Source of the DNA: Citricoccus sp. SGAir0253
Lineage (GTDB): Bacteria; Actinomycetota; Actinomycetes; Actinomycetales; Micrococcaceae
Length of the DNA: 64,000 bases
Direction: 5' to 3'
Assembly (NCBI RefSeq): GCF_005877055.1
Contig: NZ_CP039424.1
Span: 3,162,001-3,226,000 of the forward strand
The notes under the pieces are model-generated. The model did no database searches, was not told where the DNA came from, and saw only the letters and a program-made list of their open reading frames with translations. Positions 1 through 64,000 of the stretch are shown here, piece after piece. How positions within the stretch are numbered: position 1 is the stretch's first letter; every line of letters begins with the position of its first letter. The translations under genes and the position numbers were made by a program.

Positions 1-823
1 CGCCGGCCTCCGGGGGCAGCCCGGCGGCCTCGCGGGAGCCCCAGGCCTCCTCGCGCTGGGTGTCGTCCACCCTCGGGCCGTGGCCGTAGGGGGCCATCGG
101 GTGCTCGCCGGCCACCACGCGGGTGACGAGGCGGCCGCTGGACGGGGCGCCGGGAGCGGTGGGCGCGTCCACCTCCACCTCGACGACGTCGCCCGGCCGG
201 GCGACGGAGGATCCGGCCGGGGTGCCGGTCAGGATGACGTCCCCCGCCTCCAGGGTCATCAGCTGGGACAGGTCGGCGACGAGCTGGCCGAAGGGGAAGA
301 CGAGGCCCTCGGTGGTGTCCTCCTGGACGAGCTCGCCGTTGACCCAGGTGCGCACGCGCAGCGCGGCGGGGTCCACCTGCCCGGCCGGGATGACGTGGGG
401 GCCGAGCGGGGTGTAGCCGTCGCCGGACTTGTTCTTGACGTTGGAGCCCTTGTCCGCGTGGCGGAGGTCGTACAGGCCCCAGTCGTTGGCGGCGGTGACG
501 CCGGAGACCTTGGACCAGCCCTCCTCCGGGGTGACCCGCCGGCAGTCCTCGCCGATGACGAGCGCGATCTCGCCCTCGTAGGCGAGCAGCTCGGTTCCGG
601 CGGGGCGCTCGATGGCGTCCCCCGTGCGGGCGATGGAGGTGCCGGCCTTGAGGAAGTATCCCGGGAACTGCGGGGAGCGCCCGCGCTGGGCGATCCGCGA
701 GGGGTAGTTGAGGTGCAGGGCGATGACCTTGCCGGGCCGGTCCCGCCGCGCCGTGAAGTCCACCTCGACGGGGCCCTGGGGTGCCGTCCCGCCCGTGCCG
801 CCTGCCGTGCCCGTGCCTGTCAT
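1..823 (-). CDS. Fumarylacetoacetate hydrolase (FAH) family protein, C-terminus beyond window
   Basis: The minus-strand frame starts at ATG 823 and runs off the left edge (274 codons seen). It carries the FAH-fold core: YEGEIALVIG with the metal-binding E-x-E pair, the conserved AANDWGLYDLR region, GPHVIPAG, and TGTPAG near the end. Family members hydrolyse or decarboxylate acyl-pyruvates or 2-oxo-hept-3-ene-dioate intermediates of aromatic-acid catabolism (HpaG/HpcE-like or fumarylpyruvate hydrolase-like); the substrate cannot be told from sequence. An SD-like GGAGG/AGGA stretch precedes the ATG. A perfect palindrome 50-60 bases upstream overlaps a plausible -10, so the gene is probably repressed by a GntR-type regulator encoded outside the window. 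Confidence 0.9.
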   Translation of the reverse strand, partial: MTGTGTAGGTGGTAPQGPVEVDFTARRDRPGKVIALHLNYPSRIAQRGRSPQFPGYFLKAGTSIARTGDAIERPAGTELLAYEGEIALVIGEDCRRVTPEEGWSKVSGVTAANDWGLYDLRHADKGSNVKNKSGDGYTPLGPHVIPAGQVDPAALRVRTWVNGELVQEDTTEGLVFPFGQLVADLSQLMTLEAGDVILTGTPAGSSVARPGDVVEVEVDAPTAPGAPSSGRLVTRVVAGEHPMAPYGHGPRVDDTQREEAWGSREAAGLPPEAG

Positions 824-871
824 GTCCTGCGCCTCCGCGGTGTCGATGTGATCTGCGTCGCTGTCGGAGCA

Positions 872-883
872 ATCGTATACGAT
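872..883. promoter_or_regulatory. Perfect palindromic operator ATCGTATACGAT
   Basis: This 12-bp palindrome stands out as AT-rich in a GC-rich background. On the minus strand its half TACGAT is a good -10 for the FAH gene, giving a leader of about 40 nt. GntR-family (FadR/VanR-like) repressors of aromatic-acid genes often bind sites built on GTATAC. No such regulator lies in the window, so the assignment is inference. Confidence 0.55.
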
Positions 884-967
884 CCGGGGCGGGTGGCACC
901 ACCCCCGTCCCCGGAGGACGTCACGGAAGGCGTCCCGGGGATCCCGGGGCGGGGCCGCGAGGCTCCC

Positions 968-973
968 TAGACT
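968..973 (+). promoter_or_regulatory. -10 hexamer TAGACT of a leaderless gene
   Basis: TAGACT is followed by six bases (GGCCCC) and then the ATG at 980, so transcription should begin at or next to the start codon. No Shine-Dalgarno sequence is present. The same TANNNT-N6-RTG layout recurs through the window. Confidence 0.55.
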
Positions 974-979
974 GGCCCC

Positions 980-1591
980 ATGAGCGAGACGCCGCAGGAC
1001 GCCCAGCCCACCCCCGCATCGGCCGCCGAGTCGGCCGCCGAGTCGACCACGGGACCGACCGCCGGGACGACCGACCCCGCCGGACGGACCAACCCGGACA
1101 CCGGCCTGCCCGTGTCCGCGCCGCAGGCCGCGTGGCCGGAGCGGGTGGACACCGGTCCGCGCCAGGTGAGCTACCGCATCCGCGTACAGGCGCCGGCGGC
1201 CGAGCTGTGGGCCCTGCTGGCCGATCCCCACCGGCACCACGAGGTGGACGGCTCCGGGACCGTCCAGCACACCCGGACCGGCCCCCACCGGCTGGCCGTG
1301 GGCGACGAGTTCACCGTGGCCATGCGGAAGTTCGGCGTGCCGTACACGATGCGCCTGGTGACCACGGCCTCCGACGAGGGGCGGCTGCTGGAGTGGCAGC
1401 ACCCGGGCGGACACCGCTGGCGGTGGCGGTTCGAGGACGCCGGGGACGGCAGCAGCCTCGTCACCGAGACCTTCGACTACTCGTGGACGCGTCCCGCCGT
1501 GGCCCGCGCCTACGAGCTCACCCGCCGCCCGGCGGACAACGCGAACGGCATCCGCTCCTCCCTGACGCGGCTGGCGGGCCGCTACCTCTGA
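980..1591 (+). CDS. SRPBCC-fold (START/Bet v 1-like) protein
   Basis: 203 residues. The first ~55 residues are a disordered Ala/Thr/Pro-rich tail; from about residue 58 an SRPBCC domain follows (VSYRIRVQAPAAELWALLADP opening, a central HRWRWRFED strand and the C-terminal helix VARAYELTRRP). Such proteins bind hydrophobic ligands in a cavity; polyketide cyclase-like and stress-related members are common and no specific ligand can be inferred. The start is fixed by a -10 at 968-973 six bases upstream (leaderless). It is monocistronic and convergent with the alcohol dehydrogenase, with a hairpin between. Confidence 0.85.
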   Translation: MSETPQDAQPTPASAAESAAESTTGPTAGTTDPAGRTNPDTGLPVSAPQAAWPERVDTGPRQVSYRIRVQAPAAELWALLADPHRHHEVDGSGTVQHTRTGPHRLAVGDEFTVAMRKFGVPYTMRLVTTASDEGRLLEWQHPGGHRWRWRFEDAGDGSSLVTETFDYSWTRPAVARAYELTRRPADNANGIRSSLTRLAGRYL

Positions 1592-1671
1592 CCGCGGCCC
1601 CGGACGGACGGCATTCCGCCTTCGCGGACCGGCCCGGGGCGCCCCGTCGCGGTGTACCCCGGACACGGCGC

Positions 1672-1726
1672 GACCCGGCAGGTCCCGGGGCCCCGCCGGG
1701 AGGCGGCACCCCGGTCCTGCCGGGTC
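1672..1726. terminator. Inverted repeat between convergent genes, likely bidirectional terminator
   Basis: Arms GACCCGGCAGG (1672-1682) and CCTGCCGGGTC (1716-1726) are perfectly complementary over 11 bp and enclose a GC-rich loop that can itself pair. There is no T-run, as is common in actinobacteria. It lies between the SRPBCC gene and the end of the alcohol dehydrogenase. Confidence 0.5.
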
Positions 1727-1746
1727 ACGGGCGGGCGTTCGCCGGG

Positions 1747-2784
1747 TCAGGCCCGGCCGGCGTCCTCGTAGTCGATGACCACGCGCCCGGAGATCTTGCC
1801 GTGCTGCATCTCGTCCAGGACGGCGTTGACGTCCGAGAGCGGCCGCGTGGTGTAGGTCGGGTGGATGAGGCCCCGGGCGTAGAAGTCCAGCGCCTCGACC
1901 ATGTCCTGGCGCGTGCCCACGATCGACCCGCGGATGGTCAGCCCCTTGAGCACGATGTCGAAGATGGGCGCGGGGAAGTCCCCCGGCGGCAGGCCGTTGA
2001 ACACGATCGTCCCGCCGCGGCGGGTCATGTCGATCGCCTGGCCGAAGGCCCGCGGATGGACGGCGGTGACCAGCACGCCGTGGGCCCCGCCGGTCTTCTT
2101 GAGGATCTCCTCGGCCGGCTCCGCCACGTTGGCGTTGACGAGCACCTCGGCCCCGTGCTCCCGGGCGAGCTCGAGCTTGTCGTCGGCCACGTCCACGGCC
2201 ACCACGCGCATGCCCATGGCCACGGCGTACTGCACGGCGATGTGACCGAGGCCGCCGATGCCGGAGATCACCACCCACTGGCCGGGGCGGACCTCGGTCT
2301 GCTTGAGCCCCTTGTACACGGTGACGCCGGCGCACAGCACGGGGGCCACCTCGTGGGGGTCCGCCCCCTCCGGGATGACGGCGGCGAACCGGGCGTCCAC
2401 CAGCATGTACTGGCCGAAGGAGCCGTCCACGGAGTAGCCGCCGTTGACCTGGCTTTCGCACAGCGTCTCCCAGCCGGTGCGGCAGTACTCGCAACTGCCG
2501 CAGGCGCTCGAGAGCCACGCATTGCCGACCATCTGGCCCACCGACACCTCGGTCACGCCCGGGCCGACCCTCTCCACGATCCCCACCCCCTCGTGCCCCG
2601 GGACGAAGGGCGGTGTGGGCTGGACGGGCCAGTCGCCGTGGGCGGCGTGCAGGTCCGTGTGGCACACGCCGCTGGCGATCAGCCGCACGAGGGCCTGGCC
2701 GGGCCCCGGCTCGGGAATGGGCAGGTCCTTGACGGCGAGGTCCTGGCCGAACGACTCGACGACGGCAGCCTTCATGGTGCTCAT
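1747..2784 (-). CDS. adhP: Zinc-dependent alcohol dehydrogenase (AdhP-like)
   Basis: 345 residues, usual length for the medium-chain MDR family. Catalytic zinc ligands are Cys41 (SGVCHTD) and His64-Glu65 (GHEGVGIVE). Four structural-zinc cysteines sit in the segment ACGSCEYCRTGWETLC. The nucleotide-binding motif is GIGGLGHIAVQ. It oxidises primary alcohols to aldehydes with NAD. The start at 2784 is chosen for its AGGAGG five bases upstream; a second ATG lies three codons in. It is the last gene of a leftward set and lies 83 bp after the aldehyde dehydrogenase, whose substrate it would supply. Confidence 0.93.
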   Translation of the reverse strand: MSTMKAAVVESFGQDLAVKDLPIPEPGPGQALVRLIASGVCHTDLHAAHGDWPVQPTPPFVPGHEGVGIVERVGPGVTEVSVGQMVGNAWLSSACGSCEYCRTGWETLCESQVNGGYSVDGSFGQYMLVDARFAAVIPEGADPHEVAPVLCAGVTVYKGLKQTEVRPGQWVVISGIGGLGHIAVQYAVAMGMRVVAVDVADDKLELAREHGAEVLVNANVAEPAEEILKKTGGAHGVLVTAVHPRAFGQAIDMTRRGGTIVFNGLPPGDFPAPIFDIVLKGLTIRGSIVGTRQDMVEALDFYARGLIHPTYTTRPLSDVNAVLDEMQHGKISGRVVIDYEDAGRA

Positions 2785-2867
2785 GGCATCCTCCTGGGTG
2801 CTGGGCAAAGCGGGGAAAAGCGTGAGGGGCGGGGGGAAGCGGTGGGGACAGCGTGGGGCGCGCAGGC

Positions 2868-4415
2868 CTAGAAGAAGCCCTGGGCGTCCTCGGAGTAGGA
2901 CACGAGCAGGTTCTTCGTCTGCTGGTAGTGGTCCAGCATCATGAGGTGGTTCTCGCGGCCGATGCCGGAGGACTTGTACCCGCCGAACGCCGAGTGCGCG
3001 GGGTAGTTGTGGTAGTGGTTCACCCACACGCGGCCGGCCTGGATGGCCCGCCCGGCCCGGTAGGCGGTGTTGCCGTTGCGGGACCAGACCCCGGCGCCGA
3101 GACCGTAGAGGGTGTCGTTGGCGATGGACATGGCGTCGTCGAAGTCCCGGAAGGTGGTCAGCGAGACCACGGGGCCGAAGATCTCCTCCTGGAAGATGCG
3201 CATGTCGTTGGTCCCGCGGAAGATCGTCGGCTGCACGTAGTAGCCGCCGGCCAGGTCGCCGTCGAGCTCGGCGCGCCCCCCGCCGGTGAGCACCTCCGCG
3301 CCCTCCTGGCGGCCGATGTCCAGGTAGGACAGGATCTTCTCGAGCTGGTCGTTGGAGGCCTGCGCCCCCATCATCGTCTCCGGGTCCAGCGGGTTGCCCT
3401 GCGTGATGCGCCGGGTGCGCTCCACCACGGCGTCCAGGAACCGGTCCACGATCGACTCCTGCACCAGCGCGCGGGACGGGCACGTGCAGACCTCGCCCTG
3501 GTTGAGGGCGAACATGGTGAAGCCCTCCTGCGCCTTGTCCCAGTAGGCGTCGTCCGCCGCCATGACGTCCTCGAAGAAGACGTTCGGGGACTTCCCGCCC
3601 AGCTCCAGGGTCACGGGGATGAGGTTCTCCGAGGCGTACTGCATGATCAGCCGGCCCGTGGTGGTCTCCCCGGTGAACGCGATCTTGCGGATCCGCCTGC
3701 TCGTGGCCAGGGGCTTGCCCGCCTCGAGGCCGAAGCCGTTGACGATGTTGAGCACGCCGGCCGGCAGCAGGTCCCCGATCAGCTCGGCGAGCACGAGGAT
3801 GGAGGCCGGCGTCTGCTCGGCCGGCTTGAGCACCACGGCGTTGCCGGCGGCCAGCGCGGGGGCGAGCTTCCACACGGCCATGAGGATCGGGAAGTTCCAC
3901 GGGATGACCTGTCCCACCACGCCCAGCGGCTCGTGGTAGTGGTACGCCGTGGTGTTCTCGTCCAGCTGGGACAGGGAGCCCTCCTGGGTGCGGATGGCGC
4001 TGGCGAAGTAGCGGAAGTGGTCGATCGCCAGGGGCAGGTCCGCGTTGAGGGTCTCCCGGATGGCCTTGCCGTTGTCCCACGTCTCGGCCACCGCGAGCAT
4101 CTCGAGGTTGGCCTCCATGCGGTCGGCGATCCGGTTGAGCACCAGCGCCCGCTCCGCGGGGGAGGTCTGGCCCCATGCGGGGGCGGCGGCGTGCGCGGCG
4201 TCGAGCGCGGCCTCGATGTCCTCCGCGGTGCCCCGGCCGACCTCCGTGAAGACCTGGCCGGTGACGGGGGTCGGGTTCTGGAAGTACTGGCCCCGCACCG
4301 GCGGCACCCACTCCCCGCCGATGTAGTGCTCGTACCGGGGACGGAAGCTGACCTTCGCCCCCTCGGTGCCCGGGGTGGCGTAGACGGCGGTCTCAGGGTC
4401 TGCGTAGACGGTCAT
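2868..4415 (-). CDS. NAD-dependent aldehyde dehydrogenase (acetaldehyde-type, ExaC/AldA-like)
   Basis: 515 residues. The general-base Glu is in TLELGGKSP and the catalytic cysteine in the [14 protein letters not shown] segment; the cofactor region has FTGETTTG and KPAEQTP. The subgroup with a CTCPSR active site acts on acetaldehyde and similar short aldehydes and is typically paired with a DUF779 protein, as here. Start 4415 has AAGGAG six bases upstream; a frame extension to 4499 runs through the regulatory repeats and is rejected. Oxidises aldehyde to acid; located with alcohol dehydrogenase and an AcoR-like regulator. Confidence 0.93.
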
Positions 4416-4447
4416 GTCGGCTCCTTGACGAGGTGGTCGCGGCCGGG

Positions 4448-4510
4448 GAGGTGCCGCGAACGTGACGGTAGTCACACCCCCGTTGCATCCACGTTGCACC
4501 GCGGCACCTC
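4448..4510. promoter_or_regulatory. Regulatory region upstream of the aldehyde dehydrogenase
   Basis: Three nested elements: an inverted repeat GTGAC-GGTA-GTCAC (4462-4475); two copies of CGTTGCA 11 bp apart (4481-4487, 4492-4498), i.e. one helical turn; and outer arms GAGGTGCCGCG (4448-4458) / CGCGGCACCTC (4500-4510), perfect over 11 bp. No good -10 is visible on the minus strand, which fits an activator-dependent promoter. The GTGAC-N4-GTCAC element recurs at the same distance from the DUF779 start. Confidence 0.5.
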
Positions 4511-4520
4511 GGCCGCCCGC

Positions 4521-5942
4521 TCAGCCGGTGGCCGCGATCCGCTCGATCGTGCTCACGGCGAGGGCCCGCCGCGGGGACTCGGCGGGCAGCAGGCGCAGCG
4601 CCGCCGTCCACGCCTCGAGGTCCTCCGCCGCCTCCGGCCGGGCCAGGTACGCCCACAGCTCGTCGATCCCCGCGTCCTGCAGCACCGCCTCCCGCAGGGC
4701 CGCCCGCAGCTCCCCGCGGATCGCCACGATCCCGGGCGCCTCCGAGCGCGGCAGCACCGGCCCGACGGCGAGGCGCAGGGCCGCGCCCACGTCACCGCGG
4801 CGCAGGGCGTCCCGGGCGAGCACGGCGTCGGTGCGCAGCGGGCCGGTGATCCGGTACGGGCGGGAGCCGAGCCCCACGGGACCGGTGCCGGGCCCCGTCC
4901 CGGCGGGGCCGCCGTCGGGCGCCTCGCCGGAGGCCGCACCCGCGCAGCCCGCCAGCACCCGGCGCAGCCGGTGCAGCTCGGCCCGCAGGGTGACGTCCTG
5001 GCCACCGCCGTAGAGCAGGTCCTCGAGGGCGGCCCCGTCCAGGCCCGGGGCGTGCCAGTCCAGCAACGCCAGGATCTCCGCGTGCCGGCGGGAGACCTCG
5101 CGCAGCGCGGTCCCGTCCCGGCCCAGCCGCGCCGGCAGCACCCCGGTGACATGCAGCAGCAGCGGCCCGTCCGGACGGGCGGGCCCCGCACCGGCACCGG
5201 CGGCGGAGGCTCCCACCGCCGCCCCCTGCCCCGCCGCCGGACGGCCGGGGACGACGACGGCCGCGCGGCCGGCGCGGCGCACCCCGGTCCGTTGCCAGGT
5301 CAGCTCGACGGCGGAGGCCGCGGCGCCCAGCAGGGGCAGCGCCAGCGGGGAGACGGCCTCGTCCCCACCGGTGAGGTCGAGCACGCCCACGAGGGTGCCG
5401 TCGGCGGGGTCCCGCAGCGGCACGGCCGAGCAGCTCCACGGGTGGACCACCGGGTGGAAGTGCTCGAAGCGGCTGACCTGCATGGCGCGGCCCGTGGCCA
5501 GGGCGGCCCCGGGCGCGGAGGTGCCCACGGAGGCCTCGGACCAGTCGGCGCCGGGGACGAAGCCCATGACCTCGGCACGGCGGGCCGCCGCCGGATCCCC
5601 CTCGACCCACAGCAGCTGCCCGGCGGCGTTGCCGAGGGCCACGATGAGCCCGGCATCCGCGGCCGGCTCCACGAGCAGGCGGCGGACGATGGACAGCACG
5701 TCGGCCAGCGGGTGCCCGTCGCGGGCCTCGCGCAGGGCGTCGTCGGCGAGCACCGCGGGGGCGGCCGAGGCGTCGGGACGGGCCCGCACGGCGAGGGACC
5801 GGCGCCAGGACTGGGCCACGTCCTCCCGCAGCGGGCCTCGCAGGGGCAGCCCCGCGCCGGCCGCGGCGGCCAGGGCCGCCAGTTCGTGGTGCGCCCGCTC
5901 CACGTGCCGCTGGTAGTCGGGCGCGGAGAGCCGGGGGATCAC
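4521..5942 (-). CDS. GAF-domain transcriptional regulator, AcoR-like, without AAA+ domain
   Basis: 473 residues. The N-terminus (DVAQSWRRSLAVRARPD, then GHPLADVLSIVRRLL) matches the AcoR-type sensor head; residues about 85-205 form a GAF domain (GNAAGQLLWVEGDP, WSEASVGTSAPGAALATG, WSCSAVPLRDP). The AAA+ module of sigma-54 activators is missing; the C-terminal part (SRRHAEILALLDWHAPG, VTLRAELHRLRRVLAG) resembles the winged-helix output region of actinobacterial AcoR-like regulators. Two Gly/Ala-rich linkers separate the parts. The GTG start at 5942 overlaps the DUF779 stop by four bases. Likely senses an aldehyde or alcohol and activates the neighbouring genes. Confidence 0.82.
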   Translation of the reverse strand: MIPRLSAPDYQRHVERAHHELAALAAAAGAGLPLRGPLREDVAQSWRRSLAVRARPDASAAPAVLADDALREARDGHPLADVLSIVRRLLVEPAADAGLIVALGNAAGQLLWVEGDPAAARRAEVMGFVPGADWSEASVGTSAPGAALATGRAMQVSRFEHFHPVVHPWSCSAVPLRDPADGTLVGVLDLTGGDEAVSPLALPLLGAAASAVELTWQRTGVRRAGRAAVVVPGRPAAGQGAAVGASAAGAGAGPARPDGPLLLHVTGVLPARLGRDGTALREVSRRHAEILALLDWHAPGLDGAALEDLLYGGGQDVTLRAELHRLRRVLAGCAGAASGEAPDGGPAGTGPGTGPVGLGSRPYRITGPLRTDAVLARDALRRGDVGAALRLAVGPVLPRSEAPGIVAIRGELRAALREAVLQDAGIDELWAYLARPEAAEDLEAWTAALRLLPAESPRRALAVSTIERIAATG

Positions 5943-6400
5943 CGGGGGTCCATCAGGCGAGAGCGGATCAGGAACCGCTTGCCCTCGGGGGCCTCCACGG
6001 AGAACCCGGAGCCCCGGCCGTCCACCACGTCCAGGGTCAGGTGCGTGTGCTTCCAGTACTCGAACTGCTCCCGGCTCATCCAGAACGGCAGCCCCGTCCC
6101 GTCCGGCAGGCCGAAGGTGCCGAGCAGGATGTCCGCGTCCCCGGTGCGGAAGTCGCCCGCGGGGAAGCACATGGGCGAGGAGCCGTCGCAGCAGCCCCCG
6201 GACTGGTGGAACATCAGCGGTCCGTGCACCTGCTGGAGCCGCTGGACCAGGTCGAGGGCCTCGCGCGTCATCGCCACCCGGGAGGCCTGCTCCCCGGGGA
6301 CCTCGGGCCGGGCCTCGAGGGCCGGGGGGTCGGACGTCGGGTGGGCGGGACCGGGGGCGCCGGCCGCGCCGGACGGGGCCTGCGGGGATGCAGACGTCAT
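5939..6400 (-). CDS. DUF779 domain protein
   Basis: 153 residues with the DUF779 signature: LMFHQSGGCCDGSSPMC, then FWMSREQFEYWKHTHLTLDVVDGRGSG-type core and a basic C-terminus. The three clustered cysteines suggest a metal or redox site. DUF779 genes are almost always next to acetaldehyde dehydrogenases; function unknown, possibly accessory. Start ATG 6400 has AGGAGG seven bases upstream. It is the first gene of the leftward aldehyde operon and is coupled to the regulator by a GTGA overlap. Confidence 0.85.
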   Translation of the reverse strand: MTSASPQAPSGAAGAPGPAHPTSDPPALEARPEVPGEQASRVAMTREALDLVQRLQQVHGPLMFHQSGGCCDGSSPMCFPAGDFRTGDADILLGTFGLPDGTGLPFWMSREQFEYWKHTHLTLDVVDGRGSGFSVEAPEGKRFLIRSRLMDPR

Positions 6401-6430
6401 GGCGTGCCTCCTGGGCTGGGGGGTGCCACC

Positions 6431-6459
6431 ACGGTACCGCCCGGCGTGACCTGCGTCAC
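6431..6459 (-). promoter_or_regulatory. Operator GTGAC-CTGC-GTCAC with -10 TACCGT, promoter of the aldehyde operon
   Basis: The inverted repeat (6446-6459; extendable to GCGTGAC/GTCACGC) lies 46 bases upstream of the DUF779 ATG. A -10 TACCGT (6436-6431) sits so that the -35 (GTGACG) falls inside the repeat. The matching repeat ahead of the aldehyde dehydrogenase is 47 bases from its ATG. Confidence 0.55.
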
Positions 6460-6938
6460 GCCCGGCGCCGGCGCTCCGCCTCCGCGGCGATGTCCGCCAG
6501 GTCCTGGCGCATCGCCCGGCGCGATGCGGCCGCCCCGAGCGGGGCGGTGACCGCGGCGAGCAGCCGCAGGGGCAACGACGGACGGACGGGCTCTCCCCGG
6601 AACCGCATCACCAGCTGCGCCCGCTCCCCGCCGGCGCCCCCGGCCACGGGCAGGAGCTCGAGGACCGTCTCGTAGCGCATGCCGTGGGACTCGGCTCGGA
6701 TCTCGGTCCGGCGCCCCGGCTCCATCGCGGTGACGGTCATGACCTCGCTCGCCTCCCGGCCGAGCATCACGCGGGTCTCCCGCCAGCTGGTGCCGACCCC
6801 ATAGCCGGTGTCCGCGGACAGCCGCTCGACGGAGGTGACCCCCGAGAGCACCCGGGCCGTGCCCTCCAGGTCGGCCAGGACCTCCCACACGGTGGCGGCG
6901 GGCGCCCGGACCTCGGTGACGACGGAGAGCGGCTTCAT
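6456..6938 (-). CDS. SRPBCC-family protein (polyketide cyclase/dehydrase-like)
   Basis: 160 residues from the ATG at 6938, chosen for GGGAGG six bases upstream (an in-frame start six codons earlier overlaps this site). Domain: SVVTEVRAPAATVWEVLADLEG at the N-terminus, a central GTSWRETRVMLGREASEVMTV and a C-terminal helix LLAAVTAPLGAAASRRAM. This resembles the SRPBCC subgroup annotated as polyketide cyclase/dehydrase or co-chaperone-like; ligand unknown. Single gene on the minus strand, followed by the operator of the aldehyde operon which touches its stop codon. Confidence 0.82.
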   Translation of the reverse strand: MKPLSVVTEVRAPAATVWEVLADLEGTARVLSGVTSVERLSADTGYGVGTSWRETRVMLGREASEVMTVTAMEPGRRTEIRAESHGMRYETVLELLPVAGGAGGERAQLVMRFRGEPVRPSLPLRLLAAVTAPLGAAASRRAMRQDLADIAAEAERRRRA

Positions 6939-6970
6939 GGGGGACCTCCCGGGCACGGGCCGTCAACGGC

Positions 6971-7033
6971 CGATGGAGCGGACGGGATCACCGTACCGCT
7001 CCATCGCCGTGCACCGGACCGCTCGCGGTCCGG
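6971..7033 (-). terminator. Two hairpins after the TPP enzyme gene
   Basis: CGATGGAGCGG (6971-6981) pairs with CCGCTCCATCG (6996-7006) over 11 bp, and CCGGACCG (7014-7021) pairs with CGGTCCGG (7026-7033) with a four-base loop. Both are perfect and lie just downstream of the stop at 7043. No T-run. Confidence 0.5.
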
Positions 7034-7042
7034 CCGGGCCCG

Positions 7043-8698
7043 TCAGTAGGCCTTGACGCGCTGCTCCACGATCAGGTGGATCAGGGCGAAGCGGTTCTCC
7101 TCGTCGATCGCCTTGAGGGCGGACTCGAGGGCGGCCGGGATCTCGGAGTCCTTCTCCACGCGCACGCCGAAGCCGCCGAAGGCCTGGGCCATGACCGCGA
7201 AGTCGGGGTTCTTCAGCTGGGTGCCGGACACGCGGCCCGGGTAGTCGCGCTCCTGGTGGGTGCGGATGGTGCCGTACTCCTGGTTGTCCATGACGATCAC
7301 CAGCGGGGTGGCGCCATACTGGGCGGCGGTGGCCAGCTCCTGGCCGTTCATCAGGAACTCGCCGTCACCGGCGATGGTCACCACGCGGCGGCCCGGGTAG
7401 TTCAGGGAGGCGGCCACGGCCGAGGGCACCGAGTAGCCCATGGAGCCGTTGCGGGCCGAGATCATGGCGGCGTAGGAGTTGGTGGGGAAGTACCGGTGCG
7501 CCCAGTTGGTGTGCTCGCCGGCGCCCAGGGTGACCATGGCGTCCTCGGGCAGGGTCTGCACCAGGTTGGCCATCAGCGTGGCCATCTTCGCCTGGCCCTC
7601 GGAGGGCTCGGCCGGCGGCAGCTCCGCGAACTTCTCCTGCTCGCCGCGCATGCGGGCGGTCCACTCCTTCCAGGACTCCTTGACGGGCAGGTCCATGCGC
7701 ACGAGGTCGCGCACGAACACGTCCGGCTTGGAGACGATCTGGTGGGAGACGGGGCCGGAGCGGCCGCGCAGGGACGGGTCGATGGTGACCAGGAAGTTCT
7801 TCTTGTCCCAGTTCTGGCGGATGGTGAAGCCGTCCGTGACCACGTCACCGGGCACGGTGCCGATGAAGATGATGAGGTCCGTCTCCTCGAGCAGGTCGTA
7901 GGTGGGCTTCGGGCGGCCGTAGCCGATCGGGCCCACGTAGGACGGGGAGGTGAAGGGCACGGTGCCCTCGGTGCGCCACTCGGCGGCGGCCGGGATGTGG
8001 TGCTCCTCGAGCCACTGGGTGAGCGTCTCGGCGCCCTCGGTGGTCCAGTCGTTGCCGCCGGTGATGACGAGCGGCTTGTCCGACTCCTGCAGGGCCTGGT
8101 TCAGGGTCTTCCAGTCCTCCACGGTCATGCCGCCGGGGGCCACCGGGATGCACGGGTGCAGCGTGGGGTCGATCTGCTCCTTGATGACGTCCTCGTGCAG
8201 GCCCACGATGACCGGACCCGGGCGGCCGGAGCTGGCGGCGAACATGGCCTCGGCCACGATCTCCGAGGCGCGGTCGGCCTGGTCCACGGTCATCACGCGC
8301 TTGGCGCCGGACTCGAACCACATCTGCGGGTCGAACTCCTGGAACGCCTCCTTGCCGCGGTGCTCGAAGGGGATCAGGCCCACGAACAGCACCATGGCGG
8401 TGGAGTCCTGCCACGCGGTGTGCAGCCCCACGTGCGCGTTGGCGGCGCCCGGGCCGCGGGTCACCATGGCGATGCCCGGGACGTCGTTCATCTTGCCGTC
8501 GGCCTCGGCCATGTAGGCGGCGCCGCCCTCGTGGCGACAGACCACGTTCTCGATGTCGGAGTTGTGCAGCCCGTCCAGCACGTCCAGGTAGCTCTCGCCC
8601 GGGACCGAGTAGACGCGCTTCACGCCGTGGGCCCTCAGCGTGTCCACGATGACGTGGCCGGCGGACTTGGTCGCGGACGTGTTCTGGGCTGTGCTCAT
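7043..8698 (-). CDS. Thiamine-pyrophosphate-dependent enzyme (acetolactate synthase / pyruvate oxidase-like)
   Basis: 551 residues with the three domains of the family. The N-terminal Pyr domain has the catalytic Glu in VCRHEGGAAYMAEADGK; the central domain has VITGGNDW and GTVPGDVVTDG; the C-terminal PP domain has the TPP motif GDGEFLMNGQELATA ending in VIVMDNQEYG. This family decarboxylates 2-oxo acids; the lipid-binding C-terminal tail of PoxB is absent, and no small subunit gene is adjacent, so the reaction is open (acetolactate, oxalyl-CoA-like or pyruvate oxidation). Start 8698 has AAGGAG six bases upstream. A possible -10 TATCTT lies at 8790-8785. Its strong bias towards C-ending codons suggests high expression. 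Confidence 0.85.
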   Translation of the reverse strand: MSTAQNTSATKSAGHVIVDTLRAHGVKRVYSVPGESYLDVLDGLHNSDIENVVCRHEGGAAYMAEADGKMNDVPGIAMVTRGPGAANAHVGLHTAWQDSTAMVLFVGLIPFEHRGKEAFQEFDPQMWFESGAKRVMTVDQADRASEIVAEAMFAASSGRPGPVIVGLHEDVIKEQIDPTLHPCIPVAPGGMTVEDWKTLNQALQESDKPLVITGGNDWTTEGAETLTQWLEEHHIPAAAEWRTEGTVPFTSPSYVGPIGYGRPKPTYDLLEETDLIIFIGTVPGDVVTDGFTIRQNWDKKNFLVTIDPSLRGRSGPVSHQIVSKPDVFVRDLVRMDLPVKESWKEWTARMRGEQEKFAELPPAEPSEGQAKMATLMANLVQTLPEDAMVTLGAGEHTNWAHRYFPTNSYAAMISARNGSMGYSVPSAVAASLNYPGRRVVTIAGDGEFLMNGQELATAAQYGATPLVIVMDNQEYGTIRTHQERDYPGRVSGTQLKNPDFAVMAQAFGGFGVRVEKDSEIPAALESALKAIDEENRFALIHLIVEQRVKAY

Positions 8699-8920
8699 GG
8701 AAGCTCCTTGGACTGTGTGCGGTGGCGGCGCTGCCGACCGCGACCCGGGATGGTCCTCGGGCGGTGCAGGGCGGACTCCGAGCAAAGATACCCCAGCGGA
8801 TCCGCGGCCTCCGGTCCTGTGGCGGGATGTGTCGCCGGGCGCGGAGCCCGCGCGAACACTGGGCGGGCCGTGTTTCTGGCACGCGGAAACGCCCGGCTGC
8901 GCTTCAGCCCCAACCGGCAG

Positions 8921-8926
8921 TACAGT
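8921..8926 (+). promoter_or_regulatory. -10 hexamer TACAGT of the CGNR gene
   Basis: TACAGT lies seven... bases counted as GCTGAG (six) before the ATG at 8933, so the mRNA is probably leaderless. No Shine-Dalgarno sequence precedes the ATG. Confidence 0.5.
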
Positions 8927-8932
8927 GCTGAG

Positions 8933-9799
8933 ATGTTCTCCCCCACCACGACCCGCCGGCTGGCCCTGGCGGCAGCGCTGGTCAACACCTCCGCCGGTCG
9001 CCACGGCGGCCGGGTCCTGCCCGACCGCCTCGAGGAACCGGGGCGACTGGCCGCCCTGCTGCCCGGCGGGGACCCCGGCGGCCCCGCCCCGGAGGCCACC
9101 CTGCGGGCGGTCCGGAAGCTCCGCGCCGCCCTCGCCGGCACCTGGCAGGACGCCGCCGCCCGGGACGTGCCCGCCGCGCTGGAGTCCCTGAACCACCTGC
9201 TCGCCGCGGCCGGCCCGGTCCGGCTGGCGCTGCCGGGCGCGCCCGACGGCGGCGGGTCCGGCCCCGGCCCGGAGGGCGCCGAGGGCGCGGGGCCGGGGGA
9301 CGCGACGGGTCCGGGGGACGCGACGGGGCCGGGGCCGGCGGCGCGGACCCCGGCCGTGCTCGCCGCGGGCCGCGAGGGGGACCCCGCCGAGCGGGAGCTG
9401 TCCGCGGCCCTGGCGCTGGCGCTCACGGAGGTCGCCCTGGCCGGGGAGCTGACGCGGCTGCGCACCTGCGCCGGCGAGGACTGCGACAACGCCTTCGTGG
9501 ACCTGACCCGGAACCGCTCCAAGCAGTTCTGCGACGAGGCCAACTGCGCCAACCGCGCCCACGTGAAGGCCTATCGGGCGCGCCGCGCCGCCGAGCCCGG
9601 GGCCGCGGAGGCGTCCGTCGGCACCGGCACGCCCGGGGCGGCGCCCGCCGGTCCGGGGACGGGGGACCGGGAGGAGGGCTCCGGGAAGGGCACGGCCCGG
9701 GGCAGGGAAGCCGACAAGGGCGGGAAGCAGAAGGCGAAGAAGAAGGCGAAGAAGAAGGCGCGGAAGAAGGGCCAGAAGGGATCGACGAAGGGCGCCTAG
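8933..9799 (+). CDS. CGNR zinc-finger protein (ABATE domain plus CGNR), putative transcriptional regulator
   Basis: 288 residues. The N-terminal part (LALAAALVNTSAGRHGGRVLP, DRLEEPGRLAALLP) fits the ABATE domain; residues about 178-205 form the zinc finger LRTCAGEDCDNAFVD, then QFCDEANCANRAHVK, with C-x4-C and C-x4-C and the CGNR motif seen as CANR. Between them is a Gly/Pro/Asp-rich insert of about 40 residues. The last ~30 residues are almost all lysine, a basic tail built on AAG repeats that may bind nucleic acid. Such proteins are usually regulators. Start from a -10 just upstream (leaderless); divergent from the TPP enzyme. Confidence 0.85.
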   Translation: MFSPTTTRRLALAAALVNTSAGRHGGRVLPDRLEEPGRLAALLPGGDPGGPAPEATLRAVRKLRAALAGTWQDAAARDVPAALESLNHLLAAAGPVRLALPGAPDGGGSGPGPEGAEGAGPGDATGPGDATGPGPAARTPAVLAAGREGDPAERELSAALALALTEVALAGELTRLRTCAGEDCDNAFVDLTRNRSKQFCDEANCANRAHVKAYRARRAAEPGAAEASVGTGTPGAAPAGPGTGDREEGSGKGTARGREADKGGKQKAKKKAKKKARKKGQKGSTKGA

Positions 9800-9824
9800 G
9801 CCTCGTCCTCGGGGGGTGGCCGGC

Positions 9825-10244
9825 CTAGCGCTCCCCGCGCTCGCCCTCGTCGGGACGGCGGGCCGCCTCCTCGCGGCGGCGCTGCGCCTCGGCCTTGCGC
9901 CGGGCGACCGCCTGGCGGTGCAGCTCCTCGGAGGAGCGGTGCACGCCGGAGCCCTGGGAGAGATGGTCGGGGTTGTCCTTGGCGGCCAGCTGGAGCATGG
10001 CGACGACCACGAGGGACACGATGAAGAAGGCGCCGAAGGCGATCAGGCCGATGTCCACGCGCCACGGGTTGTCCGTGCCGCCCGAGGCGGTGAGCGTGGC
10101 GACGACCCCGCCGATGAGGGCGAGGGCGAAGGAGAACAGCAGCGGGCCCTTGATCGAGGACAGGAAGCCCGGCTTGCCCTCACGGCGCTCCTGCGGGGCC
10201 CCGCCGGGACGGGGTGGCTGCGGGCCGGTGCTGGGCGTGCTCAC
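9825..10244 (-). CDS. Small two-pass membrane protein, function unknown
   Basis: 139 residues from a GTG with AGGAGA seven bases upstream. A Pro-rich N-terminus is followed by two hydrophobic helices (about 32-52 LLFSFALALIGGVVATLTA and 66-86 IGLIAFGAFFIVSLVVVAML), then a highly charged Arg/Glu-rich C-terminal tail with coiled-coil character. Topology suggests both ends in the cytoplasm. I recognise no named family. Transcribed from a -10 TAGAAT at 10325-10320 that overlaps an inverted repeat. Confidence 0.75.
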   Translation of the reverse strand: MSTPSTGPQPPRPGGAPQERREGKPGFLSSIKGPLLFSFALALIGGVVATLTASGGTDNPWRVDIGLIAFGAFFIVSLVVVAMLQLAAKDNPDHLSQGSGVHRSSEELHRQAVARRKAEAQRRREEAARRPDEGERGER

Positions 10245-10319
10245 GAACGATCTCCTGGTCTACGAGTGCTGGGGCATCCGCCCGGGCGGGACTCCGCCTC
10301 GCGCGGGACGCACCCCACC

Positions 10320-10336
10320 ATTCTACGCGTCGTAGA
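10320..10336 (-). promoter_or_regulatory. Promoter -10 TAGAAT overlapping palindrome TCTACG-CGT-CGTAGA
   Basis: The inverted repeat (10322-10336) has two perfect 6-bp arms around CGT, and its left arm shares bases with the -10 of the membrane-protein gene at 9825-10244. A bound regulator would block the -10. Regulator unknown. Confidence 0.45.
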
Positions 10337-10387
10337 GAAACGCCTCGACCGGCATCCGGCGCCCTCCGACGGGAGCCCGGACCGGCC

Positions 10388-10978
10388 CTACCGGCGCGGG
10401 GCGCGCGGCTCGACGGCGGCGCGGGCCTCGGGGCCGGCGTCGTGCCGGAAGCCGAAGCCGGAGATGGCCAGCAGGACGGCGATGACGATCGCCCCGCCGC
10501 CCACGATCCCCAGCATGCCGTGCGGGTCCAGGCGCAGGAACAGGAGCAGGCCGATGCCGGTGAGGATCCCCACGCCGCCGGTGTAGAGCTGGTCCCGCGC
10601 GGGGACGAACTCGCGGCGGTGCCGGGCCCAGGCCACGAGCTCGGCCGTGCCCGCGCCGAGGAGCGCGATCGCGCCGACGAGCCCGGCCACGAACGGCGTC
10701 CCGGCGAAGAGCAGGACGACGGCCCCGAGCATGAACACGGCCGCGGCGATCGACAGCGGGCCGCGCATGCGCTCCGGCACGGGGTCGCGGCGCAGGTACT
10801 CCCACAGCCCGGAGCCGGAGAAGACGAAGTAGGCGGCGAGCCCGTACTTCAGCACGGGCAGGCCGGGCTGCTGCAGGAACACGGTGGTCAGACCGAAGAT
10901 CGCCGCGATCAGGGCGCGGACGAGGATCGGCTTCCACATGACGGCGGCGGTCTCGGCGGGGGCTTTGGCGGCAGGCAC
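10388..10978 (-). CDS. Multi-pass membrane protein (HdeD/DUF308-like), function unknown
   Basis: 196 residues with about six hydrophobic segments in three hairpins (LVRALIAAIFGLTTVFL; YGLAAYFVFSGSGLWEYL; IAAAVFMLGAVVLLFAG; LVGAIALLGAGTAELV; GGVGILTGIGLLLFL; GGGAIVIAVLLAISGFG). The repeated two-helix layout resembles HdeD-like/DUF308 proteins. The GTG start at 10978 has no SD but sits six bases after TAGAAT (10990-10985), another leaderless start. Located between two other membrane-protein genes; no operon is evident. Confidence 0.75.
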   Translation of the reverse strand: MPAAKAPAETAAVMWKPILVRALIAAIFGLTTVFLQQPGLPVLKYGLAAYFVFSGSGLWEYLRRDPVPERMRGPLSIAAAVFMLGAVVLLFAGTPFVAGLVGAIALLGAGTAELVAWARHRREFVPARDQLYTGGVGILTGIGLLLFLRLDPHGMLGIVGGGAIVIAVLLAISGFGFRHDAGPEARAAVEPRAPRR

Positions 10979-11027
10979 CCGACCATTCTAGGTCCGCCCG
11001 TCCGGGCCGCCCCGCAGGTCCGCCGGG

Positions 11028-12434
11028 TCAGCCCCCGCCCGTGCGCATCCACGCGTCGGTGCGGGCCCGCAGGCCGAGCGTGGCCGCGCGGGCGCCGAGG
11101 TAGACCCCGGCGAACCCGGTCCACAGCAGGGCCAGCTGCACGCCCGCGCCGGGCGCCCCGCCGGGGTCCGACCAGTCGGCGGTCCATCCGGCACCCCCGC
11201 CGGCCACCCAGGCCAGGAGGGCGAGCACGGGCAGGTACACGGCCAGGTTCACGACGCCGGCCAGCGCCAGGTAGCGGGCATCGCCGGCCCCGATCAGCAC
11301 GCCGTCCAGGACGAAGACGTAGCCGCTGACCGGTTGCGAGGCGGCCAGCACGAGCAGTCCCGCGGTGGCCGCGGACCGCACGGCCGGGTCCGGGGTGAAC
11401 AGCGGCGGCAGCACCCACGCCAGCGCGGCCAGCAGCACGCCGGTGGCCAGCCCGAACCACAGGCTCCAGCGCACCATGGTGGCGGTCAGGGCACGGGCGG
11501 CGTCCCGGCGGCCCGCGCCCAGCTCCCGGCCGATGAGGGCCTGCGCGGCGATCGCGAGCGCGTCGAGCGCGAAGGCCAGGGTGGAGAAGACCGTGAAGAC
11601 GAGCTGGTGGGCGGCCAGCGTGGCCACGCCCAGCCCCGTGGCCGCCATGACGGTGGCCAGGACGGCCACGCGCAGGCTCGCGGTGCGCAGCAGCAGCCAG
11701 GACCCCAGCTGGGCGGTGGCCCGCATCCCGGGCCACGAGGGGGCCAGGCCGGACCCGGCGGCGCGGAAGCGCGGCAGCAGCACGCCCAGGTAGACGGCGA
11801 GCATCCCCCACTGGACGATCGAGGTGCCCGCGGCCGAGCCCGCGACGCCGAGGCCCAGGCCGTAGACGAGGACCCAGTTCAGCGCGATGTTCAGGGCGAA
11901 CCCCGCCCCCGCCACCACGAGGGGCGTGCGCGTGTCCAGCAGGCCGCGCAGGATGCCGGTGGCCGCGAGCACCCCGAGCATGGCCGGCAGCCCGGGCATG
12001 GACCAGCGCAGGTAGGCCACGGCGTGCTGGGAGACGGCGCCCTCCGCGCCGACCAGCCCGGCCAGCCACGGGGCGGCCGCCCAGCCGGCCACCGCGAGGA
12101 GGAGGCCGAGCAGCAGGGCCAGCCAGACGCCGTCGCGCCCGCGGTCCATGGCGGCCCGGAGGTTCCCGGCGCCCATGGCCCGGGAGACCGCGGGGGTGGT
12201 GGAGTACGCCAGGAAGACCATCAGGCCGGTCACCGTGTGCAGCACGGTGGTGCCGATCCCGACGCCGGCCAGCTGGGCGACGCCGAGGTGCCCGACGATC
12301 GCGGTGTCCGCCAGCAGGAACAGCGGCTCGGCCAGCAGGGCCCCGAACGCGGGCACCGCCAGGGCGAGGACCTGCCGGGACAGCGGCCGGGTGTCGCTGG
12401 GCACGGCGCGGTGGTGCGTGTCCGGGGAGCCCAC
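11028..12434 (-). CDS. MATE-family multidrug/Na+ efflux transporter (DinF-like)
   Basis: 468 residues and twelve predicted membrane helices. The family signature is seen near the N-terminus (LALAVPAFGALLAEPLFLLADTAIVGHLG) with the second half repeating the fold (LLLRTASLRVAVLATVMAATGLG, AHQLVFTVFSTLAFALDALAIAAQALIGRELG). DinF-subfamily MATE proteins export organic cations or lipids with H+ or Na+. The GTG start at 12434 lies seven bases after the stop of the CPBP protease gene, so the two form an operon. Confidence 0.9.
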   Translation of the reverse strand: MGSPDTHHRAVPSDTRPLSRQVLALAVPAFGALLAEPLFLLADTAIVGHLGVAQLAGVGIGTTVLHTVTGLMVFLAYSTTPAVSRAMGAGNLRAAMDRGRDGVWLALLLGLLLAVAGWAAAPWLAGLVGAEGAVSQHAVAYLRWSMPGLPAMLGVLAATGILRGLLDTRTPLVVAGAGFALNIALNWVLVYGLGLGVAGSAAGTSIVQWGMLAVYLGVLLPRFRAAGSGLAPSWPGMRATAQLGSWLLLRTASLRVAVLATVMAATGLGVATLAAHQLVFTVFSTLAFALDALAIAAQALIGRELGAGRRDAARALTATMVRWSLWFGLATGVLLAALAWVLPPLFTPDPAVRSAATAGLLVLAASQPVSGYVFVLDGVLIGAGDARYLALAGVVNLAVYLPVLALLAWVAGGGAGWTADWSDPGGAPGAGVQLALLWTGFAGVYLGARAATLGLRARTDAWMRTGGG

Positions 12435-12440
12435 GGCGGA

Positions 12441-13310
12441 TCAGCCGAGCAGCGGCAGCAGCGTGTAGGCCACCACGATGGAGATCAGGTTGTTGAACAC
12501 GTGCAGGATCGTCACGTACGCCAGCGACTTCCCGGACCAGACGTAGGCCACGCAGATCGCCGCGGCCAGGGTCAGGTACGGGACCACCTCCACGGGGTTG
12601 AACCGCAGGCCCGTGCTGAGGAAGTGGATCAGGGCGAACAGCACCATGGACAGCGCCACGCACACCCACACGTTCACGTGCCGGGAGAGCTTGCCGATCA
12701 TCAGGTGCCGGAAGACGTACTCCTCCACGAGCGGGGCCATGAGCACGGTGACGAGGACCATCGGCAGGAAGTCCACCTGGGTGGTCATCTCCTCGATCGC
12801 GAGCTGGTTGGCGCTCTTGATCGGCTCCCCCGCGGCCATGACCACGAGGGCGTTGACCATGATGCAGCCCAGCCAGACGGCCGGGACCAGCCCCACCTTG
12901 AGCCAGCCCCGGTACCGGAAGGTGCGCAGGGACGCCACGAAGGGGCGCCAGCACGCGATCACCACCAGCACCGTGAGCACCGAGTAGCCGATGAGGTTGA
13001 TGGTGAAGGTCAGCGAGCCCTGGTTGAGGCTCCCGTCGGCCTCGGTGAACCGGTCCAGGAAGCCGGGGATGAGCGCCACGAGCGCGGCCCCGCCCAGCAG
13101 GAAGACCAGCACGTAGGCCAGCACCGTGGCCAGGTCCATCCACGTGAAGGGGCCCGGGTCCAGCACCACGCGGTCCCCGCGGCGCCGGCGGGGCCACCCC
13201 GGCGGGATGCCGCCGGCGCCTCCCGCGCCGGCCGGTCCCGCCGGCTCCGGGGGCGGACCCGGCGGGGCGGGGGTCGGGGGCTGCGGAGCCTGCGGCGGGT
13301 CCTGGGTCAT
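12441..13310 (-). CDS. CPBP-family intramembrane glutamic/metallo-protease (Abi/Rce1-like)
   Basis: 289 residues. A Pro/Gly-rich disordered N-terminus of ~40 residues precedes eight hydrophobic helices. All three CPBP motifs are present: EEYVFRHLM (EExxxR), FALIHF (FxxxH) and LHVFNN (HxxxN). Members cleave prenylated or other membrane substrates; target unknown. The ATG at 13310 is six bases after TAGCAT (13322-13317), a leaderless start. Probably cotranscribed with the MATE transporter. Confidence 0.9.
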   Translation of the reverse strand: MTQDPPQAPQPPTPAPPGPPPEPAGPAGAGGAGGIPPGWPRRRRGDRVVLDPGPFTWMDLATVLAYVLVFLLGGAALVALIPGFLDRFTEADGSLNQGSLTFTINLIGYSVLTVLVVIACWRPFVASLRTFRYRGWLKVGLVPAVWLGCIMVNALVVMAAGEPIKSANQLAIEEMTTQVDFLPMVLVTVLMAPLVEEYVFRHLMIGKLSRHVNVWVCVALSMVLFALIHFLSTGLRFNPVEVVPYLTLAAAICVAYVWSGKSLAYVTILHVFNNLISIVVAYTLLPLLG

Positions 13311-13316
13311 GGGCCC

Positions 13317-13322
13317 ATGCTA
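13317..13322 (-). promoter_or_regulatory. -10 hexamer TAGCAT, leaderless promoter of the CPBP-MATE operon
   Basis: On the minus strand TAGCAT is followed by GGGCCC and the ATG at 13310. No Shine-Dalgarno sequence. Confidence 0.5.
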
Positions 13323-13368
13323 ACGGCGCACCCCGACGGCGGCCCGGGGGACCGGCACGGCGCCGGGC

Positions 13369-14505
13369 TCAGGACCGGGCGCGGGTGAAGATCGCGGCGC
13401 GGACGTCGTCGTCCTCCTCGAGCCCGGCGCCGAGCGCGGAGCCGATGGTGGCCAGCCCACCGACGAGCCAGGCCAGCTTCAGGTACTCGGGGAAGCGCGC
13501 CGGGACGCCCGTGACGGCGCCGAACACCTCGGGGTCCACGAGCAGCAGCGCCCCGGCCAGGGCGGCCACGGCCAGGCCGGCGTGCAGGGTCACCACCCCC
13601 ACCAGGACCGTGGCGACCGTGGCGATGTTGAACAGGGCCACCTGCTCCCGCTCGCCCCGGCGCCGCGGCCGCTCCCACAGGTCGGCGCCCACCACGAGGG
13701 AGACGGTCACGGCGGCGATCGCCACCGCTCCGAGCAGCGCCATCTGCACCCCGGTGTACTCGGCGGACAGCAGCCACAGGTCCGTGGTGACGAGGGTGAG
13801 CGCCCCCGTGGCGAGCGCGGCGGTGAGCGAGCGGGACAGGCTCGCCGCGAGCAGCCACGGCCGGTTGGCGCGCAGGGTGCCCAGCAGGAGCCGGGCGTTG
13901 CCGGCCAGCACGCGCCCGGCGAACCGGCCGCCGCCCTCCGGGCCGCGGTCCTCCACGTCCGTGGCGAGCTGGCGGGCGGCGTCCACGGCGCCGCGCGCCT
14001 GCGCGGGGCCGGGCGCGCCGTCGTCGGGGTCCAGGCCCAGGATGCCGGCGACCGTCCGGCGCACCGCCTCGGCCACGTCCACCCCGGCGAGGTCCAGGGA
14101 CACGACGCCGGCGGCGTGCACCGGGGAGACCTGGGCGGTGAGGGTGTGCTTGCCCTGGCGCAGCGGCTCCCGGCGCACCCCGACGGCCAGGTCCCAGTCC
14201 TCGTCGAGCAGGCGGTCGCGGGCGGACTCCAGCAGGTCGAGCGCCTCGTCCTCGTCCGGGTCCGCCCAGTCCTCGCGGACGGCCCGGACGTCCCACGCCA
14301 GCCCCGGGTAGGCGGCGGCGAGGTCCGCCGCGAGGGACACGGCCAGGGCGTGGTCGCCGGCCGGCTGTCCCGCGGGGCCCGCGGCACCGCCGGGGCCGCC
14401 GGGGGCGTCCGGACGGCCGGCGTCCCCGGCCACGTCCGGCCCGATGAGCACGCCGAGCCGGACGACGACGTCGGCCACCGCGGCCCCGGTCGCGGGTGCG
14501 GTCAC
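13369..14505 (-). CDS. Uncharacterised membrane protein of the ABC exporter operon
   Basis: 378 residues. The N-terminal ~200 are soluble: a Pro/Gly-rich insert, then an alpha/beta region (AYPGLAWDVRAVREDWADP, RLLDEDWDLAVGVRREPL, TLTAQVSPVHAAGVVSLDL). The C-terminal half has about five hydrophobic helices. Not recognised. The GTG at 14505 overlaps the stop of the second ABC subunit by four bases (GTGA), so it is translationally coupled and probably serves the exporter, perhaps as an accessory or regulatory subunit. Confidence 0.8.
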   Translation of the reverse strand: MTAPATGAAVADVVVRLGVLIGPDVAGDAGRPDAPGGPGGAAGPAGQPAGDHALAVSLAADLAAAYPGLAWDVRAVREDWADPDEDEALDLLESARDRLLDEDWDLAVGVRREPLRQGKHTLTAQVSPVHAAGVVSLDLAGVDVAEAVRRTVAGILGLDPDDGAPGPAQARGAVDAARQLATDVEDRGPEGGGRFAGRVLAGNARLLLGTLRANRPWLLAASLSRSLTAALATGALTLVTTDLWLLSAEYTGVQMALLGAVAIAAVTVSLVVGADLWERPRRRGEREQVALFNIATVATVLVGVVTLHAGLAVAALAGALLLVDPEVFGAVTGVPARFPEYLKLAWLVGGLATIGSALGAGLEEDDDVRAAIFTRARS

Positions 14506-16691
14506 CGGTCCTCGCCCTCCGGTCCGGCATCGTCCGACGCCACGGCCGCCGGCTCGGCGTCCGGGTCCACCCCCGCGGCGAACTGCGAGCGGTAGAGCCG
14601 CTCGTAGGAGCCCCCCGCGGCGAGCAGCTCCTCGTGGGTGCCCTGCTCCACGATGTCCCCGTGCTCCATCACGAGGATCACGTCCGCGTCCCGGATGGTG
14701 GAGAGTCGGTGGGCGATCACGAAGGAGGTCCGGTCCGTGCGCAGGGCGGCCATCGCGTGCTGGACGAGCACCTCGGTGCGGGTGTCCACGGAGGAGGTGG
14801 CCTCGTCCAGGATGAGCAGGGCGGGGTCCGCCAGGAAGGCCCGGGCGATCGTGATGAGCTGGCGCTCCCCCGCGGAGACGGTGGCGCCCTCCTCGTCCAC
14901 CACGGTGTCGTAGCCCTCCGGCAGGGTGTGCACGAACCGGTCCACGAAGGTGGCCCGGGCGGCGGCGACCACCTCGTCGTCCGTGGCGTCGAGCCGGCCG
15001 TAGCGGATGTTCTCCCGGATGGTCCCGCCGAACAGCACCGCGTCCTGCAGCACCATGCCCACCTGGCCGCGCAGCACGGCCCGGTCCAGGGTGCGGGTGT
15101 CCACGCCGTCGAGCAGGATCCGGCCGGCGTCGATCTCGTAGAAGCGCATGACGAGGTTGACCAGCGTGGTCTTGCCGGCGCCCGTGGGCCCGACGATCGC
15201 CACGGTCTGGCCCGGCTCGGCGACCAGGGACAGGTCCCGGATGAGCGGGCGCCCCGGGGCGTAGGAGAACGCCACGTGCTCGAACTCGATGCGCCCGCGC
15301 ACCGGCCGGGCGAGCGTTCCGGGCCGGGGTCCGGCGGGGTCCGGGGTCCCGTCCGCGGCGCGGTCGGACAGGTCCGGCTCCTGCTCCTCGGCGTCGAGCA
15401 GCTCGAAGATGCGCTCGGCGGAGGCCACCCCGGACAGCAGCATGTTGGACATCCCCGCCACCTGGCCCAGCGGCTGGTTGAACTCCCGGGAGTACTGGAT
15501 GAACGCTGTCACCGCGCCCAGGGTCATCTGGCCCGTGGCCACGCGCAGCCCGCCCACCACCGCGATGCCCACGTAGCCGAGGTAGTTCACCCACTGCATG
15601 ATCGGCATGATCATCCCGGAGTAGAACTGGGCCCGGAAGGAGGCCTCGAACAGCTCCTCGTTGCGCTCGTCGAACCGGGCGCCCATGTCCTGCTGGCGGC
15701 CGAACACGGTGACCAGCTCGTGGCCCGTGAAGGACTCCTCGATGTGCCCGTTGAGCCGGCCGGTGTTGCGCCACTGCGCCGCGAACAGCCGCTGCGAGCG
15801 GCTGCCGACCAGCCCGACCACCACGGCGGACAGCGGCAGCGCGACGAGCGCGATCAGGGCCAGCTGCCAGGACAGCCAGAACATCATGACGATGATGCCC
15901 AGGATCGTCAGCACGGAGTACACGAGCGTGGCGAGGGCGTGCTGCAGGGCCTGCTGCACGTTGTCCACGTCGTTCGTGGTCCGGGAGAGCAGGTCCCCGC
16001 GCTGGCGGGTGTCGAAGTAGGACAGCGGCAGCCGGTTCACCTTGGCCTCGATGTCCTGGCGCAGCCGGAACACCACCCGCATCACCACGTCGTTGAGCAC
16101 CCGGCCCTGCAGCCACATGAACGTCTGCGCCACCACGTACATGCCGAGCACGACCAGCAGTAGCCGGGCCAGCTCGCCGAAGTCGATGCCCTGGCCGGGG
16201 ACGAACTCCATGCCGGAGAGCATGTCCGCCACCTGGCCCTGCCCCACGGCCCGCAGGCCCCGGATGACCTCCTCCTCGCTGGCCCCGGCGGGCATCCGGG
16301 AGGAGACGACCCCGCGGAAGATGACGTCCATGGCCCGGCCGAGCACGGCGGGGGCCCAGACGTTGAACACCACGGCCACCACCACGAGGGCCAGCACGGC
16401 GGCCAGGCCCAGCCGCTCCGGGCCGAAGGCCGCCAGCAGGCGCCGGGCGGAGGGCCAGAACGCCTTCGCCCGCCGGGGCGCCCCCTGGCCGTGGTGGCCG
16501 GTGGAGCCCACGCTGTCCTGCAGTTCGGTGATCTCCTCGTCCGAGAGCACGACGCCGGCCGCGCCCGCGTCCCGCCCGGCACCCCGCCGGCCCCGTGGGC
16601 CCCGCCGGCGGGCGGCGTCCCGGCCCGCGCCGCCGCGGCCGTCGTGCCGCCCGGCGCGCCCGGGGGCCGTGGTCCCCTGGTCCGCGCTCAT
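14502..16691 (-). CDS. ABC exporter subunit with canonical ATPase site (permease-ATPase half transporter)
   Basis: 729 residues. A charged Gly/Arg-rich N-terminus (~80 residues) precedes six membrane helices and a nucleotide-binding domain with Walker A GPTGAGKTT, signature VSAGERQL and Walker B ALLILDEATSSVD with the catalytic Glu. This is the catalytically complete half of a heterodimer of the BmrCD/TmrAB/TM287-288 type. The ATG at 16691 overlaps the upstream half-transporter by four bases and has GGAGG upstream. Substrate unknown, probably drugs or lipids. Confidence 0.92.
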   Translation of the reverse strand: MSADQGTTAPGRAGRHDGRGGAGRDAARRRGPRGRRGAGRDAGAAGVVLSDEEITELQDSVGSTGHHGQGAPRRAKAFWPSARRLLAAFGPERLGLAAVLALVVVAVVFNVWAPAVLGRAMDVIFRGVVSSRMPAGASEEEVIRGLRAVGQGQVADMLSGMEFVPGQGIDFGELARLLLVVLGMYVVAQTFMWLQGRVLNDVVMRVVFRLRQDIEAKVNRLPLSYFDTRQRGDLLSRTTNDVDNVQQALQHALATLVYSVLTILGIIVMMFWLSWQLALIALVALPLSAVVVGLVGSRSQRLFAAQWRNTGRLNGHIEESFTGHELVTVFGRQQDMGARFDERNEELFEASFRAQFYSGMIMPIMQWVNYLGYVGIAVVGGLRVATGQMTLGAVTAFIQYSREFNQPLGQVAGMSNMLLSGVASAERIFELLDAEEQEPDLSDRAADGTPDPAGPRPGTLARPVRGRIEFEHVAFSYAPGRPLIRDLSLVAEPGQTVAIVGPTGAGKTTLVNLVMRFYEIDAGRILLDGVDTRTLDRAVLRGQVGMVLQDAVLFGGTIRENIRYGRLDATDDEVVAAARATFVDRFVHTLPEGYDTVVDEEGATVSAGERQLITIARAFLADPALLILDEATSSVDTRTEVLVQHAMAALRTDRTSFVIAHRLSTIRDADVILVMEHGDIVEQGTHEELLAAGGSYERLYRSQFAAGVDPDAEPAAVASDDAGPEGEDR

Positions 16692-18445
16692 GCCACCTCC
16701 TCCGCGCTGAGCTGGGAGTCCACGATCTCCCGGTAGGTCTCCGAGGTCTCCAGCAGCTCCCGGTGCGTGCCGCGCCCGACGATCCGGCCGGCGTCGAGCA
16801 CCAGGATCTGGTCCGCCTCGGTGATGGTGGACACGCGCTGGGCCACGATGATCGTGGTCGCGCCCTGCGTGTACTCGGCCAGGGCCGCGCGCAGGCGGGC
16901 GTCCGTGGTGACGTCCAGGGCGGAGAACGAGTCGTCGAAGAGGTAGACCCGCGGCCGGGCCACGAGCGCCCGGGCGATGCACAGCCGCTGGCGCTGGCCC
17001 CCCGAGACGTTGGTGCCGCCCTGGGAGATCGCCGAATCCAGCCCCGTGCGCGCCGCGTCCCCCTCGCCGGTAGTGCGCCCGGCCACGAACTCCGTGGCCT
17101 GCGCCGTGTCCAGGGCCGCCCACAGCCGGTCCTCGGGCGCGTCCGGGTCCCCGAACCGCAGGTTCTCCGCCACGGTCCCGGAGAACAGGTAGGGCCGTTG
17201 CGGCACGAGGCCCACGGCGCGGGTGAGCGTGGCCCGGGACAGCTCGGTGACGGGGACGCCGTCCACCAGGACGGTGCCGCCGGTGGCGTCGTGGAGCCGC
17301 GGGACGAGGTTGACGAGCGTGGTCTTGCCGGAGCCGGTGGAGCCGATGATCGCCGTGGTCCGCCCGGCCGGGGCCGTGAAGGAGATCCCGTCCAGCACGG
17401 GGGCGGCCGCCCCCGGGTAGGCGAAGGTGACGTCCCGGAACTCCACGGTCCCCTCGGGGAGCGCCGGGGTGACCGGGTGGGCGGGCTCCTCCACCGAACC
17501 GCTGGTGGAGAGCACCTCGTCGATGCGCCGGGCGCAGACGATCGCCCGCGGGAGCATCATCACCATGAAGGTGCCCATCATCACCGCCATGAGGATCTGC
17601 AGCAGGTACTGCATGAAGGCGGTCAGGGAGCCGACCTCCACCACCCCGGCGTCCACCCGCAGCCCGCCGAACCACAGCACGGCCGCGGTGGCCAGGTGCA
17701 GGACCATGGTGATGACCGGGCCCATCAGCACGAACAGCCGGCCGATCCGCACCGAGGTGTCCGTGAGCGCGGCGTTGGCGTCCGTGAACCGGCGCTGCTC
17801 GTGCTCCTCGCGTACGAACGCCCGGACCACGCGGATGCCCATGACCTGCTCGCGCATCACGGCGTTGACGCCGTCGATGTTGCCCTGCATGCGCTCGAAC
17901 AGCGGCATCAGCCGGCGCACCAGCAGGCCCACCAGGACCAGCAGCAGCGGCACGGAGACCCAGACGAGCCAGGACAGCCCGGCGTCCTGGCGGACGGCCA
18001 TGATGATCCCGCCGATGGACATGATCGGCACCGCCACCATGAAGTTCAGGGCCATCAGGGTGACCATCTGCACCTGCTGGACGTCGTTCGTCCCGCGCGT
18101 GATCAGGGTCGGCGCCCCGAAGCGGCCGATCTCCTCCGCGGAGAACCCGTCCACGTGCCGGTAGACGGCCCGGCGCAGGTCACGGCCGATCCCCATGGCC
18201 ACCCGGGCCCCGCACCAGACGGCGCCGATGGCCGCGACCACCTGGGCCAGGGCCACGGCGAGCATCACCGCGCCCGTGCGCCAGATGTGGCCGGTGTCCC
18301 CCACGGCCACGCCGTGGTCGATGATGTCCGCGTTGAGGCTGGGCAGGTACAGCGTGGCCAGGGTGGCGGCCAGCTGGAGCACCAGCACGGCCAGGACGAG
18401 GCGGCGGTGGGGCCGGCCGTACCGCCGAAGGAGTGTCCACAGCAT
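16688..18445 (-). CDS. ABC exporter subunit with degenerate ATPase site
   Basis: 585 residues, six membrane helices then an ATPase domain with Walker A GSTGSGKTT, signature VSGGQRQR and Walker B VYLFDDSFSALD, in which the catalytic Glu is replaced by Asp. This is the pattern of the degenerate half in heterodimeric exporters. Start ATG 18445 (MLWTLLRRYG) has GGAAG eight bases upstream and is preferred to the frame's extension, which is Pro/Arg-rich and featureless. First gene of a three-gene operon. Confidence 0.92.
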   Translation of the reverse strand: MLWTLLRRYGRPHRRLVLAVLVLQLAATLATLYLPSLNADIIDHGVAVGDTGHIWRTGAVMLAVALAQVVAAIGAVWCGARVAMGIGRDLRRAVYRHVDGFSAEEIGRFGAPTLITRGTNDVQQVQMVTLMALNFMVAVPIMSIGGIIMAVRQDAGLSWLVWVSVPLLLVLVGLLVRRLMPLFERMQGNIDGVNAVMREQVMGIRVVRAFVREEHEQRRFTDANAALTDTSVRIGRLFVLMGPVITMVLHLATAAVLWFGGLRVDAGVVEVGSLTAFMQYLLQILMAVMMGTFMVMMLPRAIVCARRIDEVLSTSGSVEEPAHPVTPALPEGTVEFRDVTFAYPGAAAPVLDGISFTAPAGRTTAIIGSTGSGKTTLVNLVPRLHDATGGTVLVDGVPVTELSRATLTRAVGLVPQRPYLFSGTVAENLRFGDPDAPEDRLWAALDTAQATEFVAGRTTGEGDAARTGLDSAISQGGTNVSGGQRQRLCIARALVARPRVYLFDDSFSALDVTTDARLRAALAEYTQGATTIIVAQRVSTITEADQILVLDAGRIVGRGTHRELLETSETYREIVDSQLSAEEVA

Positions 18446-18816
18446 GGGTGTCGCTTCCGGATCGTTCGGTCCCGTCCCGGGTGGGGGCGCGGGGTGGACG
18501 TCCCCGGGCCGGTCCGCCGGACGGCCCGTGCGGGCCCGCGGGCGCCCGGTGCGCGGTGCCCGCGAGGCGGGCGCCCGGTGCGTGGTGCCCGGGGCGGCGG
18601 GGGCGCGGCGAGGACGGGGCTGGGAGTGTCCACGACCATCATGCACCACCCCCGGCACCGGCGGGTCACCCGGCCCTCCCCCTCATCTGCAGGTCGAAAG
18701 TGCACCGTTCCAGCCCGGATCGGGGCTCGTTCCGGGGCGCTTTCGACCGCCAGTTGCGAACAGCGCCAGTTGCGCACAGGGGCCGGAGTGCTCGGGGGAC
18801 CAGGGCGCACGGGGGC
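18446..18816. promoter_or_regulatory. 371-bp intergenic region upstream of the ABC exporter, repeat-bearing
   Basis: No gene is supported. It holds an inverted repeat GGTCGAAAGTGC (18692-18703) / GCGCTTTCGACC (18737-18748), 11 of 12 matching, and directly adjoining it two tandem 16-bp copies (18748-18763 and 18764-18779) differing at one base, built on CGCCAGTTGCG. The rest is GC-rich with a low-quality open frame. The repeats probably bind a regulator of the exporter; no regulator gene is adjacent. Confidence 0.45.
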
Positions 18817-19713
18817 TCAGGTCAGGTGGTCGCAGCGCCCCTCGGCCCAGTCCGCATGCCGGCGCGCCGAGCGGTGCACCACCGCGCGGGCGTCCGTGGC
18901 GATGCAGCCGGTGAAGTTGTCGTAGAGCCGGTCGTAGTCGTACCGGTCCAGGTGCTCGGCGATCCGCAGCGCCACCCGCCCGGACAGCGGCAGGTAGTTG
19001 GGGAAGGAGCGCATGAACGTGGTCCAGGCCCGGTCCCGGGCCACGCCCACCGTGTCCCCGGCCAGCAGCACGCCCCGGCCGTCCCGCGCGGTGAAGTGCA
19101 CCACCACGCTGCCGGGGAAGTGCCCGCCCGGCTGGGAGGCCGTGACCCCGGGCAGCGGCTCGAGCGTCCCGGACCACCGCACGGGGTTCGGCGGGCGCCG
19201 GGCCGGCCAGCCGGCGTCGGGCTCGGAGACGTACACCGGCGCGTTCCCGAACGCCGCCGACCACTCGGACTGCACCCCGTACATGTGCGGGTGCGAGGCG
19301 ATGATCCCGGCGAGGCCCCCCAGCCCGGCCACCGCCGCCACCGCGGCCTCGTCCACGTAGGCGGGGACGTCCACCATGAGGTTCCCGGCCGGGGTCACCA
19401 GCACCTTGGCGTGCTGGCCGATCCCGACGCCGCCGCGCACCGGCAGCGCCCACAGGCCCGGTTCCAGCTCGGCCGGCCGGATCGCGGCGCCCCCGGCGCG
19501 CAGCTCGCCGAGGGTGGTCCAGCGCTGCCCGTCCGCGGGCACCCACTGGCGGTCGTCCGCGCAGACGGCGCACACCGCCGGGAGGGCGGCGGGATCGTGC
19601 TCCACCCCGCACGTGGCGCACAGGACGGCGGCGTCCCGCCCGGGGTCCGGCGGGACGGGACCGGCGGCGGCCCGGCTGGTGGGGGACCCGGTGCCCGGGG
19701 TCTGGGTGTCCAT
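18817..19713 (-). CDS. MBL-fold metallohydrolase with N-terminal zinc ribbon
   Basis: 298 residues. Residues about 25-50 contain CATCGVEHDP and CAVCADD, a C-x2-C/C-x2-C zinc ribbon. The beta-lactamase fold follows with ASHPHMYG in the position of HxHxDH (the Asp is missing), GGHFPGS and LLAGDT. This subgroup is common in actinobacteria and its substrate is unknown. The start at 19713 fits a -10 TACACT nine bases upstream; an extension to 19794 crosses the divergent gene's start and is rejected. Divergent from an AHSA1 gene with overlapping promoters. Confidence 0.85.
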   Translation of the reverse strand: MDTQTPGTGSPTSRAAAGPVPPDPGRDAAVLCATCGVEHDPAALPAVCAVCADDRQWVPADGQRWTTLGELRAGGAAIRPAELEPGLWALPVRGGVGIGQHAKVLVTPAGNLMVDVPAYVDEAAVAAVAGLGGLAGIIASHPHMYGVQSEWSAAFGNAPVYVSEPDAGWPARRPPNPVRWSGTLEPLPGVTASQPGGHFPGSVVVHFTARDGRGVLLAGDTVGVARDRAWTTFMRSFPNYLPLSGRVALRIAEHLDRYDYDRLYDNFTGCIATDARAVVHRSARRHADWAEGRCDHLT

Positions 19714-19722
19714 GGTCCCGGC

Positions 19723-19732
19723 AGTGTAGGTT
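19723..19732. promoter_or_regulatory. Overlapping divergent -10 elements sharing one TA step
   Basis: AGTGTAGGTT reads TAGGTT on the plus strand (19727-19732, six bases before ATG 19739) and TACACT on the minus strand (19728-19723, nine bases before ATG 19713). The two hexamers share the TA at 19727-19728, giving an ANNNTANNNT element serving both directions. Confidence 0.5.
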
Positions 19733-19738
19733 CCGGTC

Positions 19739-20233
19739 ATGACCGCAGGACAGGCCCCGGACCCGGAGGCGCCCCTCACCGAGCTCACCTTCACCGTGGC
19801 CGGGCGGATCGCCCGGCCCGTGGCGGAGGTGTACGAGGCGGTGGCGGACCCGGAGCAGCTCGCCCGCTACTTCACCACGGGCGGCGCGATCGGCCGACTG
19901 GAGACCGGCGCCCAGGTCACGTGGGACTTCGCCGACCACCCGGGGGCGTTCCCGGTGGACGTGGTCGAGGCGAGCGCGCCCCGGCGGATCGTGCTGCGCT
20001 GGGACGGCGAGGCCACCGTGGACGAGTCGGACACCACGACCGCGACGATCGAGTTCGCGCCCCTGGACGGCGACGAGCGCACGCTCGTGAGCATCACCGA
20101 GTCCTCGTGGCGGCCCACCGTGGAGGGGGCGCAGAACGCCTTCGGCAACTGCATGGGCTGGACCGGGATGATCGCGGCCCTGAAGGCCTGGCTGGAGTAC
20201 GGCGTCGTCCTGCGGGAGGGCTTCTACGCCTAG
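19739..20233 (+). CDS. SRPBCC-domain protein of the AHSA1 type
   Basis: 164 residues. AHSA1-like SRPBCC domain: TFTVAGRIARPVAEVYEAVADPEQLARYFTT-type opening, GAQVTWDFADHPGAFPVDVVE in the middle and the closing NAFGNCMGWTGMIAALKAWLEYG helix typical of this subgroup. Such proteins are often ligand-binding or regulatory partners of ArsR-like proteins, but no such neighbour is present. ATG start follows a -10 by six bases (leaderless). Divergent from the MBL gene. Confidence 0.85.
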   Translation: MTAGQAPDPEAPLTELTFTVAGRIARPVAEVYEAVADPEQLARYFTTGGAIGRLETGAQVTWDFADHPGAFPVDVVEASAPRRIVLRWDGEATVDESDTTTATIEFAPLDGDERTLVSITESSWRPTVEGAQNAFGNCMGWTGMIAALKAWLEYGVVLREGFYA

Positions 20234-20238
20234 GCCAC

Positions 20239-20271
20239 GCCGAGTTCATGCCGAGGTCATGCCGGGGTCAC
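20239..20271. repeat. Three tandem 11-bp repeats
   Basis: Units GCCGAGTTCAT, GCCGAGGTCAT and GCCGGGGTCAC follow each other without gaps between two convergent genes; the last overlaps the stop codon of the thioesterase (20268-20270). The period equals about one DNA turn. Confidence 0.6.
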
Positions 20272-21221
20272 GCCTGGGTGCGGCCCGCCCACTCGTGGGC
20301 GGCCTTGTTGCGCAGTCCCACCAGCTCCAGGGCGCGGCGCTCGAGCACCCGGTCCTGCTCGGTGGCCGCCCGCCACTGCCGGACCGGCACCGCGCGGCCG
20401 TCCGGGCCGGTGGAGACCATCACGCTGAGCCCGTGGGCGATGAGCCGCGGCTCGCGCTCGCGCCGGTCCCCCGCCCGGGCACGGACGGAGACGTGCATGG
20501 AGCGCGCCGAGGTGTGCACCAGCTGGGCCTCGAGCTCCACCAGGTCCCCCACGCGCACGGGCTGGTAGAACCGGACGCCGCCGGCGAACACCGCCACCAC
20601 GGGCAGTCCGGACCACCGGGAGGCGCACACGTCCGCGGCCTCGTCGATCCACCGCATCACCACGCCGCCCTGGACCTTCTCGCCCGGGTAGACCTCGCGC
20701 GTGCTGGCGATGAAGCGCAGCACCACGGTCTCGGCGGTCATCTCCCCCAGGAAGGGCGCCTCCACGAGCGCCTCCTCCATCTCGCGGCGGATCGACTGGC
20801 GCGCCATGGCCATCCGCTCGTGCTCGCGATCCTCCTCGGTGCTGGGCTCCCAGCGGCGCACGGGCACCGGCGTGCCGCCGGCGTCCACGGCCACGTAGAC
20901 CATGACGCACTCCGTGGAGACGAGGGACCTGCCGTCCGCGTCCTTGCTCTCCGGCAGCACCACGCGCGTCTGCACGTGCACGGAGGTGCGCCCCGTGTGC
21001 ACCACGCGCGCCTGCACGATCACCCGCGTCTCCACCGGGACCGGGTGGGAGAAGTGCATGTTCCCCACGTAGGAGGCCACCACGTCCGCCCCGGACCAGC
21101 TGGCCGCGGCGGCGTAGGCGGTCTTGTCGATCCACGTCATGACGGTGCCGGCGTCCACCGAGCCGTCCGGGTGGTCGTAGGCCTCGGCACGGAACTGGAG
21201 GGCGATGGAACTGCGGGGCAT
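20268..21221 (-). CDS. Acyl-CoA thioesterase with two hotdog domains
   Basis: 317 residues in two repeats. Each holds a 4HBT hotdog core: first about residues 5-125 (DAGTVMTWIDKTAYAAAASW, VASYVGNMHFSHPV), second about 165-275 (GEKVQGGVVMRWIDEAADVC, VFAGGVRFYQPVRVGDLVE). Double-hotdog cytosolic thioesterases hydrolyse medium to long acyl-CoAs. The ATG at 21221 is six bases after TAGGTT, a leaderless start. A diverged paralogue is transcribed the other way 78 bp away. Confidence 0.88.
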   Translation of the reverse strand: MPRSSIALQFRAEAYDHPDGSVDAGTVMTWIDKTAYAAAASWSGADVVASYVGNMHFSHPVPVETRVIVQARVVHTGRTSVHVQTRVVLPESKDADGRSLVSTECVMVYVAVDAGGTPVPVRRWEPSTEEDREHERMAMARQSIRREMEEALVEAPFLGEMTAETVVLRFIASTREVYPGEKVQGGVVMRWIDEAADVCASRWSGLPVVAVFAGGVRFYQPVRVGDLVELEAQLVHTSARSMHVSVRARAGDRREREPRLIAHGLSVMVSTGPDGRAVPVRQWRAATEQDRVLERRALELVGLRNKAAHEWAGRTQA

Positions 21222-21299
21222 GACTCGAACCTAGCACCCGTGACGCACGCCACGTCCGGGCCGTTCTCGCCCAGTGGGAACTCCCGGCACAATGGGGCC

Positions 21300-22343
21300 A
21301 TGGAGACTGCACCCCCGCCGCCCGCGCCCGCCGGCGAGCGCCGCCACGAGGTGACCCTGCGCTTCCTGGCCGCCCCCACGGACCGCGGGCACGCCGGGAC
21401 GGTGGACGCCGGCCGGGTCCTCGAGTGGATCGACAAGGCCGCCTTCGCCGCGGCCACCGCGTGGTCCGGCTCCTACTGCGTGACCGCGTACGTGGGCAAC
21501 ATCCACTTCCGCGATCCCGTCCAGGTGGGGGAGATGGTGGAGGTCACCGCGACCGTCCTCTACACCGGGCGGACCTCCCTGCACATCAGCACCATGGTCA
21601 GCTCGGGGGACCCGAAGACCGGCGCCCTCGAGGAGCGGGCCCGCTGCCTGGTGGTCTTCGTGGCCGTGGACCGGGACGGCCGCGCCCAGCCGGTGCCCGA
21701 GTTCGTCCCGCGCACCCTGGAGCAGCAACTGGCCCGGGAGTACGCCCTCTCCCGCATCCCCGTGCGGGACGAGATCGCGGCGGAGCTGAAGAAGCAGCGG
21801 TACACGGACGCCGGCACCGCCGAGCGCGTGGTGCTGCGCTTCCTGGCCGCCCCCACGGACGTCAACTGGGGCGGCAAGGTCCACGGCGGGATCGTCATGG
21901 AGTGGATCGACCAGGCCGCCTACCTGTGCTCCTCGCGCTACTGCGGCCGGGACACGGTGGCCGTGTTCTCCGGCGGCATCCGGTTCCTGCAGCCCCTGCA
22001 CATCGGGGACCTCGTGGAGGTCGAGGCCCGGCTGATCTACACCGGGCACAAGGGCATGCACATCGCCGTGGAGGTCCGCTCGGGGGATCCCAAGGGCTCG
22101 GAGCTGCGGCTGACCACCAACTGCATCACCGTCATGGTGGCCCGCGACGACGAGGGCACCTCGGTGCCCGTGGAGCCCTGGGTGCCGGTCACGGAGGAGG
22201 ACCGGCGGCTGTGGCAGCACGCCCGCGACCTGCTGATGATCCGCGGCCGCGCCCCGGGCAACCGCCTGCCCAACCACCTGCTGGCCGAGCCGTCCGGGGT
22301 CGCCGGGACGGCCGGCGGCCCCGCCGAGGAGGAGGGATCCTGA
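21300..22343 (+). CDS. Acyl-CoA thioesterase with two hotdog domains (paralogue)
   Basis: 347 residues. The two hotdog halves are about residues 15-135 (DAGRVLEWIDKAAFAAATAW, YVGNIHFRDPVQVGEMVE) and 180-290 (GGKVHGGIVMEWIDQAAYLC, FSGGIRFLQPLHIGDLVE). Same architecture as the divergent neighbour, with clear sequence similarity in every motif. Start ATG 21300 follows CACAAT by six bases, so it is probably leaderless. The stop overlaps the start of the HEAT-repeat gene by one base, so the two are coupled. Confidence 0.88.
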   Translation: METAPPPPAPAGERRHEVTLRFLAAPTDRGHAGTVDAGRVLEWIDKAAFAAATAWSGSYCVTAYVGNIHFRDPVQVGEMVEVTATVLYTGRTSLHISTMVSSGDPKTGALEERARCLVVFVAVDRDGRAQPVPEFVPRTLEQQLAREYALSRIPVRDEIAAELKKQRYTDAGTAERVVLRFLAAPTDVNWGGKVHGGIVMEWIDQAAYLCSSRYCGRDTVAVFSGGIRFLQPLHIGDLVEVEARLIYTGHKGMHIAVEVRSGDPKGSELRLTTNCITVMVARDDEGTSVPVEPWVPVTEEDRRLWQHARDLLMIRGRAPGNRLPNHLLAEPSGVAGTAGGPAEEEGS

Positions 22344-22726
22344 TGGACCGCCACGACTGGGACGTGCACCTGCCGGAGCCCCACCGCCCCCGGCCCGACG
22401 CCGGCCCCGTGCCGCCCGCGGCCGTGCTCGCCGGGCTGGAGAGCGAGGACTGGCAGGTGCGCGAGGCCGCCTGCCGCGTGGCCGGCGGCCAGGGCGTCAC
22501 GGAGGCCGAGCGGGCGCTCGAGGGCCTGCTGGCCGACCCGGACCCGCGCGTGCGCAGCGCCGCGGCCCACGCCCTGGGCACGGTCGGCCGGGAGAGCGCC
22601 GCCCGGGTCCTGCACGGGCTCGTGATGGACCCGGACTCCGTGCTGGCGTCCGCCGCCGAGGAGGCCCTGGAGCGCATCGCCGAGCGGCTCGGCCGCCCGG
22701 ACCTGCGCCCCGGGACCGACTACTGA
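22343..22726 (+). CDS. HEAT-repeat protein
   Basis: 127 residues. After a Pro-rich N-terminus come three to four helical repeats: EDWQVREAACRVAGGQG, DPRVRSAAAHALGTVG and DSVLASAAEEALERIAERLG, typical HEAT_2/PBS-lyase type units. These act as protein-binding scaffolds. TGATG overlap with the thioesterase and a purine-rich GAGGAGGGA upstream indicate coupled translation. Function of the pair unknown. Confidence 0.82.
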   Translation: MDRHDWDVHLPEPHRPRPDAGPVPPAAVLAGLESEDWQVREAACRVAGGQGVTEAERALEGLLADPDPRVRSAAAHALGTVGRESAARVLHGLVMDPDSVLASAAEEALERIAERLGRPDLRPGTDY

Positions 22727-22744
22727 GCCGACTGGCGGACCGAC

Positions 22745-22765
22745 GGCCCGGCCGACGACCGGGCC
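22745..22765 (+). terminator. Short hairpin after the HEAT-repeat gene
   Basis: GGCCCGG (22745-22751) pairs with CCGGGCC (22759-22765) across a seven-base loop. No T-run; weak candidate. Confidence 0.3.
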
Positions 22766-22824
22766 CCGCGCGGCGCCGGGGACCGTGGAGGCCGGGTGCC
22801 ACCCCTCGGTACCCTTGGGGCATC

Positions 22825-24030
22825 ATGCAATGCCCCCACTTCGATGCCGGCGAGTGCCGGTCCTGCCCCCTGATGGGGGTGCCCTATCCCCGGCAGCTGG
22901 CGGACAAGCAGGCCGGCGTGCGCGCCCTGCTGGACCCCGTCCTGGGCACCCGCGCCCCGGACGGCACGGACCTGTGGCTGGAGCCGGTGGCCTCCGCGGA
23001 GTCCGCGTTCCGCAACAAGGCCAAGATGGTGGTCACGGGCACGGCGGCGCACCCCCGGCTGGGGATCCTCGACCCGCGCCAGCACCCCCGGCACCACGAC
23101 GGCACGGGGGTGGACCTGCGCGACTGCGGGCTCTACGAGCCGGCCCTGGCCGCCGCGTTCCCGCCCCTGGCGGAGGCGATCACGGCTGCGGGGCTGACCC
23201 CCTACGACGTCGGCTCCCGCACGGGGGAGCTCAAGCACGTCATCGTCACCGTCTCCCCGGAGGGCGGGCTGATGGTTCGGTTCGTACTGCGCTCCACGGA
23301 GCAGCTGCCGGCCCTGCGCCGGGCGCTGCCCGGGCTGCTGGAGGCCCTGCCGCGCGCCGAGGTGGTGACCGCCAACGTCCTGCCGGAGCACCAGGCGCTG
23401 CTCGAGGGCGAGGAGGAGATCCACCTGGCCGGGGAGCAGACCCTGGCCATGCGCCTCAACGGGATCCCGCTGCACCTGCGCCCGCAGGGGTTCTTCCAGA
23501 CCAACACCGCCGTCGCCTCCGCCCTCTACGCCGAGGCCTCGGCGTGGCTGGACACCACGGACGCCGAGAGCGCGTGGGACCTGTACTGCGGCGTGGGCGG
23601 CTTCGGCTTCCAGCTCGCCGAGGTGCGCCACGGCTCCGGCCCGCGGCCCGCCGGCGCCCCGCGCACCGTGTGGGGCCTGGAGACGGCGGCCGACGCCGTC
23701 GCCGCCGCCCGCGCGACCGCCCGGGAACTGGGGGTGGAGGACCGGGTGCGCTTCGCCGTCGGGGACGCCACGGACCCGGCGCACCGCCCGGAGGGGCTGC
23801 CGGACGCCGTGGTGGTCAACCCGCCGCGGCGGGGGCTGGGGCCCGGGCTCGCCGACTGGCTGGAGGGCTCGGGCGTGCCCCACGTGCTCTACTCCAGCTG
23901 CAACGCCACCACGCTGGCGAAGGACCTGGCGCGGATGCCCGGCTACGCGCCGGTGCGCGCCCGGCTGCTGGACATGTTCCCCCAGACCGGGCACTACGAG
24001 GTGCTCGTCCAGCTCGGGCGCCGCCCCTGA
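22825..24030 (+). CDS. rlmC: 23S rRNA (uracil-747-C5)-methyltransferase RlmC-like
   Basis: 401 residues. The N-terminal CPHFDAGECRSCP provides three of four Fe-S cysteines (Cys3, 11, 14), with a fourth in DLRDCGLYEP. The SAM-binding core has WDLYCGVGGFGFQLA; the catalytic motif IV-like VVNPPRRGLG and the nucleophile in YSSCNATTLAKDL follow. This matches RlmC/RlmD/TrmA-type uracil-5 methyltransferases lacking a TRAM domain, as RlmC does. It would methylate 23S rRNA with SAM. A TACCCT -10 lies nine bases before the ATG. Confidence 0.9.
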   Translation: MQCPHFDAGECRSCPLMGVPYPRQLADKQAGVRALLDPVLGTRAPDGTDLWLEPVASAESAFRNKAKMVVTGTAAHPRLGILDPRQHPRHHDGTGVDLRDCGLYEPALAAAFPPLAEAITAAGLTPYDVGSRTGELKHVIVTVSPEGGLMVRFVLRSTEQLPALRRALPGLLEALPRAEVVTANVLPEHQALLEGEEEIHLAGEQTLAMRLNGIPLHLRPQGFFQTNTAVASALYAEASAWLDTTDAESAWDLYCGVGGFGFQLAEVRHGSGPRPAGAPRTVWGLETAADAVAAARATARELGVEDRVRFAVGDATDPAHRPEGLPDAVVVNPPRRGLGPGLADWLEGSGVPHVLYSSCNATTLAKDLARMPGYAPVRARLLDMFPQTGHYEVLVQLGRRP

Positions 24031-24066
24031 CCGCCCGCCGAGCAGCGCGCCGCGCCCCGGCCCCGA

Positions 24067-24094
24067 GGTGACGCCAAGGCTCCGGGGCTAGCAT
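24067..24094 (+). promoter_or_regulatory. Promoter of the glycoside phosphorylase gene
   Basis: GGTGAC (24067-24072), a 16-bp spacer and TAGCAT (24089-24094). It predicts a leader of about 107 nt before the ATG at 24208, unlike the leaderless genes around it. Confidence 0.45.
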
Positions 24095-24207
24095 GGCCCA
24101 TCGACCACCGACCGCCCGCCGGGTCCCCACCGCCGGACCCCCCGGCCCTCCCCCGCCCGCCCGCCCGTCCATCCGTCCACGGACCCTCCGAGGAACAGGA
24201 AGACCGC

Positions 24208-27200
24208 ATGCACCCCCTGACCCGTCCCATCGCCCTCGTCGGGCCCGCCCGGCGGCACGCGCTCCGCCACTTCCGGGCCGTGATCTTCGACATGGACGGG
24301 GTGGTCACGGACACCGCCGGGGTGCACGCGCGGGCGTGGAAGGAGCTGTTCGACGCCTCGCTGCCCGCGGTCGGGGCCCTGCCGCAGAACGCGGCCGTCG
24401 TGGCCGCCCGGCCCCAGTGCCTGCGCCCCTTCGACGAGGCCACCGACTACCTCACCTACGTGGACGGCCGCCCCCGCGAGGACGGGGTGCGCGCCTTCTT
24501 CGCCTCCCGCGGCCTGGCCGTCCCCGAGGCCGCCGGGGAGCCCGGCACCACCGGGCCGCCCCCCAGCGAGGAGGTGGCCCGGGCGGAGGCCGCGACGGCG
24601 GCCCGCACGGCGGAGGCGTCCCGGCCTGCCGGGGACCCGGCACCGGGTGCACCGGAGACGTCGGGGCCCGGGGCCCTGTCCTCGGTCGCGCTGGCCCCGG
24701 CCGAGGAGCTGACCGTGCAGTCCCTCGCCGAGCGCAAGCAGGGCTACTTCGAGGCCGTGCTCGCCCGGGACGGCGTCACGGTGTTCCCCGAGGCGCTCGA
24801 CCTGCTCACCCGGCTGCGCCACGAGGCGGTGCCCACCGCGCTCGTGACCTCCTCCCGCAACTCCGCGGCCGTGCTGGGCGCCGGCCACGTGCAGCGGATG
24901 TTCGACGTGGTGGTGGACGGCAACACCGCGATCGAGCGGGCCCTGCCGGGCAAGCCGGACCCGGCCATGTTCCTCGTCGCCGCGCAGGAGCTCGGCGTCG
25001 AGCCCGCGGACGCCATCGTCCTCGAGGACGCCGCCTCCGGCGTCCAGGCCGCGCGCGACGGCGGCTTCGGGCTGGTGGTCGGCGTGGACCGGGCGCGGGA
25101 CCCGGACCGGCTCAAGCAGGCCGGGGCGGACGTGGTGGTGGAGGACTTCACGGAGCTGCACCTGGAGCACCGCACCACCCGGCCCTTCGACCCGGCCTGG
25201 GTGCTCGCCTACGACCACTTCGACCCCGAGGACGAGGGGACGCGCGAGGCCCTGTGCACCCTGGCCAACGGCTACTGGGGCACCCGCGGCTCCGTGCCCG
25301 GCACCAGCGCCGGGGACGCCGGCGAGGTCCACTATCCCGGCACCTACCTGGCCGGCGTGTTCAACCGGCTCGAGTCCACCGTCCAGGGCCGGACGGTGGA
25401 GACCGAGCACATGGTCAACGCCCCCGACTGGACGTACCTGAAGGTGACGCTGCCCGGCGGGGACGAGCTGCTGCCGGGCAACCCGGACCTCATCTCCTAC
25501 CGCCAGGAGCTGGACCTGCGCCGGGGCCTGCTGAGCCGCACCTGCCGGTTCCGCGACCGCCAGGGGCGCACCACCCGGGTCAGCACGCGCCAGTTCCAGT
25601 CCTTCGCCGGGCACCACCTGGCCGCCATGGAGCTCACCGTGGAGGCCGAGGACTGGTCCGGCGCCGCGACCGTGCGCTCGCTGATCGACGGCCGGGTGGC
25701 CAACCGCAACGTGGCCGACGACCGGGAGCTGGCCTCGGCCCACTGGCAGCCGGTCACCTCCCGCGAGCTGGACCCCGAGACCGTGCTGCTGGAGACCGTG
25801 ACCAGCCAGTCGGACGTGCACGTGGCGATGGCCGCCCGCACCCGGTTCCAGTCCCCCGCGGACGCCGAGGAGCCGGTGCGCACGCCCGTGGAGCTGGGCG
25901 AGCTCGTGGCCGGGCACGACATCGAGATCCGGCTGGAGGCGGGCGTGCCCGTGATGCTGGACAAGATCGTGGCGGCGGCCAACACGCACGACCACGCCGT
26001 CTCCTCGGTGTGGCACAACGCGGCCAAGCGGATCGAGCGGACCGGGTCCTTCCGGCAGCTGCTGACCTTCCACGAGGAGATGTGGGGCATCAGCTGGGGC
26101 CGCTTCGCGGTGAAGCTGGACACCATCCGCGAGGGCCCCGAGCTGATGCCGGAGGCCTTCGACGGGCTGTACGCCTTCGCCGGCGCCACCCAGCGCCACC
26201 AGCTGGCCCTGAACCTGCACACCTTCCACGTGCTGCAGACCTCCTTCGGCTCCCGCCGGGACCTCGACGCCGGCCTGGGCGCCCGCGGGCTGCACGGGGA
26301 GGGCTACCGCGGCCACGTCTTCTGGGACGAGCTGTTCATCTACCCCATGCTCACCCTGCGCCGGCCCGAGCTGACCCGCGGGCTGCTGATGTACCGGTAC
26401 CGGCGCCTGGGCGAGGCGCGGGCCAACGCGCGCGCCGAGGGCTACCGGGGGGCCATGTTCCCGTGGCAGTCGGGCTCCGACGGGCGCGAGGAGACCCCGC
26501 GCGAGCTGTGGAACCCCCGCTCCGGGCAGTGGATGCCGGACAACTCCCACAACCAGCGGCACGTGTCCCTGGCCGTGGCCTACTCGGTGCTGCGCTACAT
26601 CGAGGCCACGCGGGACCAGATGTTCCTCTCCGACTACGGCGCCGAGATGCTGGTGGAGGTCTGCCGCTTCTTCGTCTCGATGACCCACCACGACCGCGGG
26701 CGCGACCGGTACGAGCTGCACGGGGTGATGGGCCCGGACGAGTACCACGACGGCTACCCGGACGCCCCCGGCTCCGGGCTGCGCAACAACGCGTACACCA
26801 ACGTGCTGCTGTCCTGGGTGCTCTCCGAGACGGTCCGCCTGGTGCGCTGGCTCAACGGCCTGGACGACCCGCTGACGGAGTGGCTGGACGTCTTCGAGGA
26901 CGAGCTGGAGTTGTGGGAGCGGATCAGCCTGAAGCTGCGGGTGCCCTTCCAGGACGGCGGGGTGATGAGCCAGTTCGACGGCTACGAGGACCTGCTCGAG
27001 TTCGACTGGGAGCACTACCGCCGCACGTACGGCAACATCGGCCGGCTCGACCTGATCCTGCAGGCCGAGGGCGACTCCACCAACCGGTACAAGCTCTCCA
27101 AGCAGGCGGACGTGCTCATGCTCGCCTACCTGTTCTCCTCCGAGGAGCTCCAGGGCATCCTGCAGCGGATGGGCTACAGCTTCACCTCGGAGGACTTCGC

Positions 27201-27732
27201 CGCCACGGTGGAGTACTACCTGCAGCGCACCTCGCACGGCTCCACCCTGTCCCGGCTCGTGCACGGCTGGGTGGCCGCCCGCACCGACCGCTCCGGCTCG
27301 TGGCGGCTGTTCGAGGAGGCCCTCGAGGCGGACCTGTCAGACACCCAGGGCGGGACCACGCGCGAGGGCATCCACCTGGGCGCGATGGCCGGCACGGTGG
27401 ACATGGTCATCCGCTGCTACGCCGGGGTGGAGACCCGGTCGGACACCCTGTGGCTGCACCCGCAGCTGCCGGTGGAGGCCCCGGGCGTGCAGTTCACCCT
27501 CCGCTTCCGCCAGCAGCCGCTGAGCGTGCGGATCACCCAGTACTGCATCACCCTGGAGCTGCTGGAGGGCTCGGCGCACCCCATCCACCTCAACGTGGAG
27601 GGCCGGGACAAGACCATGCACCCCGGCGAGAAGTGGACCGTGCCGCTGCTGAACCGGCACCCGTCGCTGACCTCCTCCGTGGACCCCATGGCGTGCGTCT
27701 CCCCGGACGCCAACCGGCTGGGCATCCTGTGA
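24208..27732 (+). CDS. Fusion of beta-phosphoglucomutase-like HAD domain and GH65 disaccharide phosphorylase
   Basis: 1174 residues. Residues 20-320 form a HAD domain: FDMDGVVTD with Asp28 and Asp30, ALVTSSRNS, and GKPDPAMF / VLEDAASGVQAA; a ~60-residue Ala/Pro/Thr-rich insert sits in its cap. From about 330 a complete GH65 protein follows, with catalytic Glu845 in MGPDEYHDGY and the phosphate/sugar site motifs WGTRGSVPG, WMPDNSHNQRH and KQADVLML. GH65 enzymes split trehalose, maltose, kojibiose or related sugars with phosphate to beta-glucose-1-phosphate, which the HAD half would turn into glucose-6-phosphate. Both steps are therefore in one chain. AGGAACAGGA precedes the ATG. Confidence 0.92.
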   Translation: MHPLTRPIALVGPARRHALRHFRAVIFDMDGVVTDTAGVHARAWKELFDASLPAVGALPQNAAVVAARPQCLRPFDEATDYLTYVDGRPREDGVRAFFASRGLAVPEAAGEPGTTGPPPSEEVARAEAATAARTAEASRPAGDPAPGAPETSGPGALSSVALAPAEELTVQSLAERKQGYFEAVLARDGVTVFPEALDLLTRLRHEAVPTALVTSSRNSAAVLGAGHVQRMFDVVVDGNTAIERALPGKPDPAMFLVAAQELGVEPADAIVLEDAASGVQAARDGGFGLVVGVDRARDPDRLKQAGADVVVEDFTELHLEHRTTRPFDPAWVLAYDHFDPEDEGTREALCTLANGYWGTRGSVPGTSAGDAGEVHYPGTYLAGVFNRLESTVQGRTVETEHMVNAPDWTYLKVTLPGGDELLPGNPDLISYRQELDLRRGLLSRTCRFRDRQGRTTRVSTRQFQSFAGHHLAAMELTVEAEDWSGAATVRSLIDGRVANRNVADDRELASAHWQPVTSRELDPETVLLETVTSQSDVHVAMAARTRFQSPADAEEPVRTPVELGELVAGHDIEIRLEAGVPVMLDKIVAAANTHDHAVSSVWHNAAKRIERTGSFRQLLTFHEEMWGISWGRFAVKLDTIREGPELMPEAFDGLYAFAGATQRHQLALNLHTFHVLQTSFGSRRDLDAGLGARGLHGEGYRGHVFWDELFIYPMLTLRRPELTRGLLMYRYRRLGEARANARAEGYRGAMFPWQSGSDGREETPRELWNPRSGQWMPDNSHNQRHVSLAVAYSVLRYIEATRDQMFLSDYGAEMLVEVCRFFVSMTHHDRGRDRYELHGVMGPDEYHDGYPDAPGSGLRNNAYTNVLLSWVLSETVRLVRWLNGLDDPLTEWLDVFEDELELWERISLKLRVPFQDGGVMSQFDGYEDLLEFDWEHYRRTYGNIGRLDLILQAEGDSTNRYKLSKQADVLMLAYLFSSEELQGILQRMGYSFTSEDFAATVEYYLQRTSHGSTLSRLVHGWVAARTDRSGSWRLFEEALEADLSDTQGGTTREGIHLGAMAGTVDMVIRCYAGVETRSDTLWLHPQLPVEAPGVQFTLRFRQQPLSVRITQYCITLELLEGSAHPIHLNVEGRDKTMHPGEKWTVPLLNRHPSLTSSVDPMACVSPDANRLGIL

Positions 27733-28865
27733 CGGCCGGCCCGTCCCCGCGGGCCGCGGCCCTGCTCCGCGGCCGGGTCGTCGTCGCCGCCCCGATGGCC
27801 GGCGGCCCCTCCACCCCGGCGCTCGCGGCGGCGGTCTCGGCCGCCGGCGGGCTCGGGTTCCTCGCGGGCGGCATGCGCGCGGTGGACGCGCTCGCGGCGG
27901 ACGTGGCGGCGGTCCGCGCCGCCCTGGACGGCGCCGGCGCGCCGTTCGGCGTCAACCTCTTCGTCCCCGAGCCGGCGAACACCGCCATCCCCCCGGAGCG
28001 GACCGCGCCCGGCTCGGCGTCCCGGCGCCGGCGCGCGGAGGCCGTGCTCCGGTACCGTGCCGCACTGCTCGCCGAGGCGCAGCGCCGCGGCGTGGAGCTG
28101 CCCGCGGCCGAGGCCCTGGACCCGGACGCGACGGACGGCTGGGCGGAGAAGCTCGCCGCCGCCGAGGCCGGGGCGTGGCCGCTCGTGACGTTCACGTTCG
28201 GGCTGCCCGCCCGGGAGGTGTTCGACCGGCTGCACGCCGCCGGCTGCGTGCTCGGGGTGACCGTGACGAGCGCCGGGGAGGCGGTGCGCTCCGTGGACCA
28301 CGGCGCGGACGTGCTCAGCGTCCAGGGCCCGGAGTCCGGCGGACACCGCTCCGTGCACGACCCGGCCGCCGACCCCGGCACCGAGCCCCTGCCGGAGCTG
28401 CTCGCCCGGGTGCGGGACGCCGTCGGGCCCGGCGTGCCGCTGCTGGCCGCCGGCGGGATCATGGACGCCGCCGGCGTGCGGGCCGTTCTGGCCGCGGGGG
28501 CCGCGGCGGCGCAGTGCGGCACCGCGTTCCTGCGCGCCGAGGAGGCCGGGACCTCCGGGCTGCAGCGGGCCGCGCTGGAGGCCGCCGCGGCCGGGACCGG
28601 CTTCGTCAGCGTGGACGGCGCCGCCCGCACCGCCCTGACGCGGGCGTACTCGGGCCGCTGGGCCCGCGGGCTGGAGAACCGCTTCCTGCGCGAGCACACC
28701 GACGCCCCCGCGGCCTACCCGGAGGTCAACGCCCTCACCGGGCCGCTGCGCGCGGCCGCCGGGGCCGCCGGGGACCCGGAGGCCTCGAGCCTGTGGGCCG
28801 GCGTCGGGGCCGCCCGGACCGCCGCCGCTCCCGCCGCGGAGATCCTGCGCGCCCTGCTGCCCTGA
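27729..28865 (+). CDS. Nitronate monooxygenase (2-nitropropane dioxygenase family)
   Basis: 378 residues, TIM-barrel FMN enzyme. Motifs: VVAAPMAGGPSTPALAAAVS at the N-terminus, GFLAGGM, FGVNLFVP, VTFTFGLP, DVLSVQGPESGGHR (phosphate and catalytic His region) and LLAAGGIMDAAGV with AAAAQCGTAFL. Oxidises nitronates such as propionate-3-nitronate, releasing nitrite, as a detoxification. The GTG at 27729 overlaps the phosphorylase stop by four bases (GTGA), so the genes are coupled, although their functions have no obvious link. Confidence 0.88.
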   Translation: MTAGPSPRAAALLRGRVVVAAPMAGGPSTPALAAAVSAAGGLGFLAGGMRAVDALAADVAAVRAALDGAGAPFGVNLFVPEPANTAIPPERTAPGSASRRRRAEAVLRYRAALLAEAQRRGVELPAAEALDPDATDGWAEKLAAAEAGAWPLVTFTFGLPAREVFDRLHAAGCVLGVTVTSAGEAVRSVDHGADVLSVQGPESGGHRSVHDPAADPGTEPLPELLARVRDAVGPGVPLLAAGGIMDAAGVRAVLAAGAAAAQCGTAFLRAEEAGTSGLQRAALEAAAAGTGFVSVDGAARTALTRAYSGRWARGLENRFLREHTDAPAAYPEVNALTGPLRAAAGAAGDPEASSLWAGVGAARTAAAPAAEILRALLP

Positions 28866-29021
28866 CCAGCGCCCCACCCTCCCCGCTCCCGGGTCGCGAA
28901 CCCCGGGTGCCGGGCGCGAGGACCCTGCGTCCACGACCCGGGACCGTGGGCCCCGTCGGGACGGGAAGACCAGACCACGGGATGACTCCCGGGACCCCGG
29001 CGCCGCCTAGGGTGGAGCACC

Positions 29022-30299
29022 GTGAACCCCCTGCACCGGCTCGACACGTGGTCGCGCCGCCACCCCGTCCTCGTCGACTCGCTCGTGGCGGCGGGGCTCC
29101 TGGCTTTCCTCGCCCTGCTGTCCGTGGGTGCGGTGGTGCCGTTCGAGAGCACCACGGTCGGGCACTTCCTGTGGGGGCTGCTCGCGCTGGCGTGCGCGGT
29201 GGGCCAGCTGGCACCGTGGGCGATCCGCCGCTGGCGGCCGGTCCTGTCCGCCGGGATCGTCGTGTCCGCCTGCCTGCTGCAGCTCGTGCTGGGCCCGGAG
29301 CTGCTGCCCTCCCTCATCGCCGTCCCGATGACCGTGCACAACCTCGCCGTGAACGGCCCCCGCTGGGCCTCGCTCGCCGGGATCGGCACCGCCCTGGCCG
29401 GGGCGGTGCTCAACGGGCTCAAGATCGCCTACGTCGGGGCCCCGGGGTTCGCCGACGACGGCTCGGCCCTGGGCCGAGGGGCCGCCCTGGCGGCCGGCGG
29501 CACCACCGAGCGGCTGGCCGCCGGGGCGGGGGCGGCCGTGGCCGCCGCCGCGATCGTGCTGGCCGCGTGGGCCTTCGGGGACCTGGCCCGGACGCGGCGG
29601 CTGGCCCTCGAACAGCTCCGGGACCGGGCGCGGCGGCTGGAGGTCGAGGCCGCCCGGGAGCGGGCGCTCGCCGCCGCGGACGAGCGCAACCACATCGCCC
29701 GGGAGATGCACGACATCGTGGCGCACTCCCTGCAGGTCATCATCACGCAGGCCGACGGCGGCCGGTACGCGGGGGCGCGGGACCCGGCGGTCGCCGTCGG
29801 GACGCTGCAGACCGTCTCGGACACGGGCCGGCGCGCCCTCGGGGAGATGCGGCGGCTGCTGGGGGTGCTGCGCGGCCCCGAGTCCCTCGGGTTCCACCCT
29901 CAGCCGGGCCTGGCGGACCTGGACGAGCTCGTGGAGACCATCCGGCTCACCGGGCTCGAGGTGGACTTCACCACCGAGGGGACCCCGCGCCGCGAGCTGC
30001 CGGCCGGCGGGGAGCTCGCGGCCTACCGTGCCGTCCAGGAGGCGCTCACCAACACCGTGCGCCACGGCGGTCCGGAGGCCCGGGCGGCGGTGCGCCTGTG
30101 CTGGACCGGCCGGGGCCTGGAGATCGGCGTGGAGGACGACGGCCGCGGCGCCGCCGCCTCCCCCGAGACCCGCGGCGCCGGGCAGGGGCTGCTCGGGCTG
30201 CGGGAGCGGATCGCGCTGTTCGGCGGCACCGCGACCGCCGGCCCCCGCCCCGGCGGCGGCTTCGGCGTGCACGCGACCGTGCCGTACCAGGAGGTCTGA
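29022..30299 (+). CDS. Sensor histidine kinase, NarL-partner type (HisKA_3)
   Basis: 425 residues. Four to five membrane helices in the first ~190 residues, then HisKA_3 with His230 in REMHDIVAHSLQVII, an N-box QEALTNTVRHGG and a G-box GAGQGLLGLRERIALFGG at the end. Gly/Ala-rich insertions are present in the membrane part. It would phosphorylate the response regulator downstream. GTG start with TAGGGT eight bases upstream; GGAG between them could act as a weak SD. A strong terminator separates it from its regulator gene. Confidence 0.9.
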   Translation: MNPLHRLDTWSRRHPVLVDSLVAAGLLAFLALLSVGAVVPFESTTVGHFLWGLLALACAVGQLAPWAIRRWRPVLSAGIVVSACLLQLVLGPELLPSLIAVPMTVHNLAVNGPRWASLAGIGTALAGAVLNGLKIAYVGAPGFADDGSALGRGAALAAGGTTERLAAGAGAAVAAAAIVLAAWAFGDLARTRRLALEQLRDRARRLEVEAARERALAAADERNHIAREMHDIVAHSLQVIITQADGGRYAGARDPAVAVGTLQTVSDTGRRALGEMRRLLGVLRGPESLGFHPQPGLADLDELVETIRLTGLEVDFTTEGTPRRELPAGGELAAYRAVQEALTNTVRHGGPEARAAVRLCWTGRGLEIGVEDDGRGAAASPETRGAGQGLLGLRERIALFGGTATAGPRPGGGFGVHATVPYQEV

Positions 30300-30388
30300 G
30301 CGGCACCGAGGCCCGGGGTGCGTGTCCACCCCCCGACCGCCCGGCCGGCAGCCCTGCGCGCCGGCGGCGCTCCCGTCCGGACCCCGGA

Positions 30389-30426
30389 GACCCGTCCGGG
30401 GTGGGACCGCACCGGACGGGTCTTTT
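30389..30426 (+). terminator. Strong intrinsic terminator with T-run
   Basis: GACCCGTCCGG (30389-30399) pairs perfectly with CCGGACGGGTC (30412-30422) over 11 bp, 12-base loop, followed directly by TTTT. It is the only clear T-tailed terminator I found in the window and it lies between the kinase and its response regulator. Confidence 0.8.
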
Positions 30427-30504
30427 GGACCCGGACGGGGGCGTCATGACGGGACCACCGGCAGGGCGCGAGGGCGGGCGGACGGGATGCCCGATCATGG
30501 AGGG

Positions 30505-31344
30505 GTGACCGCACCGACCGCTCCCGCCCCCATCCGCGTCGCCCTCGTGGACGACCAGCAGCTCGTCCGGTCCGGACTGGGCATGCTCGTGGACTCCCAG
30601 CCGGACCTGCGGGTGGTCGCGGAGGCCTCCACGGGGCGCGAGGCCGTCGCCTCCCCGGCCGTGCGCGGCGCCGACGTCATCCTCATGGACGTGCGCATGC
30701 CGCAGATGGACGGGATCGCGGCCACCCGCGCGCTCCTCGGCGAGCGGCCCGACGCCGGCGCCCCGGCCACCGCGTCCGGGTCCGGCGAGCCGGGGGTCGG
30801 GGACCGCGGGGCCGGCCCCGGTGGCGCCCGGACCGCGGCGCCGGGACCCGGGTCCGGCACCGCGCCGTCTGGCCTCGGGGACCCGGAGCGGTGCGGCCCG
30901 CGCGTCGTGGTGCTGACGACCTTCGACCTCGACGAGTACGCCCTCGAGGCGATCGAGGCGGGGGCCTCCGGATTCCTGCTCAAGGACGCCCCGCCGGAGG
31001 AGCTGCTGGCGGCCATCCGCACCGTGCACCGGGGGGACGCGGTGATCGCGCCCTCCACCACGCGCCGGTTGCTGGACCACCTCGCCCCCACGCTGCGCCG
31101 CGGCCAGGCGGCGGAGCAACGGCGCCGGGAGGAGTCGGCGGCCGTGGCGTCCCTGACGCCGCGCGAGCGGGAGGTCCTGGGGCTGATGGCCCGGGGCGAG
31201 TCGAACCAGGAGATCGCCGCAGGCCTGTTCCTCTCCGAGGCCACGGTCAAGACCCACGTGGGCCGGGTGCTCGCCAAGCTGGGGGCCCGTGACCGCGTCC
31301 AGGCCGTCGTCACCGCCTACCGGGTGGGGCTGGTGCAGCCGTAG
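30505..31344 (+). CDS. NarL/LuxR-family response regulator with insert in the receiver domain
   Basis: 279 residues. Receiver: VALVDDQQ (Asp16-Asp17), phospho-acceptor Asp62 in [18 protein letters not shown] and Lys in [12 protein letters not shown]. Between helix 3 and strand 4, residues about 84-132 are an unusual Gly/Ala/Pro-rich insert. The C-terminal LuxR-type HTH is [20 protein letters not shown] with [17 protein letters not shown]. Start GTG 30505 follows GGAGGG. Partner of the upstream kinase, though a terminator lies between, so it probably has its own promoter. Confidence 0.9.
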
Positions 31345-31518
31345 GGACGGGTGGGTCGCCGGCGGCGCACCCCGCCGGGCCGGGACGCCGCCCGGGTCGG
31401 CGGCGGGGACGGTCGGCGGCCGGGACGGGCGCCCGGGCGCCCCGGCCGACGGCGTGGTATTGGTAGGAGAATGGTGGACACGGGAGCACGCATCGACCCC
31501 CACGAAGGAGACCCGGCC

Positions 31519-32253
31519 ATGGACAGTCCCTCCACGGGCACGCAGGCCGCCCTGCAGCTGTACGACCTCATCCTGGACTCCACGGACATCAGCGAGTTCC
31601 TCGACGAGCTCGTGACGGCCACGGCCCGCTCCATCTCCGGCCACGCCGGCCGGGTGTGGTGCGCCGTGCTCCTCGTGCGCCCGAAGCGGCCCATCACCGT
31701 GGCCTCGTCGGCCCCGGAGGCCGAGGCCCTGGACGAGGTGCAGTACAACTTCGACGACGGGCCCTGCCTCACGGCCGCGCGCGAGGACCGGTTGGTGTAC
31801 CTCGAGGACACGCTCGAGGAGACCCGCTGGCCCGACTACCGCGCCGCGGCCACGGAGGCCGGGGTGCGCTCCGCCCTCGGGGTCCCGCTGGACCTCGGCG
31901 GGGACGCCGCCGCCGCCCTGGACGTGTACTCGGACCGGCCCCACGCCTTCGACGCGTCCACCCTCGAGGTCATCCACCGCCACACCCTGGAGCTGTCCAC
32001 CGCGCTGCGCCTGGCCGTGCGGCTGGCCCACCACCGGGAGACCGAGACGAACCTGCGCGCCGCGCTTGCCTCCCGCACCGAGATCAACCTGGCCGCCGGC
32101 ATCCTCATGGGCCGGCACCAGTGCTCGCAGGACCAGGCCGTGGAGATGCTCCGCGCCGCCTCCAGCCACCGCAACGTCAAGCTGCGGGACCTGGCCGGCG
32201 AGCTCGTGCGCTCGGTCGGCCAGGGCGCGCCGAACACGCACTTCGTGGACTGA
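31519..32253 (+). CDS. GAF and ANTAR domain protein (putative RNA-binding antiterminator)
   Basis: 244 residues. A GAF domain (about 35-165: GPCLTAAREDRLVYLEDT, GVRSALGVPLDLGG) is followed by a C-terminal ANTAR domain (INLAAGILMGRHQCSQDQAVEMLRAASSHRNVKLRDLA-type helices). ANTAR proteins bind paired hexaloop hairpins in leaders and prevent termination when the sensor domain is activated. Start 31519 has AAGGAG eight bases upstream; an earlier in-frame ATG at 31471 has no usable SD. The T-tailed terminator at 30389-30426 is upstream, not an obvious target. Confidence 0.88.
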   Translation: MDSPSTGTQAALQLYDLILDSTDISEFLDELVTATARSISGHAGRVWCAVLLVRPKRPITVASSAPEAEALDEVQYNFDDGPCLTAAREDRLVYLEDTLEETRWPDYRAAATEAGVRSALGVPLDLGGDAAAALDVYSDRPHAFDASTLEVIHRHTLELSTALRLAVRLAHHRETETNLRAALASRTEINLAAGILMGRHQCSQDQAVEMLRAASSHRNVKLRDLAGELVRSVGQGAPNTHFVD

Positions 32254-32272
32254 CGCGGGCCGGGGGCCCCGC

Positions 32273-32328
32273 GGGTGTCACCGTGTGACACCCCGCCATG
32301 GCGGGACACCCGCCGGTCTGCCTACACT
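32273..32328 (+). promoter_or_regulatory. Repeat-rich control region with -10 TACACT ahead of the amidotransferase-like operon
   Basis: Inverted repeat GGGTGTCAC (32273-32281) / GTGACACCC (32285-32293), perfect 9-bp arms around CGT; a second one GGCGGG-ACA-CCCGCC (32300-32314) which contains another GACACCC; and a -10 TACACT at 32323-32328. The first repeat could alternatively end transcription of the GAF-ANTAR gene (no T-run). Expected start near 32335, leaving ~140 nt before the amidotransferase-like gene. Confidence 0.45.
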
Positions 32329-32384
32329 GGCAGGACGGTTGAGCCCAGGCCGCGACAACGTCGTCGAGCCCTGAGGATCCCGTC

Positions 32385-32474
32385 ATGCTCCCCCCTCCCC
32401 GGTCCCTGCCGCAGCGCCCCGGTGCTGCCCCGCCAGGCCCGCGCGCCCTCGCGCCGGGCGGGACGGAGGCCTAA
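32385..32474 (+). CDS. Possible 29-residue upstream ORF (leader peptide)
   Basis: ATG at 32385 with GAGG eight bases upstream opens a 29-codon frame rich in Pro, Arg and Ala that ends with TAA at 32472-32474, two bases before the ATG of the amidotransferase-like gene. Its position and spacing would allow translational coupling. The composition alone does not prove it is coding. Confidence 0.35.
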   Translation: MLPPPRSLPQRPGAAPPGPRALAPGGTEA

Positions 32475-32476
32475 GG

Positions 32477-33127
32477 ATGGGCGGGATCGTCGGGGAGGTC
32501 GCGCTGCACGGGCGGTCCGCGGACCTGTCCACGGTGAGCAGGATGTCCGAGGCCATGACCCGCACCCCGTACGGCTACGGCACGTGCACCTGGGGCTGGG
32601 TGGCCCTGGGCCACCGGCGCCGGCGCGTGGTGCGGGGCGCCCGGACCACGGCCCAGCCGGTGGTGGACGACCGCCTCGGCCTCGGGATCGTGCTCACGGG
32701 CACGGTGGTCAACCACCACGACCTCCGCGAGGAGCTGGCCGGGCACCACGCCTTCCGCAGCCACGCCGACCCGGAGGTCGCCCTGGCCGCCTACCACCGA
32801 TGGGGCGAGCACTTCGCCGAACGGCTCGAGGGGGCCTTCGCCCTGGCCCTGGTGGACGCCTTCCGGGAGCGGGTGCTGCTGGCCCGGGACGCGGACGGCA
32901 CCATCCCCCTGCACCTCGTCCGGGGCCCGGGGTTCCTGCGCTTCGCCTCCGAGCGGGAGCCGCTGCGCGCCGTCGGGGGCCTGCACCCGACCGCCGATCT
33001 CCCCGACCTGCCCCCGGGCACGGTGCACGTCATCGAGCCCTCGGGACGCCGCACCCGGCGGGCCTTCGGGGCCGCCACCGCCGAGCCGGTGGATCCCCTG
33101 GACCCCTGGGACGGGGTGCTCCCGTGA
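32477..33127 (+). CDS. Stand-alone class II glutamine-amidotransferase-like protein lacking the catalytic Cys
   Basis: 216 residues that match the N-terminal glutaminase half of AsnB-type asparagine synthetases (HRRRRVVRGARTTAQPVV, VVNHHDLREEL, DPEVALAAYHRWGEHFAERLEG, FRERVLLARDADGTIPLH, RFASEREPLRAV). The expected start MCGI reads MGGIVG: codon 2 is GGC, not TGC. The glutamine-binding NGE motif reads TGT. The synthetase half is absent. It therefore probably has no glutaminase activity and may be a structural or regulatory partner of the next protein. GGAGG lies seven bases upstream. First of four genes with four-base overlaps. Confidence 0.82.
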   Translation: MGGIVGEVALHGRSADLSTVSRMSEAMTRTPYGYGTCTWGWVALGHRRRRVVRGARTTAQPVVDDRLGLGIVLTGTVVNHHDLREELAGHHAFRSHADPEVALAAYHRWGEHFAERLEGAFALALVDAFRERVLLARDADGTIPLHLVRGPGFLRFASEREPLRAVGGLHPTADLPDLPPGTVHVIEPSGRRTRRAFGAATAEPVDPLDPWDGVLP

Positions 33128-34269
33128 GCGGCGGGGACGGTGCCCGGTCCGTCGCCGTGGCGGAGTCGCTGCTGCTCGTGGATCCCGTGGACCTCACGCC
33201 CGTCTCCGCCGGGGACCGGGCCGTCCAGCCCGAGGACGAGGGCGGGGACGGGACCACGGGCCACCGCCTCACGGCGGGACGGCACCAGGATCAGGTCGAG
33301 GTCAGCGGACCCCCGCAGTCCTCGCTGGCCGGCCTGCTCCACACCATCCGTGCCGGGCGGGAGGCCGTAGAACGGGCGGCCTCCCGTGCCGGTGCAGGGG
33401 CGGTGGCACTGGCCACCGCCCCGGGGCGGCTCATCCCCCACCCGGCGCCGGGCGCCCACCACCGCGGGCTCGGCGGGCACCTCGGGCCCACCGGCGCCGA
33501 GCGGCTGGTGAACGGCTTCCGGGTGCGGGTGGCCGTGGCCTCCCTGGCGGAGGCGGTGTCCGTGCTGGACGGCCTGCGCCCCTGGCTGCCGGCCCTGCTC
33601 GCGCTGAGCGCCAACTCCCCCTTCTGGCAGGGACAGGACACCGGTTACGCGTCCTACCGGTACCAGGCCGCCTCGCGGCTGCCCGCCTCCGGCCCACCCG
33701 AGCACTTCGGTTCCCCGGAGGCGCACCGCCGGCACGGGGAGCTGCTCCGGGCCACCGGCCTGCCGATGGACCCGCCCATGCTCCACCAGGACGCGCTCGT
33801 CCGCGAGGACGGCCCGGCGGTGGAGGTCCGCGTGGCGGACGTGTGCCTGGACCCGCGGGACGCCGCGGTGCTGGCGGTCCTCGTGCGCGCGCTCGTGGAG
33901 ACCACCGCCCGCCGGCGGGGCGCCGGCGGCCCGCCCGACGGCGGCGCGTCCGGGATCCCGGCCCCGGTCCCGGCCTCGGTCCTGCGGACGTGGTGCTGGC
34001 TCGCGAGCCGGTCCGGGGTGGACGACCGGCTCATCGACCCGGCCACCGGGACGCCCGCGCCCGCGGGGGACGTGCTCTCCCGCCTGCTGGACGCGGTGCG
34101 GCCGGTGCTCGCCGAACAGCCCGGCGAGGAGCAGGACGTCGAGGCCGGGGTCGCGGACATCCTGCGCCGCGGGACCGGCGCCCGGCTCCAGCGCGAGGCC
34201 TTCGCCGCCCGCCAGGAGGTGCAGGACGTCGTCGCCGCCGTGCGGGCCGCGACGCAGCGCGCCGTATGA
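33124..34269 (+). CDS. Carboxylate-amine ligase-like (GCS2/YbdK family) protein with altered active site
   Basis: 381 residues. Family membership is clear from ALSANSPFWQGQDTGYASYR, SGPPEHFGSPEAH, AVEVRVADVCLDP and the closing RRGTGARLQREAFAARQE. Family positions that bind metal, ATP and substrate look changed: GVEEEF reads AVAESL, GTHP reads ATAP, and the HVHVG motif reads RVRVA. VEV and VEVRV are kept. GCS2 enzymes join glutamate to an amine or cysteine; this one may be inactive or have a new role. GTG start at 33124 overlaps the amidotransferase-like stop (GTGA). Confidence 0.8.
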   Translation: MSGGDGARSVAVAESLLLVDPVDLTPVSAGDRAVQPEDEGGDGTTGHRLTAGRHQDQVEVSGPPQSSLAGLLHTIRAGREAVERAASRAGAGAVALATAPGRLIPHPAPGAHHRGLGGHLGPTGAERLVNGFRVRVAVASLAEAVSVLDGLRPWLPALLALSANSPFWQGQDTGYASYRYQAASRLPASGPPEHFGSPEAHRRHGELLRATGLPMDPPMLHQDALVREDGPAVEVRVADVCLDPRDAAVLAVLVRALVETTARRRGAGGPPDGGASGIPAPVPASVLRTWCWLASRSGVDDRLIDPATGTPAPAGDVLSRLLDAVRPVLAEQPGEEQDVEAGVADILRRGTGARLQREAFAARQEVQDVVAAVRAATQRAV

Positions 34270-35066
34270 TCCACCCCATGCCCACCGCAGACGTCCTCGA
34301 ACGGCGCCGGCTCGCCGTCGGTCCCCATGCCGTGGACGTGCGGGGCCCGTCCGGGACCGGCCCCGGGGCCCCCGGCGCCCGGCCCCTCGTGCTGGTGCAC
34401 GGGATCGGCGTCTCCGGGGACTACTTCCTGCCCCTCGCCGAGGTGCTCGCCGCCGGGCACGAGGTCCACGTGGTGGACCTGCCCGGCTACGGCGGCACGC
34501 CGCGCCCACCCCGCCCGCTGGGGGTCGGCGAGCTCGCCGAGGTGCTCGCCGGGACGGTCGCCGCGCTGGGACTGCAGGCCCCCGTCCTCCTCGGGCACTC
34601 CATGGGGTGCCAGGTGGTGGTGGACGCGATCGCCGGCCACCCGGGACTGGCCGCGGGGTACGTCCTGCTCGGGCCCACGGTGGACCCGCGGGCGCGGAGC
34701 CTGCCGGCGCAGGCCTGGCGGCTGGCGCGGGACACGCTGCGCGAACCGCCGCGCACGAACGCCGTGATCTTCCGCGACTACGCCCGGATGGGCCTGGTGC
34801 GCTACCTGCGCACCTCCCGTTCCATGCTCGCCGACCGCATCGAGGCGGACATCGCGCGGTGCGACGTGCCGGGACTCGTGGTGCGGGGCGGCCGCGACCC
34901 CATCGCGCCGCGGGCCTGGGTGCGGCAACTGGCCGCCGCGGCCCCGCGCGCCCGCTCGGCCGAGGTCCCGGGTGCCCCGCACGCCGTCCAGCACGTGCGG
35001 CCGCGCGAGCTGGCCGCGGTGATCACCCCGTTCCTCGAGGCCCTGTCCACCGGGCCGGCCGCGTGA
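34266..35066 (+). CDS. Alpha/beta-hydrolase
   Basis: 266 residues. Oxyanion HG in VLVHGIGVSG, nucleophile elbow GHSMG, acid Asp in VVRGGRDPIAP and catalytic His in GAPHAVQHVRP, all in the usual order, so it looks active. A lid of ~60 residues lies between strands 6 and 7. Substrate unknown (ester or amide). ATG 34266 overlaps the previous stop as ATGA; an in-frame ATG four codons on is an alternative. Third gene of the amidotransferase-like operon. Confidence 0.87.
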   Translation: MIHPMPTADVLERRRLAVGPHAVDVRGPSGTGPGAPGARPLVLVHGIGVSGDYFLPLAEVLAAGHEVHVVDLPGYGGTPRPPRPLGVGELAEVLAGTVAALGLQAPVLLGHSMGCQVVVDAIAGHPGLAAGYVLLGPTVDPRARSLPAQAWRLARDTLREPPRTNAVIFRDYARMGLVRYLRTSRSMLADRIEADIARCDVPGLVVRGGRDPIAPRAWVRQLAAAAPRARSAEVPGAPHAVQHVRPRELAAVITPFLEALSTGPAA

Positions 35067-35761
35067 GGGGCCGCGTGGCCGGCCTGGCCCTGGACCTCGG
35101 CGCATGGGTCCGGGACTACGCCTACGCCCTGCGCCACCAGGCCGCCGGGATCCTGGACCGTGGCGATCCACGGGCCTTCCGGCGCCCGGGCGCCGGAAGG
35201 CCCGCCGTGCTGCTGCTGCCGGGCATCTACGAGGAGTGGACGTTCATGCGCCCGCTGGCCCAGGTGCTCTGGCGGGACGGCTACGACGTCCATCCCCTCG
35301 AGGACATGGGGCGCAACTCCGGGACGATCGAGGACATGGCGGGGGTGGTGGACCGCTACATCCGCTCGGCCGGACTGCAGGACTGCGTGCTCGTGGCCCA
35401 CAGCAAGGGCGGGCTGATCGGGAAATACCTGCTGGCGCACCACAACGCCGCCACGGCGATCCGCGGGCTGGTGGCCGTCAACACGCCCTTCGCCGGGTCC
35501 GTCCTGGCCTGGCTGCTGCCGCTGCCCGCCGTCCGGGTCTTCCTGCCGCACTCCCCCGTGCTCGCCGCGCTGGCCTCGAGCGCGGACGTGAACGGGCGGA
35601 TCGTCTCCGTGTACGGGCTCTTCGACCCGCACATCCCCGGGGGCAGCCGGCTGGAGGGCGCCCGGAACGTCCGGCTGGACACGCGGGGACACTTCCTGCC
35701 GCTGGGCGATGCGCGCGTGCACCGGGCCGTCCTGGAGGGCGTCGCCTCCCTCGCGCGCTGA
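35063..35761 (+). CDS. Second alpha/beta-hydrolase (lipase/PGAP1-like)
   Basis: 232 residues. Fold and site: LLLPGIYEEWTFMRPLAQVL at the oxyanion strand, nucleophile VAHSKGGLIGKYLL (AHSKGG in place of GxSxG), acid in YGLFDPHIPG and His in TRGHFLPLGD. The arrangement resembles membrane-lipid or GPI-inositol-type lipases. No signal peptide, so cytoplasmic. GTG 35063 overlaps the stop of the first hydrolase (GTGA). Last gene of the four-gene operon. Confidence 0.85.
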   Translation: MRGRVAGLALDLGAWVRDYAYALRHQAAGILDRGDPRAFRRPGAGRPAVLLLPGIYEEWTFMRPLAQVLWRDGYDVHPLEDMGRNSGTIEDMAGVVDRYIRSAGLQDCVLVAHSKGGLIGKYLLAHHNAATAIRGLVAVNTPFAGSVLAWLLPLPAVRVFLPHSPVLAALASSADVNGRIVSVYGLFDPHIPGGSRLEGARNVRLDTRGHFLPLGDARVHRAVLEGVASLAR

Positions 35762-35771
35762 GCGCGGCGGC

Positions 35772-35829
35772 GCCGGCGCGGGGGTCACGCTCCGGGCCTC
35801 GCCGGCGCGCGGGTCACGCTCGGGGCCTC
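35772..35829. repeat. Tandem duplication of a 29-bp unit
   Basis: Units at 35772-35800 and 35801-35829 differ at two of 29 bases; each starts GCCGGCGCG and contains GGGTCACGCTC. The pair fills the space between convergent genes. No coding frame or terminator hairpin is evident. Confidence 0.7.
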
Positions 35830-35869
35830 GCGGCCTCCCGGCCACAAGGCGGCCCGGCCGCCGGGCCGG

Positions 35870-37339
35870 CTACCCGGCCGCCGGCATCCAGAGCACGTTC
35901 CCGGCGCCCCACAGCACGAGGCAGGCCAGGACGAAGGGCAGCGTGCGGGCGATGAGCGCCCCGCGGGTCAGGACGGGCCCCGGGGTGTCCGGGCCCTGCC
36001 GCGGGCCGGCGATCCGGTAGGCCAGCTCGATGCGGGCCGGGCTGGCCAGGCACGCCAGTCCGGCGGCCACGTTCTGGGAGGCCATCATCCACAGCCGGTC
36101 CACGCCCAGGGCCTGCGCCGCGGAGACCTGCGTGCCGCCGAACATGGCGTTGGCCCCCGTGCCCGAGGCGGTGATGTAGCCGCCGAGGCCGCCCACGAGG
36201 GGCACGAGGAAGAGGTAGGCGTGCCCGAGCGAGGCCAGCGCCGCGGCGAGCTGGTCCGCCAGCCCGCCGCCGGCCACGGCGGTGCCGAGCAGGAGGTAGA
36301 GCCCGGTGGGCACGGCCACGCCCAGCCACATCCGCCAGGTCTCGCGGGGCAGCCGCCAGCGCTGCTGCCGGGCCAGGGACAGCACCGCGGTCCCCACCAG
36401 GGCGCCGGTGACGGACCACAGGGCGGGCGAGCCCAGCACCGGCCCGACGGCCCCCAGGGGCAGTCCGCGTTCCAGCGCCTGGCCCACGATCGTGCCGCCG
36501 AGCAGCACGAGGTAGGGGACGAGCTCGCGCACCGGGACCGGTCCCATCCGGCCCCGGCCGATGAGCAGGGCCCACGCCGCGGACATGGCCAGGGTGGCCG
36601 TGGCCCCGGCGGGCGGGGTGCCGACGACGAGGTTCGCGCCCACCACGAGCACGGACAGCACCACCCCGGAGAGGATCCCGGTGCCGATCCAGGCGGCGTA
36701 CGCACCGGCCGGGTGACCGGACCGGCCGGCGGGGGGCGCGGTGCCCCGCCCGGCGATCACGGCCGCCACCGCCCCGGAGCCGAGGAAGGCCAAGACGTTG
36801 AGCACCCCGGAGGCCACGCCCAGCTCCGCGAGGCCGACCCCCGCCTGCTGGGAGCCCAGCAGCGTCCCGGGACCCATGGAGCCCCACGGCCCCACCATGA
36901 GGGCCACGAGGGACAGTGAGGCCGCGCGCAGCGGCGTGAACCCCAGGGAGAGCAGCAGCGGCAGGCCGATGATCACGGAGACCCCGAAGCCGGTCACCGT
37001 CTCCATGAAGGGCACCACCCCGTGCGCCATGAGCAGCGCGGAGGCCACGGTGGGGCCCCCGCCGGCCGAGAGCCAGCGGGCCAGCCGTTCCTGGGCGCCC
37101 GTGCGCTCCATGACGCGGGAGAGCAGGATCCCGCCGGCGATGATCGCCAGGACCTCCACGAGCGTCCCCAGCCCCGCCCCGAAGGCCGCGGCCACCTCGG
37201 CGGGGGCGGTGCGGAACCAGAGCAGACCGGACAGCACGGCGGCCACGACGCCGGCCCCGGGGGCCACCCAGGAGGGCGCGGGGACCAGCAACAGGCCCAG
37301 GGTGAGCGCGATGGGCAGCGCCGCCATCAGCACGTCCAC
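35870..37339 (-). CDS. L-lactate permease (LctP) family transporter
   Basis: 489 residues, about 13 membrane helices. Recognised by GGILLSRVMERTGAQERLARW, AHGVVPFMETVTGFGVSVIIG, MVGPWGSMGPGTLLGSQQAG and GGYITASGTGANAMFGGTQV with ASQNVAAGLACLASPARI. LctP carriers import lactate or glycolate with protons. The GTG at 37339 is chosen because a -10 TAGCAT (37407-37402) rules out the longer frame to 37453; GTG 37333 and ATG 37327 are alternatives. Two SD-like AAGGAC copies lie 12-22 bases upstream. Confidence 0.87.
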   Translation of the reverse strand: MDVLMAALPIALTLGLLLVPAPSWVAPGAGVVAAVLSGLLWFRTAPAEVAAAFGAGLGTLVEVLAIIAGGILLSRVMERTGAQERLARWLSAGGGPTVASALLMAHGVVPFMETVTGFGVSVIIGLPLLLSLGFTPLRAASLSLVALMVGPWGSMGPGTLLGSQQAGVGLAELGVASGVLNVLAFLGSGAVAAVIAGRGTAPPAGRSGHPAGAYAAWIGTGILSGVVLSVLVVGANLVVGTPPAGATATLAMSAAWALLIGRGRMGPVPVRELVPYLVLLGGTIVGQALERGLPLGAVGPVLGSPALWSVTGALVGTAVLSLARQQRWRLPRETWRMWLGVAVPTGLYLLLGTAVAGGGLADQLAAALASLGHAYLFLVPLVGGLGGYITASGTGANAMFGGTQVSAAQALGVDRLWMMASQNVAAGLACLASPARIELAYRIAGPRQGPDTPGPVLTRGALIARTLPFVLACLVLWGAGNVLWMPAAG

Positions 37340-37350
37340 CGGCCGCCCCC

Positions 37351-37370
37351 GTCCTTCCGTGTCCTTCCGT
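37351..37370. repeat. Perfect 10-bp tandem duplication in the permease leader
   Basis: GTCCTTCCGT occurs twice in direct succession; on the coding (minus) strand each copy carries GGAAGGAC, so the ribosome-binding region is duplicated. Confidence 0.6.
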
Positions 37371-37401
37371 GGGCGACGAGTCCCTCCCGGCCCCCCGAGG
37401 G

Positions 37402-37407
37402 ATGCTA
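37402..37407 (-). promoter_or_regulatory. -10 hexamer TAGCAT of the lactate permease gene
   Basis: Predicts a start near 37395 and a leader of about 55 nt to GTG 37339. No convincing -35. Confidence 0.4.
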
Positions 37408-37545
37408 CCGGTCCGTCGGACGGGCCCTGGTCCCCCCGACCGGTCCGGGGCATCCCCGAGTCATCCCGGAGGATGACCCGGATCCGCCCCGGAACCCGCC
37501 CGCGGGGCGATCCGCGCGGGCCCCGGGACCGCCAGAGTGGATGCC

Positions 37546-38379
37546 ATGGACAGCACTGCGCACCCCACCGCCCTCGATCCCCGTCCCGCCTCCCCCGGGC
37601 CCGACGCCGGCCCGGCCGCCTCCCCCGCCGGCCCCACCCCCGCCACGCCCGCGGTCTCGGCCCGCGGCCTGGTCAAGGCCTACGGCCGCGGGGAGGCCGC
37701 GGTCCGCGCCCTGGCCGGGGTGGACGTGGACTTCGCCGCGGGCCGGTTCACCGCGATCATGGGCCCGTCCGGGTCCGGCAAGTCCACCCTGATGCACTGC
37801 CTCGCCGGGCTGGACACGGTGGACGCCGGCCGGATCGAGCTGGCGGGCCGGGAGATCACCGGGCTGTCCGACGCCGAGCTGACCCGGTTGCGCCGGGACC
37901 GGATCGGCTTCGTGTTCCAGGCCTTCAACCTCGTCCCCACCCTGACGGCGGAGCAGAACATCGTCCTGCCCCTGGACCTCGCGGGCCGGCGCGTGGACCG
38001 CGCGTGGCTCGCGGACGTCGTCGGGATCCTGGGCCTGTCCGAGCGGCTGGGGCACAAGCCGCACGAGCTCTCCGGCGGGCAGCAGCAGCGCGTGGCCGTG
38101 GCCCGCGCGCTGCTGACCCGGCCGGACGTGGTGTTCGCGGACGAGCCGACCGGCAACCTGGACTCCACCACGGGTGCCGAGGTGCTGTCCCTGCTGCGGC
38201 GCTCGGCCCGGGAGATGGGCCAGACCGTCATCATGGTCACCCACGACCCCGCGGCCGCCTCCTACGCGGACCGCGTGGTGCTGCTGGCCGACGGGCGGCC
38301 GGCCGGCGAGGTCGCCGACCCCACGCCCGAGCGCGTCCTGGCCGCCCTCGCCGCCCTGTCCCCGGTGGGGGGTGCCTGA
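37546..38379 (+). CDS. ABC transporter ATP-binding protein (MacB/LolD type)
   Basis: 277 residues, with a Pro/Ala-rich N-terminus of ~35 residues. Walker [11 protein letters not shown]-loop region [14 protein letters not shown], signature LSGGQQQR, Walker [10 protein letters not shown] and H-loop VTHDP are all canonical for the MacB/LolD/FtsE subfamily, which powers FtsX-like mechanotransmission permeases. ATG 37546 follows CAGAGT by seven bases; GTG 37537 in frame is an alternative. Four bases separate its stop from the permease start. Confidence 0.93.
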
Positions 38380-38382
38380 GCC

Positions 38383-41115
38383 GTGCTCACGCTCGCCCTG
38401 TCCCAGCTGCGGGACCGGCCCCGGCGCTACGTCTCCGTGCTGCTGGCCATCGTCATCGGCGTCACCTTCCTGGCCTCGGCCCTGTTGGTCGGGTCCTCGG
38501 CCACGGCCAGCCTGCGCAACTCCCTCGGGGCCACCTACTCGGCCGCGGACCTCGTGGTGGCCCCGGCCCCGGGCGCCGACTTCGAGACCGGGGTGGGGCT
38601 GGCCGCGGCCGCCGGCACGCCCGCCGGGCCGGGGTCGCTGCAGGACGTGGAGGGGGTCCGCGAGGCCCACGCCCACGTGGTCACCGCCGCCGGGCTCCAG
38701 CGCCCGTCCGGACGGGAGGGGACCGGCTCGTGGAGCGAGACCTCGGACTTCGCCCTCGTCTCCACCGTCCCCCGGGACACGACCCTCGTCCCCGCAGAGC
38801 TCGTGGCCGGCGGCTTCCCGGCGCCCGGCTCGGCCACGGAGATCGTCCTCGACGAGCGGACCGCGCGGTCCTTCGGCCTCGCGGTCGGCTCCAGCACCTA
38901 CCTGATCCCCGGCGTCGAGGCCGACTCCCCCGGCCGACGGGTCACCGTGGCGGGGATCGCCGAGGTCTCGCAGGACCCCAACGCGATCGGGGCCATCCAG
39001 GTGCGGGCCGACGAGGCGCTGACCGAGGCCCTGAAGGCCGACGCCCTCGCCGCCCTCCGGTCCCTCGAGGGCGCGGTGGTGGACGGGCCGGAGGCGCGGG
39101 AGCAGGCGGCGGCGGCCGAGATGGCCGAGGCCCTGGCGGCCGACCACGCCGAGCACGTGCTCGTCCGCCTCGCGGACGGCGCCGACCCCGCGCGGGTCGC
39201 CGCCGCGCTGCGGGAGGCGGCCGAGGACCGGGGCCTGGACGTGACCGTGGCGACCCCGGACGTGCAGGCGCAGGAGCAGGTGGCCCGGATGGCCGGCTCC
39301 AACGTCTTCGCCTGGGTCCTCGGGGCCTTCGCCGCGATCGCCCTGCTCGTGACGGCCCTCGTCATCGCCAACACCTTCTCCGTGCTCGTGGCCCAGCGCT
39401 CGCGCGACCTGGCCCTGCAGCGGGCCCTGGGCGCCTCGACGCGGCAGGTCCGCGGCTCGGTGCTGGCCGAGGCCGGGGTCGTCGGGCTGCTCGGGTCCCT
39501 GGTGGGCGTCGGCCTGGCCGCCGCACTGGTGGCCGGCCTCGTGGCGTGGGGCGCCACGGCCGAGGGCTTCGGCTTCCTCACCTTCGAGGCCGCCCCGCTG
39601 GACCTGGTCACGTGCGTGGCGGTCGGCGTCGGGCTGACCGTGCTCGCCTCCTCCGCCGCCGCCGGCGCCGCCACCCGGGTGTCCCCGCTCGAGGCGATGC
39701 GGCCCCGCGAGGACGCCGCCGTGGGGAACCGCGCCGGCACCGTGCGCCTCGTCCTCGGGACGCTGGCCCTGCTCGCGGGCGCCGCGGGGCTCGTGGGCGG
39801 TGCCGTCCAGGCCAACCTGGCGATCGCCGTGGCCGGCGGGGCGCTGTCCTTCGTGGGCGTGCTGATGCTCGCCGTGCTGTTCGTGCCCGCGGTCGTCTCC
39901 GTGGCGGGACTCGCGGCGCGGCCGGCGGGGGTGCCGGGGCGGATGGCCCGGCTCAACGCCGTGCGCAACCCGGGCCGGACCGCCTCCACCGCGGCGGCCC
40001 TGCTGATCGGCACCACGCTCGTGGCCATGATGCTCACGGGCGGGCGCACCGCCCAGGTGCAGATGGACACCATCTTCCGGGCCGAGTTCCCGGTGGACGT
40101 GCAGGTCCGGCTGGACCCCGACGGCGGCGCGGCCGAGCGCGACCGGGTCGTCGCCGTGGAGGGCGTGGACGCCGCCGCCCTGCTCGTGCCGGCCGGCACG
40201 GCCCGGCCGGCCGGGACCGGGGGCGGCGGTGCCGCCGAGGGCGGGACCGCCGGCGGCGAGGCCGCCGTGTACGCCGCAGACCCGGAGCAGCTGCGCGCGG
40301 TGGTGGCGGGCCTGCCCGCGGACGCCGCCGAACGGCTGGGCGAGTCGGGGACGGTGCTCGTGCCGAACACCGTGGAGGCCGATGCGCTGGTCGTCACCGG
40401 CCCCGCGGGATCCCGCACGTTCGACGTGGTCGCGAGCGCCTCCTCCGCCCTGGTGCCGGTCATCCCGCTCGCGGACGCCCGGGCGCTGGGCCTCGACCCC
40501 GGGGCGGCGGGCGCCGGGGCCTCCGTCGGCCTTCCCGAGGGCCCGGCGCCCCAGCTGTGGCTGCGGGCCGACGAGGGCCTGGCGCTGGACGCCCTGCAGG
40601 AGCTGAACACCGAGGTGGCCCAGGCCGCCGGCGTCACCCAGGACTCCGTGAGCGGGGAGCTGGCCCTGCGGCTGCTGTTCACGGTCGTCATCGACGGCAT
40701 GCTCATGGTGGTCACCGCCCTGCTGGCCGTCTCGGTGCTCATCGCCCTCGTGGGGGTGGCGAACACGCTGTCCCTGTCCGCGATCGAGCGGTCCCGGGAG
40801 AACTCCCTGATGCGGGCCCTCGGCCTGACGCGCGGCGGGCTGCGCGGGATGCTGGCCCTCGAGGCGGTGCTGGTCTCCGGCGTCGCCGCGCTGGTCGGCT
40901 GCGTGCTCGGGACCGTCTACGGCGGCTTCGGCGCCCACACGGTGTTCGGGCCGATGGCCGCCGGGATCGGCCAACCCGTCGTGTGGCCCGTGGTGCCGTG
41001 GCCGGAGCTGGCGCTGATCGTGGTGGTCTCCGTGGCCGCGGGGCTGCTGGCCTCGGTGGCGCCGTCCCGCCGGGCGGCGCGGCTGTCCCCGGTCCAGGGG
41101 CTGGCCACCGCCTGA
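38383..41115 (+). CDS. FtsX-like ABC permease, two FtsX domains
   Basis: 910 residues. An N-terminal helix (SVLLAIVIGVTFLASALLVG) anchors a large extracytoplasmic domain; then FtsX domain 1 (about 305-435: FAWVLGAFAAIALLVTALVIANTF, LQRALGASTRQV), helices near 465-520, a second extracytoplasmic region with a Gly-rich insert, and FtsX domain 2 at the C-terminus (MALGVANTL-like IALVGVANTLSLSAIERSRE, MRALGLTRGGLRGML). Such permeases move lipids, lipoproteins or peptides across or act in the envelope. GTG start; cotranscribed with the ATPase. Confidence 0.9.
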   Translation: MLTLALSQLRDRPRRYVSVLLAIVIGVTFLASALLVGSSATASLRNSLGATYSAADLVVAPAPGADFETGVGLAAAAGTPAGPGSLQDVEGVREAHAHVVTAAGLQRPSGREGTGSWSETSDFALVSTVPRDTTLVPAELVAGGFPAPGSATEIVLDERTARSFGLAVGSSTYLIPGVEADSPGRRVTVAGIAEVSQDPNAIGAIQVRADEALTEALKADALAALRSLEGAVVDGPEAREQAAAAEMAEALAADHAEHVLVRLADGADPARVAAALREAAEDRGLDVTVATPDVQAQEQVARMAGSNVFAWVLGAFAAIALLVTALVIANTFSVLVAQRSRDLALQRALGASTRQVRGSVLAEAGVVGLLGSLVGVGLAAALVAGLVAWGATAEGFGFLTFEAAPLDLVTCVAVGVGLTVLASSAAAGAATRVSPLEAMRPREDAAVGNRAGTVRLVLGTLALLAGAAGLVGGAVQANLAIAVAGGALSFVGVLMLAVLFVPAVVSVAGLAARPAGVPGRMARLNAVRNPGRTASTAAALLIGTTLVAMMLTGGRTAQVQMDTIFRAEFPVDVQVRLDPDGGAAERDRVVAVEGVDAAALLVPAGTARPAGTGGGGAAEGGTAGGEAAVYAADPEQLRAVVAGLPADAAERLGESGTVLVPNTVEADALVVTGPAGSRTFDVVASASSALVPVIPLADARALGLDPGAAGAGASVGLPEGPAPQLWLRADEGLALDALQELNTEVAQAAGVTQDSVSGELALRLLFTVVIDGMLMVVTALLAVSVLIALVGVANTLSLSAIERSRENSLMRALGLTRGGLRGMLALEAVLVSGVAALVGCVLGTVYGGFGAHTVFGPMAAGIGQPVVWPVVPWPELALIVVVSVAAGLLASVAPSRRAARLSPVQGLATA

Positions 41116-41125
41116 GGCACCGGCC

Positions 41126-41164
41126 GTCCCGGCCCGGGGCGCACGGAGCGCCCCGGGCCGGGAC
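41126..41164 (+). terminator. Long perfect hairpin after the ABC permease
   Basis: 17-bp perfect stem: 41126-41142 (starts GTCCCGGCCCGG) with 41148-41164, five-base loop ACGGA. No T-run. Positioned 10 bases after the permease stop. Confidence 0.65.
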
Positions 41165-41220
41165 ACGCGTGACCTCGCGGGCCGGGCCGCCCCTCGCCTC
41201 CGGGCCGGGGCCGTGGCCTG

Positions 41221-41249
41221 ATGACACCGTCCCCGGCCCGGACCACACT
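41221..41249 (+). promoter_or_regulatory. Promoter of the AraC-VOC operon
   Basis: -35 ATGACA (41221-41226), 17-bp spacer, -10 CACACT (41244-41249), then six bases to the GTG at 41256. The -35 differs from TTGACA at one base. Leaderless. Confidence 0.6.
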
Positions 41250-41255
41250 GGAGCC

Positions 41256-42083
41256 GTGAGGGACCAGCAGGCCGAGCACGAGGCGGCCGCCCGCCGGGCG
41301 GCCCGCTTCATCACCGAGCGTGCCGCCGAGCCGATCACGGTGGCGGACATGGCGGACGTCGCCGGCTACAGCCCGTTCCACTTCACCCGCATGTTCGCCG
41401 CCCGGGTGCACGTCACCCCCAACCGGTTCCTCGCCGGCGTGCGGTTCCACCGCGCCAAGCGGCTGCTGCTGGCCGGGGACGACGCCGTGGTGGACGTGTG
41501 CCAGGAGGTCGGCTTCACCTCCCCCGGCACGTTCACCCGCCGGTTCCGCGAGGACGTGGGGGTCTCCCCCTCGGGGCTGCGCCGCCTGGCCGACCGGCTC
41601 TCCGTCACCACGCCGGCCCCCTTCGCCCTGTACCCGCAGGGGATCACGGAGGCGGACCTGGCGGCGGGCCGGCCGCGCCCGGCCGTCGGGATGCTCGGCA
41701 CCGTGGAGGGCACGGTGCGGCTGCCCCCCGCCCTGCGGCCCGGTCCCGGGCCGGAGCCGCTCGTCTGGATCGGCTGCTATCCCACGCCCTTCCCGGTGGG
41801 CCTGCCGGTGACGGGGCTGCTCCGCGAGGGCGAGGGCGGCTTCCGCCTGCCGGTGCTGGACCGCGCCCCCTGGCTGCTGGCCACCGCCGTCCCGGCCACC
41901 GCGGAACCGGCGGAGCACCTGGCCGGCCCGCGCCCCGCCGTCGGGCGCCACCCGGTGCCCCTCACGGGGCCCGCCACCGTGCGGCTGGAGCTCGGGGACC
42001 CCGAGCCGTGGGGCTTCCCCCTGCTCACCGCCCTGCCCTCCCTCATGCCGGACCGCACCCACCCCACCAGGAGGACCCCATGA
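41256..42083 (+). CDS. AraC-family regulator with C-terminal effector-like domain
   Basis: 275 residues. Two HTH motifs at the N-terminus (ITVADMADVAGYSPFHFTRMF and VVDVCQEVGFTSPGTFTRRF) in the AraC order FxxxxG.SP. The C-terminal ~150 residues (GMLGTVEGTVRLPPAL, VWIGCYPTPFPVGLPVTG) resemble ligand-binding tails found in AraC proteins paired with VOC proteins. ATGA overlap with the VOC gene shows an operon, so the regulator probably controls it. GTG start is set by the promoter six bases upstream. Confidence 0.88.
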   Translation: MRDQQAEHEAAARRAARFITERAAEPITVADMADVAGYSPFHFTRMFAARVHVTPNRFLAGVRFHRAKRLLLAGDDAVVDVCQEVGFTSPGTFTRRFREDVGVSPSGLRRLADRLSVTTPAPFALYPQGITEADLAAGRPRPAVGMLGTVEGTVRLPPALRPGPGPEPLVWIGCYPTPFPVGLPVTGLLREGEGGFRLPVLDRAPWLLATAVPATAEPAEHLAGPRPAVGRHPVPLTGPATVRLELGDPEPWGFPLLTALPSLMPDRTHPTRRTP

Positions 42084-42925
42084 CCGACCATCTGCCCACC
42101 GCGAACACGGACGAGCTCGGCATCCGCCACGGCTCGCCCGTGTGGATCGACCTCACCGTCCCGGACCTGGCCGCGGTCATCCCCTTCTACGAGGCGCTCT
42201 TCGGCTGGGACTTCGAGGACTACGGCGAGCCGTTCGGGCACTACCACATGATCACCAACGGGGGCGCGCACGTGGGCGGGGCCATGGCCCAGGGCCCGGA
42301 CTCCACCGGCCAGGCCGCGTGGTCCGTGTACCTCAAGAGCGAGGACATCGACCGCTCCCTCGCGGAGACCGCGGCCGCCGGGGGCACCGTGCTCGTGCCG
42401 GCCATGCCGGTGGGCGACCTCGGCCGGATGGGGGTCGTCACCACCCCGGGCGGCGAGGCGCTGGGCGTGTGGCAGAACGGCACCTTCGGCGGGTTCACCC
42501 TGACCCGGACGGTCGGCTCGCCCGTGTGGTTCGAGGTGATGAGCCTGGCCTTCGACGCCGACGCCGAGTACTACCGCCGCGTGTGGGGCTGGGAGCCCAC
42601 GCTGCTGCCGATGGAGGACGCCCCGGAGGGGACCGAGCCCACCCGCTATGCCAACGACCGTCCCGGCGAGGGTGCCACGGCCGGGCTGTGCGAGGCGGAC
42701 CCGGCGTGGTTCCCCGAGGGCACGCCGTCCTACTGGCGCGCCTACTTCATCGTGCAGGACGCGGACGAGGCCGCGCGGACGGTCGGCCGGCTCGGCGGAT
42801 CCGTGCTGGACGGGCCGATGGACACGCCCTTCGGGCGGATCGCCACGGTGGCCGACCCCGCCGGGGCCACGTTCCAGCTCGTCCAGATGCAGGCCGAGGA
42901 CTACGGCCGGGAGACCGGGCGGTAG
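42080..42925 (+). CDS. VOC-family protein with two glyoxalase-like domains
   Basis: 281 residues in two vicinal-oxygen-chelate modules: about 18-135 (PVWIDLTVPDLAAVIPFYEALFGWDF, GGEALGVWQ) and 145-275 (PVWFEVMSLAFDADAEYYRRVWGWE, FGRIATVADPAGATFQLVQ). Similar to actinobacterial hydroxylases/glyoxalase-like proteins and CFP-30B-like antigens. Reaction unknown, perhaps resistance or catabolic. GGAGG lies six bases before the ATG at 42080. Confidence 0.88.
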   Translation: MTDHLPTANTDELGIRHGSPVWIDLTVPDLAAVIPFYEALFGWDFEDYGEPFGHYHMITNGGAHVGGAMAQGPDSTGQAAWSVYLKSEDIDRSLAETAAAGGTVLVPAMPVGDLGRMGVVTTPGGEALGVWQNGTFGGFTLTRTVGSPVWFEVMSLAFDADAEYYRRVWGWEPTLLPMEDAPEGTEPTRYANDRPGEGATAGLCEADPAWFPEGTPSYWRAYFIVQDADEAARTVGRLGGSVLDGPMDTPFGRIATVADPAGATFQLVQMQAEDYGRETGR

Positions 42926-42946
42926 GGGGCGGCCGGTCCGGGGCGC

Positions 42947-43597
42947 TCAGCCGCGGGCGCCCTCGGCGAGGGCCCGCAGCCGCTCGGTGTACGCCGCCCA
43001 CCAGGCGGCGTCGACGCCCTGGTCCTCCCCGGGCAGGTTCGGCGCGGCCGGGGCCAGCCCCGCCCGGCCGTCGAGCAGCTCGCGGACGATGTCCACGTGC
43101 CCCAGGTGCCGCTGGTACTCGGCGACCACGTGCACGAGCAGCCGGCCCAGGGTCACCTCGGGGCGGGACCACCACGGCACGGTCGCGACGGCGGCCAGGT
43201 CCAGTTCCGCGATCACCGCGTCGGACGCGGCGGCGCAGCGGTCGGCGAGGTCCAGGACGTCCTGCACGGACTCCTCCGCGGTGGCGAACATGTCCGCGTT
43301 GGGCTCCGCGCCGTCCTCGAACCACGGCATGGGGATGCCGGAGGGGCGGCCGAGGCAGTCCGTGAAGTAGCCCGCCTCCACGGAGGCCACGTGCTTGAGC
43401 ACGCCGAGCAGGTTGGTCCCCGTGGGCGTCATCGGCATCCGCAGCTGCCGCTCCGTGAGGCCCTCGAGCTTCCAGCGCAGGTCCCGGCGGGCCGCGCGGA
43501 GGTAGTGCTCGAGGACGGGCTTCAGGCCGCCGTCGGCCGCGGCGCCGCTCGGGGCGGGGGCGGGCGGCGGGGCAGCGGGTGGGGTGTCTCCGGTCAT
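42947..43597 (-). CDS. DinB-family (DUF664-type) protein
   Basis: 216 residues after a Pro/Ala-rich N-terminus. The four-helix DinB fold is shown by RRDLRWKLEGLTERQLRMPMTPTGTNLLGVLKHVASVEAGYF-type segments and VTLGRLLVHVVAEYQRHLGHVDIVRELLDG, with metal-binding His at each (KHV, VHVV..., HLGH). Enzymes of this fold are often mycothiol-dependent transferases; target unknown. Start 43597 is preferred over 43606 because CACGAT lies seven bases upstream. Confidence 0.86.
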   Translation of the reverse strand: MTGDTPPAAPPPAPAPSGAAADGGLKPVLEHYLRAARRDLRWKLEGLTERQLRMPMTPTGTNLLGVLKHVASVEAGYFTDCLGRPSGIPMPWFEDGAEPNADMFATAEESVQDVLDLADRCAAASDAVIAELDLAAVATVPWWSRPEVTLGRLLVHVVAEYQRHLGHVDIVRELLDGRAGLAPAAPNLPGEDQGVDAAWWAAYTERLRALAEGARG

Positions 43598-43734
43598 GCC
43601 GGCCATCGTGGCATCGCGCCGGCGCGCGCCGACAGCCCTCGTCAGCGGGGCGTCCGGGGCGATCCGGAGGGGCCGGAGGCCGGCAGGGCGCCGGCAGGGG
43701 GCCGGCCGGAGGCCAGGACGAGGTCAGGGGAAGG

Positions 43735-44190
43735 TCAGAACGGGCGGCGACGCAGGATCTCGGGGAACACGGCGGTCAGCAGCGGGGCGATGCCGTGGCC
43801 CCCGGGGGCGCGGGCAGCCCGCGGGTCCATCCAGGCCAGCTGCTCGATCTCCGTGGTGGGCTCCGGGACCTCGTTGCGCGCCAGCGGGCGCATCAGGGCG
43901 AAGACCTCGGAGTGCAGCTCGTGGCCGTCCTCGTTGGCGGCGGCCGTCCGGAACGCCCCGAGGTACTCGAGGTCCCCGGGCGGGACCACCAGCCCCGTCT
44001 CCTCGGCGAGCTCGCGCACGGCGGTGTCCCGCGGGTGCTCGCCGTCGTGGTGCTTGCCCCCGGGGAACATGAACATCGAGGTGCCGGCCTTGCGGACCGT
44101 CAGGACGTGTCCGTCCGGCCGGTACAGCACCACGGCCGAGACCCGGATGGGCTGGCCGGTGCGGTCACCTCCCGGCGCTGGAGTCGTCAT
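43735..44190 (-). CDS. NUDIX hydrolase
   Basis: 151 residues. Complete NUDIX box: GGKHHDGEHPRDTAVREL followed by AEETGL, fitting GX5EX7REUXEEXGU. N-terminal strand VSAVVLYRPDGHVLTVRKAG and a C-terminal EIEQLAWMDP are as in ADP-ribose or (d)NTP pyrophosphohydrolases. Start 44190 has GGAGG just upstream; an extension to 44229 has no support. Single gene between DinB and MntR genes. Confidence 0.9.
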   Translation of the reverse strand: MTTPAPGGDRTGQPIRVSAVVLYRPDGHVLTVRKAGTSMFMFPGGKHHDGEHPRDTAVRELAEETGLVVPPGDLEYLGAFRTAAANEDGHELHSEVFALMRPLARNEVPEPTTEIEQLAWMDPRAARAPGGHGIAPLLTAVFPEILRRRPF

Positions 44191-44299
44191 GCCTCCATCC
44201 TCCCCCGGTTCCCCGCGGACCGGGGCCACATGACGGAGGCGGGCGTGTTGGCCCGTCCGGGCCGCTCCCGACGACGGCGCGGCCCCGGGGCGGGCCCGG

Positions 44300-45058
44300 T
44301 CAGGCCCCTGTCGGCTCGCCGCCGGATCCGCCCACCGGGCGCAGCAGCACGCCGGCGGCGTCCGCGCCGGCCACCACGGCCTCGGCGCCGGGCGCCACGG
44401 TCCCGGCCGCCGGGGTCCCGGGGCCGTCGTCGGGCTCCCCGGAGCCGACCGGCGCCCCGGCCCGGATGGTCACGGCGTCCGCGCTCCGGTGGAGTACCTC
44501 GACGACCGCGCCGGGCGTGAGCCGATGCCGGCGGAAGCGCTCGAGCCGGCCGGGGTCGGCGTCGGAGAGGCGGAGCACCTCGTACGTGCCCGGCGCCGCG
44601 GCCCCCAGCCGGAGGACGCCCTCCGGGCGGTGGACCCGGCCGTCGGCCGAGGGGATCGGGTCGCCGTGGGGATCACGGTCGGGGTGGCCCAGCACCGCGT
44701 CGATGCGCTGGACGAGGGCGTCCGAGGCGGCGTGCTCGAGGCGCTCGGCCTCGTCGTGCACCTCCTCCCAGGAGTAGCCGAGCGTGGCGACGAGGAATGC
44801 CTCCAGCAACCGGTGCCGGCGCACCATGGCCACGGCGTAGTCCCGCCCCCGGGGCGTGAGCGCGACCGGCCGGTAGGGGCGGTAGTCCACCAGCCCCTGG
44901 GCGGCCAGGCGCTTGACCGTGTCCGTCACGTTGGGGGCGCTGGTGCCGAACCGGGCGGCCAGCTCCGAGGTGGTGATCGGTGGGTCCCCCCATTCGGTGG
45001 CCGACCAGATCACCTTGAGGTAGTCCTGGGCGACCGGGGTGAGGTCGGACGGGTCCAT
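44300..45058 (-). CDS. mntR: DtxR/MntR-family metal-dependent repressor
   Basis: 252 residues. N-terminal winged helix (AQDYLKVIWSATEWGDPPITTSELAARFGTSAPNVTDTV-type), dimer and metal domain (RRHRLLEAFLVATLGYSWEEVHDEAERLEHAASDALVQRID with Cys-free metal ligands His and Glu typical of MntR), then an SH3-like FeoA domain (RLSDADPGRLERFRRHRLTPGAVVEV) with a Gly/Ala-rich insert near the C-terminus. It lies next to mntH, so manganese is the likely effector. GAGG-type SD before ATG 45058. Confidence 0.88.
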   Translation of the reverse strand: MDPSDLTPVAQDYLKVIWSATEWGDPPITTSELAARFGTSAPNVTDTVKRLAAQGLVDYRPYRPVALTPRGRDYAVAMVRRHRLLEAFLVATLGYSWEEVHDEAERLEHAASDALVQRIDAVLGHPDRDPHGDPIPSADGRVHRPEGVLRLGAAAPGTYEVLRLSDADPGRLERFRRHRLTPGAVVEVLHRSADAVTIRAGAPVGSGEPDDGPGTPAAGTVAPGAEAVVAGADAAGVLLRPVGGSGGEPTGA

Positions 45059-45092
45059 GCCTCGATCCTCTCATCCGGCGGACCGGCGCCCG

Positions 45093-46355
45093 TCAGGCCC
45101 CGCCGACCACGGTGAGCGCGATGAGGGCGACGTTCAGGGCGACGATGAGGCAGACGACCGTCCAGGCCGTCACCTGCAGGGCGGCGCGGTTGGCGAAGCG
45201 GCCCATGAGGGCGCGGTCCCGGCTGAGCCGGACCAGCGGGACGAGCGCGAACGGGATGCCGATGCTCAGCACCACCTGGGACAGCACCAGCGCCCACGTG
45301 GGCTCCACGCCGATCGCGATGATCACCAGGGCGGGGACCAGGGTGATGGCCCGGCGGGCGACCTGGGGGATCTGGCGGTGCAGCAGCCCGCCCATGATGG
45401 CCGAGCCGGCGTAGCAGCCCACCGAGGTGGAGGCGAGGCCGGAGGCCAGCAGGCCGATCCCGAAGGCGAGGCCCACCAGGGGCCCCAGGGCGTCGGTGAT
45501 GGCGGCGTGCGCCCCCTCGATGCTGTCGGTGCCCGGGACCCCGGCCAGGTTCCCGGCGGCCAGCAGCAGCATGGCGATGTTCACGGACCCGGCGACCAGC
45601 AGCGAGAGCACCACGTCCCAGCGGGTGGCGGCCAGCAGCCGGGGCAGCGCCGCGCGGGGCGGTGGGCTGCCGTGCCGGTCCCGGGCCAGGGAGGAATGGG
45701 CGTAGATGGCGTGCGGCATCACGGTGGCCCCGAGCATGCTCGCGGCCAGCAGGACCGTCTCGGCGCCCTCGAACCGCGGCACCATGCCCTCCGCAGCGCC
45801 GGACCAGGAGACGTCCCCGAAGAACAGCCCCGAGACGAAGCCCAGGGTGATGATCACCAGCAGCCCGGTGATCACGAACTCGAAGGGCCGCTGCCCGTGC
45901 CGGGACTGCAGGGCCAGCATCAGCATCGAGACCACCCCGATGACCAGGCCCCCGGCCAGCAGCGGGATGCCGAAGAGCAGGTGCAGGGCGATCGCCCCGC
46001 CGAGCACCTCGGCGAGGTCGGTGGCGGCCGCCACCAGTTCCGCCTGTGCCCAGTAGGCCAGCCGACGCCGCCGGGGCAGGCGGTGGCCCAGCAGCTCCGG
46101 CAGGGACGCCCCGGTGACGAGCCCGAGCTTGGCGGAGAGGTACTGGACCAGGACGGCCATGAGGTTGGCCGCCACCAGCACCCACACCAGCAGGTAGCCG
46201 TACTGGGCGCCGGCCGTGAGGTTGGCCGCCACGTTGCCCGGGTCCACGTAGGCCACGGCCGCCACGAAGGCGGGTCCCAGCAGCCACGGCAGGGGTTGCC
46301 GGCGGACCCACTGGGTCCCGTCGGAGGCCGGCGCCTCCGGGATCGCACTCACCAC
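45093..46355 (-). CDS. mntH: Nramp-family Mn2+/H+ symporter MntH
   Basis: 420 residues, eleven helices. Metal-site motifs are present: AYVDPGNVAANLTAG (DPGN) in helix 1 and GATVMPHAIYAHS (MPH) in helix 6. Imports Mn2+ with protons. The GTG at 46355 has GAGGAG six bases upstream; the neighbouring GTG at 46352 is an alternative. It precedes mntR on the same strand with 34 bp between, so the repressor is probably in the same transcript. The upstream region is AT-rich with TAGCTT at 46398-46393 as a possible -10. Confidence 0.92.
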   Translation of the reverse strand: MVSAIPEAPASDGTQWVRRQPLPWLLGPAFVAAVAYVDPGNVAANLTAGAQYGYLLVWVLVAANLMAVLVQYLSAKLGLVTGASLPELLGHRLPRRRRLAYWAQAELVAAATDLAEVLGGAIALHLLFGIPLLAGGLVIGVVSMLMLALQSRHGQRPFEFVITGLLVIITLGFVSGLFFGDVSWSGAAEGMVPRFEGAETVLLAASMLGATVMPHAIYAHSSLARDRHGSPPPRAALPRLLAATRWDVVLSLLVAGSVNIAMLLLAAGNLAGVPGTDSIEGAHAAITDALGPLVGLAFGIGLLASGLASTSVGCYAGSAIMGGLLHRQIPQVARRAITLVPALVIIAIGVEPTWALVLSQVVLSIGIPFALVPLVRLSRDRALMGRFANRAALQVTAWTVVCLIVALNVALIALTVVGGA

Positions 46356-46430
46356 GTCACGCTCCTCGCCGCCCCGCTCACCATGGAGAGTTAAGCTACA
46401 CGAACATTTGGCGGTGCGGGCGACAGCGCT

Positions 46431-46450
46431 TGAAGGTTTGGACAAGAATC
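46431..46450 (+). promoter_or_regulatory. CopR-box-like direct repeat upstream of the two-component operon
   Basis: TGAAGGTTT-GG-ACAAGAATC. The first half agrees closely with the 9-bp half-site of the copper regulator CopR of Corynebacterium (TGAAGATTT, from memory); the second is weaker. It lies about 60-78 bases upstream of the GTG at 46509, a position suited to autoregulation by an OmpR-type regulator. CAGACT (46496-46501) is a possible -10 seven bases before the GTG. Confidence 0.4.
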
Positions 46451-46508
46451 TCCGCCGTCCCGGCGTGACCGGCGGCGGACGGCGCCGGGACGGGCCAGAC
46501 TGGAGAGC

Positions 46509-47246
46509 GTGAGACAGGTCGCCGACGCCGCCGTGCCGCCCGTGGGGCGCGTCCTGGTCGTGGACGACGAGCAGCCGCTGGCCCGCATGGTCGCCACCTA
46601 CCTCGAGCGCGCCGGGCACCGCGTCACGGTCGCCCACACGGGCCCCGGGGCCCTCGAGGCCGCCCGCGCCGCCGAGCCGGACGTCGTGGTCCTGGACCTG
46701 GGACTGCCGGGGATGGACGGGATCGAGGTGTGCCGGCGCCTGCGGGACTTCTCGTCCTGCTACGTGGTGATTCTGACCGCCCGCGGACAGGAGCAGGACA
46801 AGCTCGAGGGCCTGGCGGTGGGCGCGGACGACTACCTCACCAAGCCGTTCAGCGTGCGCGAGCTCGTGGCCCGGGTGGGAGCGATGCTGCGCCGGCCCCG
46901 CACGCCCCTCGGCCAGGCCGGACCGGCCGGCCCGGCCGCCCACGCCGGTCCCGCCCGGAGGCTCGGGGACCTCGCCGTGGACCTGGCCGCCCACGAGGTG
47001 CGGGTGGCCGGGACGCGGATCGCGGCGACCCGCACGGAGTTCGACCTGCTGGCGGCCCTGGCCGCCCGCCCCGGCGAGGCGATGTCCCGGCGCGAGCTGA
47101 TCGACACGGTCTGGGACCCGGCCTGGGTGGGGGACGAGCGGATCGTGGACGTGCACGTGGGCAACCTGCGCCGCAAGCTCGACGCCGACCCCAACCGGTA
47201 CATCGAGACCGTCCGCGGGGTGGGCTACCGGGGGGTGGACCGGTGA
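46509..47246 (+). CDS. OmpR/PhoB-family response regulator (likely copper-responsive, CopR-like)
   Basis: 245 residues. Receiver: VLVVDDEQP, phospho-acceptor Asp63 (VVVLDLGLPGMDG), LTARG and Lys in DDYLTKPFS. Winged helix: RTEFDLLAALAARPGEAMSRRELIDTVW-type and RIVDVHVGNLRRKLD / RYIETVRGVGYRGVD. GTG start with no SD. The stop overlaps the kinase start (GTGA). Its operon includes a DUF305 lipoprotein and the region encodes multicopper oxidase and copper-binding proteins, so copper is the probable signal. Confidence 0.9.
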   Translation: MRQVADAAVPPVGRVLVVDDEQPLARMVATYLERAGHRVTVAHTGPGALEAARAAEPDVVVLDLGLPGMDGIEVCRRLRDFSSCYVVILTARGQEQDKLEGLAVGADDYLTKPFSVRELVARVGAMLRRPRTPLGQAGPAGPAAHAGPARRLGDLAVDLAAHEVRVAGTRIAATRTEFDLLAALAARPGEAMSRRELIDTVWDPAWVGDERIVDVHVGNLRRKLDADPNRYIETVRGVGYRGVDR

Positions 47247-48415
47247 GCGGCCGGCGCGGGCCCCGGGGACTCGCCGCCCGGTTCCTCCTCGCGCAGCTGC
47301 TCGTGGTGGGCGCGAGCGTGCTGGCCGCCGTGCTGGTGGCCTCGGTGCTCGGCCCGCCCCTGTTCCACGAGCACCTGATGCGCGCGGACGTGGCCCCGCT
47401 GTCCAGCCAGTTGCTGCACGTGGACCGCGCCTACCGGGACGCCGGACTGTGGACGCTGGGCGCCGGCCTGGTCGTCGCGCTCGCGCTGGCCGCGACGGTG
47501 TCCTGGTTCCTCGCCCGGCGCATCCGGGGCTCGCTGCGCGCCCTGGCGGACGCGGCCTCGGCCGTGGCCGCCGGCCGCTACGGCGCCCGGGTGCCGTCCA
47601 CGGGCGCGGGCGCGGAGGTCGACGCGCTCGCGGAGGCCTTCAACACCATGGCGGCCCGGCTGGACAGCACCGAACGCACCCGGCGGCGGCTGATCGCGGA
47701 CCTGGCCCACGAGATGCGCACGCCGGTCTCGGTGCTGGCCGTCTACCGGGACGCCCTGGACGACGGCGTCGCGGCGTGGGACGAGACCACGGCCACCGTG
47801 GTGTCCGACCAGCTGGCCCGCCTCACCCGGCTCGTGGAGGACATGCACGACGTCTCCCGGGCCGAGGAGGCCGGCCTCGTGGCCGATCCGCACGCCCAGC
47901 CGCTCGGGCCGATCGTCCGCTCCGCGGCCGAGGCCCACCGCGAGGCGTACGCCGCCCGGGGCGTGGACCTGGAGGCGGACGTCCGCCGGGACGCGGCCGT
48001 CGTCGGGGACCGGGACCGCCTGGGGCAGGTCCTGGACAACCTGCTCACCAACGCCCTGCGCCACACCCCGGCAGGGGGCCGGGTCCGGCTCACCGTGGAC
48101 GACGCCGGCCCCTGCACCGTGGCCGTCAGCGTCGCCGACACGGGGGACGGCATCCCCGCCGAGCAGCTGCCGCACGTCTTCGAGCGGTTCTACCGCGGCG
48201 ACACCGCCCGCGACCGCGACCACGGCGGCTCCGGCGTGGGCCTGGCCATCTCCCGGGCGCTGGCCGAGGCCCACGGCGGCACGCTGACCGCCCGGTCCGA
48301 CGGCCCGGGGCGCGGTGCCGTCTTCACCCTGGCCCTGCCCACGGCCCCGGGCTCCCCCGGCGGCCGGGGCCCAACCCAGACCCCCTTCCCACCACCACAG
48401 GAGGACATCCCATGA
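47243..48415 (+). CDS. Sensor histidine kinase of the copper-type two-component system
   Basis: 390 residues. Two membrane helices (about 10-33 and 73-95) flank a short extracytoplasmic loop of ~40 residues; HAMP (RRIRGSLRALADAASAVAAG); HisKA with His156 in DLAHEMRTPVSVL; HATPase with N-box DNLLTNALRHTP, G1 VADTGDGIPAEQL, F-box and G2 GSGVGLAISRAL. The loop contains His and Met (FHEHLM) that could bind metal. GTG 47243 overlaps the regulator; the stop overlaps the lipoprotein start (ATGA). Confidence 0.9.
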   Translation: MSGRRGPRGLAARFLLAQLLVVGASVLAAVLVASVLGPPLFHEHLMRADVAPLSSQLLHVDRAYRDAGLWTLGAGLVVALALAATVSWFLARRIRGSLRALADAASAVAAGRYGARVPSTGAGAEVDALAEAFNTMAARLDSTERTRRRLIADLAHEMRTPVSVLAVYRDALDDGVAAWDETTATVVSDQLARLTRLVEDMHDVSRAEEAGLVADPHAQPLGPIVRSAAEAHREAYAARGVDLEADVRRDAAVVGDRDRLGQVLDNLLTNALRHTPAGGRVRLTVDDAGPCTVAVSVADTGDGIPAEQLPHVFERFYRGDTARDRDHGGSGVGLAISRALAEAHGGTLTARSDGPGRGAVFTLALPTAPGSPGGRGPTQTPFPPPQEDIP

Positions 48416-49119
48416 AGAAGCACACCACTCCCCTGGCGGGCCTCGCCCTCGCCGCCGCCCTGGCCCTGGCCGGCTGCGGCGGGACCGACGCCGGATCCGA
48501 CTCGGGCTCGGAGACCTCCTCGCCGGCGGCCTCCGCCACCTCGTCCGCCCCCGCCTCGGAGGGGTCGTCCGGCTCCGGCCCGGCGTCCGCCTCCGGCAGT
48601 GCCTCGGGCGCGGAGGAGATCTCCGCCGAGCACAACGACGCGGACGTGATGTTCGCCCAGATGATGATCCCGCACCATGAGCAGGCCGTGGAGATGAGCG
48701 AGATGCTGCTCGCCAAGGAGGGCGTCCCCGCCGAGGTGGGCGACTTCGCGCAGCGGGTCATCGACGCCCAGGGGCCCGAGATCGACCACATGGACGCGAT
48801 GCTGGGGGCCTGGGGCGCCGAGCGGGCCTCCGACGAGGAGATGGGCGGCATGGACCACGGCTCCGGGGACGCCGGGATGAGCGGCATGATGTCCGAGGAG
48901 GACATGGCCGCCCTCGAGCAGGCCGAGGGCACCGAGGCCGCCCGCCTCTACCTGGAGCAGATGACGGCCCACCACGAGGGTGCCGTGGAGATGGCCCGGG
49001 AGCAGCTCGACGCGGGCCAGAACCCGCAGGCGCAGCAGTTGGCCCAGCAGGTCGTCGACGCCCAGGAGGCGGAGATCGAGGAGATGCGCGCGATGCTCCG
49101 GGAGCTGCCGGCCTCCTGA
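48412..49119 (+). CDS. DUF305 lipoprotein, probable copper-binding
   Basis: 235 residues. Signal peptide with lipobox LALAGC, lipidated Cys22, then a Ser/Gly/Ala linker. The DUF305 core has FAQMMIPHHEQAVEMSEMLL and, in repeat, YLEQMTAHHEGAVEMAREQL; a Met/His-rich segment MGGMDHGSGDAGMSGMM lies between. The paired HH and Met clusters suggest periplasmic-side copper binding. GGAGG precedes the ATG at 48412. Third gene of the two-component operon, so it may be the system's output or accessory sensor. Confidence 0.88.
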   Translation: MKKHTTPLAGLALAAALALAGCGGTDAGSDSGSETSSPAASATSSAPASEGSSGSGPASASGSASGAEEISAEHNDADVMFAQMMIPHHEQAVEMSEMLLAKEGVPAEVGDFAQRVIDAQGPEIDHMDAMLGAWGAERASDEEMGGMDHGSGDAGMSGMMSEEDMAALEQAEGTEAARLYLEQMTAHHEGAVEMAREQLDAGQNPQAQQLAQQVVDAQEAEIEEMRAMLRELPAS

Positions 49120-49124
49120 GCCGT

Positions 49125-49151
49125 GGGGGCCGGCACGTGCGGCCGGCCCCC
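49125..49151. terminator. Bidirectional hairpin between convergent genes
   Basis: GGGGGCCGGC (49125-49134) and GCCGGCCCCC (49142-49151), perfect 10-bp stem with a seven-base loop. Confidence 0.6.
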
Positions 49152-49159
49152 GCAGGGCC

Positions 49160-50524
49160 TCAGGGCCCCGGTGCTCGAGGGGCCACCACCAGGGGCGCCT
49201 TGCCCAGCCCGGTGCGCTGGAGCCGGTCCACGACGTCCACCCGCACCGGCACGCCCGTGACCCCGACGTCGGCCAGGGCCGCCTGCACCGCGGTCCCCAG
49301 CCCGCCGGTGGTCCGGCCCGGGGCCAGGCCCGCCATCCGCACCACGAGGCCCTCGGGACGCTGCGCCACCTGCCACCCGTCCCGCGAGGCGTCGTCGAGC
49401 ACCGCGTGGAAGACGTTCGGGTGGACCCGGACGCTCCCCGCGGCCCCCGGAAGCTCCAGGACGTCCTCGCGCCGGCCCTCCACCGAGGCGAGCCGGGCGA
49501 AGGACCGCCCGCAGGGGCAGCCCCGGGGCCCCAGGGCGATCCGGTCGCCCATCTCGTAGCGGATCAGCGGCACCGTCCGGGAGAACAGCACGGTGACCCA
49601 CAACCGGGCCCCCACGGTCCCCGGCGGCACGGGGGCGCCGGCCTCGTCGACCGGCTCGACAATGACGAGGTCCTCGTAGACGTGGCGGATCCGGTACGGG
49701 CACGGGGAGGCGATCCCGGCCGTCTCGGTGGCCGCGTACACGTCGAAGGGCTCCGCGCCCCACGCCTGCCGGAACCGCCCGGCGGCCTCGGCGGTGAGCA
49801 CCTCGGAGGCGGAGACCACGGAGGCCGGGGCGATGGACAGCCGGCCGGCGTCCTGCTCCCCCGCGAGCGGCACGAGCGCGGAGGGGTAGCCCACCAGCAG
49901 GCGGGGCCGGAAGGCGTTGAGCCGGGCGACGGTCTCGTCCAGCGGGTCGGTGGCGTCCAGGCGCAGGGTGGGCACCAGGCGGGACTGCAGGCTGGCCCCC
50001 ACGACGGCCGACTGGTGCGTGGGCACCCGCGAGCTGACCACCGCCACCCGCAGGGGACGGGTGAGCCCGGCCGGGATCCCCGCCCAGTCGTTGGCCCGCG
50101 CGTAGGAGGCCAGCACGGTCGCCCACTCGGCCCGGTCCCACACGAACACCCCGGGCCGTCCGGTGGTGCCGGCCGTGGCCGCGGCCCACCAGCGGCCGTG
50201 CCAGGGCACGCCCGGGTCCGCCCCGGACCGGACCAGCTCCGCCAGGTGCGCCTCCAGGTCGTGGCGTCGCAGCCCCGGTACGGTGACCACCTGGTCGAAG
50301 TGCTCCATCAACTGCGCCTTGGTCACGGGCGGCAGTTCGGCCAGCGGGGCCCCGAGCAGCCCGGCGTGGTGCGCGCGGTAGAACGCCGAGCGCGCATAGG
50401 CCACCCGGCGCAACCGGGCCAGGGCGGCGGCCTGCTCGGCGGCGATCCGGTCAGGATCCCACCGGTCCCGGCGCCGCCACGCCCGGCGGCGCCAGAGCAG
50501 GTCCGCCAGCAGGCGGGTGTCCAT
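49160..50524 (-). CDS. Phenylacetate-CoA ligase-like (PaaK family) AMP-forming enzyme
   Basis: 454 residues. Starts with basic helices, then the adenylate-forming fold: AAATAGTTGRPGVFVWD (P-loop), VSASEVLTAEAAGRF, YAATETAGIASPC, PLIRYEMGDRIALGPRGCPCGRSF and a short C-terminal domain ending RTGLGKAPLVV with the catalytic Lys. Resembles PaaK-like ligases and capsular/coenzyme F390-synthetase-type proteins; substrate unknown. ATG 50524 has GGAG seven bases upstream. It sits inside the copper island but has no clear role there. Confidence 0.85.
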   Translation of the reverse strand: MDTRLLADLLWRRRAWRRRDRWDPDRIAAEQAAALARLRRVAYARSAFYRAHHAGLLGAPLAELPPVTKAQLMEHFDQVVTVPGLRRHDLEAHLAELVRSGADPGVPWHGRWWAAATAGTTGRPGVFVWDRAEWATVLASYARANDWAGIPAGLTRPLRVAVVSSRVPTHQSAVVGASLQSRLVPTLRLDATDPLDETVARLNAFRPRLLVGYPSALVPLAGEQDAGRLSIAPASVVSASEVLTAEAAGRFRQAWGAEPFDVYAATETAGIASPCPYRIRHVYEDLVIVEPVDEAGAPVPPGTVGARLWVTVLFSRTVPLIRYEMGDRIALGPRGCPCGRSFARLASVEGRREDVLELPGAAGSVRVHPNVFHAVLDDASRDGWQVAQRPEGLVVRMAGLAPGRTTGGLGTAVQAALADVGVTGVPVRVDVVDRLQRTGLGKAPLVVAPRAPGP

Positions 50525-50617
50525 GGCCGGTCTCCGATCAGCAGTGGGCATGTCCCGGGCCGCGGGCTCCGGGTCGGAAGCGTGGGGAGCGGCGTCGCCG
50601 ACGGCCGCCCCGCGCTC

Positions 50618-52108
50618 TCATCTCACCTCCACGGTCGCCATCATCCCCAGGTCCTCGTGGTCCAGGATGTGGCAGTGCAGGACGGTGCGGCCGGCGATGC
50701 CCTCGAAGGCCACGCGGACGGTGACCCGGCCGAGGGCCGGGACGGTGACGACGTCGGCCCACCGGGGCTCGTCCCCCGCCCCGTCATCCCCGCCCCCGCC
50801 GGACACCACCTGCATCGGCCACACGTGCAGGTGGACCGGGTGGTCCATGGGCGAGGAGTTCACCAGGGTCCACTCCTCGACGTCCCCGAAGGCGGGATCG
50901 ACGTCGGTGCGCCCGGCGTCGAACTCCCGCCCGTTGACGGTGAAGGACATCATGGACCCGTCCCCGCGCATCATGGCCCCGCCCATGCCGCCCATCGCGA
51001 AGTCCAGGGTCCGCCGGCGGGCCACCTCCACCCCGCGCAGGTCCTGCGGCTCGGGACCGGCGGGCACGTCGGCCAGGGCCGGGGCGCGGCCGCCGGTGAC
51101 CTCGAGGGTGAGCAGGTCGACGGGGCCGGTGCCCCCGGGGCGGCGCCCGCCCATCATGCCGGGCATGGCCCCGCGGTCCACGGGGGACGCCACGAGGGTG
51201 GAGGTCCCCTCGGCGGCCTCGACCAGCAGGTCCACGCGGTTGCCCGGGGCCAGCTCCACCGTCCCGGCCTCGACCGGCTGGTGCAGCCGTCCGAGGTCGC
51301 GCGCCAGCAGTCGCACCGACTGGCCGTCCAGGCCGAGACGCAGGAAGCGCGAGGGGCACGCGTTGATGATCCGCCAGCGCTCCCGCTCCCCGGGCGCGGC
51401 CGCGAGCCGCGGCCGGCGGCGCCCGTTGACGAGCACCAGGGATCCCTCCCGGCCCATCATCCGCTCCATCACGGACGGTTCGGCGAGCTCGCCGGCGGCG
51501 GTGAGTGCGAGGTCCGAGACGACGAGGACCCGCTCGCGGCTCACCGGCGGCGGAGCGGCCTCGCGGACGACGATCGCGCCGTAGAGCCCAGCCGCGAGCT
51601 GCTCGGCCACGGTGCCGTGGTGGTGGGGGTGGTACCAGTAGGTGCCGGGCGGGTGGTCGGGGGGCAGCACGAACTCGTAGTCGTGCGTGCCGCCCGGCTC
51701 GATCGTCACGAACGGGTTGTCCCCGGCGCCCGCGGGGGACACGTGCAGGCCGTGGACGTGGAGGTTCGTGGGGGCTCCCAGGCCGTTGGTCATCCGGACC
51801 CGGAGCGTGTCCCCGGGGGAGAGCTCCAGGGTGGGCCCCGGCACCGTGCCGTTGAAGGCCCAGACGTGGGCGGTCCGGCCGTCGATCCCGACGGCGGCGG
51901 GAGCGGCCTCGAGGTCCAGGTCGAGCACGCCGCCGGCGCTCGTGAGGACCTCCGGCTCGCCCCAGTCCCCCCCGCCCGTGCCGCCGCTGCCACCGCCGGG
52001 TCCACCCCGCGGACCGGTCCCCCACAGGAGCCCGGCGGCGCCGGCGGCGGTCATCGCCCCGCCGGCCAGCCCCCAGCCGAGCACCTGCCGCCGGGAGGGC
52101 GGGCTCAC
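50618..52108 (-). CDS. Multicopper oxidase (CueO/copper oxidase-like) with Tat signal
   Basis: 496 residues. Twin-arginine signal SRRQVLGWGLAGGAM at residues 5-19. Copper ligands in order: LHVHGLHV, YWYHPHHHGTVAEQ, PVHLHVWPM and the terminal VLHCHILDHEDLGMM (HCHxxxHxxxxM with axial Met). A Met-rich segment FAMGGMGGAMMRGDGSMM resembles the Cu(I)-binding region of CueO. It would oxidise Cu(I) to Cu(II) outside the membrane using O2. The GTG at 52108 overlaps the SHOCT gene stop. Confidence 0.92.
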   Translation of the reverse strand: MSPPSRRQVLGWGLAGGAMTAAGAAGLLWGTGPRGGPGGGSGGTGGGDWGEPEVLTSAGGVLDLDLEAAPAAVGIDGRTAHVWAFNGTVPGPTLELSPGDTLRVRMTNGLGAPTNLHVHGLHVSPAGAGDNPFVTIEPGGTHDYEFVLPPDHPPGTYWYHPHHHGTVAEQLAAGLYGAIVVREAAPPPVSRERVLVVSDLALTAAGELAEPSVMERMMGREGSLVLVNGRRRPRLAAAPGERERWRIINACPSRFLRLGLDGQSVRLLARDLGRLHQPVEAGTVELAPGNRVDLLVEAAEGTSTLVASPVDRGAMPGMMGGRRPGGTGPVDLLTLEVTGGRAPALADVPAGPEPQDLRGVEVARRRTLDFAMGGMGGAMMRGDGSMMSFTVNGREFDAGRTDVDPAFGDVEEWTLVNSSPMDHPVHLHVWPMQVVSGGGGDDGAGDEPRWADVVTVPALGRVTVRVAFEGIAGRTVLHCHILDHEDLGMMATVEVR

Positions 52109-52374
52109 GGCCCGTTCCCCTCCAGCAGGCGCCGGCGCTCCTGGAACTCCTCGGCGCTGATCTCGCCGCGGGCGTAGCGCTCCTCGAGGATCTCGCGGGC
52201 CCTCGAGGGCGCCGCGCCGGCCGGCGGGGTGCGCGGCCCGTCCTGGCGGCCCGGGCCACCGCGGGAGACGACCAGGACGAGGAGGGTCACGAGGACGACC
52301 ACGCCCACGATCATCAGGATCCAGAACAGCCAGGCCCAGCCCATGCCCCAGCCCATGCCGTCGCCCCACATCAT
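52105..52374 (-). CDS. Small membrane protein with SHOCT domain
   Basis: 89 residues. Trp/Gly/Met-rich N-terminus (MMWGDGMGWGMGWAW), one membrane helix (about 15-38) and a C-terminal SHOCT motif (REILEERYARGEISAEEFQERRRLL). SHOCT proteins of this layout are frequent next to copper-efflux genes. The Met residues could bind copper. GGAGG lies five bases before ATG 52374. GTGA overlap with the multicopper oxidase. Confidence 0.88.
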   Translation of the reverse strand: MMWGDGMGWGMGWAWLFWILMIVGVVVLVTLLVLVVSRGGPGRQDGPRTPPAGAAPSRAREILEERYARGEISAEEFQERRRLLEGNGP

Positions 52375-52405
52375 GACGTCCTCCTCGGTCCGTCGTCCGC
52401 GCGCC

Positions 52406-52840
52406 CTACGGCGCGCCCTGGAGGTCCCCGTCGCTGTTGCGCAGGGACTGCAGCACCGCGCGGAGCCGGGTGCCGGCGTCGTCCGCCACCTCCTGGACGG
52501 CCCCGCCCCCGCTCAGGGTGACCATGGCCTGCGGGTCGATGGCCTCCACGGTGGTCGCGCCCGCGGTCGCGGAGCGGCGCACGACCACGTTGCACGGCAG
52601 CAGGGCGCCCATCTCGGGCTCCGCGGCGAGCGCCTTGCTGGCCAGCCCGGGGTTGCAGGCGCCGAGGATGACGTAGTCCCCGACGGCGTCGGCCGCCTCC
52701 GCGCCCAATTTCTCCTTGAACGTCGCCCGGACGTCGATCTCGGTCAGGACGCCGAAGCCCTGCTCCGCGAGGGCCTCGCGCGTGCGCTCGACGGCGTCCT
52801 CGTACGGCAGGTCGACGGTGACGGCGTGGGTGTAGGTCAT
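52406..52840 (-). CDS. DUF302 domain protein
   Basis: 144 residues. DUF302 core: DAVERTREALAEQGFGVLTEIDVRATFKEKLG-type opening, YVILGACNPGLASKALAAEPEMGALLPCNVVV with two cysteines, and VEAIDPQAMV. DUF302 proteins are common near heavy-metal genes; function not established. GGGAGA lies six bases upstream. Has its own promoter (TTGACG at 52913-52908) or may read through from the Cys-rich gene. Confidence 0.86.
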   Translation of the reverse strand: MTYTHAVTVDLPYEDAVERTREALAEQGFGVLTEIDVRATFKEKLGAEAADAVGDYVILGACNPGLASKALAAEPEMGALLPCNVVVRRSATAGATTVEAIDPQAMVTLSGGGAVQEVADDAGTRLRAVLQSLRNSDGDLQGAP

Positions 52841-52883
52841 CGGGGTCTCCCTCTCCTCGGGGGTTCGTCTCGGCGTCGTCTCA

Positions 52884-52913
52884 ACGATCGATCGGCGGCG
52901 GGAGGGCCGTCAA
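52884..52913 (-). promoter_or_regulatory. Promoter of DUF302-SHOCT-oxidase genes, with palindrome
   Basis: -35 TTGACG (52913-52908), 18-bp spacer, -10 GATCGT (52889-52884). The -10 overlaps the perfect palindrome CGATCGATCG (52885-52894), a possible operator. Confidence 0.45.
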
Positions 52914-52941
52914 TCGGCGGGGTGCGCGCACGTCCGCGGGC

Positions 52942-53352
52942 TCAGCCCAGGGAGGCGAGCAGGTCCGCGCAGGCCTGCTCGCACCGGCGACACGCCTCCG
53001 CGCACACCCGGCAGTGCTCGTGCATCTCCGCGTGGGAGGCGCACTCGTCCCCGCAGGTCCGGCACGCGACGCGGCAGGCCTCCAGCACGGCGCGGGTCAC
53101 CTCGAGGTTGTCACCGGTCTGCCGGGACAGCACCGCCCCGGTCGTGGCGCACACGTCCGCGCAGTCGAGGTTGCGGCGGATGCAGCCGCGCAGGTCGGCC
53201 ACCATGTCCTCGGCCAGGCACGCGTCCGCGCAGGCGGTACAGGACTGGGCGCACTGGAAGCACGCCTGGATGCACTCCGCCAGCTTCTGGCGGTCGATGT
53301 CCCCCAGGTCCTTCGGGTAGGTCTCCAGCATGGAGGTGACGTGATGGGTCAT
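52942..53352 (-). CDS. Four-helix bundle copper-binding protein (Csp/DUF326-like)
   Basis: 136 residues with 16-18 cysteines in C-x2-3-C patterns along helices: CIQACFQCAQSCTACADACL, CIRRNLDCADVC, CRVACRTCGDECASH and CRVCAEACRRCEQAC. This is the pattern of Csp copper-storage proteins, which bind many Cu(I) ions inside a four-helix bundle. No signal peptide, so a cytosolic Csp3-like store. AAGGAG lies seven bases before ATG 53352; the long upstream extension of the frame is rejected. Confidence 0.92.
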   Translation of the reverse strand: MTHHVTSMLETYPKDLGDIDRQKLAECIQACFQCAQSCTACADACLAEDMVADLRGCIRRNLDCADVCATTGAVLSRQTGDNLEVTRAVLEACRVACRTCGDECASHAEMHEHCRVCAEACRRCEQACADLLASLG

Positions 53353-53415
53353 GACATGCTCCTTCCTCGGTTCCGTGCCGGGACGGACCGGCCGGAGCCG
53401 GCCGCCACGCACCTG

Positions 53416-53476
53416 ACGGTAGGCACCGGCCGGCGCGGGCCTCAAGGGCTCGTCCGTGAAGGTTCCGTGAAGATGA
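53416..53476 (-). promoter_or_regulatory. Promoter of the Csp gene with CopR-like direct repeats
   Basis: -35 TTGAGG (53445-53440), 18-bp spacer, -10 TACCGT (53421-53416). Just upstream, on the plus strand, TGAAGGTTC-CG-TGAAGATGA (53457-53476) forms two 9-bp direct repeats with an 11-bp period, resembling the TGAAGATTT repeats bound by CopR in Corynebacterium (from memory). Confidence 0.5.
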
Positions 53477-53543
53477 CCGGGGACGGGCGACGGCGCCCCA
53501 CCGGGCCCGCGGGCCCCCGTCCCGCGACGGCCCATGGTCGGCC

Positions 53544-53549
53544 TAGGGT
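53544..53549 (+). promoter_or_regulatory. -10 hexamer TAGGGT, leaderless promoter
   Basis: TAGGGT is followed by GGGAGC and then GTG 53556. The six-base gap fits a leaderless transcript. Confidence 0.5.
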
Positions 53550-53555
53550 GGGAGC

Positions 53556-54197
53556 GTGAACGAGCTGTGGCCCCTCATCCACGCCGAGCGCGCCGCCCTG
53601 GCCGAGGACCTGGTCGGTCTCACGGAGGAGCAGTGGCGGCACCCCACCCTGTCCACCGCCTGGACGGTGGAGGAGGTCGTCGCGCACCTCACGGCGGGGG
53701 CCAGCACCGGGCCGTGGGCGTGGATCCGGAGCATCCTCGGCGCGCACCTGGACCCCGCCCTCCACAACGAGCGGCGCCTGGCCGAGCACCTGGGGCCCAC
53801 GCCGGCACGGACGCTCGAGCGGTTCCGCGCCGTCGTGGACTCCACGACCGCCCCGCTGGGCAGCGTGGCCGCGTGGCTGGCCGAGGTGGTGATCTACGGC
53901 GAGGACATCCGCGTCCCGCTCGGCCTGCGGCGCCGGTACCCCGAGGAGGTGCTCGCCACGGTGCTGGACCACCTCGAGTCCTCGAACTTCACGGTCCCCT
54001 CCAAGGCCCGCGCGCGGGGACTGACCCTGGTGGCCACGGACCTGTCGCACTGGGCGGGCGCCGGCCCGGAGGTGCGGGGCACCGCGCTGGACCTCGTCCT
54101 CGCGCTGGCCGGCCGGCCCGTGCCGCCGGAGCGGTTCTCCGGCCCGGGCGCCGACGACCTCGACACCCGCGGCCACGGACCGTCCCAGCGGCGCTGA
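53556..54197 (+). CDS. Maleylpyruvate isomerase family mycothiol-dependent protein (MDMPI, DinB fold)
   Basis: 213 residues. N-terminal MDMPI_N/DinB fold: LIHAERAALAEDLVGLTEEQW, AWTVEEVVAHLTAGAS with one metal His, WLAEVVIYGEDIRVPLGL (His replaced by Tyr-Gly-Glu at this position), and a C-terminal segment LTLVATDLSHWAGAGPEVRGTALDLVLALAGRP typical of MDMPI_C. These enzymes use mycothiol or are metal-dependent transferases; mycothiol is specific to Actinobacteria. GTG start from the promoter just upstream. Confidence 0.88.
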   Translation: MNELWPLIHAERAALAEDLVGLTEEQWRHPTLSTAWTVEEVVAHLTAGASTGPWAWIRSILGAHLDPALHNERRLAEHLGPTPARTLERFRAVVDSTTAPLGSVAAWLAEVVIYGEDIRVPLGLRRRYPEEVLATVLDHLESSNFTVPSKARARGLTLVATDLSHWAGAGPEVRGTALDLVLALAGRPVPPERFSGPGADDLDTRGHGPSQRR

Positions 54198-54209
54198 GGG
54201 GCCGGGCGC

Positions 54210-54234
54210 GGGCGGCGCCGGGCCGGCGCCGCCC
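54210..54234. terminator. Bidirectional hairpin between convergent genes
   Basis: GGGCGGCGCC (54210-54219) and GGCGCCGCCC (54225-54234), perfect 10 bp, five-base loop. Confidence 0.55.
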
Positions 54235-54245
54235 GGCCCGGCGGG

Positions 54246-54896
54246 TCAGGCGTCGGAGACGGTGAACCGGGTGTTGCGGTGCGCCGGGGACTGCAGCTCG
54301 TCGAGGACGGCCACGGCCATGGTGCCGGTGGAGGTGTGGGACTGGCCGTCGGCGGCGGTCAGCAGCTCGTCGGTGCCGAGCCGCGGGGTGGTGGCCTCGC
54401 CCGGGGCGAAGGTCATCTGCGGGGAGATGCCGACCCACTCGGCGGTGTCCACCGTGCGCAGGTACTCCAGCTGCCGCAGCTGCTGGGCGGGGATGTTGAT
54501 CCACGCCTCGGCCCCCGGGATTGCCCGGATGTCCTCGATGGCCAGGGCGCCCGTGGCCGGGTTGGTGAGCGAGCCCGCCCCGAGGATGAAGACCAGCCGC
54601 GGCGCGTCCGCGGCCGAGGACGGGGCGGCCTCCACGAGCCGGCGGGAGAGCTCCAGGTGCCGCTCCGCCTCCTGCGGGGCGAAGCCCACGGCGTCCACCA
54701 CGGCGTCGAACCCGGCGAGGTCCGCGGCGGTCAGCTCGAAGGCGTCCTTGACCACGACGGCGGCGCCGGCTCCCAGCACCTCGTCCGCCCGGGCGGCGTC
54801 CCGGACGATCGCGACGGCGTCCTCGCCGCGGCGGACCGCCTCGCGGTAGACGTCCCGGCCGGCCTTGCCGGTGGCCCCGATGATCCCGATCCTCAT
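54246..54896 (-). CDS. NAD(P)-binding NmrA/SDR-like protein
   Basis: 216 residues. Rossmann start IGIIGATGKAGRDVYREAVRRG (GxxGxxG), VVDAVGFAP, LVFILGAGSLTNPATG and a late SPQMTFAPGEATTPRLGTDEL. Fits the atypical SDR/NmrA group (NAD(P)H-sensing or oxidoreductase; similar to YwnB/SDR_a5). No SDR catalytic YxxxK is evident, so it may be a sensor. AAGGAG lies six bases upstream of ATG 54896. Confidence 0.87.
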   Translation of the reverse strand: MRIGIIGATGKAGRDVYREAVRRGEDAVAIVRDAARADEVLGAGAAVVVKDAFELTAADLAGFDAVVDAVGFAPQEAERHLELSRRLVEAAPSSAADAPRLVFILGAGSLTNPATGALAIEDIRAIPGAEAWINIPAQQLRQLEYLRTVDTAEWVGISPQMTFAPGEATTPRLGTDELLTAADGQSHTSTGTMAVAVLDELQSPAHRNTRFTVSDA

Positions 54897-55025
54897 GTGC
54901 TGCTCCTTCGCGGGGGAATGGTTTCCACTTCAACCAACACGGCGGCGGGAGCGGGCATTCCCCCGTCCCCGGCCAAGGGCCCCGTGGCGGGCCCTGTCTG
55001 GGCGGCCTCCCGCTCCCCGACGGCC

Positions 55026-55757
55026 TCAGCCGAGGGCCAGCCGCGCCGCGATGCCCACCATGACCACGCCGATCACCGCGTCCACCACCCGCCACGTGCG
55101 CGGGGTGTCCAGGACGGGGGCGAGGGCGCGCACGCCGAGGCCCAGGGTGAGGAACCAGGCGGCGGAGCCGGTGACGGCCCCGGCGGCGAACGCCCACCTC
55201 CCGGGGCCGTACGCGTTGGCGAGGGTGCCGATCATGACCATGGTGTCCAGGATCGCGTGGGGGTTGAGCACGGACACGGACAGCCCCGTGAGCACCACGG
55301 TGCGCGCCCGGGACCGCGCCCGCGGCGACCGCCCGGGGCGCACGAGCGTCGCGGTGGGGGCACCGCTACCGACCGCCACCCCCGGCGCGGGCGGCGCCGA
55401 CGGCATCGCGGGCACCGCGCCCGCCCCGGCGAGCGGGCCGGCGTCGGGCCCCTGGCTCCCCGGCCGGGAGTGGGCGGACCGGGAGAAGGCGGACCGGAAC
55501 GAGCCGACGGCGAACCAGAGCAGGTAGGCCACGCCGCCCCACGTCAGCGCGGGAACCAGCCACGGGACCCGCTCGGCGAGCACACCCACCCCGGCCGTGC
55601 CGGCGAAGACCATCACGAGGTCCGCGGCGAGGCAGACGGCCAGGGTGAGCGCGAGCCGGTCACGGCGCAGGGCCTGGCGCATGATGAACAGGCCCTGGGC
55701 CCCGATGGCCACGATGAGGGCGAGGCACGTCACCAGCCCGGTCAGGAAGATCGTCAC
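55026..55757 (-). CDS. lysE: LysE/ArgO-family amino-acid exporter
   Basis: 243 residues. LysE signature at the N-terminus (LIVAIGAQGLFIMRQALRRDR) and in the second half (VVLTGLSVSVLNPHAILDTMVMIGTLA); about six helices. A ~55-residue Pro/Ala/Gly-rich insert sits in the cytosolic loop between helices 3 and 4. Exports lysine/arginine. Start GTG 55757 follows TAGCGT (55769-55764) by six bases; GTG 55763 is less likely. Divergent from its regulator. Confidence 0.9.
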   Translation of the reverse strand: MTIFLTGLVTCLALIVAIGAQGLFIMRQALRRDRLALTLAVCLAADLVMVFAGTAGVGVLAERVPWLVPALTWGGVAYLLWFAVGSFRSAFSRSAHSRPGSQGPDAGPLAGAGAVPAMPSAPPAPGVAVGSGAPTATLVRPGRSPRARSRARTVVLTGLSVSVLNPHAILDTMVMIGTLANAYGPGRWAFAAGAVTGSAAWFLTLGLGVRALAPVLDTPRTWRVVDAVIGVVMVGIAARLALG

Positions 55758-55827
55758 GCCCACACGCTAGGGAGGCGGAGCCCGTCCGCTCCACCTGCAT
55801 ATCCTTCAGGGTCCTAAGCTTTCCTTC
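55758..55827. promoter_or_regulatory. Divergent lysE-lysG control region
   Basis: 70 bp. -10 TAGCGT (55769-55764) for lysE; -10 TAAGCT seven bases before the lysG ATG at 55828. Two copies of TCCTTCA, 18 bases apart, lie in an AT-rich patch near lysG and may be half-sites for the LysR-type regulator. Confidence 0.45.
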
Positions 55828-56721
55828 ATGAACACGGAGCACCTGCGCGCCCTCGCGGCGGCCGTGGACGAGGGCACCTTCGACGCCGCCGCAGCCACGC
55901 TGCGCATCTCCGGCTCGGCGTTCTCCCAGCGCATCCGCTCGCTCGAGCGGGACGTGGGGCAGGTGCTGCTGACGCGCACGGTCCCGGTGGGCACGACGTC
56001 GGCGGGAGACCGGATGCTGCGGCTCGCCCGGCAGGTGGCGGTCCTGGAGGACGAGGCCCGCCGTTCCCTCGGGCAGGGCACCGGGGGGCGGGCCGTGCTC
56101 TCGGTGGCGGTCAACGCGGACTCCCTGGCGACGTGGTTCGTGGAGGTGCTCCGCCAGGCGGCCACGTGGGACGACGCGGTGCTGCAGCTGCACCTGGAGG
56201 ACCAGGAGCACACGCACGAGCTGCTGCGCCAGGGCACGGTGATCGCGGCGGTCACGGAGGACCCCAGTCCCGTCTCGGGCTGCGTGTCCATGGAGCTCGG
56301 CGCCATGACCTACGTGCCCGTGGCCGCCGCGTCCCTGCTGGACCGGTACCGCGACGCGGACGGGACCGTGGACTTCGGGGCCGTGCCCGTCCAGGACTTC
56401 GGCAGCCGGGACGGCCTGCAGCGCGCCCGGCTGGACGCCTGGCGCGCGGCCCGCCCGGGCCGGGACGCCGACCCGCCCCGGCACCAGGTGCCCACGGTCG
56501 GCGGGTTCAACGCGGCGGTCGCCGCCGGGCTCGGCTGGGGCATGTTGCCGGTCGGCCAGCTGCCCCCGGGCGTGCTGGAGGGCACCCACCCGGACCTCGT
56601 GGTCATCCCGGACCTCGACCGCGCCCGGGTCCCGCTCCACTGGCAGCGCTGGTCCGCCGGCACGCCCACCCTGGACCGGCTCACCACCGCCGTGCAGCAG
56701 GCCGCGCGCGCCATGGCCTGA
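55828..56721 (+). CDS. lysG: LysR-family regulator of lysE (LysG/ArgP type)
   Basis: 297 residues. N-terminal HTH MNTEHLRALAAAVDEGTFDAA with AAATLRISGSAFSQRIRSLE, the ArgP/LysG form of the LysR DNA-binding domain, then a substrate-binding domain with LSVAVNADSLATWFVEVL and GFNAAVAAGLGWGMLPVGQL typical of ArgP. Would activate lysE with lysine or arginine. Divergent 70 bp from lysE. ATG follows the -10 closely, so probably leaderless. Confidence 0.92.
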   Translation: MNTEHLRALAAAVDEGTFDAAAATLRISGSAFSQRIRSLERDVGQVLLTRTVPVGTTSAGDRMLRLARQVAVLEDEARRSLGQGTGGRAVLSVAVNADSLATWFVEVLRQAATWDDAVLQLHLEDQEHTHELLRQGTVIAAVTEDPSPVSGCVSMELGAMTYVPVAAASLLDRYRDADGTVDFGAVPVQDFGSRDGLQRARLDAWRAARPGRDADPPRHQVPTVGGFNAAVAAGLGWGMLPVGQLPPGVLEGTHPDLVVIPDLDRARVPLHWQRWSAGTPTLDRLTTAVQQAARAMA

Positions 56722-56888
56722 ACCGGCGCACGGTGGGCAGCGGCAGCCTCGCGCCCCCCGGCCCGGGCCACCGCCCGGCATCCGCCCTGCACCCGCCCCC
56801 GCGCAACATGGCCGCCCGACGGCGGTCCGTGGTGTGGACTGGACCTCCCGGCCCGCACCCCCGCGGACCCCGCCCGAAGGACCACCGC

Positions 56889-57857
56889 ATGACCCCGACC
56901 ACCCCCTCCACCCCGCCGTCCGTGCTGCTGCTGGGCTTCGGCGCGATCGGCCGGCAGGTCGCGCTCCGGCTCGCCCCGGAACGGGAGGCCGGGGCCCTGC
57001 GGCTGCGGGCCGCCGAGCGGAAGGTCGCCGCCCACCGGGACCGCGTGCTGCCCGGCGTCGGGATGGTCACCACCGGGGACGAGGCCGGCTGGCCGCGCTG
57101 GGAGGAGGCCCTGGCGGAGGCGGACCTCGTGGTGGAGTGCGCCGGCGTCGCGGCCGCCCGCGAGTACGGGCCGGCCGTCGTGGCCGGCGGCACGGACCTC
57201 GTGCTAACGAGCGTGGGCGCCCTGGCGGATCCGGAGACCGCCCGGCGCCTGCTGGCCGGCCCCGGGCGCCTGTGGGTCACCGCCGGGGCGATCGGCGGAT
57301 TCGACGTGCTCGGTGCGGCCGCGGACGCCGACGGGCTCGACGACGTGCGCATCCGCACCACCAAGGTGCCCACCTCGCTGGTGCAGCCGTGGATGTCCGA
57401 GGCCGAGGCCGCCACGCTGCGCGCCCTGCGCCCCGGCGACGAGCCGGTGACCGTGTTCGCCGGCGACCCGGCCGCCGCGATCGAGCGGTTCCCCGCCAAC
57501 GTCAACGTGGCCATCGGCCTGGCGTGGGCCACGCGGGGCCGGCCGGCCGCCGTCGGGACCACCCCCGCCGAGTCCGCCCCCGAGAGCACGGGCGGGCAGG
57601 CTCCGGCGCCCCAGGACGCCCCCGGGGCCGCCGAGGCCGCCCTGTTGCAGGCCTCCCTGGAGCGGGTGCGCGTGGAGCTCGTCGCCGATCCGTCCGTGGT
57701 CCGCAGCCGCCACGAGGTGCTCGCCACGGGCCCGGCCGGACGCTTCGAGCTGTCCTTCGAGTCGGCCCCGAGCCCCGAGAACCCGAAGACCTCGGGCCTC
57801 ACGGCGCTCTCGGTCACCCGGACGGTCCGCGAGGCCCTCGCCGCCCGCCACGGCTGA
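56889..57857 (+). CDS. Aspartate dehydrogenase-like (NadX/DUF108) protein
   Basis: 322 residues. Rossmann GFGAIGRQVALRL, DLVVECAGVAAAREYG, VTAGAIGGFDVLGAA and the family's FPANVNVAIGLAW segment, then ETAGPAGRFELSFES-type C-terminal strand and SPENPKTSGLTALSVTRTVREAL, all as in L-aspartate dehydrogenases of the DUF108 type. A ~30-residue Pro/Gln/Ala insert lies at about 218-247. It would convert aspartate to iminoaspartate for NAD synthesis or amino-acid catabolism. AAGGA lies seven bases before ATG 56889. Confidence 0.86.
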   Translation: MTPTTPSTPPSVLLLGFGAIGRQVALRLAPEREAGALRLRAAERKVAAHRDRVLPGVGMVTTGDEAGWPRWEEALAEADLVVECAGVAAAREYGPAVVAGGTDLVLTSVGALADPETARRLLAGPGRLWVTAGAIGGFDVLGAAADADGLDDVRIRTTKVPTSLVQPWMSEAEAATLRALRPGDEPVTVFAGDPAAAIERFPANVNVAIGLAWATRGRPAAVGTTPAESAPESTGGQAPAPQDAPGAAEAALLQASLERVRVELVADPSVVRSRHEVLATGPAGRFELSFESAPSPENPKTSGLTALSVTRTVREALAARHG

Positions 57858-57883
57858 CGCCCCGCGCCACGCCATCCCCTCAG

Positions 57884-57944
57884 GTCACGTACACGACCGG
57901 CGTCGCGTCTCGCGGCGTGTCGCACCCTCCGTCGTGCACGTGAC
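57884..57944. repeat. 61-nt palindromic element, copy 1
   Basis: Arms GTCACGTACACGAC (57884-57897) and GTCGTGCACGTGAC (57931-57944) pair at 13 of 14 positions. The 33-nt interior can form an inner hairpin CGTCGCG/CGCGGCG (one T-G pair) with a TCT loop. Same length and layout as copy 2, 97 bp away. Confidence 0.75.
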
Positions 57945-57980
57945 TGCGAGTGGGGCGCACCCACGGCCGCCGCCCCGAGA

Positions 57981-58041
57981 GTCACGGACACGACCGGCGT
58001 CGCCTCCTGCGGCGTGTCGCCCCCTCCGTCGTGTCCGTGAC
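57981..58041. repeat. 61-nt palindromic element, copy 2
   Basis: Arms GTCACGGACACGAC (57981-57994) and GTCGTGTCCGTGAC (58028-58041) pair perfectly over 14 bp. Stem position 7 is G-C here and T-A in copy 1, a compensatory change; the 33-nt interior is nearly identical to copy 1. Sits between convergent genes, so may also act as a terminator. Confidence 0.75.
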
Positions 58042-58076
58042 GAGGGATGGAGCCGCAGCGGCGCCGGGGCTCCCGG

Positions 58077-61000
58077 TCAGGAGACGGCGGTCTGCGCCGT
58101 GCCGGCGGACAGCGCGGCGACGGCCTCGTCCGCCCAGGGCAGCGCCAGGTCGGCGGCGAGGTCGCGACCGCCGGCGTCGTGCCGGCCGTACGCCCCGACC
58201 CGCTCGGCGCCGCACTCCCGCAGAGCCTGCTCCAGCACCTCGGAACCGCGCGAGTAGGTCGCGTGGTACGAGCGGTCGCCGAGGCCGAACACCGCGAACC
58301 GCAGCCCCGTGAGGTCCGGCCGGGCGGCGAGCAGCCCGGCGTGGAAGGCCCGGGCGGACGTGGGCAGTTCGCCGTCGCCGTACGTCGAGCTGATGAGCAG
58401 GTGGGGGCGGGACGGGTCCAGTGCCCCCGGGACCGCGGGGTCGACGCCGGCCAGGTCCACCACCTCGACCGCGTACCGGTCCGCGAGGTGGCCGGCCACC
58501 TCCTCGGCCACCAGCTCGGCGTTGCCGGACTCGGTGGCGAACAGGACGGTCAGCGGAGGCCGGTCCGCTCCGGCGGCGTCGCCGGAGGCGAGGCCGGACG
58601 CGGCGTCGCCGGAGGCGAGGCCGGACGCGGCGTCGCCGGACGCCGGGGCATCCGTGGTGGTCCCCGCCGCGGTGGCCGTGCCGCCGGGTTCCGTGCCCCG
58701 GGCACCGGCGGGGGCGTGGTGCGGGGCGGCGGTGGCCGAGGCGGCGAGCAGGCGCAGGTGCCGCCGGTCGAGCAGCTTGGCCCGGGCCCGGCCGACGGGG
58801 GCCGCGGCCCGTTCCACCGCGTCGATGCGCCGCCAGCCGTCGTAGTCGGTGGCGCGGCCCAGGTAGGGCCGAAGCTCCACGAGCCCGGCCCGCCGCCGCC
58901 CCGCCGCCGGGACGCCCGGGGTCCCGGCGAGAGCCGTGTCCGCGCCACCGCCGCCGCCACGGCCATCTCCGCCGTCCACGCCCCCGCCCTCGCCCGCGCC
59001 CTCGCCGAGATCCTCCGCAATGGCCTCGGCGAGCTGCCGGGCATCGGTCCGCTGGGACGGGATGGTGCCACGCGGCCCCCGCCGGGCCCAGCCCGCGACG
59101 TACAGCCCCGGTCCGACCCGCCCGGACTCCCGGGCCTCCTCCTTGAGGGCCGGCAGGGCGGCCACGAGGTCGTCCTCGCCCGCCCGGAAGCCGATCGCCG
59201 TGACGACGCTGTCCACCGCGAGCCGCACGCCCGGTTCCGCGCCGTCGGCCGGGCGGTCGCAGGAGGCGATCTCCAGGCCGGTCACGCGGGACCGCTCGCC
59301 CTCGCCGGACGGGGCGCCGCCGCCGTCCGCCCCGGCGCCACGGCCCGCGGCGTGCCGTGAGACCGGCGTCGCGTCGTCACCGAGGACCCGCGTGGGCGCG
59401 TGGCCGAACCACCAGTGGACGCGGAGCCGCGCGGGGGCCGGATGCCCCTCCTCGCCCGGGGCCTCCGCGCCACCGTTCACCTCGCCCGGGTCCCCGCCCG
59501 GATGCCCGGCGCCCGCGCCGGTCCTGCCCCGGAGCAGCTCGGCGACCACGGCCGAGCGGGGATCGCCGGCCGCCCCGAGCTGCCCGGCCTCCACGCCGTG
59601 CACCACGTGCTCCACCCCGGGCAGGTCCAGGACCTCCCGCAGCATCACGGGGTCGAACTTCGCCCGCGCCGGCAGGGACCGGCCGACCACGTGCACGGTG
59701 GTGAGCCGCCCGGCCAGGGCGGCGTGGGCGGCGTCGTGCACGTCCGAGCCGTCGAGGTCCCGGGTCGTCTTGGCCAGCAGGCGGACCACGTCCATGGCCA
59801 CGTTGCCCATCCCCACCACGGCCGTGGTCCCGCCGAGCTCCGGGACGGCGGTGGCCGCGCCCCGGGCTCCTCCGCACGTCTCCGGCTCCGCGTTGAGCCA
59901 GCGGGTGAGCTCGCCCGAGCCGACCACCCCGGGCCGGTCCGCCCCGGGGACGGCCAGCGCCGCGTCCCGGCGCAGTCCCGTGGCGAGCACGACGGCGTCG
60001 AACGCCCCGCGCAGCTGCTCCAGGGTCAGCTCCGCGCCCTCGGCGTCCTGCGAGCGCACGGCCGGGGCGGACTGGGCGGGCCGGCCGTGCAGCACCACGT
60101 CCTCGGCCGCGGCGCCGGTGTGCACGCGGGTGGAGCCGACGAAGTGGACCCCCTCCTGCTCGAAGAGGCGGGCGAACTGGTCGGCCACCGCCTTGGTGCC
60201 CTGGTGGTCGGGGGCCACACCGTAGCGCACCAGCCCGTAGGGCTCGGGGCGGGCGTCGAACACGGTGACCTGCGCGCCGGGCAGCCGCCGGCGGACCGCC
60301 TGCGCGGTGTAGCAGCCGGCCGGCCCGGACCCGACGACGGCCACCTGCGGCCCGCGCGCGGCCCCGGGCTCCGGGGCACCGTGCCCGGAGCGCCCGGCGA
60401 CCGGCACGGCCGGGGCCCCGGCCGCCGTCGCGCCCCCCGAGGACCCGACGCCCCAGGTGACGGGGAACTCGTCCATGCCGCGGAAGACCCAGCCCCCGGC
60501 GCGCGGGGGGCGCTCCGGGTGCAGGTCCAGGCCCGGCAGGGCGGCGAACAACCGCGGCAGGGCGACGTCGGCCACCTCGGCCCGGGCGACCCAGGCGCCG
60601 AGGCACACGTGCACGCCCTTGCCGAAGGCCAGGTGCGCGCCCTCGCCGGAGCGGGTGACGTCGAACCGGGCGGGGTCGCGCCACTGCGCCTCGTCCCGGT
60701 TGGCCGAGAGCAGGCAGATGCCGAGGCGGGCCCCGGCCGGCAGGTGGACCCCCTGGAGGGCGACGTCCCGGGTGACCTGGCGGGAGTACATGCCGATCGG
60801 CGCCACCCAGCGGATGGACTCGTCGAACACGGCGTCCCACAGGGCGGGGTCGGCCTCCACCAGCCGGCGCTGGGCCGGGTCGCGCAGCAGGGCCCAGGCG
60901 GCCACCCCGATCGCGTCGCGGGGTTCGTTGAGGCCCCCGCCGATGGTCATCTTGAGGTTCGCCCGGATGGACTCCACCGGCATCTGGTAGTCCGGCAGGG

Positions 61001-61739
61001 CCACGAGCGCGGAGAGCAGGGAGTCGTCCGGGTGGGCGCGGTGCCAGTCGAGCATCTCGTCCAGGGCGGCGTCCACCTCGTCGAAGGAGGCCTCGCCCCG
61101 GGCCCACACCTCGGGGTCGTCCGCGTAGTTGCCGGTGGCGTCGATCATCGTCTGCGACCAGCGCTGCAGGTCCTGCTGGGTGACGTTGTGCAGGCCCGTG
61201 ATCGCGCGCAGGTTCTCCGCGGCGTAGGGGGCGGCGAAGTCCCACACGAGGTCGGCGCCGGGGCCCTTCTCCCGCAGCTCGGCCAGGTACCGGTCCGCGT
61301 TGCGCTCGAAGACCGGCCGCCAGGCGCGCTTGACCACGGAGGGCCGCAGCACCGGCTGCCACGCGCGGCGCTCCACGAGGTGGTCCGGGTCGTCCTTGCG
61401 CAGCATCGAGTGGCCCATGGCGCGGATCATCAACGATCCCCGCTCGTTGGCCGAGAACGTCTCCTGGTCCATCTCGGTGTCGTGCACCGCGGCGTAGGAG
61501 GTCACGAGGTAGCGGCCGACCGCGGGCACCCAGTGCACGCCGCCCTCGGCGCGCAACCGCTCGAAGACGGGGAACGGGTCCGCGTAGAGCTCCGGGATGG
61601 TGACCCAGTCGGCCACGGGGGCCGGACGGCCGGCGACGGCGGCCGGTCCGGTTCCCGCGCCCGGTCCCCGCGCGGGGGCGGCGGGCGCCGGGCGGGCGGG
61701 GGCGGAGGGCAGCGGGCGTGCGGCGACGGCGTCGGTCAT
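58077..61739 (-). CDS. Cytochrome P450 - FprA-type reductase - FMN flavodoxin triple fusion
   Basis: 1220 residues. (1) P450, about 45-440: E307-S-I-R310 (ExxR) and haem loop FGKGVHVCLG with Cys379; the I helix reads GGGLNEPRD, so Asn271-Glu272 replace the usual acid-alcohol pair. (2) FAD/NADPH reductase of the adrenodoxin-reductase/FprA type, about 464-915: VAVVGSGPAGCYTAQ, VVGMGNVAMDVVRLL, RGTIPSQRTDARQLAE. (3) Gly/Ala-rich linker with 9-residue repeats. (4) FMN domain, about 1062-1215: FATESGNAE, SSTYGDGELP, GLGDRSYHATYS. Electrons would pass NADPH-FAD-FMN-haem in one cytosolic chain. ATG one base after the HtaA stop (TGAGATG). Confidence 0.92.
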   Translation of the reverse strand: MTDAVAARPLPSAPARPAPAAPARGPGAGTGPAAVAGRPAPVADWVTIPELYADPFPVFERLRAEGGVHWVPAVGRYLVTSYAAVHDTEMDQETFSANERGSLMIRAMGHSMLRKDDPDHLVERRAWQPVLRPSVVKRAWRPVFERNADRYLAELREKGPGADLVWDFAAPYAAENLRAITGLHNVTQQDLQRWSQTMIDATGNYADDPEVWARGEASFDEVDAALDEMLDWHRAHPDDSLLSALVALPDYQMPVESIRANLKMTIGGGLNEPRDAIGVAAWALLRDPAQRRLVEADPALWDAVFDESIRWVAPIGMYSRQVTRDVALQGVHLPAGARLGICLLSANRDEAQWRDPARFDVTRSGEGAHLAFGKGVHVCLGAWVARAEVADVALPRLFAALPGLDLHPERPPRAGGWVFRGMDEFPVTWGVGSSGGATAAGAPAVPVAGRSGHGAPEPGAARGPQVAVVGSGPAGCYTAQAVRRRLPGAQVTVFDARPEPYGLVRYGVAPDHQGTKAVADQFARLFEQEGVHFVGSTRVHTGAAAEDVVLHGRPAQSAPAVRSQDAEGAELTLEQLRGAFDAVVLATGLRRDAALAVPGADRPGVVGSGELTRWLNAEPETCGGARGAATAVPELGGTTAVVGMGNVAMDVVRLLAKTTRDLDGSDVHDAAHAALAGRLTTVHVVGRSLPARAKFDPVMLREVLDLPGVEHVVHGVEAGQLGAAGDPRSAVVAELLRGRTGAGAGHPGGDPGEVNGGAEAPGEEGHPAPARLRVHWWFGHAPTRVLGDDATPVSRHAAGRGAGADGGGAPSGEGERSRVTGLEIASCDRPADGAEPGVRLAVDSVVTAIGFRAGEDDLVAALPALKEEARESGRVGPGLYVAGWARRGPRGTIPSQRTDARQLAEAIAEDLGEGAGEGGGVDGGDGRGGGGGADTALAGTPGVPAAGRRRAGLVELRPYLGRATDYDGWRRIDAVERAAAPVGRARAKLLDRRHLRLLAASATAAPHHAPAGARGTEPGGTATAAGTTTDAPASGDAASGLASGDAASGLASGDAAGADRPPLTVLFATESGNAELVAEEVAGHLADRYAVEVVDLAGVDPAVPGALDPSRPHLLISSTYGDGELPTSARAFHAGLLAARPDLTGLRFAVFGLGDRSYHATYSRGSEVLEQALRECGAERVGAYGRHDAGGRDLAADLALPWADEAVAALSAGTAQTAVS
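58575..58640. repeat. 27-bp tandem repeat in the fusion linker
   Basis: Two full 27-bp units (58575-58601, 58602-58628) and 12 bp of a third. They encode the 9-residue repeat SGDAASGLA in the linker ahead of the flavodoxin domain. Confidence 0.8.
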
Positions 61740-61740
61740 C

Positions 61741-62415
61741 TCAGGCGTCCTGGTCGGGGATCGGTCGTGGCGTGGGTCGTGGCGTGGGTCGGAGCGTGGG
61801 TTGCGGGCGCGTGTCGGCCGGGGCGGCGAGGTGCACCGCGAGGGGTGCCAGCGGCGTCCCCTCCCGGTAGTGGCCGAGGAACAGGTCGGCGCCGGCCTCG
61901 GTGAGCCGCGGGGCGGGATACGTGAGGACCGGCCCGCTCCGGACGGCCTCCCCGAGCTCGGCCAGGACCAGGCGGGTCCCCGGCTCGAAGGGATCGTCGA
62001 TCGTCAGCACCGGGCCCGCGGCGGGGGTGGGGCGGGCGTCGGGGACGTGGCGGGCCTCGAGCGCGGGCGCGGCGAGGGTGAGGGCGAGCAGGCCGTGGTG
62101 ACCGGTGAAGTGCACGGAGCCACGGCAGCGCAGCACGGGCTCCCCTGCGGCGGTCGCGGCCATGCCGTCCGGCTCCCGGCCGTCGGACGCGCCGTCGGCC
62201 TTCCCACCCTCGGCCACGGCGCCCGCGGCCGCGGCCGACGGGAAGGAGATCCGGCCGTCGGGGAGGACTGCGGCTCCGTCCTCGGCGTCGATGCGGCCGT
62301 CCGGCAGGCGGGACACGTAGGCGGCAAATCCCTCGTGGAAGGCCCACGCGAGGCCGCGGGGCGCCCCGGCCACGGCGCCGGTCCCGGTGGCGGAGGGTGC
62401 GGCAGTGGCGGTCAT
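61741..62415 (-). CDS. HtaA-domain protein (haem-binding type), cytosolic
   Basis: 224 residues. HtaA domain: GLAWAFHEGFAAYVSRLPDG with the conserved Tyr, GRISFPSA, then LRCRGSVHFTGHHGLLALTL with the conserved His, and PVLTIDDPF. In corynebacterial HtaA these Tyr and His bind haem (family knowledge). There is no signal peptide or sorting motif, so it should be cytosolic, unlike HtaA haem-uptake proteins. A Gly/Ala insert lies in the middle and the C-terminus has Pro-Arg repeats. Directly coupled to the P450 fusion. GGAG six bases before ATG 62415. Confidence 0.82.
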   Translation of the reverse strand: MTATAAPSATGTGAVAGAPRGLAWAFHEGFAAYVSRLPDGRIDAEDGAAVLPDGRISFPSAAAAGAVAEGGKADGASDGREPDGMAATAAGEPVLRCRGSVHFTGHHGLLALTLAAPALEARHVPDARPTPAAGPVLTIDDPFEPGTRLVLAELGEAVRSGPVLTYPAPRLTEAGADLFLGHYREGTPLAPLAVHLAAPADTRPQPTLRPTPRPTPRPIPDQDA

Positions 62416-62519
62416 CGGTGCTCCTCAGTGCTCCTCGGTCGGGCCGGGCGGGGCCGGTCGTGTCCGGGGCGGCGCCCGGACGGTGGCCGCCGGGGCCGGA
62501 CGCCTCCGGCCCCCACCCC

Positions 62520-62545
62520 ACTGTGATCCGCACCTCAACTACAGT
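62520..62545. promoter_or_regulatory. Divergent LysR/HtaA-P450 control region
   Basis: Inverted half-sites ACTGT (62520-62524) and ACAGT (62541-62545), 16 bases apart, in a locally AT-rich stretch. TACAGT (62540-62545) is a -10 for the LysR gene; on the minus strand CACAGT with TTGCAC 18 bases upstream could be the promoter of the HtaA-P450 operon. Layout fits a LysR-type operator. Confidence 0.5.
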
Positions 62546-62588
62546 GCAACTGACCATTTCTGCTCACCAACCGCAGGAGCGTTGCGTT

Positions 62589-63515
62589 ATGGACCACCCC
62601 TCGCCCGGCCCCGGCCCCCGGTTCACCCTGCGGCAGCTCGAGCTGTTCGTGGCCGCGGCCGAGCAGGGCTCCTTTACCCGGGCGGCCCAGCAGCTCTTCG
62701 TGACGCCCAACGCCGTCGCCCAGGCCGTGGGCGAGCTCGAGGGGATCCTCGGCGTGACGCTGGCCGTCCGCCGCCGGGCCCGGGGGCTGACCCTCACCCC
62801 CGCAGGGACGAGGCTGCTCGAGGGGGCCCGCGCGCTGCTGCGGCAGGCGACCGACCTGGGGCTCAGCGTCGGGGAGGGCGCCGGGGAGCCGTCCGGACCG
62901 GTCGCCGTCGGGTTCTACTCGACGCTGGCGCCCACGCTGGCCCCCGAGCTCTGGGAGCGGCTGGCCGAGCGTCACCCGGACGTGGAGCTGTCCGTGGTCG
63001 AGGGCACCACCGACGAGCTCGTGGACCAGCTGCACGCCGGCCGGCTGGACCTGCTGATCGCCTACGAGGTGGCCCTGCCGCCGGGGCTGGCGGTCCGCCC
63101 GCTCTTCACGGCACGCCCCTGGGTGGTCCTGCCCCGCCCACACCGCCTGGCCGGGGAACGGGCGGTGGACCTGCGGGACCTCGCGGACGACCCGCTCGTG
63201 CTGTTCGACCTGCCGCCCAGCGGCCGGAACACCCTGGAGCTGCTGCGCCGGCGCGGCGTCCGGCCGCGGATCGCGCACCGCACCACGGACTTCGAGCTCG
63301 TCCACTCGCTCGTCGGCCGCGGGATGGGCTACGGCATCCAGCTGCAGCGGTCCGTGGTGGAGGTCAGCCGGGAGGGGCGTCCACTGGCGATCCTGCCCAT
63401 CACGCCGGAGCCGGAAGCCGAGCCCGTGGTCGTCGCGTGGGCCGGGCAGGTGCCGCTGACCTCGCGCGCGGGGGCCGTCGTCGCGCTCGCGCGGGAGTGC
63501 CTGCCGGCGCGGTGA
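62589..63515 (+). CDS. LysR-family transcriptional regulator
   Basis: 308 residues. HTH FTLRQLELFVAAAEQGSFTRA with AAQQLFVTPNAVAQAVGELEGILG, then a LysR substrate-binding domain (VAVGFYSTLAPTLAPELWERL, LDLLIAYEVALPPGLAVRPLF, DDPLVLFDLPPSGRNTLELL, GRGMGYGIQLQ). Divergent from the HtaA-P450 operon with ~170 bp between, so it most likely controls it; the effector is unknown but may be the P450 substrate. AGGAG ten bases before ATG 62589. Confidence 0.92.
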   Translation: MDHPSPGPGPRFTLRQLELFVAAAEQGSFTRAAQQLFVTPNAVAQAVGELEGILGVTLAVRRRARGLTLTPAGTRLLEGARALLRQATDLGLSVGEGAGEPSGPVAVGFYSTLAPTLAPELWERLAERHPDVELSVVEGTTDELVDQLHAGRLDLLIAYEVALPPGLAVRPLFTARPWVVLPRPHRLAGERAVDLRDLADDPLVLFDLPPSGRNTLELLRRRGVRPRIAHRTTDFELVHSLVGRGMGYGIQLQRSVVEVSREGRPLAILPITPEPEAEPVVVAWAGQVPLTSRAGAVVALARECLPAR

Positions 63516-63571
63516 CGGGACGGCCGGCCCCGGGCCCGGAGGAGCCCGGCCGCGCCGCCGGGACGCCGGGC

Positions 63572-64000
63572 TCAGTCCTCCGGGATCGCGTACTCCGAGC
63601 TGGAGGCCGTCCGCTCGAGCAGCGCGGCGTCCACGAGGTACCGGCGGAGCATCGCCACGTCCGGGTGGAACACGCGCAGCCGCTGGTTCAGCTCCGCCTC
63701 CGTCAGCACCTCGCCGGGCTCGAGCGCGTGGTCGCGCACCCAGCGCAGCAGCTCGTCCCGTGCCGTCGGCGCCGCGGGCATCGCGGTGATGCGCGGCCCG
63801 TCCAGGAACCGCCCGACGCCGGCCCGGCCCCCGGGGGAGGTTCCGCCCGGTCCCCTACCCACCCCCTCGGGCGACTGCGCATGCTCGGGCGGGGCGAGGG
63901 GCGCGCGCAGGGCGGCGCCGTCCACGGCGAGGGAGCCGTCGTCGCCCTCGACCAGGACGCCCAGCTCCACCCAGGCCTCGACGGCACGGCGTTCGCGGGC
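63572..64000 (-). CDS. DUF2087 domain protein, N-terminus beyond window
   Basis: 143 codons seen; the frame is open through the right edge. The C-terminal part RDELLRWVRDHALEPGEVLTEAELNQRLRVFHPDVAMLRRYLVD-type segment and a final LLERTASSSEYAIPED match DUF2087, a winged-helix-like domain often fused to ArsR or antibiotic-related regulators. A Gly/Pro-rich linker separates it from an upstream segment (AWVELGVLVEGDDGSLAVDG) that may be a second domain. Role unknown, possibly a regulator. Confidence 0.82.
   Translation of the reverse strand, partial: ARERRAVEAWVELGVLVEGDDGSLAVDGAALRAPLAPPEHAQSPEGVGRGPGGTSPGGRAGVGRFLDGPRITAMPAAPTARDELLRWVRDHALEPGEVLTEAELNQRLRVFHPDVAMLRRYLVDAALLERTASSSEYAIPED

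Follow-up and report, generated by a model that had tools for sequence, protein, structure and literature searches.

In the class III system of P450cin, which consists of three separate proteins, electrons pass from NADPH to a FAD reductase, then to the FMN flavodoxin cindoxin and finally to the P450 (PMC9687028, PMC11173547; papers cited here by PMC number are cited from partial texts). A gene cluster with a flavodoxin and a flavodoxin reductase was also proposed for the Arthrobacter P450s 1232A24 and 1232F1, and the title cited for it (Klenk et al. 2019) names papaverine metabolism (PMC9687028). In XplA (class VI), the flavodoxin is located at the N-terminus of the P450, the reductase XplB is separate, and the Asp/Glu-Thr pair is lost (PMC8081977). 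P450 BM3 (CYP102, class VIII) combines a haem, an FMN and an FAD cofactor within a single polypeptide that starts with the P450 (PMC9687028), whereas the single-chain CYP116B enzymes (class VII) and the P450 of P. terrae KU-64 contain a 2Fe-2S ferredoxin domain (PMC9687028, PMC11173547). The O-demethylase GcoA (CYP255A) is served by GcoB, a separate 2Fe-2S and FAD reductase (PMC6021390).

The window, i.e. the whole stretch of 64,000 nucleotides of Citricoccus sp. SGAir0253 DNA analysed, contains a frame of 1220 aa without an internal stop (Table 1). Pfam recognized p450 at residues 301–389, Pyr_redox_2 at 465–658 and Flavodoxin_1 at 1065–1191, each over the curated cut-off, so that the order P450, FprA, flavodoxin in a single frame, as proposed in the initial annotation, was borne out by the ORF list, Pfam and the alignment. 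When the frame was divided into 20 blocks, including both linkers, codon position 2 had the lowest G+C content in all of them, and no position exceeded position 3. The cofactor motifs suggest that the protein would be self-sufficient, i.e. driven by NAD(P)H without other proteins. No specific NCBIfam family was found for the fusion (the matches listed, 25 of 37, were all far under the cut-offs), and a search of viral contigs yielded nothing. A structure prediction for the whole chain from a six-row alignment gave a mean pLDDT of 45.5, with values of mostly 68–89 only in the flavodoxin part.

Table 1 Features of the fusion locus in the window
Feature	Position	Strand	Evidence
P450-FprA-flavodoxin fusion gene, 1220 aa, ATG start	58077..61739	−	ORF list, Pfam, phmmer, alignment, codon G+C
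Flavodoxin (FMN) domain, residues about 1063–1220	58080..58553	−	Pfam Flavodoxin_1 1065–1191; cindoxin match
Low-complexity linker 2, residues about 1009–1062	58554..58715	−	Alignment; relatives differ in length
FprA/adrenodoxin-reductase-type FAD domain, residues about 466–1008	58716..60344	−	Pfam, phmmer, alignment; end judged by eye
P450 domain, residues 39–430	60450..61625	−	phmmer to 6g71 and GcoA group; Pfam p450
Haem-ligand Cys379 codon (FGKGVHVCLG)	60603..60605	−	Invariant in six fusions
K-helix Glu307..Arg310	60810..60821	−	Invariant in six fusions
I-helix Asn271-Glu272 (GGGLNEPRD) where the acid-alcohol pair is expected	60924..60929	−	P450 alignment
HtaA-domain protein, 224 aa	61741..62415	−	Pfam HtaA 2.6e-13; profile match; fold of L003 relative
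Divergent LysR-type regulator	62589..63515	+	Pfam HTH_1 and LysR_substrate

Five fused relatives (L001–L005) were found in separate named genome records, all as single frames with the identical domain order and with P450 parts sharing 71–91% identity. Four of them are complete, whereas in L002 the end of the contig cuts off the frame ahead of the flavodoxin; P450 is thus followed by FprA in 5/5 relatives and the flavodoxin is present in 4/4 that reach it. The FAD motifs, the NADP motifs and the haem Cys occur in all six fusions and the FMN loops, some with changes, in the five complete ones. In FastTree trees of 12 P450, 9 FprA and 8 flavodoxin sequences, the fused members grouped apart from the split ones each time (support 0.88, 0.99 and 0.94, respectively), which fits one fusion; the branching among the fused members was not alike in the three trees and its nodes were weak. 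Three-gene chains of the P450, FprA and flavodoxin type were found in L008, whose P450 shares 24.6% identity with that of the fusion, and in L019.

The P450 domain matched the solved P450 6g71 (phmmer E 2.6e-164; 61.6% identity), with the GcoA O-demethylase group next at about 1e-42. P450s sharing more than about 40% identity with members of a family are assigned to it, and the fusion P450 would therefore belong to CYP1232. This name is provisional because it takes 6g71 to be Arthrobacter CYP1232A24. The haem-Cys and ExxR motifs of the P450 superfamily are present, and Cys379, Glu307 and Arg310 lie exactly where they had been placed from the sequence. In the I helix, 11 of the 12 aligned P450s read NEP, namely all fusions (six), four stand-alone relatives and 6g71; only the distantly related P450 of L008 does not. 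QEP occupies the matching place in the GcoA-group chains listed. The initial annotation had overlooked this Asn-Glu as well as the upstream htaA gene. The replacement of the acid-alcohol pair by Asn-Glu leaves room for a peroxide-driven enzyme. Three stand-alone P450s (L009, L010 and L011; 49–52% identity) are encoded within P450-2Fe2S-reductase operons beside a LysR gene, that of L009 also near a gene annotated as protocatechuate 3,4-dioxygenase.

The FAD domain contains the segments GSGPAG, GMGNVAMD, GW..RGPRGTIP and TDYDGW..ID..E, and the better of its two stretches matching adrenodoxin reductase 1cjc covers residues 568–737 (phmmer E 5.8e-38). The domain is of the FprA type, as had been claimed, and it is complete, but the alignment, judged by eye, extends it to about residue 1008 instead of about 915 and reveals low-complexity loop inserts within it. 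The FMN domain with the loops TESGN, STYGDGELP and FGLGDRSY is likewise real, although nearer to cindoxin than to CPR-type domains: among solved structures, cindoxin 4oxx is the best match (4.1e-23), whereas the best CPR-type domain reached 1.2e-10. The long linker is not a trait of the group either, since only 33–36 residues separate the C-terminal R.R.K motif of FprA from the flavodoxin in L003, L004 and L005, and 54 in L001. Part of this linker still aligns with the ends of stand-alone FprA proteins, and the FprA-flavodoxin half can be aligned over its full length with three pairs of separate FprA and flavodoxin genes (L006, L007 and L008). No ferredoxin domain was detected in the fusion among the 7 Pfam families (E up to 1) or the NCBIfam matches listed (25 of 37).

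Both domains of a class III cofactor chain are therefore present with their motifs, but in one frame instead of three separate proteins. XplA/XplB and the fusion would use the same cofactors and both lack the acid-alcohol pair, yet the fusion carries its flavodoxin at the C-terminus and the reductase in the chain, which sets it apart from class VI. The reductase of BM3 is of the CPR type with FMN ahead of an FNR-fold FAD domain, whereas the adrenodoxin-reductase-type FAD domain precedes FMN in the fusion. Class VII, which combines an FMN reductase with a 2Fe-2S ferredoxin domain, differs by this ferredoxin. In the GcoA group, too, an acidic residue replaces the I-helix Thr, but the reductase of GcoA is separate whereas the fusion carries its own flavin arm. 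If 6g71 is 1232A24, the Arthrobacter 1232A24/1232F1 system has the most similar P450 of these systems; its partners are of the same kind, described there as members of the proposed gene cluster and here joined in one chain with htaA upstream. Because the P450 groups with 6g71 and GcoA rather than with XplA, and the FMN domain with cindoxin, the protein probably represents a fused class III chain and not the rearranged XplA/XplB-type partners originally suggested. No described class with these three domains in this order was found in the literature searched, in agreement with the initial annotation: it is not among the ten P450 classes in the partial text of a 2024 review (PMC11173547) or the classes in that of PMC9687028, and the part of PMC11530827, on a CYP199A-group P450 O-demethylase, contains nothing on such fusions.

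The htaA gene ends one base ahead of the fusion start, and it overlaps or nearly touches the fusion gene at 5/6 loci, at one of them as a fragment only. Pfam HtaA was found in four upstream proteins, whose profile matches solved HtaA (6jsa/8smu; a single sequence alone gave E 0.37–0.61), and a fold search with the L003 protein returned HtaA/HtaB/ChtA at all ranks from 1 to 16. Tyr33, His106 and Tyr183, presumably haem-binding, are invariant in the four proteins; in a ten-row alignment, the His is replaced by Tyr in L016. HtaA haem-binding domain proteins are exported to the cell surface, but a hydropathy scan revealed no signal or hydrophobic anchor in the proteins of the window, L001, L003 and L004. 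The upstream protein, which has the HtaA fold and the conserved Tyr/His residues, is probably a cytosolic accessory of the P450 fusion. The HtaA protein of L003 has relatives in 11 plasmid records, all of which were inspected. The relative overlaps or touches an oxygenase-reductase operon in three (H31, H32 and H40; in two of them the oxygenase is annotated as ring-hydroxylating, Rieske-type, not P450), overlaps an acyl-CoA dehydrogenase gene in one (H41) and lies some 50 bases behind an alanine dehydrogenase gene in another (H33). It stands apart in the remaining six, of the Arthrobacter group (H34–H39), five of which have a P450-ferredoxin-reductase set some 3–5 kb away on the opposite strand. 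Given such varied neighbours, we did not adopt the view that HtaA simply serves the P450 as a haem chaperone. Outward-pointing LysR-type genes also occur in L003 and L001 (in the latter, the substrate domain was found); the LysR start in the window is the likely one, counted by hand in an ORF open from 62397.

We consider it probable that the locus encodes a class III P450 system whose components are naturally joined in one polypeptide, most probably an aromatic O-demethylase. FAD in the FprA domain would take electrons from NAD(P)H and pass them singly to FMN of the C-terminal flavodoxin domain, which, flexibly tethered, may dock on the P450 domain, either in its own chain or in that of a partner, and reduce the haem for activation of O2. 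The likely reaction is O-demethylation of a methoxylated aromatic compound, e.g. methoxy-phenylacetate or a similar lignin- or alkaloid-derived molecule. This substrate class is suggested by the kinship to 6g71 and GcoA, the 1232A24 cluster, the operons of L009–L011 and the HpaD and HpaE genes of L005 (both over the NCBIfam cut-offs, 4–7 kb off, on the opposite strand). On the other hand, none of the genes checked next to the operon in the window is devoted to aromatic degradation, and among the four relatives whose records include flanking DNA, such genes were seen only in L005 (L001, L003 and L004 were checked in part). The LysR protein probably regulates the system and the HtaA-fold protein may assist it.

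The chance that a frameshift, read-through or assembly artefact joined separate genes is negligible: nothing was found in its favour, the coding pattern continues through both linkers, and an artefact is excluded because the five relatives in separate genome records share the same single frame. The frameshift between the domains, named in the initial annotation as a refutation, was accordingly absent. An alternative that we regard as rather unlikely is a peroxygenase with its own peroxide source, in which the I-helix Glu would enable the use of H2O2 and the flavin arm would mainly produce this H2O2 from NAD(P)H and O2 instead of reducing the haem. The Asn-Glu shared with 6g71 and the stand-alone relatives fits this, as does the conversion of other P450s to peroxygenases by Thr to Glu exchange, e.g. 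T252E in CYP199A4, although the same exchange in CYP105D18 brought no gain in peroxygenase activity (PMC10750395). For the related P450 SyoA, a title in the reference list of PMC13101465 mentions a rare class of haem peroxygenase enzymes, yet GcoA, whose group has QEP at this place, runs on the NADH-fed GcoB (PMC6021390). The conservation of the redox motifs across the fusions and the retention of ferredoxin and reductase genes by L009–L011 also argue against a peroxygenase.

Less probable still is a separate single-chain class that pairs with an HtaA-fold haem protein of the cytosol and whose I-helix Glu would allow a single haem to follow the O2/NAD(P)H route as well as to use H2O2 supplied by its own flavin arm. 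A reductive P450 of the XplA kind, passing electrons to a nitro or halo substrate instead of O2, appears very improbable. Records that we take, judging by the strain, to be XplB/XplA scored in the fusion search, and the cofactor set and the lost Asp/Glu-Thr pair are shared with XplA (PMC8081977). However, the XplA/B-type match (H1) amounted to 32.7% over three joined pieces, the fusion P450 is close to 6g71 and to the GcoA O-demethylases, and the fused L005 and the stand-alone L009 lie near aromatic ring-cleavage genes.

The P450-FprA-flavodoxin fusion is shared by related bacteria, and our literature searches returned no description of it. If active as proposed, the O-demethylase system would be a natural single-chain form of the flavodoxin-fed P450 chain, for which flavodoxin and flavodoxin reductase fusions have been engineered to drive P450s (PMC5575160). 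According to a 2022 review, it is unknown why bacterial flavodoxin reductase-flavodoxin fusions contributed nothing to the diflavin module (PMC9687028); the fusion group provides a natural case for studying this question, with an approximately 62% identical P450 for which the review describes separate partners. The cytosolic HtaA partner raises a question on a fold known from haem uptake, and an aromatic O-demethylase encoded by a single gene would be convenient for lignin use.

The initial annotation read a P450, an adrenodoxin-reductase-type FAD domain (FprA) and a flavodoxin from one uninterrupted frame. This reading is borne out by the Pfam order (p450, then Pyr_redox_2, then Flavodoxin_1), by the G+C pattern by codon position, which is kept in 20/20 blocks of the gene, linkers included, and by five single-frame relatives. 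The gene comprises 1220 codons and a stop and begins with ATG. In phmmer searches of solved structures, residues 39–430 match P450s and the middle partly matches adrenodoxin reductase, while the last 167 residues, searched alone, gave cindoxin (4oxx, 4.1e-23) as the best match, followed by MioC (4.5e-12) and then diflavin-reductase domains. Cys379, Glu307 and Arg310 had been placed correctly and are invariant in all six fusions.

Relatives were sought in a genome collection by a single scan for six 8-residue patterns of the query, of which three represent the P450, two FprA and one the flavodoxin part. Five of the 31 matching stretches encode fusion relatives, a number which is no measure of fused versus split frequency, since exact patterns catch close relatives only. 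The organisms are all Micrococcales. The domain order is the same in all five relatives, and the three Pfam domains are present in the four complete ones (L001, L003, L004 and L005). Identity to the window is 71–91% for the P450 parts, 51–69% for the FprA parts including the linker to the flavodoxin and 49–79% for the flavodoxin parts of the four relatives that reach it. No place covering 80% of the query was found in the 1300 matching records of a plasmid collection (72,556 records), and the query had no match among viral contigs.

Coordinates of the features discussed and organisms of the fusion relatives
Locus	Coordinates	Strand	Feature
Window	58077-61739	-	P450-FprA-flavodoxin fusion gene
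Window	61741-62415	-	HtaA-domain gene
Window	56889-57857	+	aspartate-dehydrogenase-like gene
Window	57884-57944		61-nt palindromic repeat
Window	57981-58041		61-nt palindromic repeat
Window	50618-53535	-	multicopper oxidase, DUF302 and DUF326 genes in a row
L001			fusion relative, Citricoccus sp. CH26A
L002			fusion relative, Citricoccus MAG; contig ends before flavodoxin
L003			fusion relative, Micrococcaceae MAG
L004			fusion relative, Gulosibacter sp. 10
L005			fusion relative, Micrococcales bacterium 31B
L006	4968-6751		FprA-type and flavodoxin genes, ends overlapping
L007	4992-6610		FprA-type and flavodoxin genes, ends overlapping; ring-hydroxylating oxygenase alpha gene nearby
L013	2874-5453		ring-hydroxylating oxygenase alpha, PDR/VanB reductase and HtaA-domain genes, overlapping or touching
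L015	2159-5465		P450-2Fe2S-reductase-HtaA operon beside folate one-carbon genes, Rhodococcus erythropolis R138
L017	2874-5444		ring-hydroxylating oxygenase alpha, PDR/VanB reductase and HtaA-domain genes, overlapping or touching

The linker between P450 and FprA measures 12–48 residues by the motif borders used. The FprA domain had been ended at about residue 915; it extends to about 1008, because its C-terminal segment, TDYDGW..ID..E..GR.R.K, can be aligned with the termini of stand-alone FprA proteins. The same alignment revealed extra low-complexity loops in the FprA domain of the window copy. The R.R.K motif and the beginning of the flavodoxin are separated by 33–36 residues in L003–L005, by 54 in L001 and by about 74, counted by hand, in the window; within this stretch the linker proper, judged by eye, is about 50 residues in the window versus about 20 in L005. 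The fusions retain the FAD motif GSGPAG, the NADP motif GMGNVAMD, the FMN loops and the GW..RGP segment, with some changes among relatives. Where the adrenodoxin-reductase NADPH motif, an Arg pair (RR), has its second Arg, the fusions have Ser, as do the three aligned stand-alone FprA proteins, so that either NADPH or NADH may be the preferred donor.

The P450 part is 61.6% identical to the solved P450 6g71, presumably CYP1232A24, which would place it in the CYP1232 family under the P450 naming rule of more than about 40% identity. Stand-alone P450s encoded on Rhodococcus and Agrobacterium plasmids (L009, L010, L011) are 49–52% identical to the P450 part, the L015 P450 41% and the P450 of a three-gene set (L008) 25%. 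The three plasmid P450s belong to P450-2Fe2S-FAD reductase operons adjoining a LysR gene, and the redox arm has therefore probably been exchanged within this lineage. For the Arthrobacter P450s 1232A24 and 1232F1, PMC9687028 mentions a proposed gene cluster that also includes flavodoxin and its reductase, which is the split form that we would expect before a fusion. Fused members grouped apart from split ones in all three part trees (FastTree support 0.88 for P450 with 12 sequences, 0.99 for FprA with 9 and 0.94 for flavodoxin with 8). The branching among fused members differs across the trees at weakly supported nodes. No P450 is annotated within the stretches shown for the FprA/flavodoxin pairs of L006 and L007.

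A (G/A)GG(L/I)NEP I-helix is shared by 11 of 12 P450s (the six fusions, 6g71, L009–L011 and L015) and is lacking in L008. NEP occupies the place of the acid-alcohol pair found in most P450s; GcoA-group chains have QEP there in printed solved-structure alignments. A peroxide route in the fusion P450 is conceivable, as engineered Thr to Glu changes at this place turned some P450s into peroxygenases, though not CYP105D18 (PMC10750395), but GcoA works with a reductase (PMC6021390). The L015 P450, with its NEP I-helix, is perhaps an O-demethylase handing C1 units to folate.

The gene just upstream of the fusion encodes a 224-aa HtaA-domain protein with no signal or anchor seen. An HtaA gene adjoins the fusion in five of the six loci. 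The gap between the two genes is 1 base in the window and 6 bases in L003, and L001 and L004 show overlaps of 8 and 4 bases. Pfam HtaA scored above cut-off in all four. The fifth case, L002, is a fragment: its contig holds only a 72-aa HtaA end, which overlaps the fusion by 8 bases and matches the profile end with E 0.006 and 17.6 bits, below the cut-off of 24. The gene is absent upstream of the L005 fusion, where the neighbour is a transporter. A four-sequence profile matched the solved HtaA structures 6jsa (1.5e-9) and 8smu (1.7e-9), which the window sequence searched alone did not recover. Of five structure models for the L003 protein, the best had a mean pLDDT of 81.6 (others 75.4 to 35.7), and a fold search with this predicted structure placed HtaA, HtaB or ChtA chains at ranks 1–16. 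Tyr33, His106 and Tyr183, the presumed HtaA haem ligands, are invariant in the four HtaA proteins. Of 11 plasmid records with a related HtaA gene, three have it touching or overlapping another oxygenase operon, Rieske-type in two of them, which makes it unlikely that the protein serves P450 haem alone. The HtaA genes beside ring-hydroxylating oxygenase genes in L013 and L017 indicate an accessory not confined to haem oxygenases.

Among solved structures, the relatives of the P450 part that come next are aromatic O-demethylases of the GcoA group. About 2–7 kb from the L005 fusion, on the opposite strand, there is an HpaD/HpaE/fumarylacetoacetate-hydrolase set (HpaD 433.7 bits, cut-off 321.4; HpaE 656.6 bits, cut-off 638.35). 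On the far side are a MoaF gene, a thiamine-diphosphate enzyme gene and one for a phenol-2-monooxygenase-like flavoprotein. This neighbourhood and the GcoA relatedness favour O-demethylation of a methoxylated aromatic as the putative function, the L005 substrate probably being a phenylacetate-like acid. A TRAP solute-binding protein gene and a partial thiamine-diphosphate enzyme gene were found near the L003 fusion. The neighbours tested in L001 and L004 (LysE, LysR, aminotransferase, amino-acid kinase, aldehyde-dehydrogenase-family gene, TetR, MFS and siderophore-interacting protein) included no evidently catabolic gene. Among the genes checked at the window locus there were no catabolic neighbours either, and the substrate there may therefore differ from that in L005. 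The two palindromic repeats, 89% alike, occupy the gap between the convergent fusion and aspartate-dehydrogenase-like genes. They form strong hairpins (-33.2 and -38.2 kcal/mol, z -2.7 and -4.9), and their 25-base core, with up to 3 mismatches, has only these two copies in the window; they are perhaps terminators or a repeat element. The multicopper oxidase gene row looks like a copper-handling set.

In BM3 the FMN domain precedes the FAD domain; the DN22 genes are presumably XplA/XplB. PMC11173547 distinguishes ten P450 classes, including class III (separate P450, FAD reductase and flavodoxin), VI (P450-flavodoxin), VII and VIII, and a single P450-FprA-flavodoxin chain is not among them. A further architecture, the KU-64 type with ferredoxin, appears in PMC9687028. 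No description of the chain was found in these sources or in the other open-licence papers searched, in keeping with the initial view that this domain order is new; an earlier mention is possible. Whereas class III consists of three separate proteins, the fusion unites the same components in one chain, and judging from its sequence we rate it as what would be a class III chain made self-contained.
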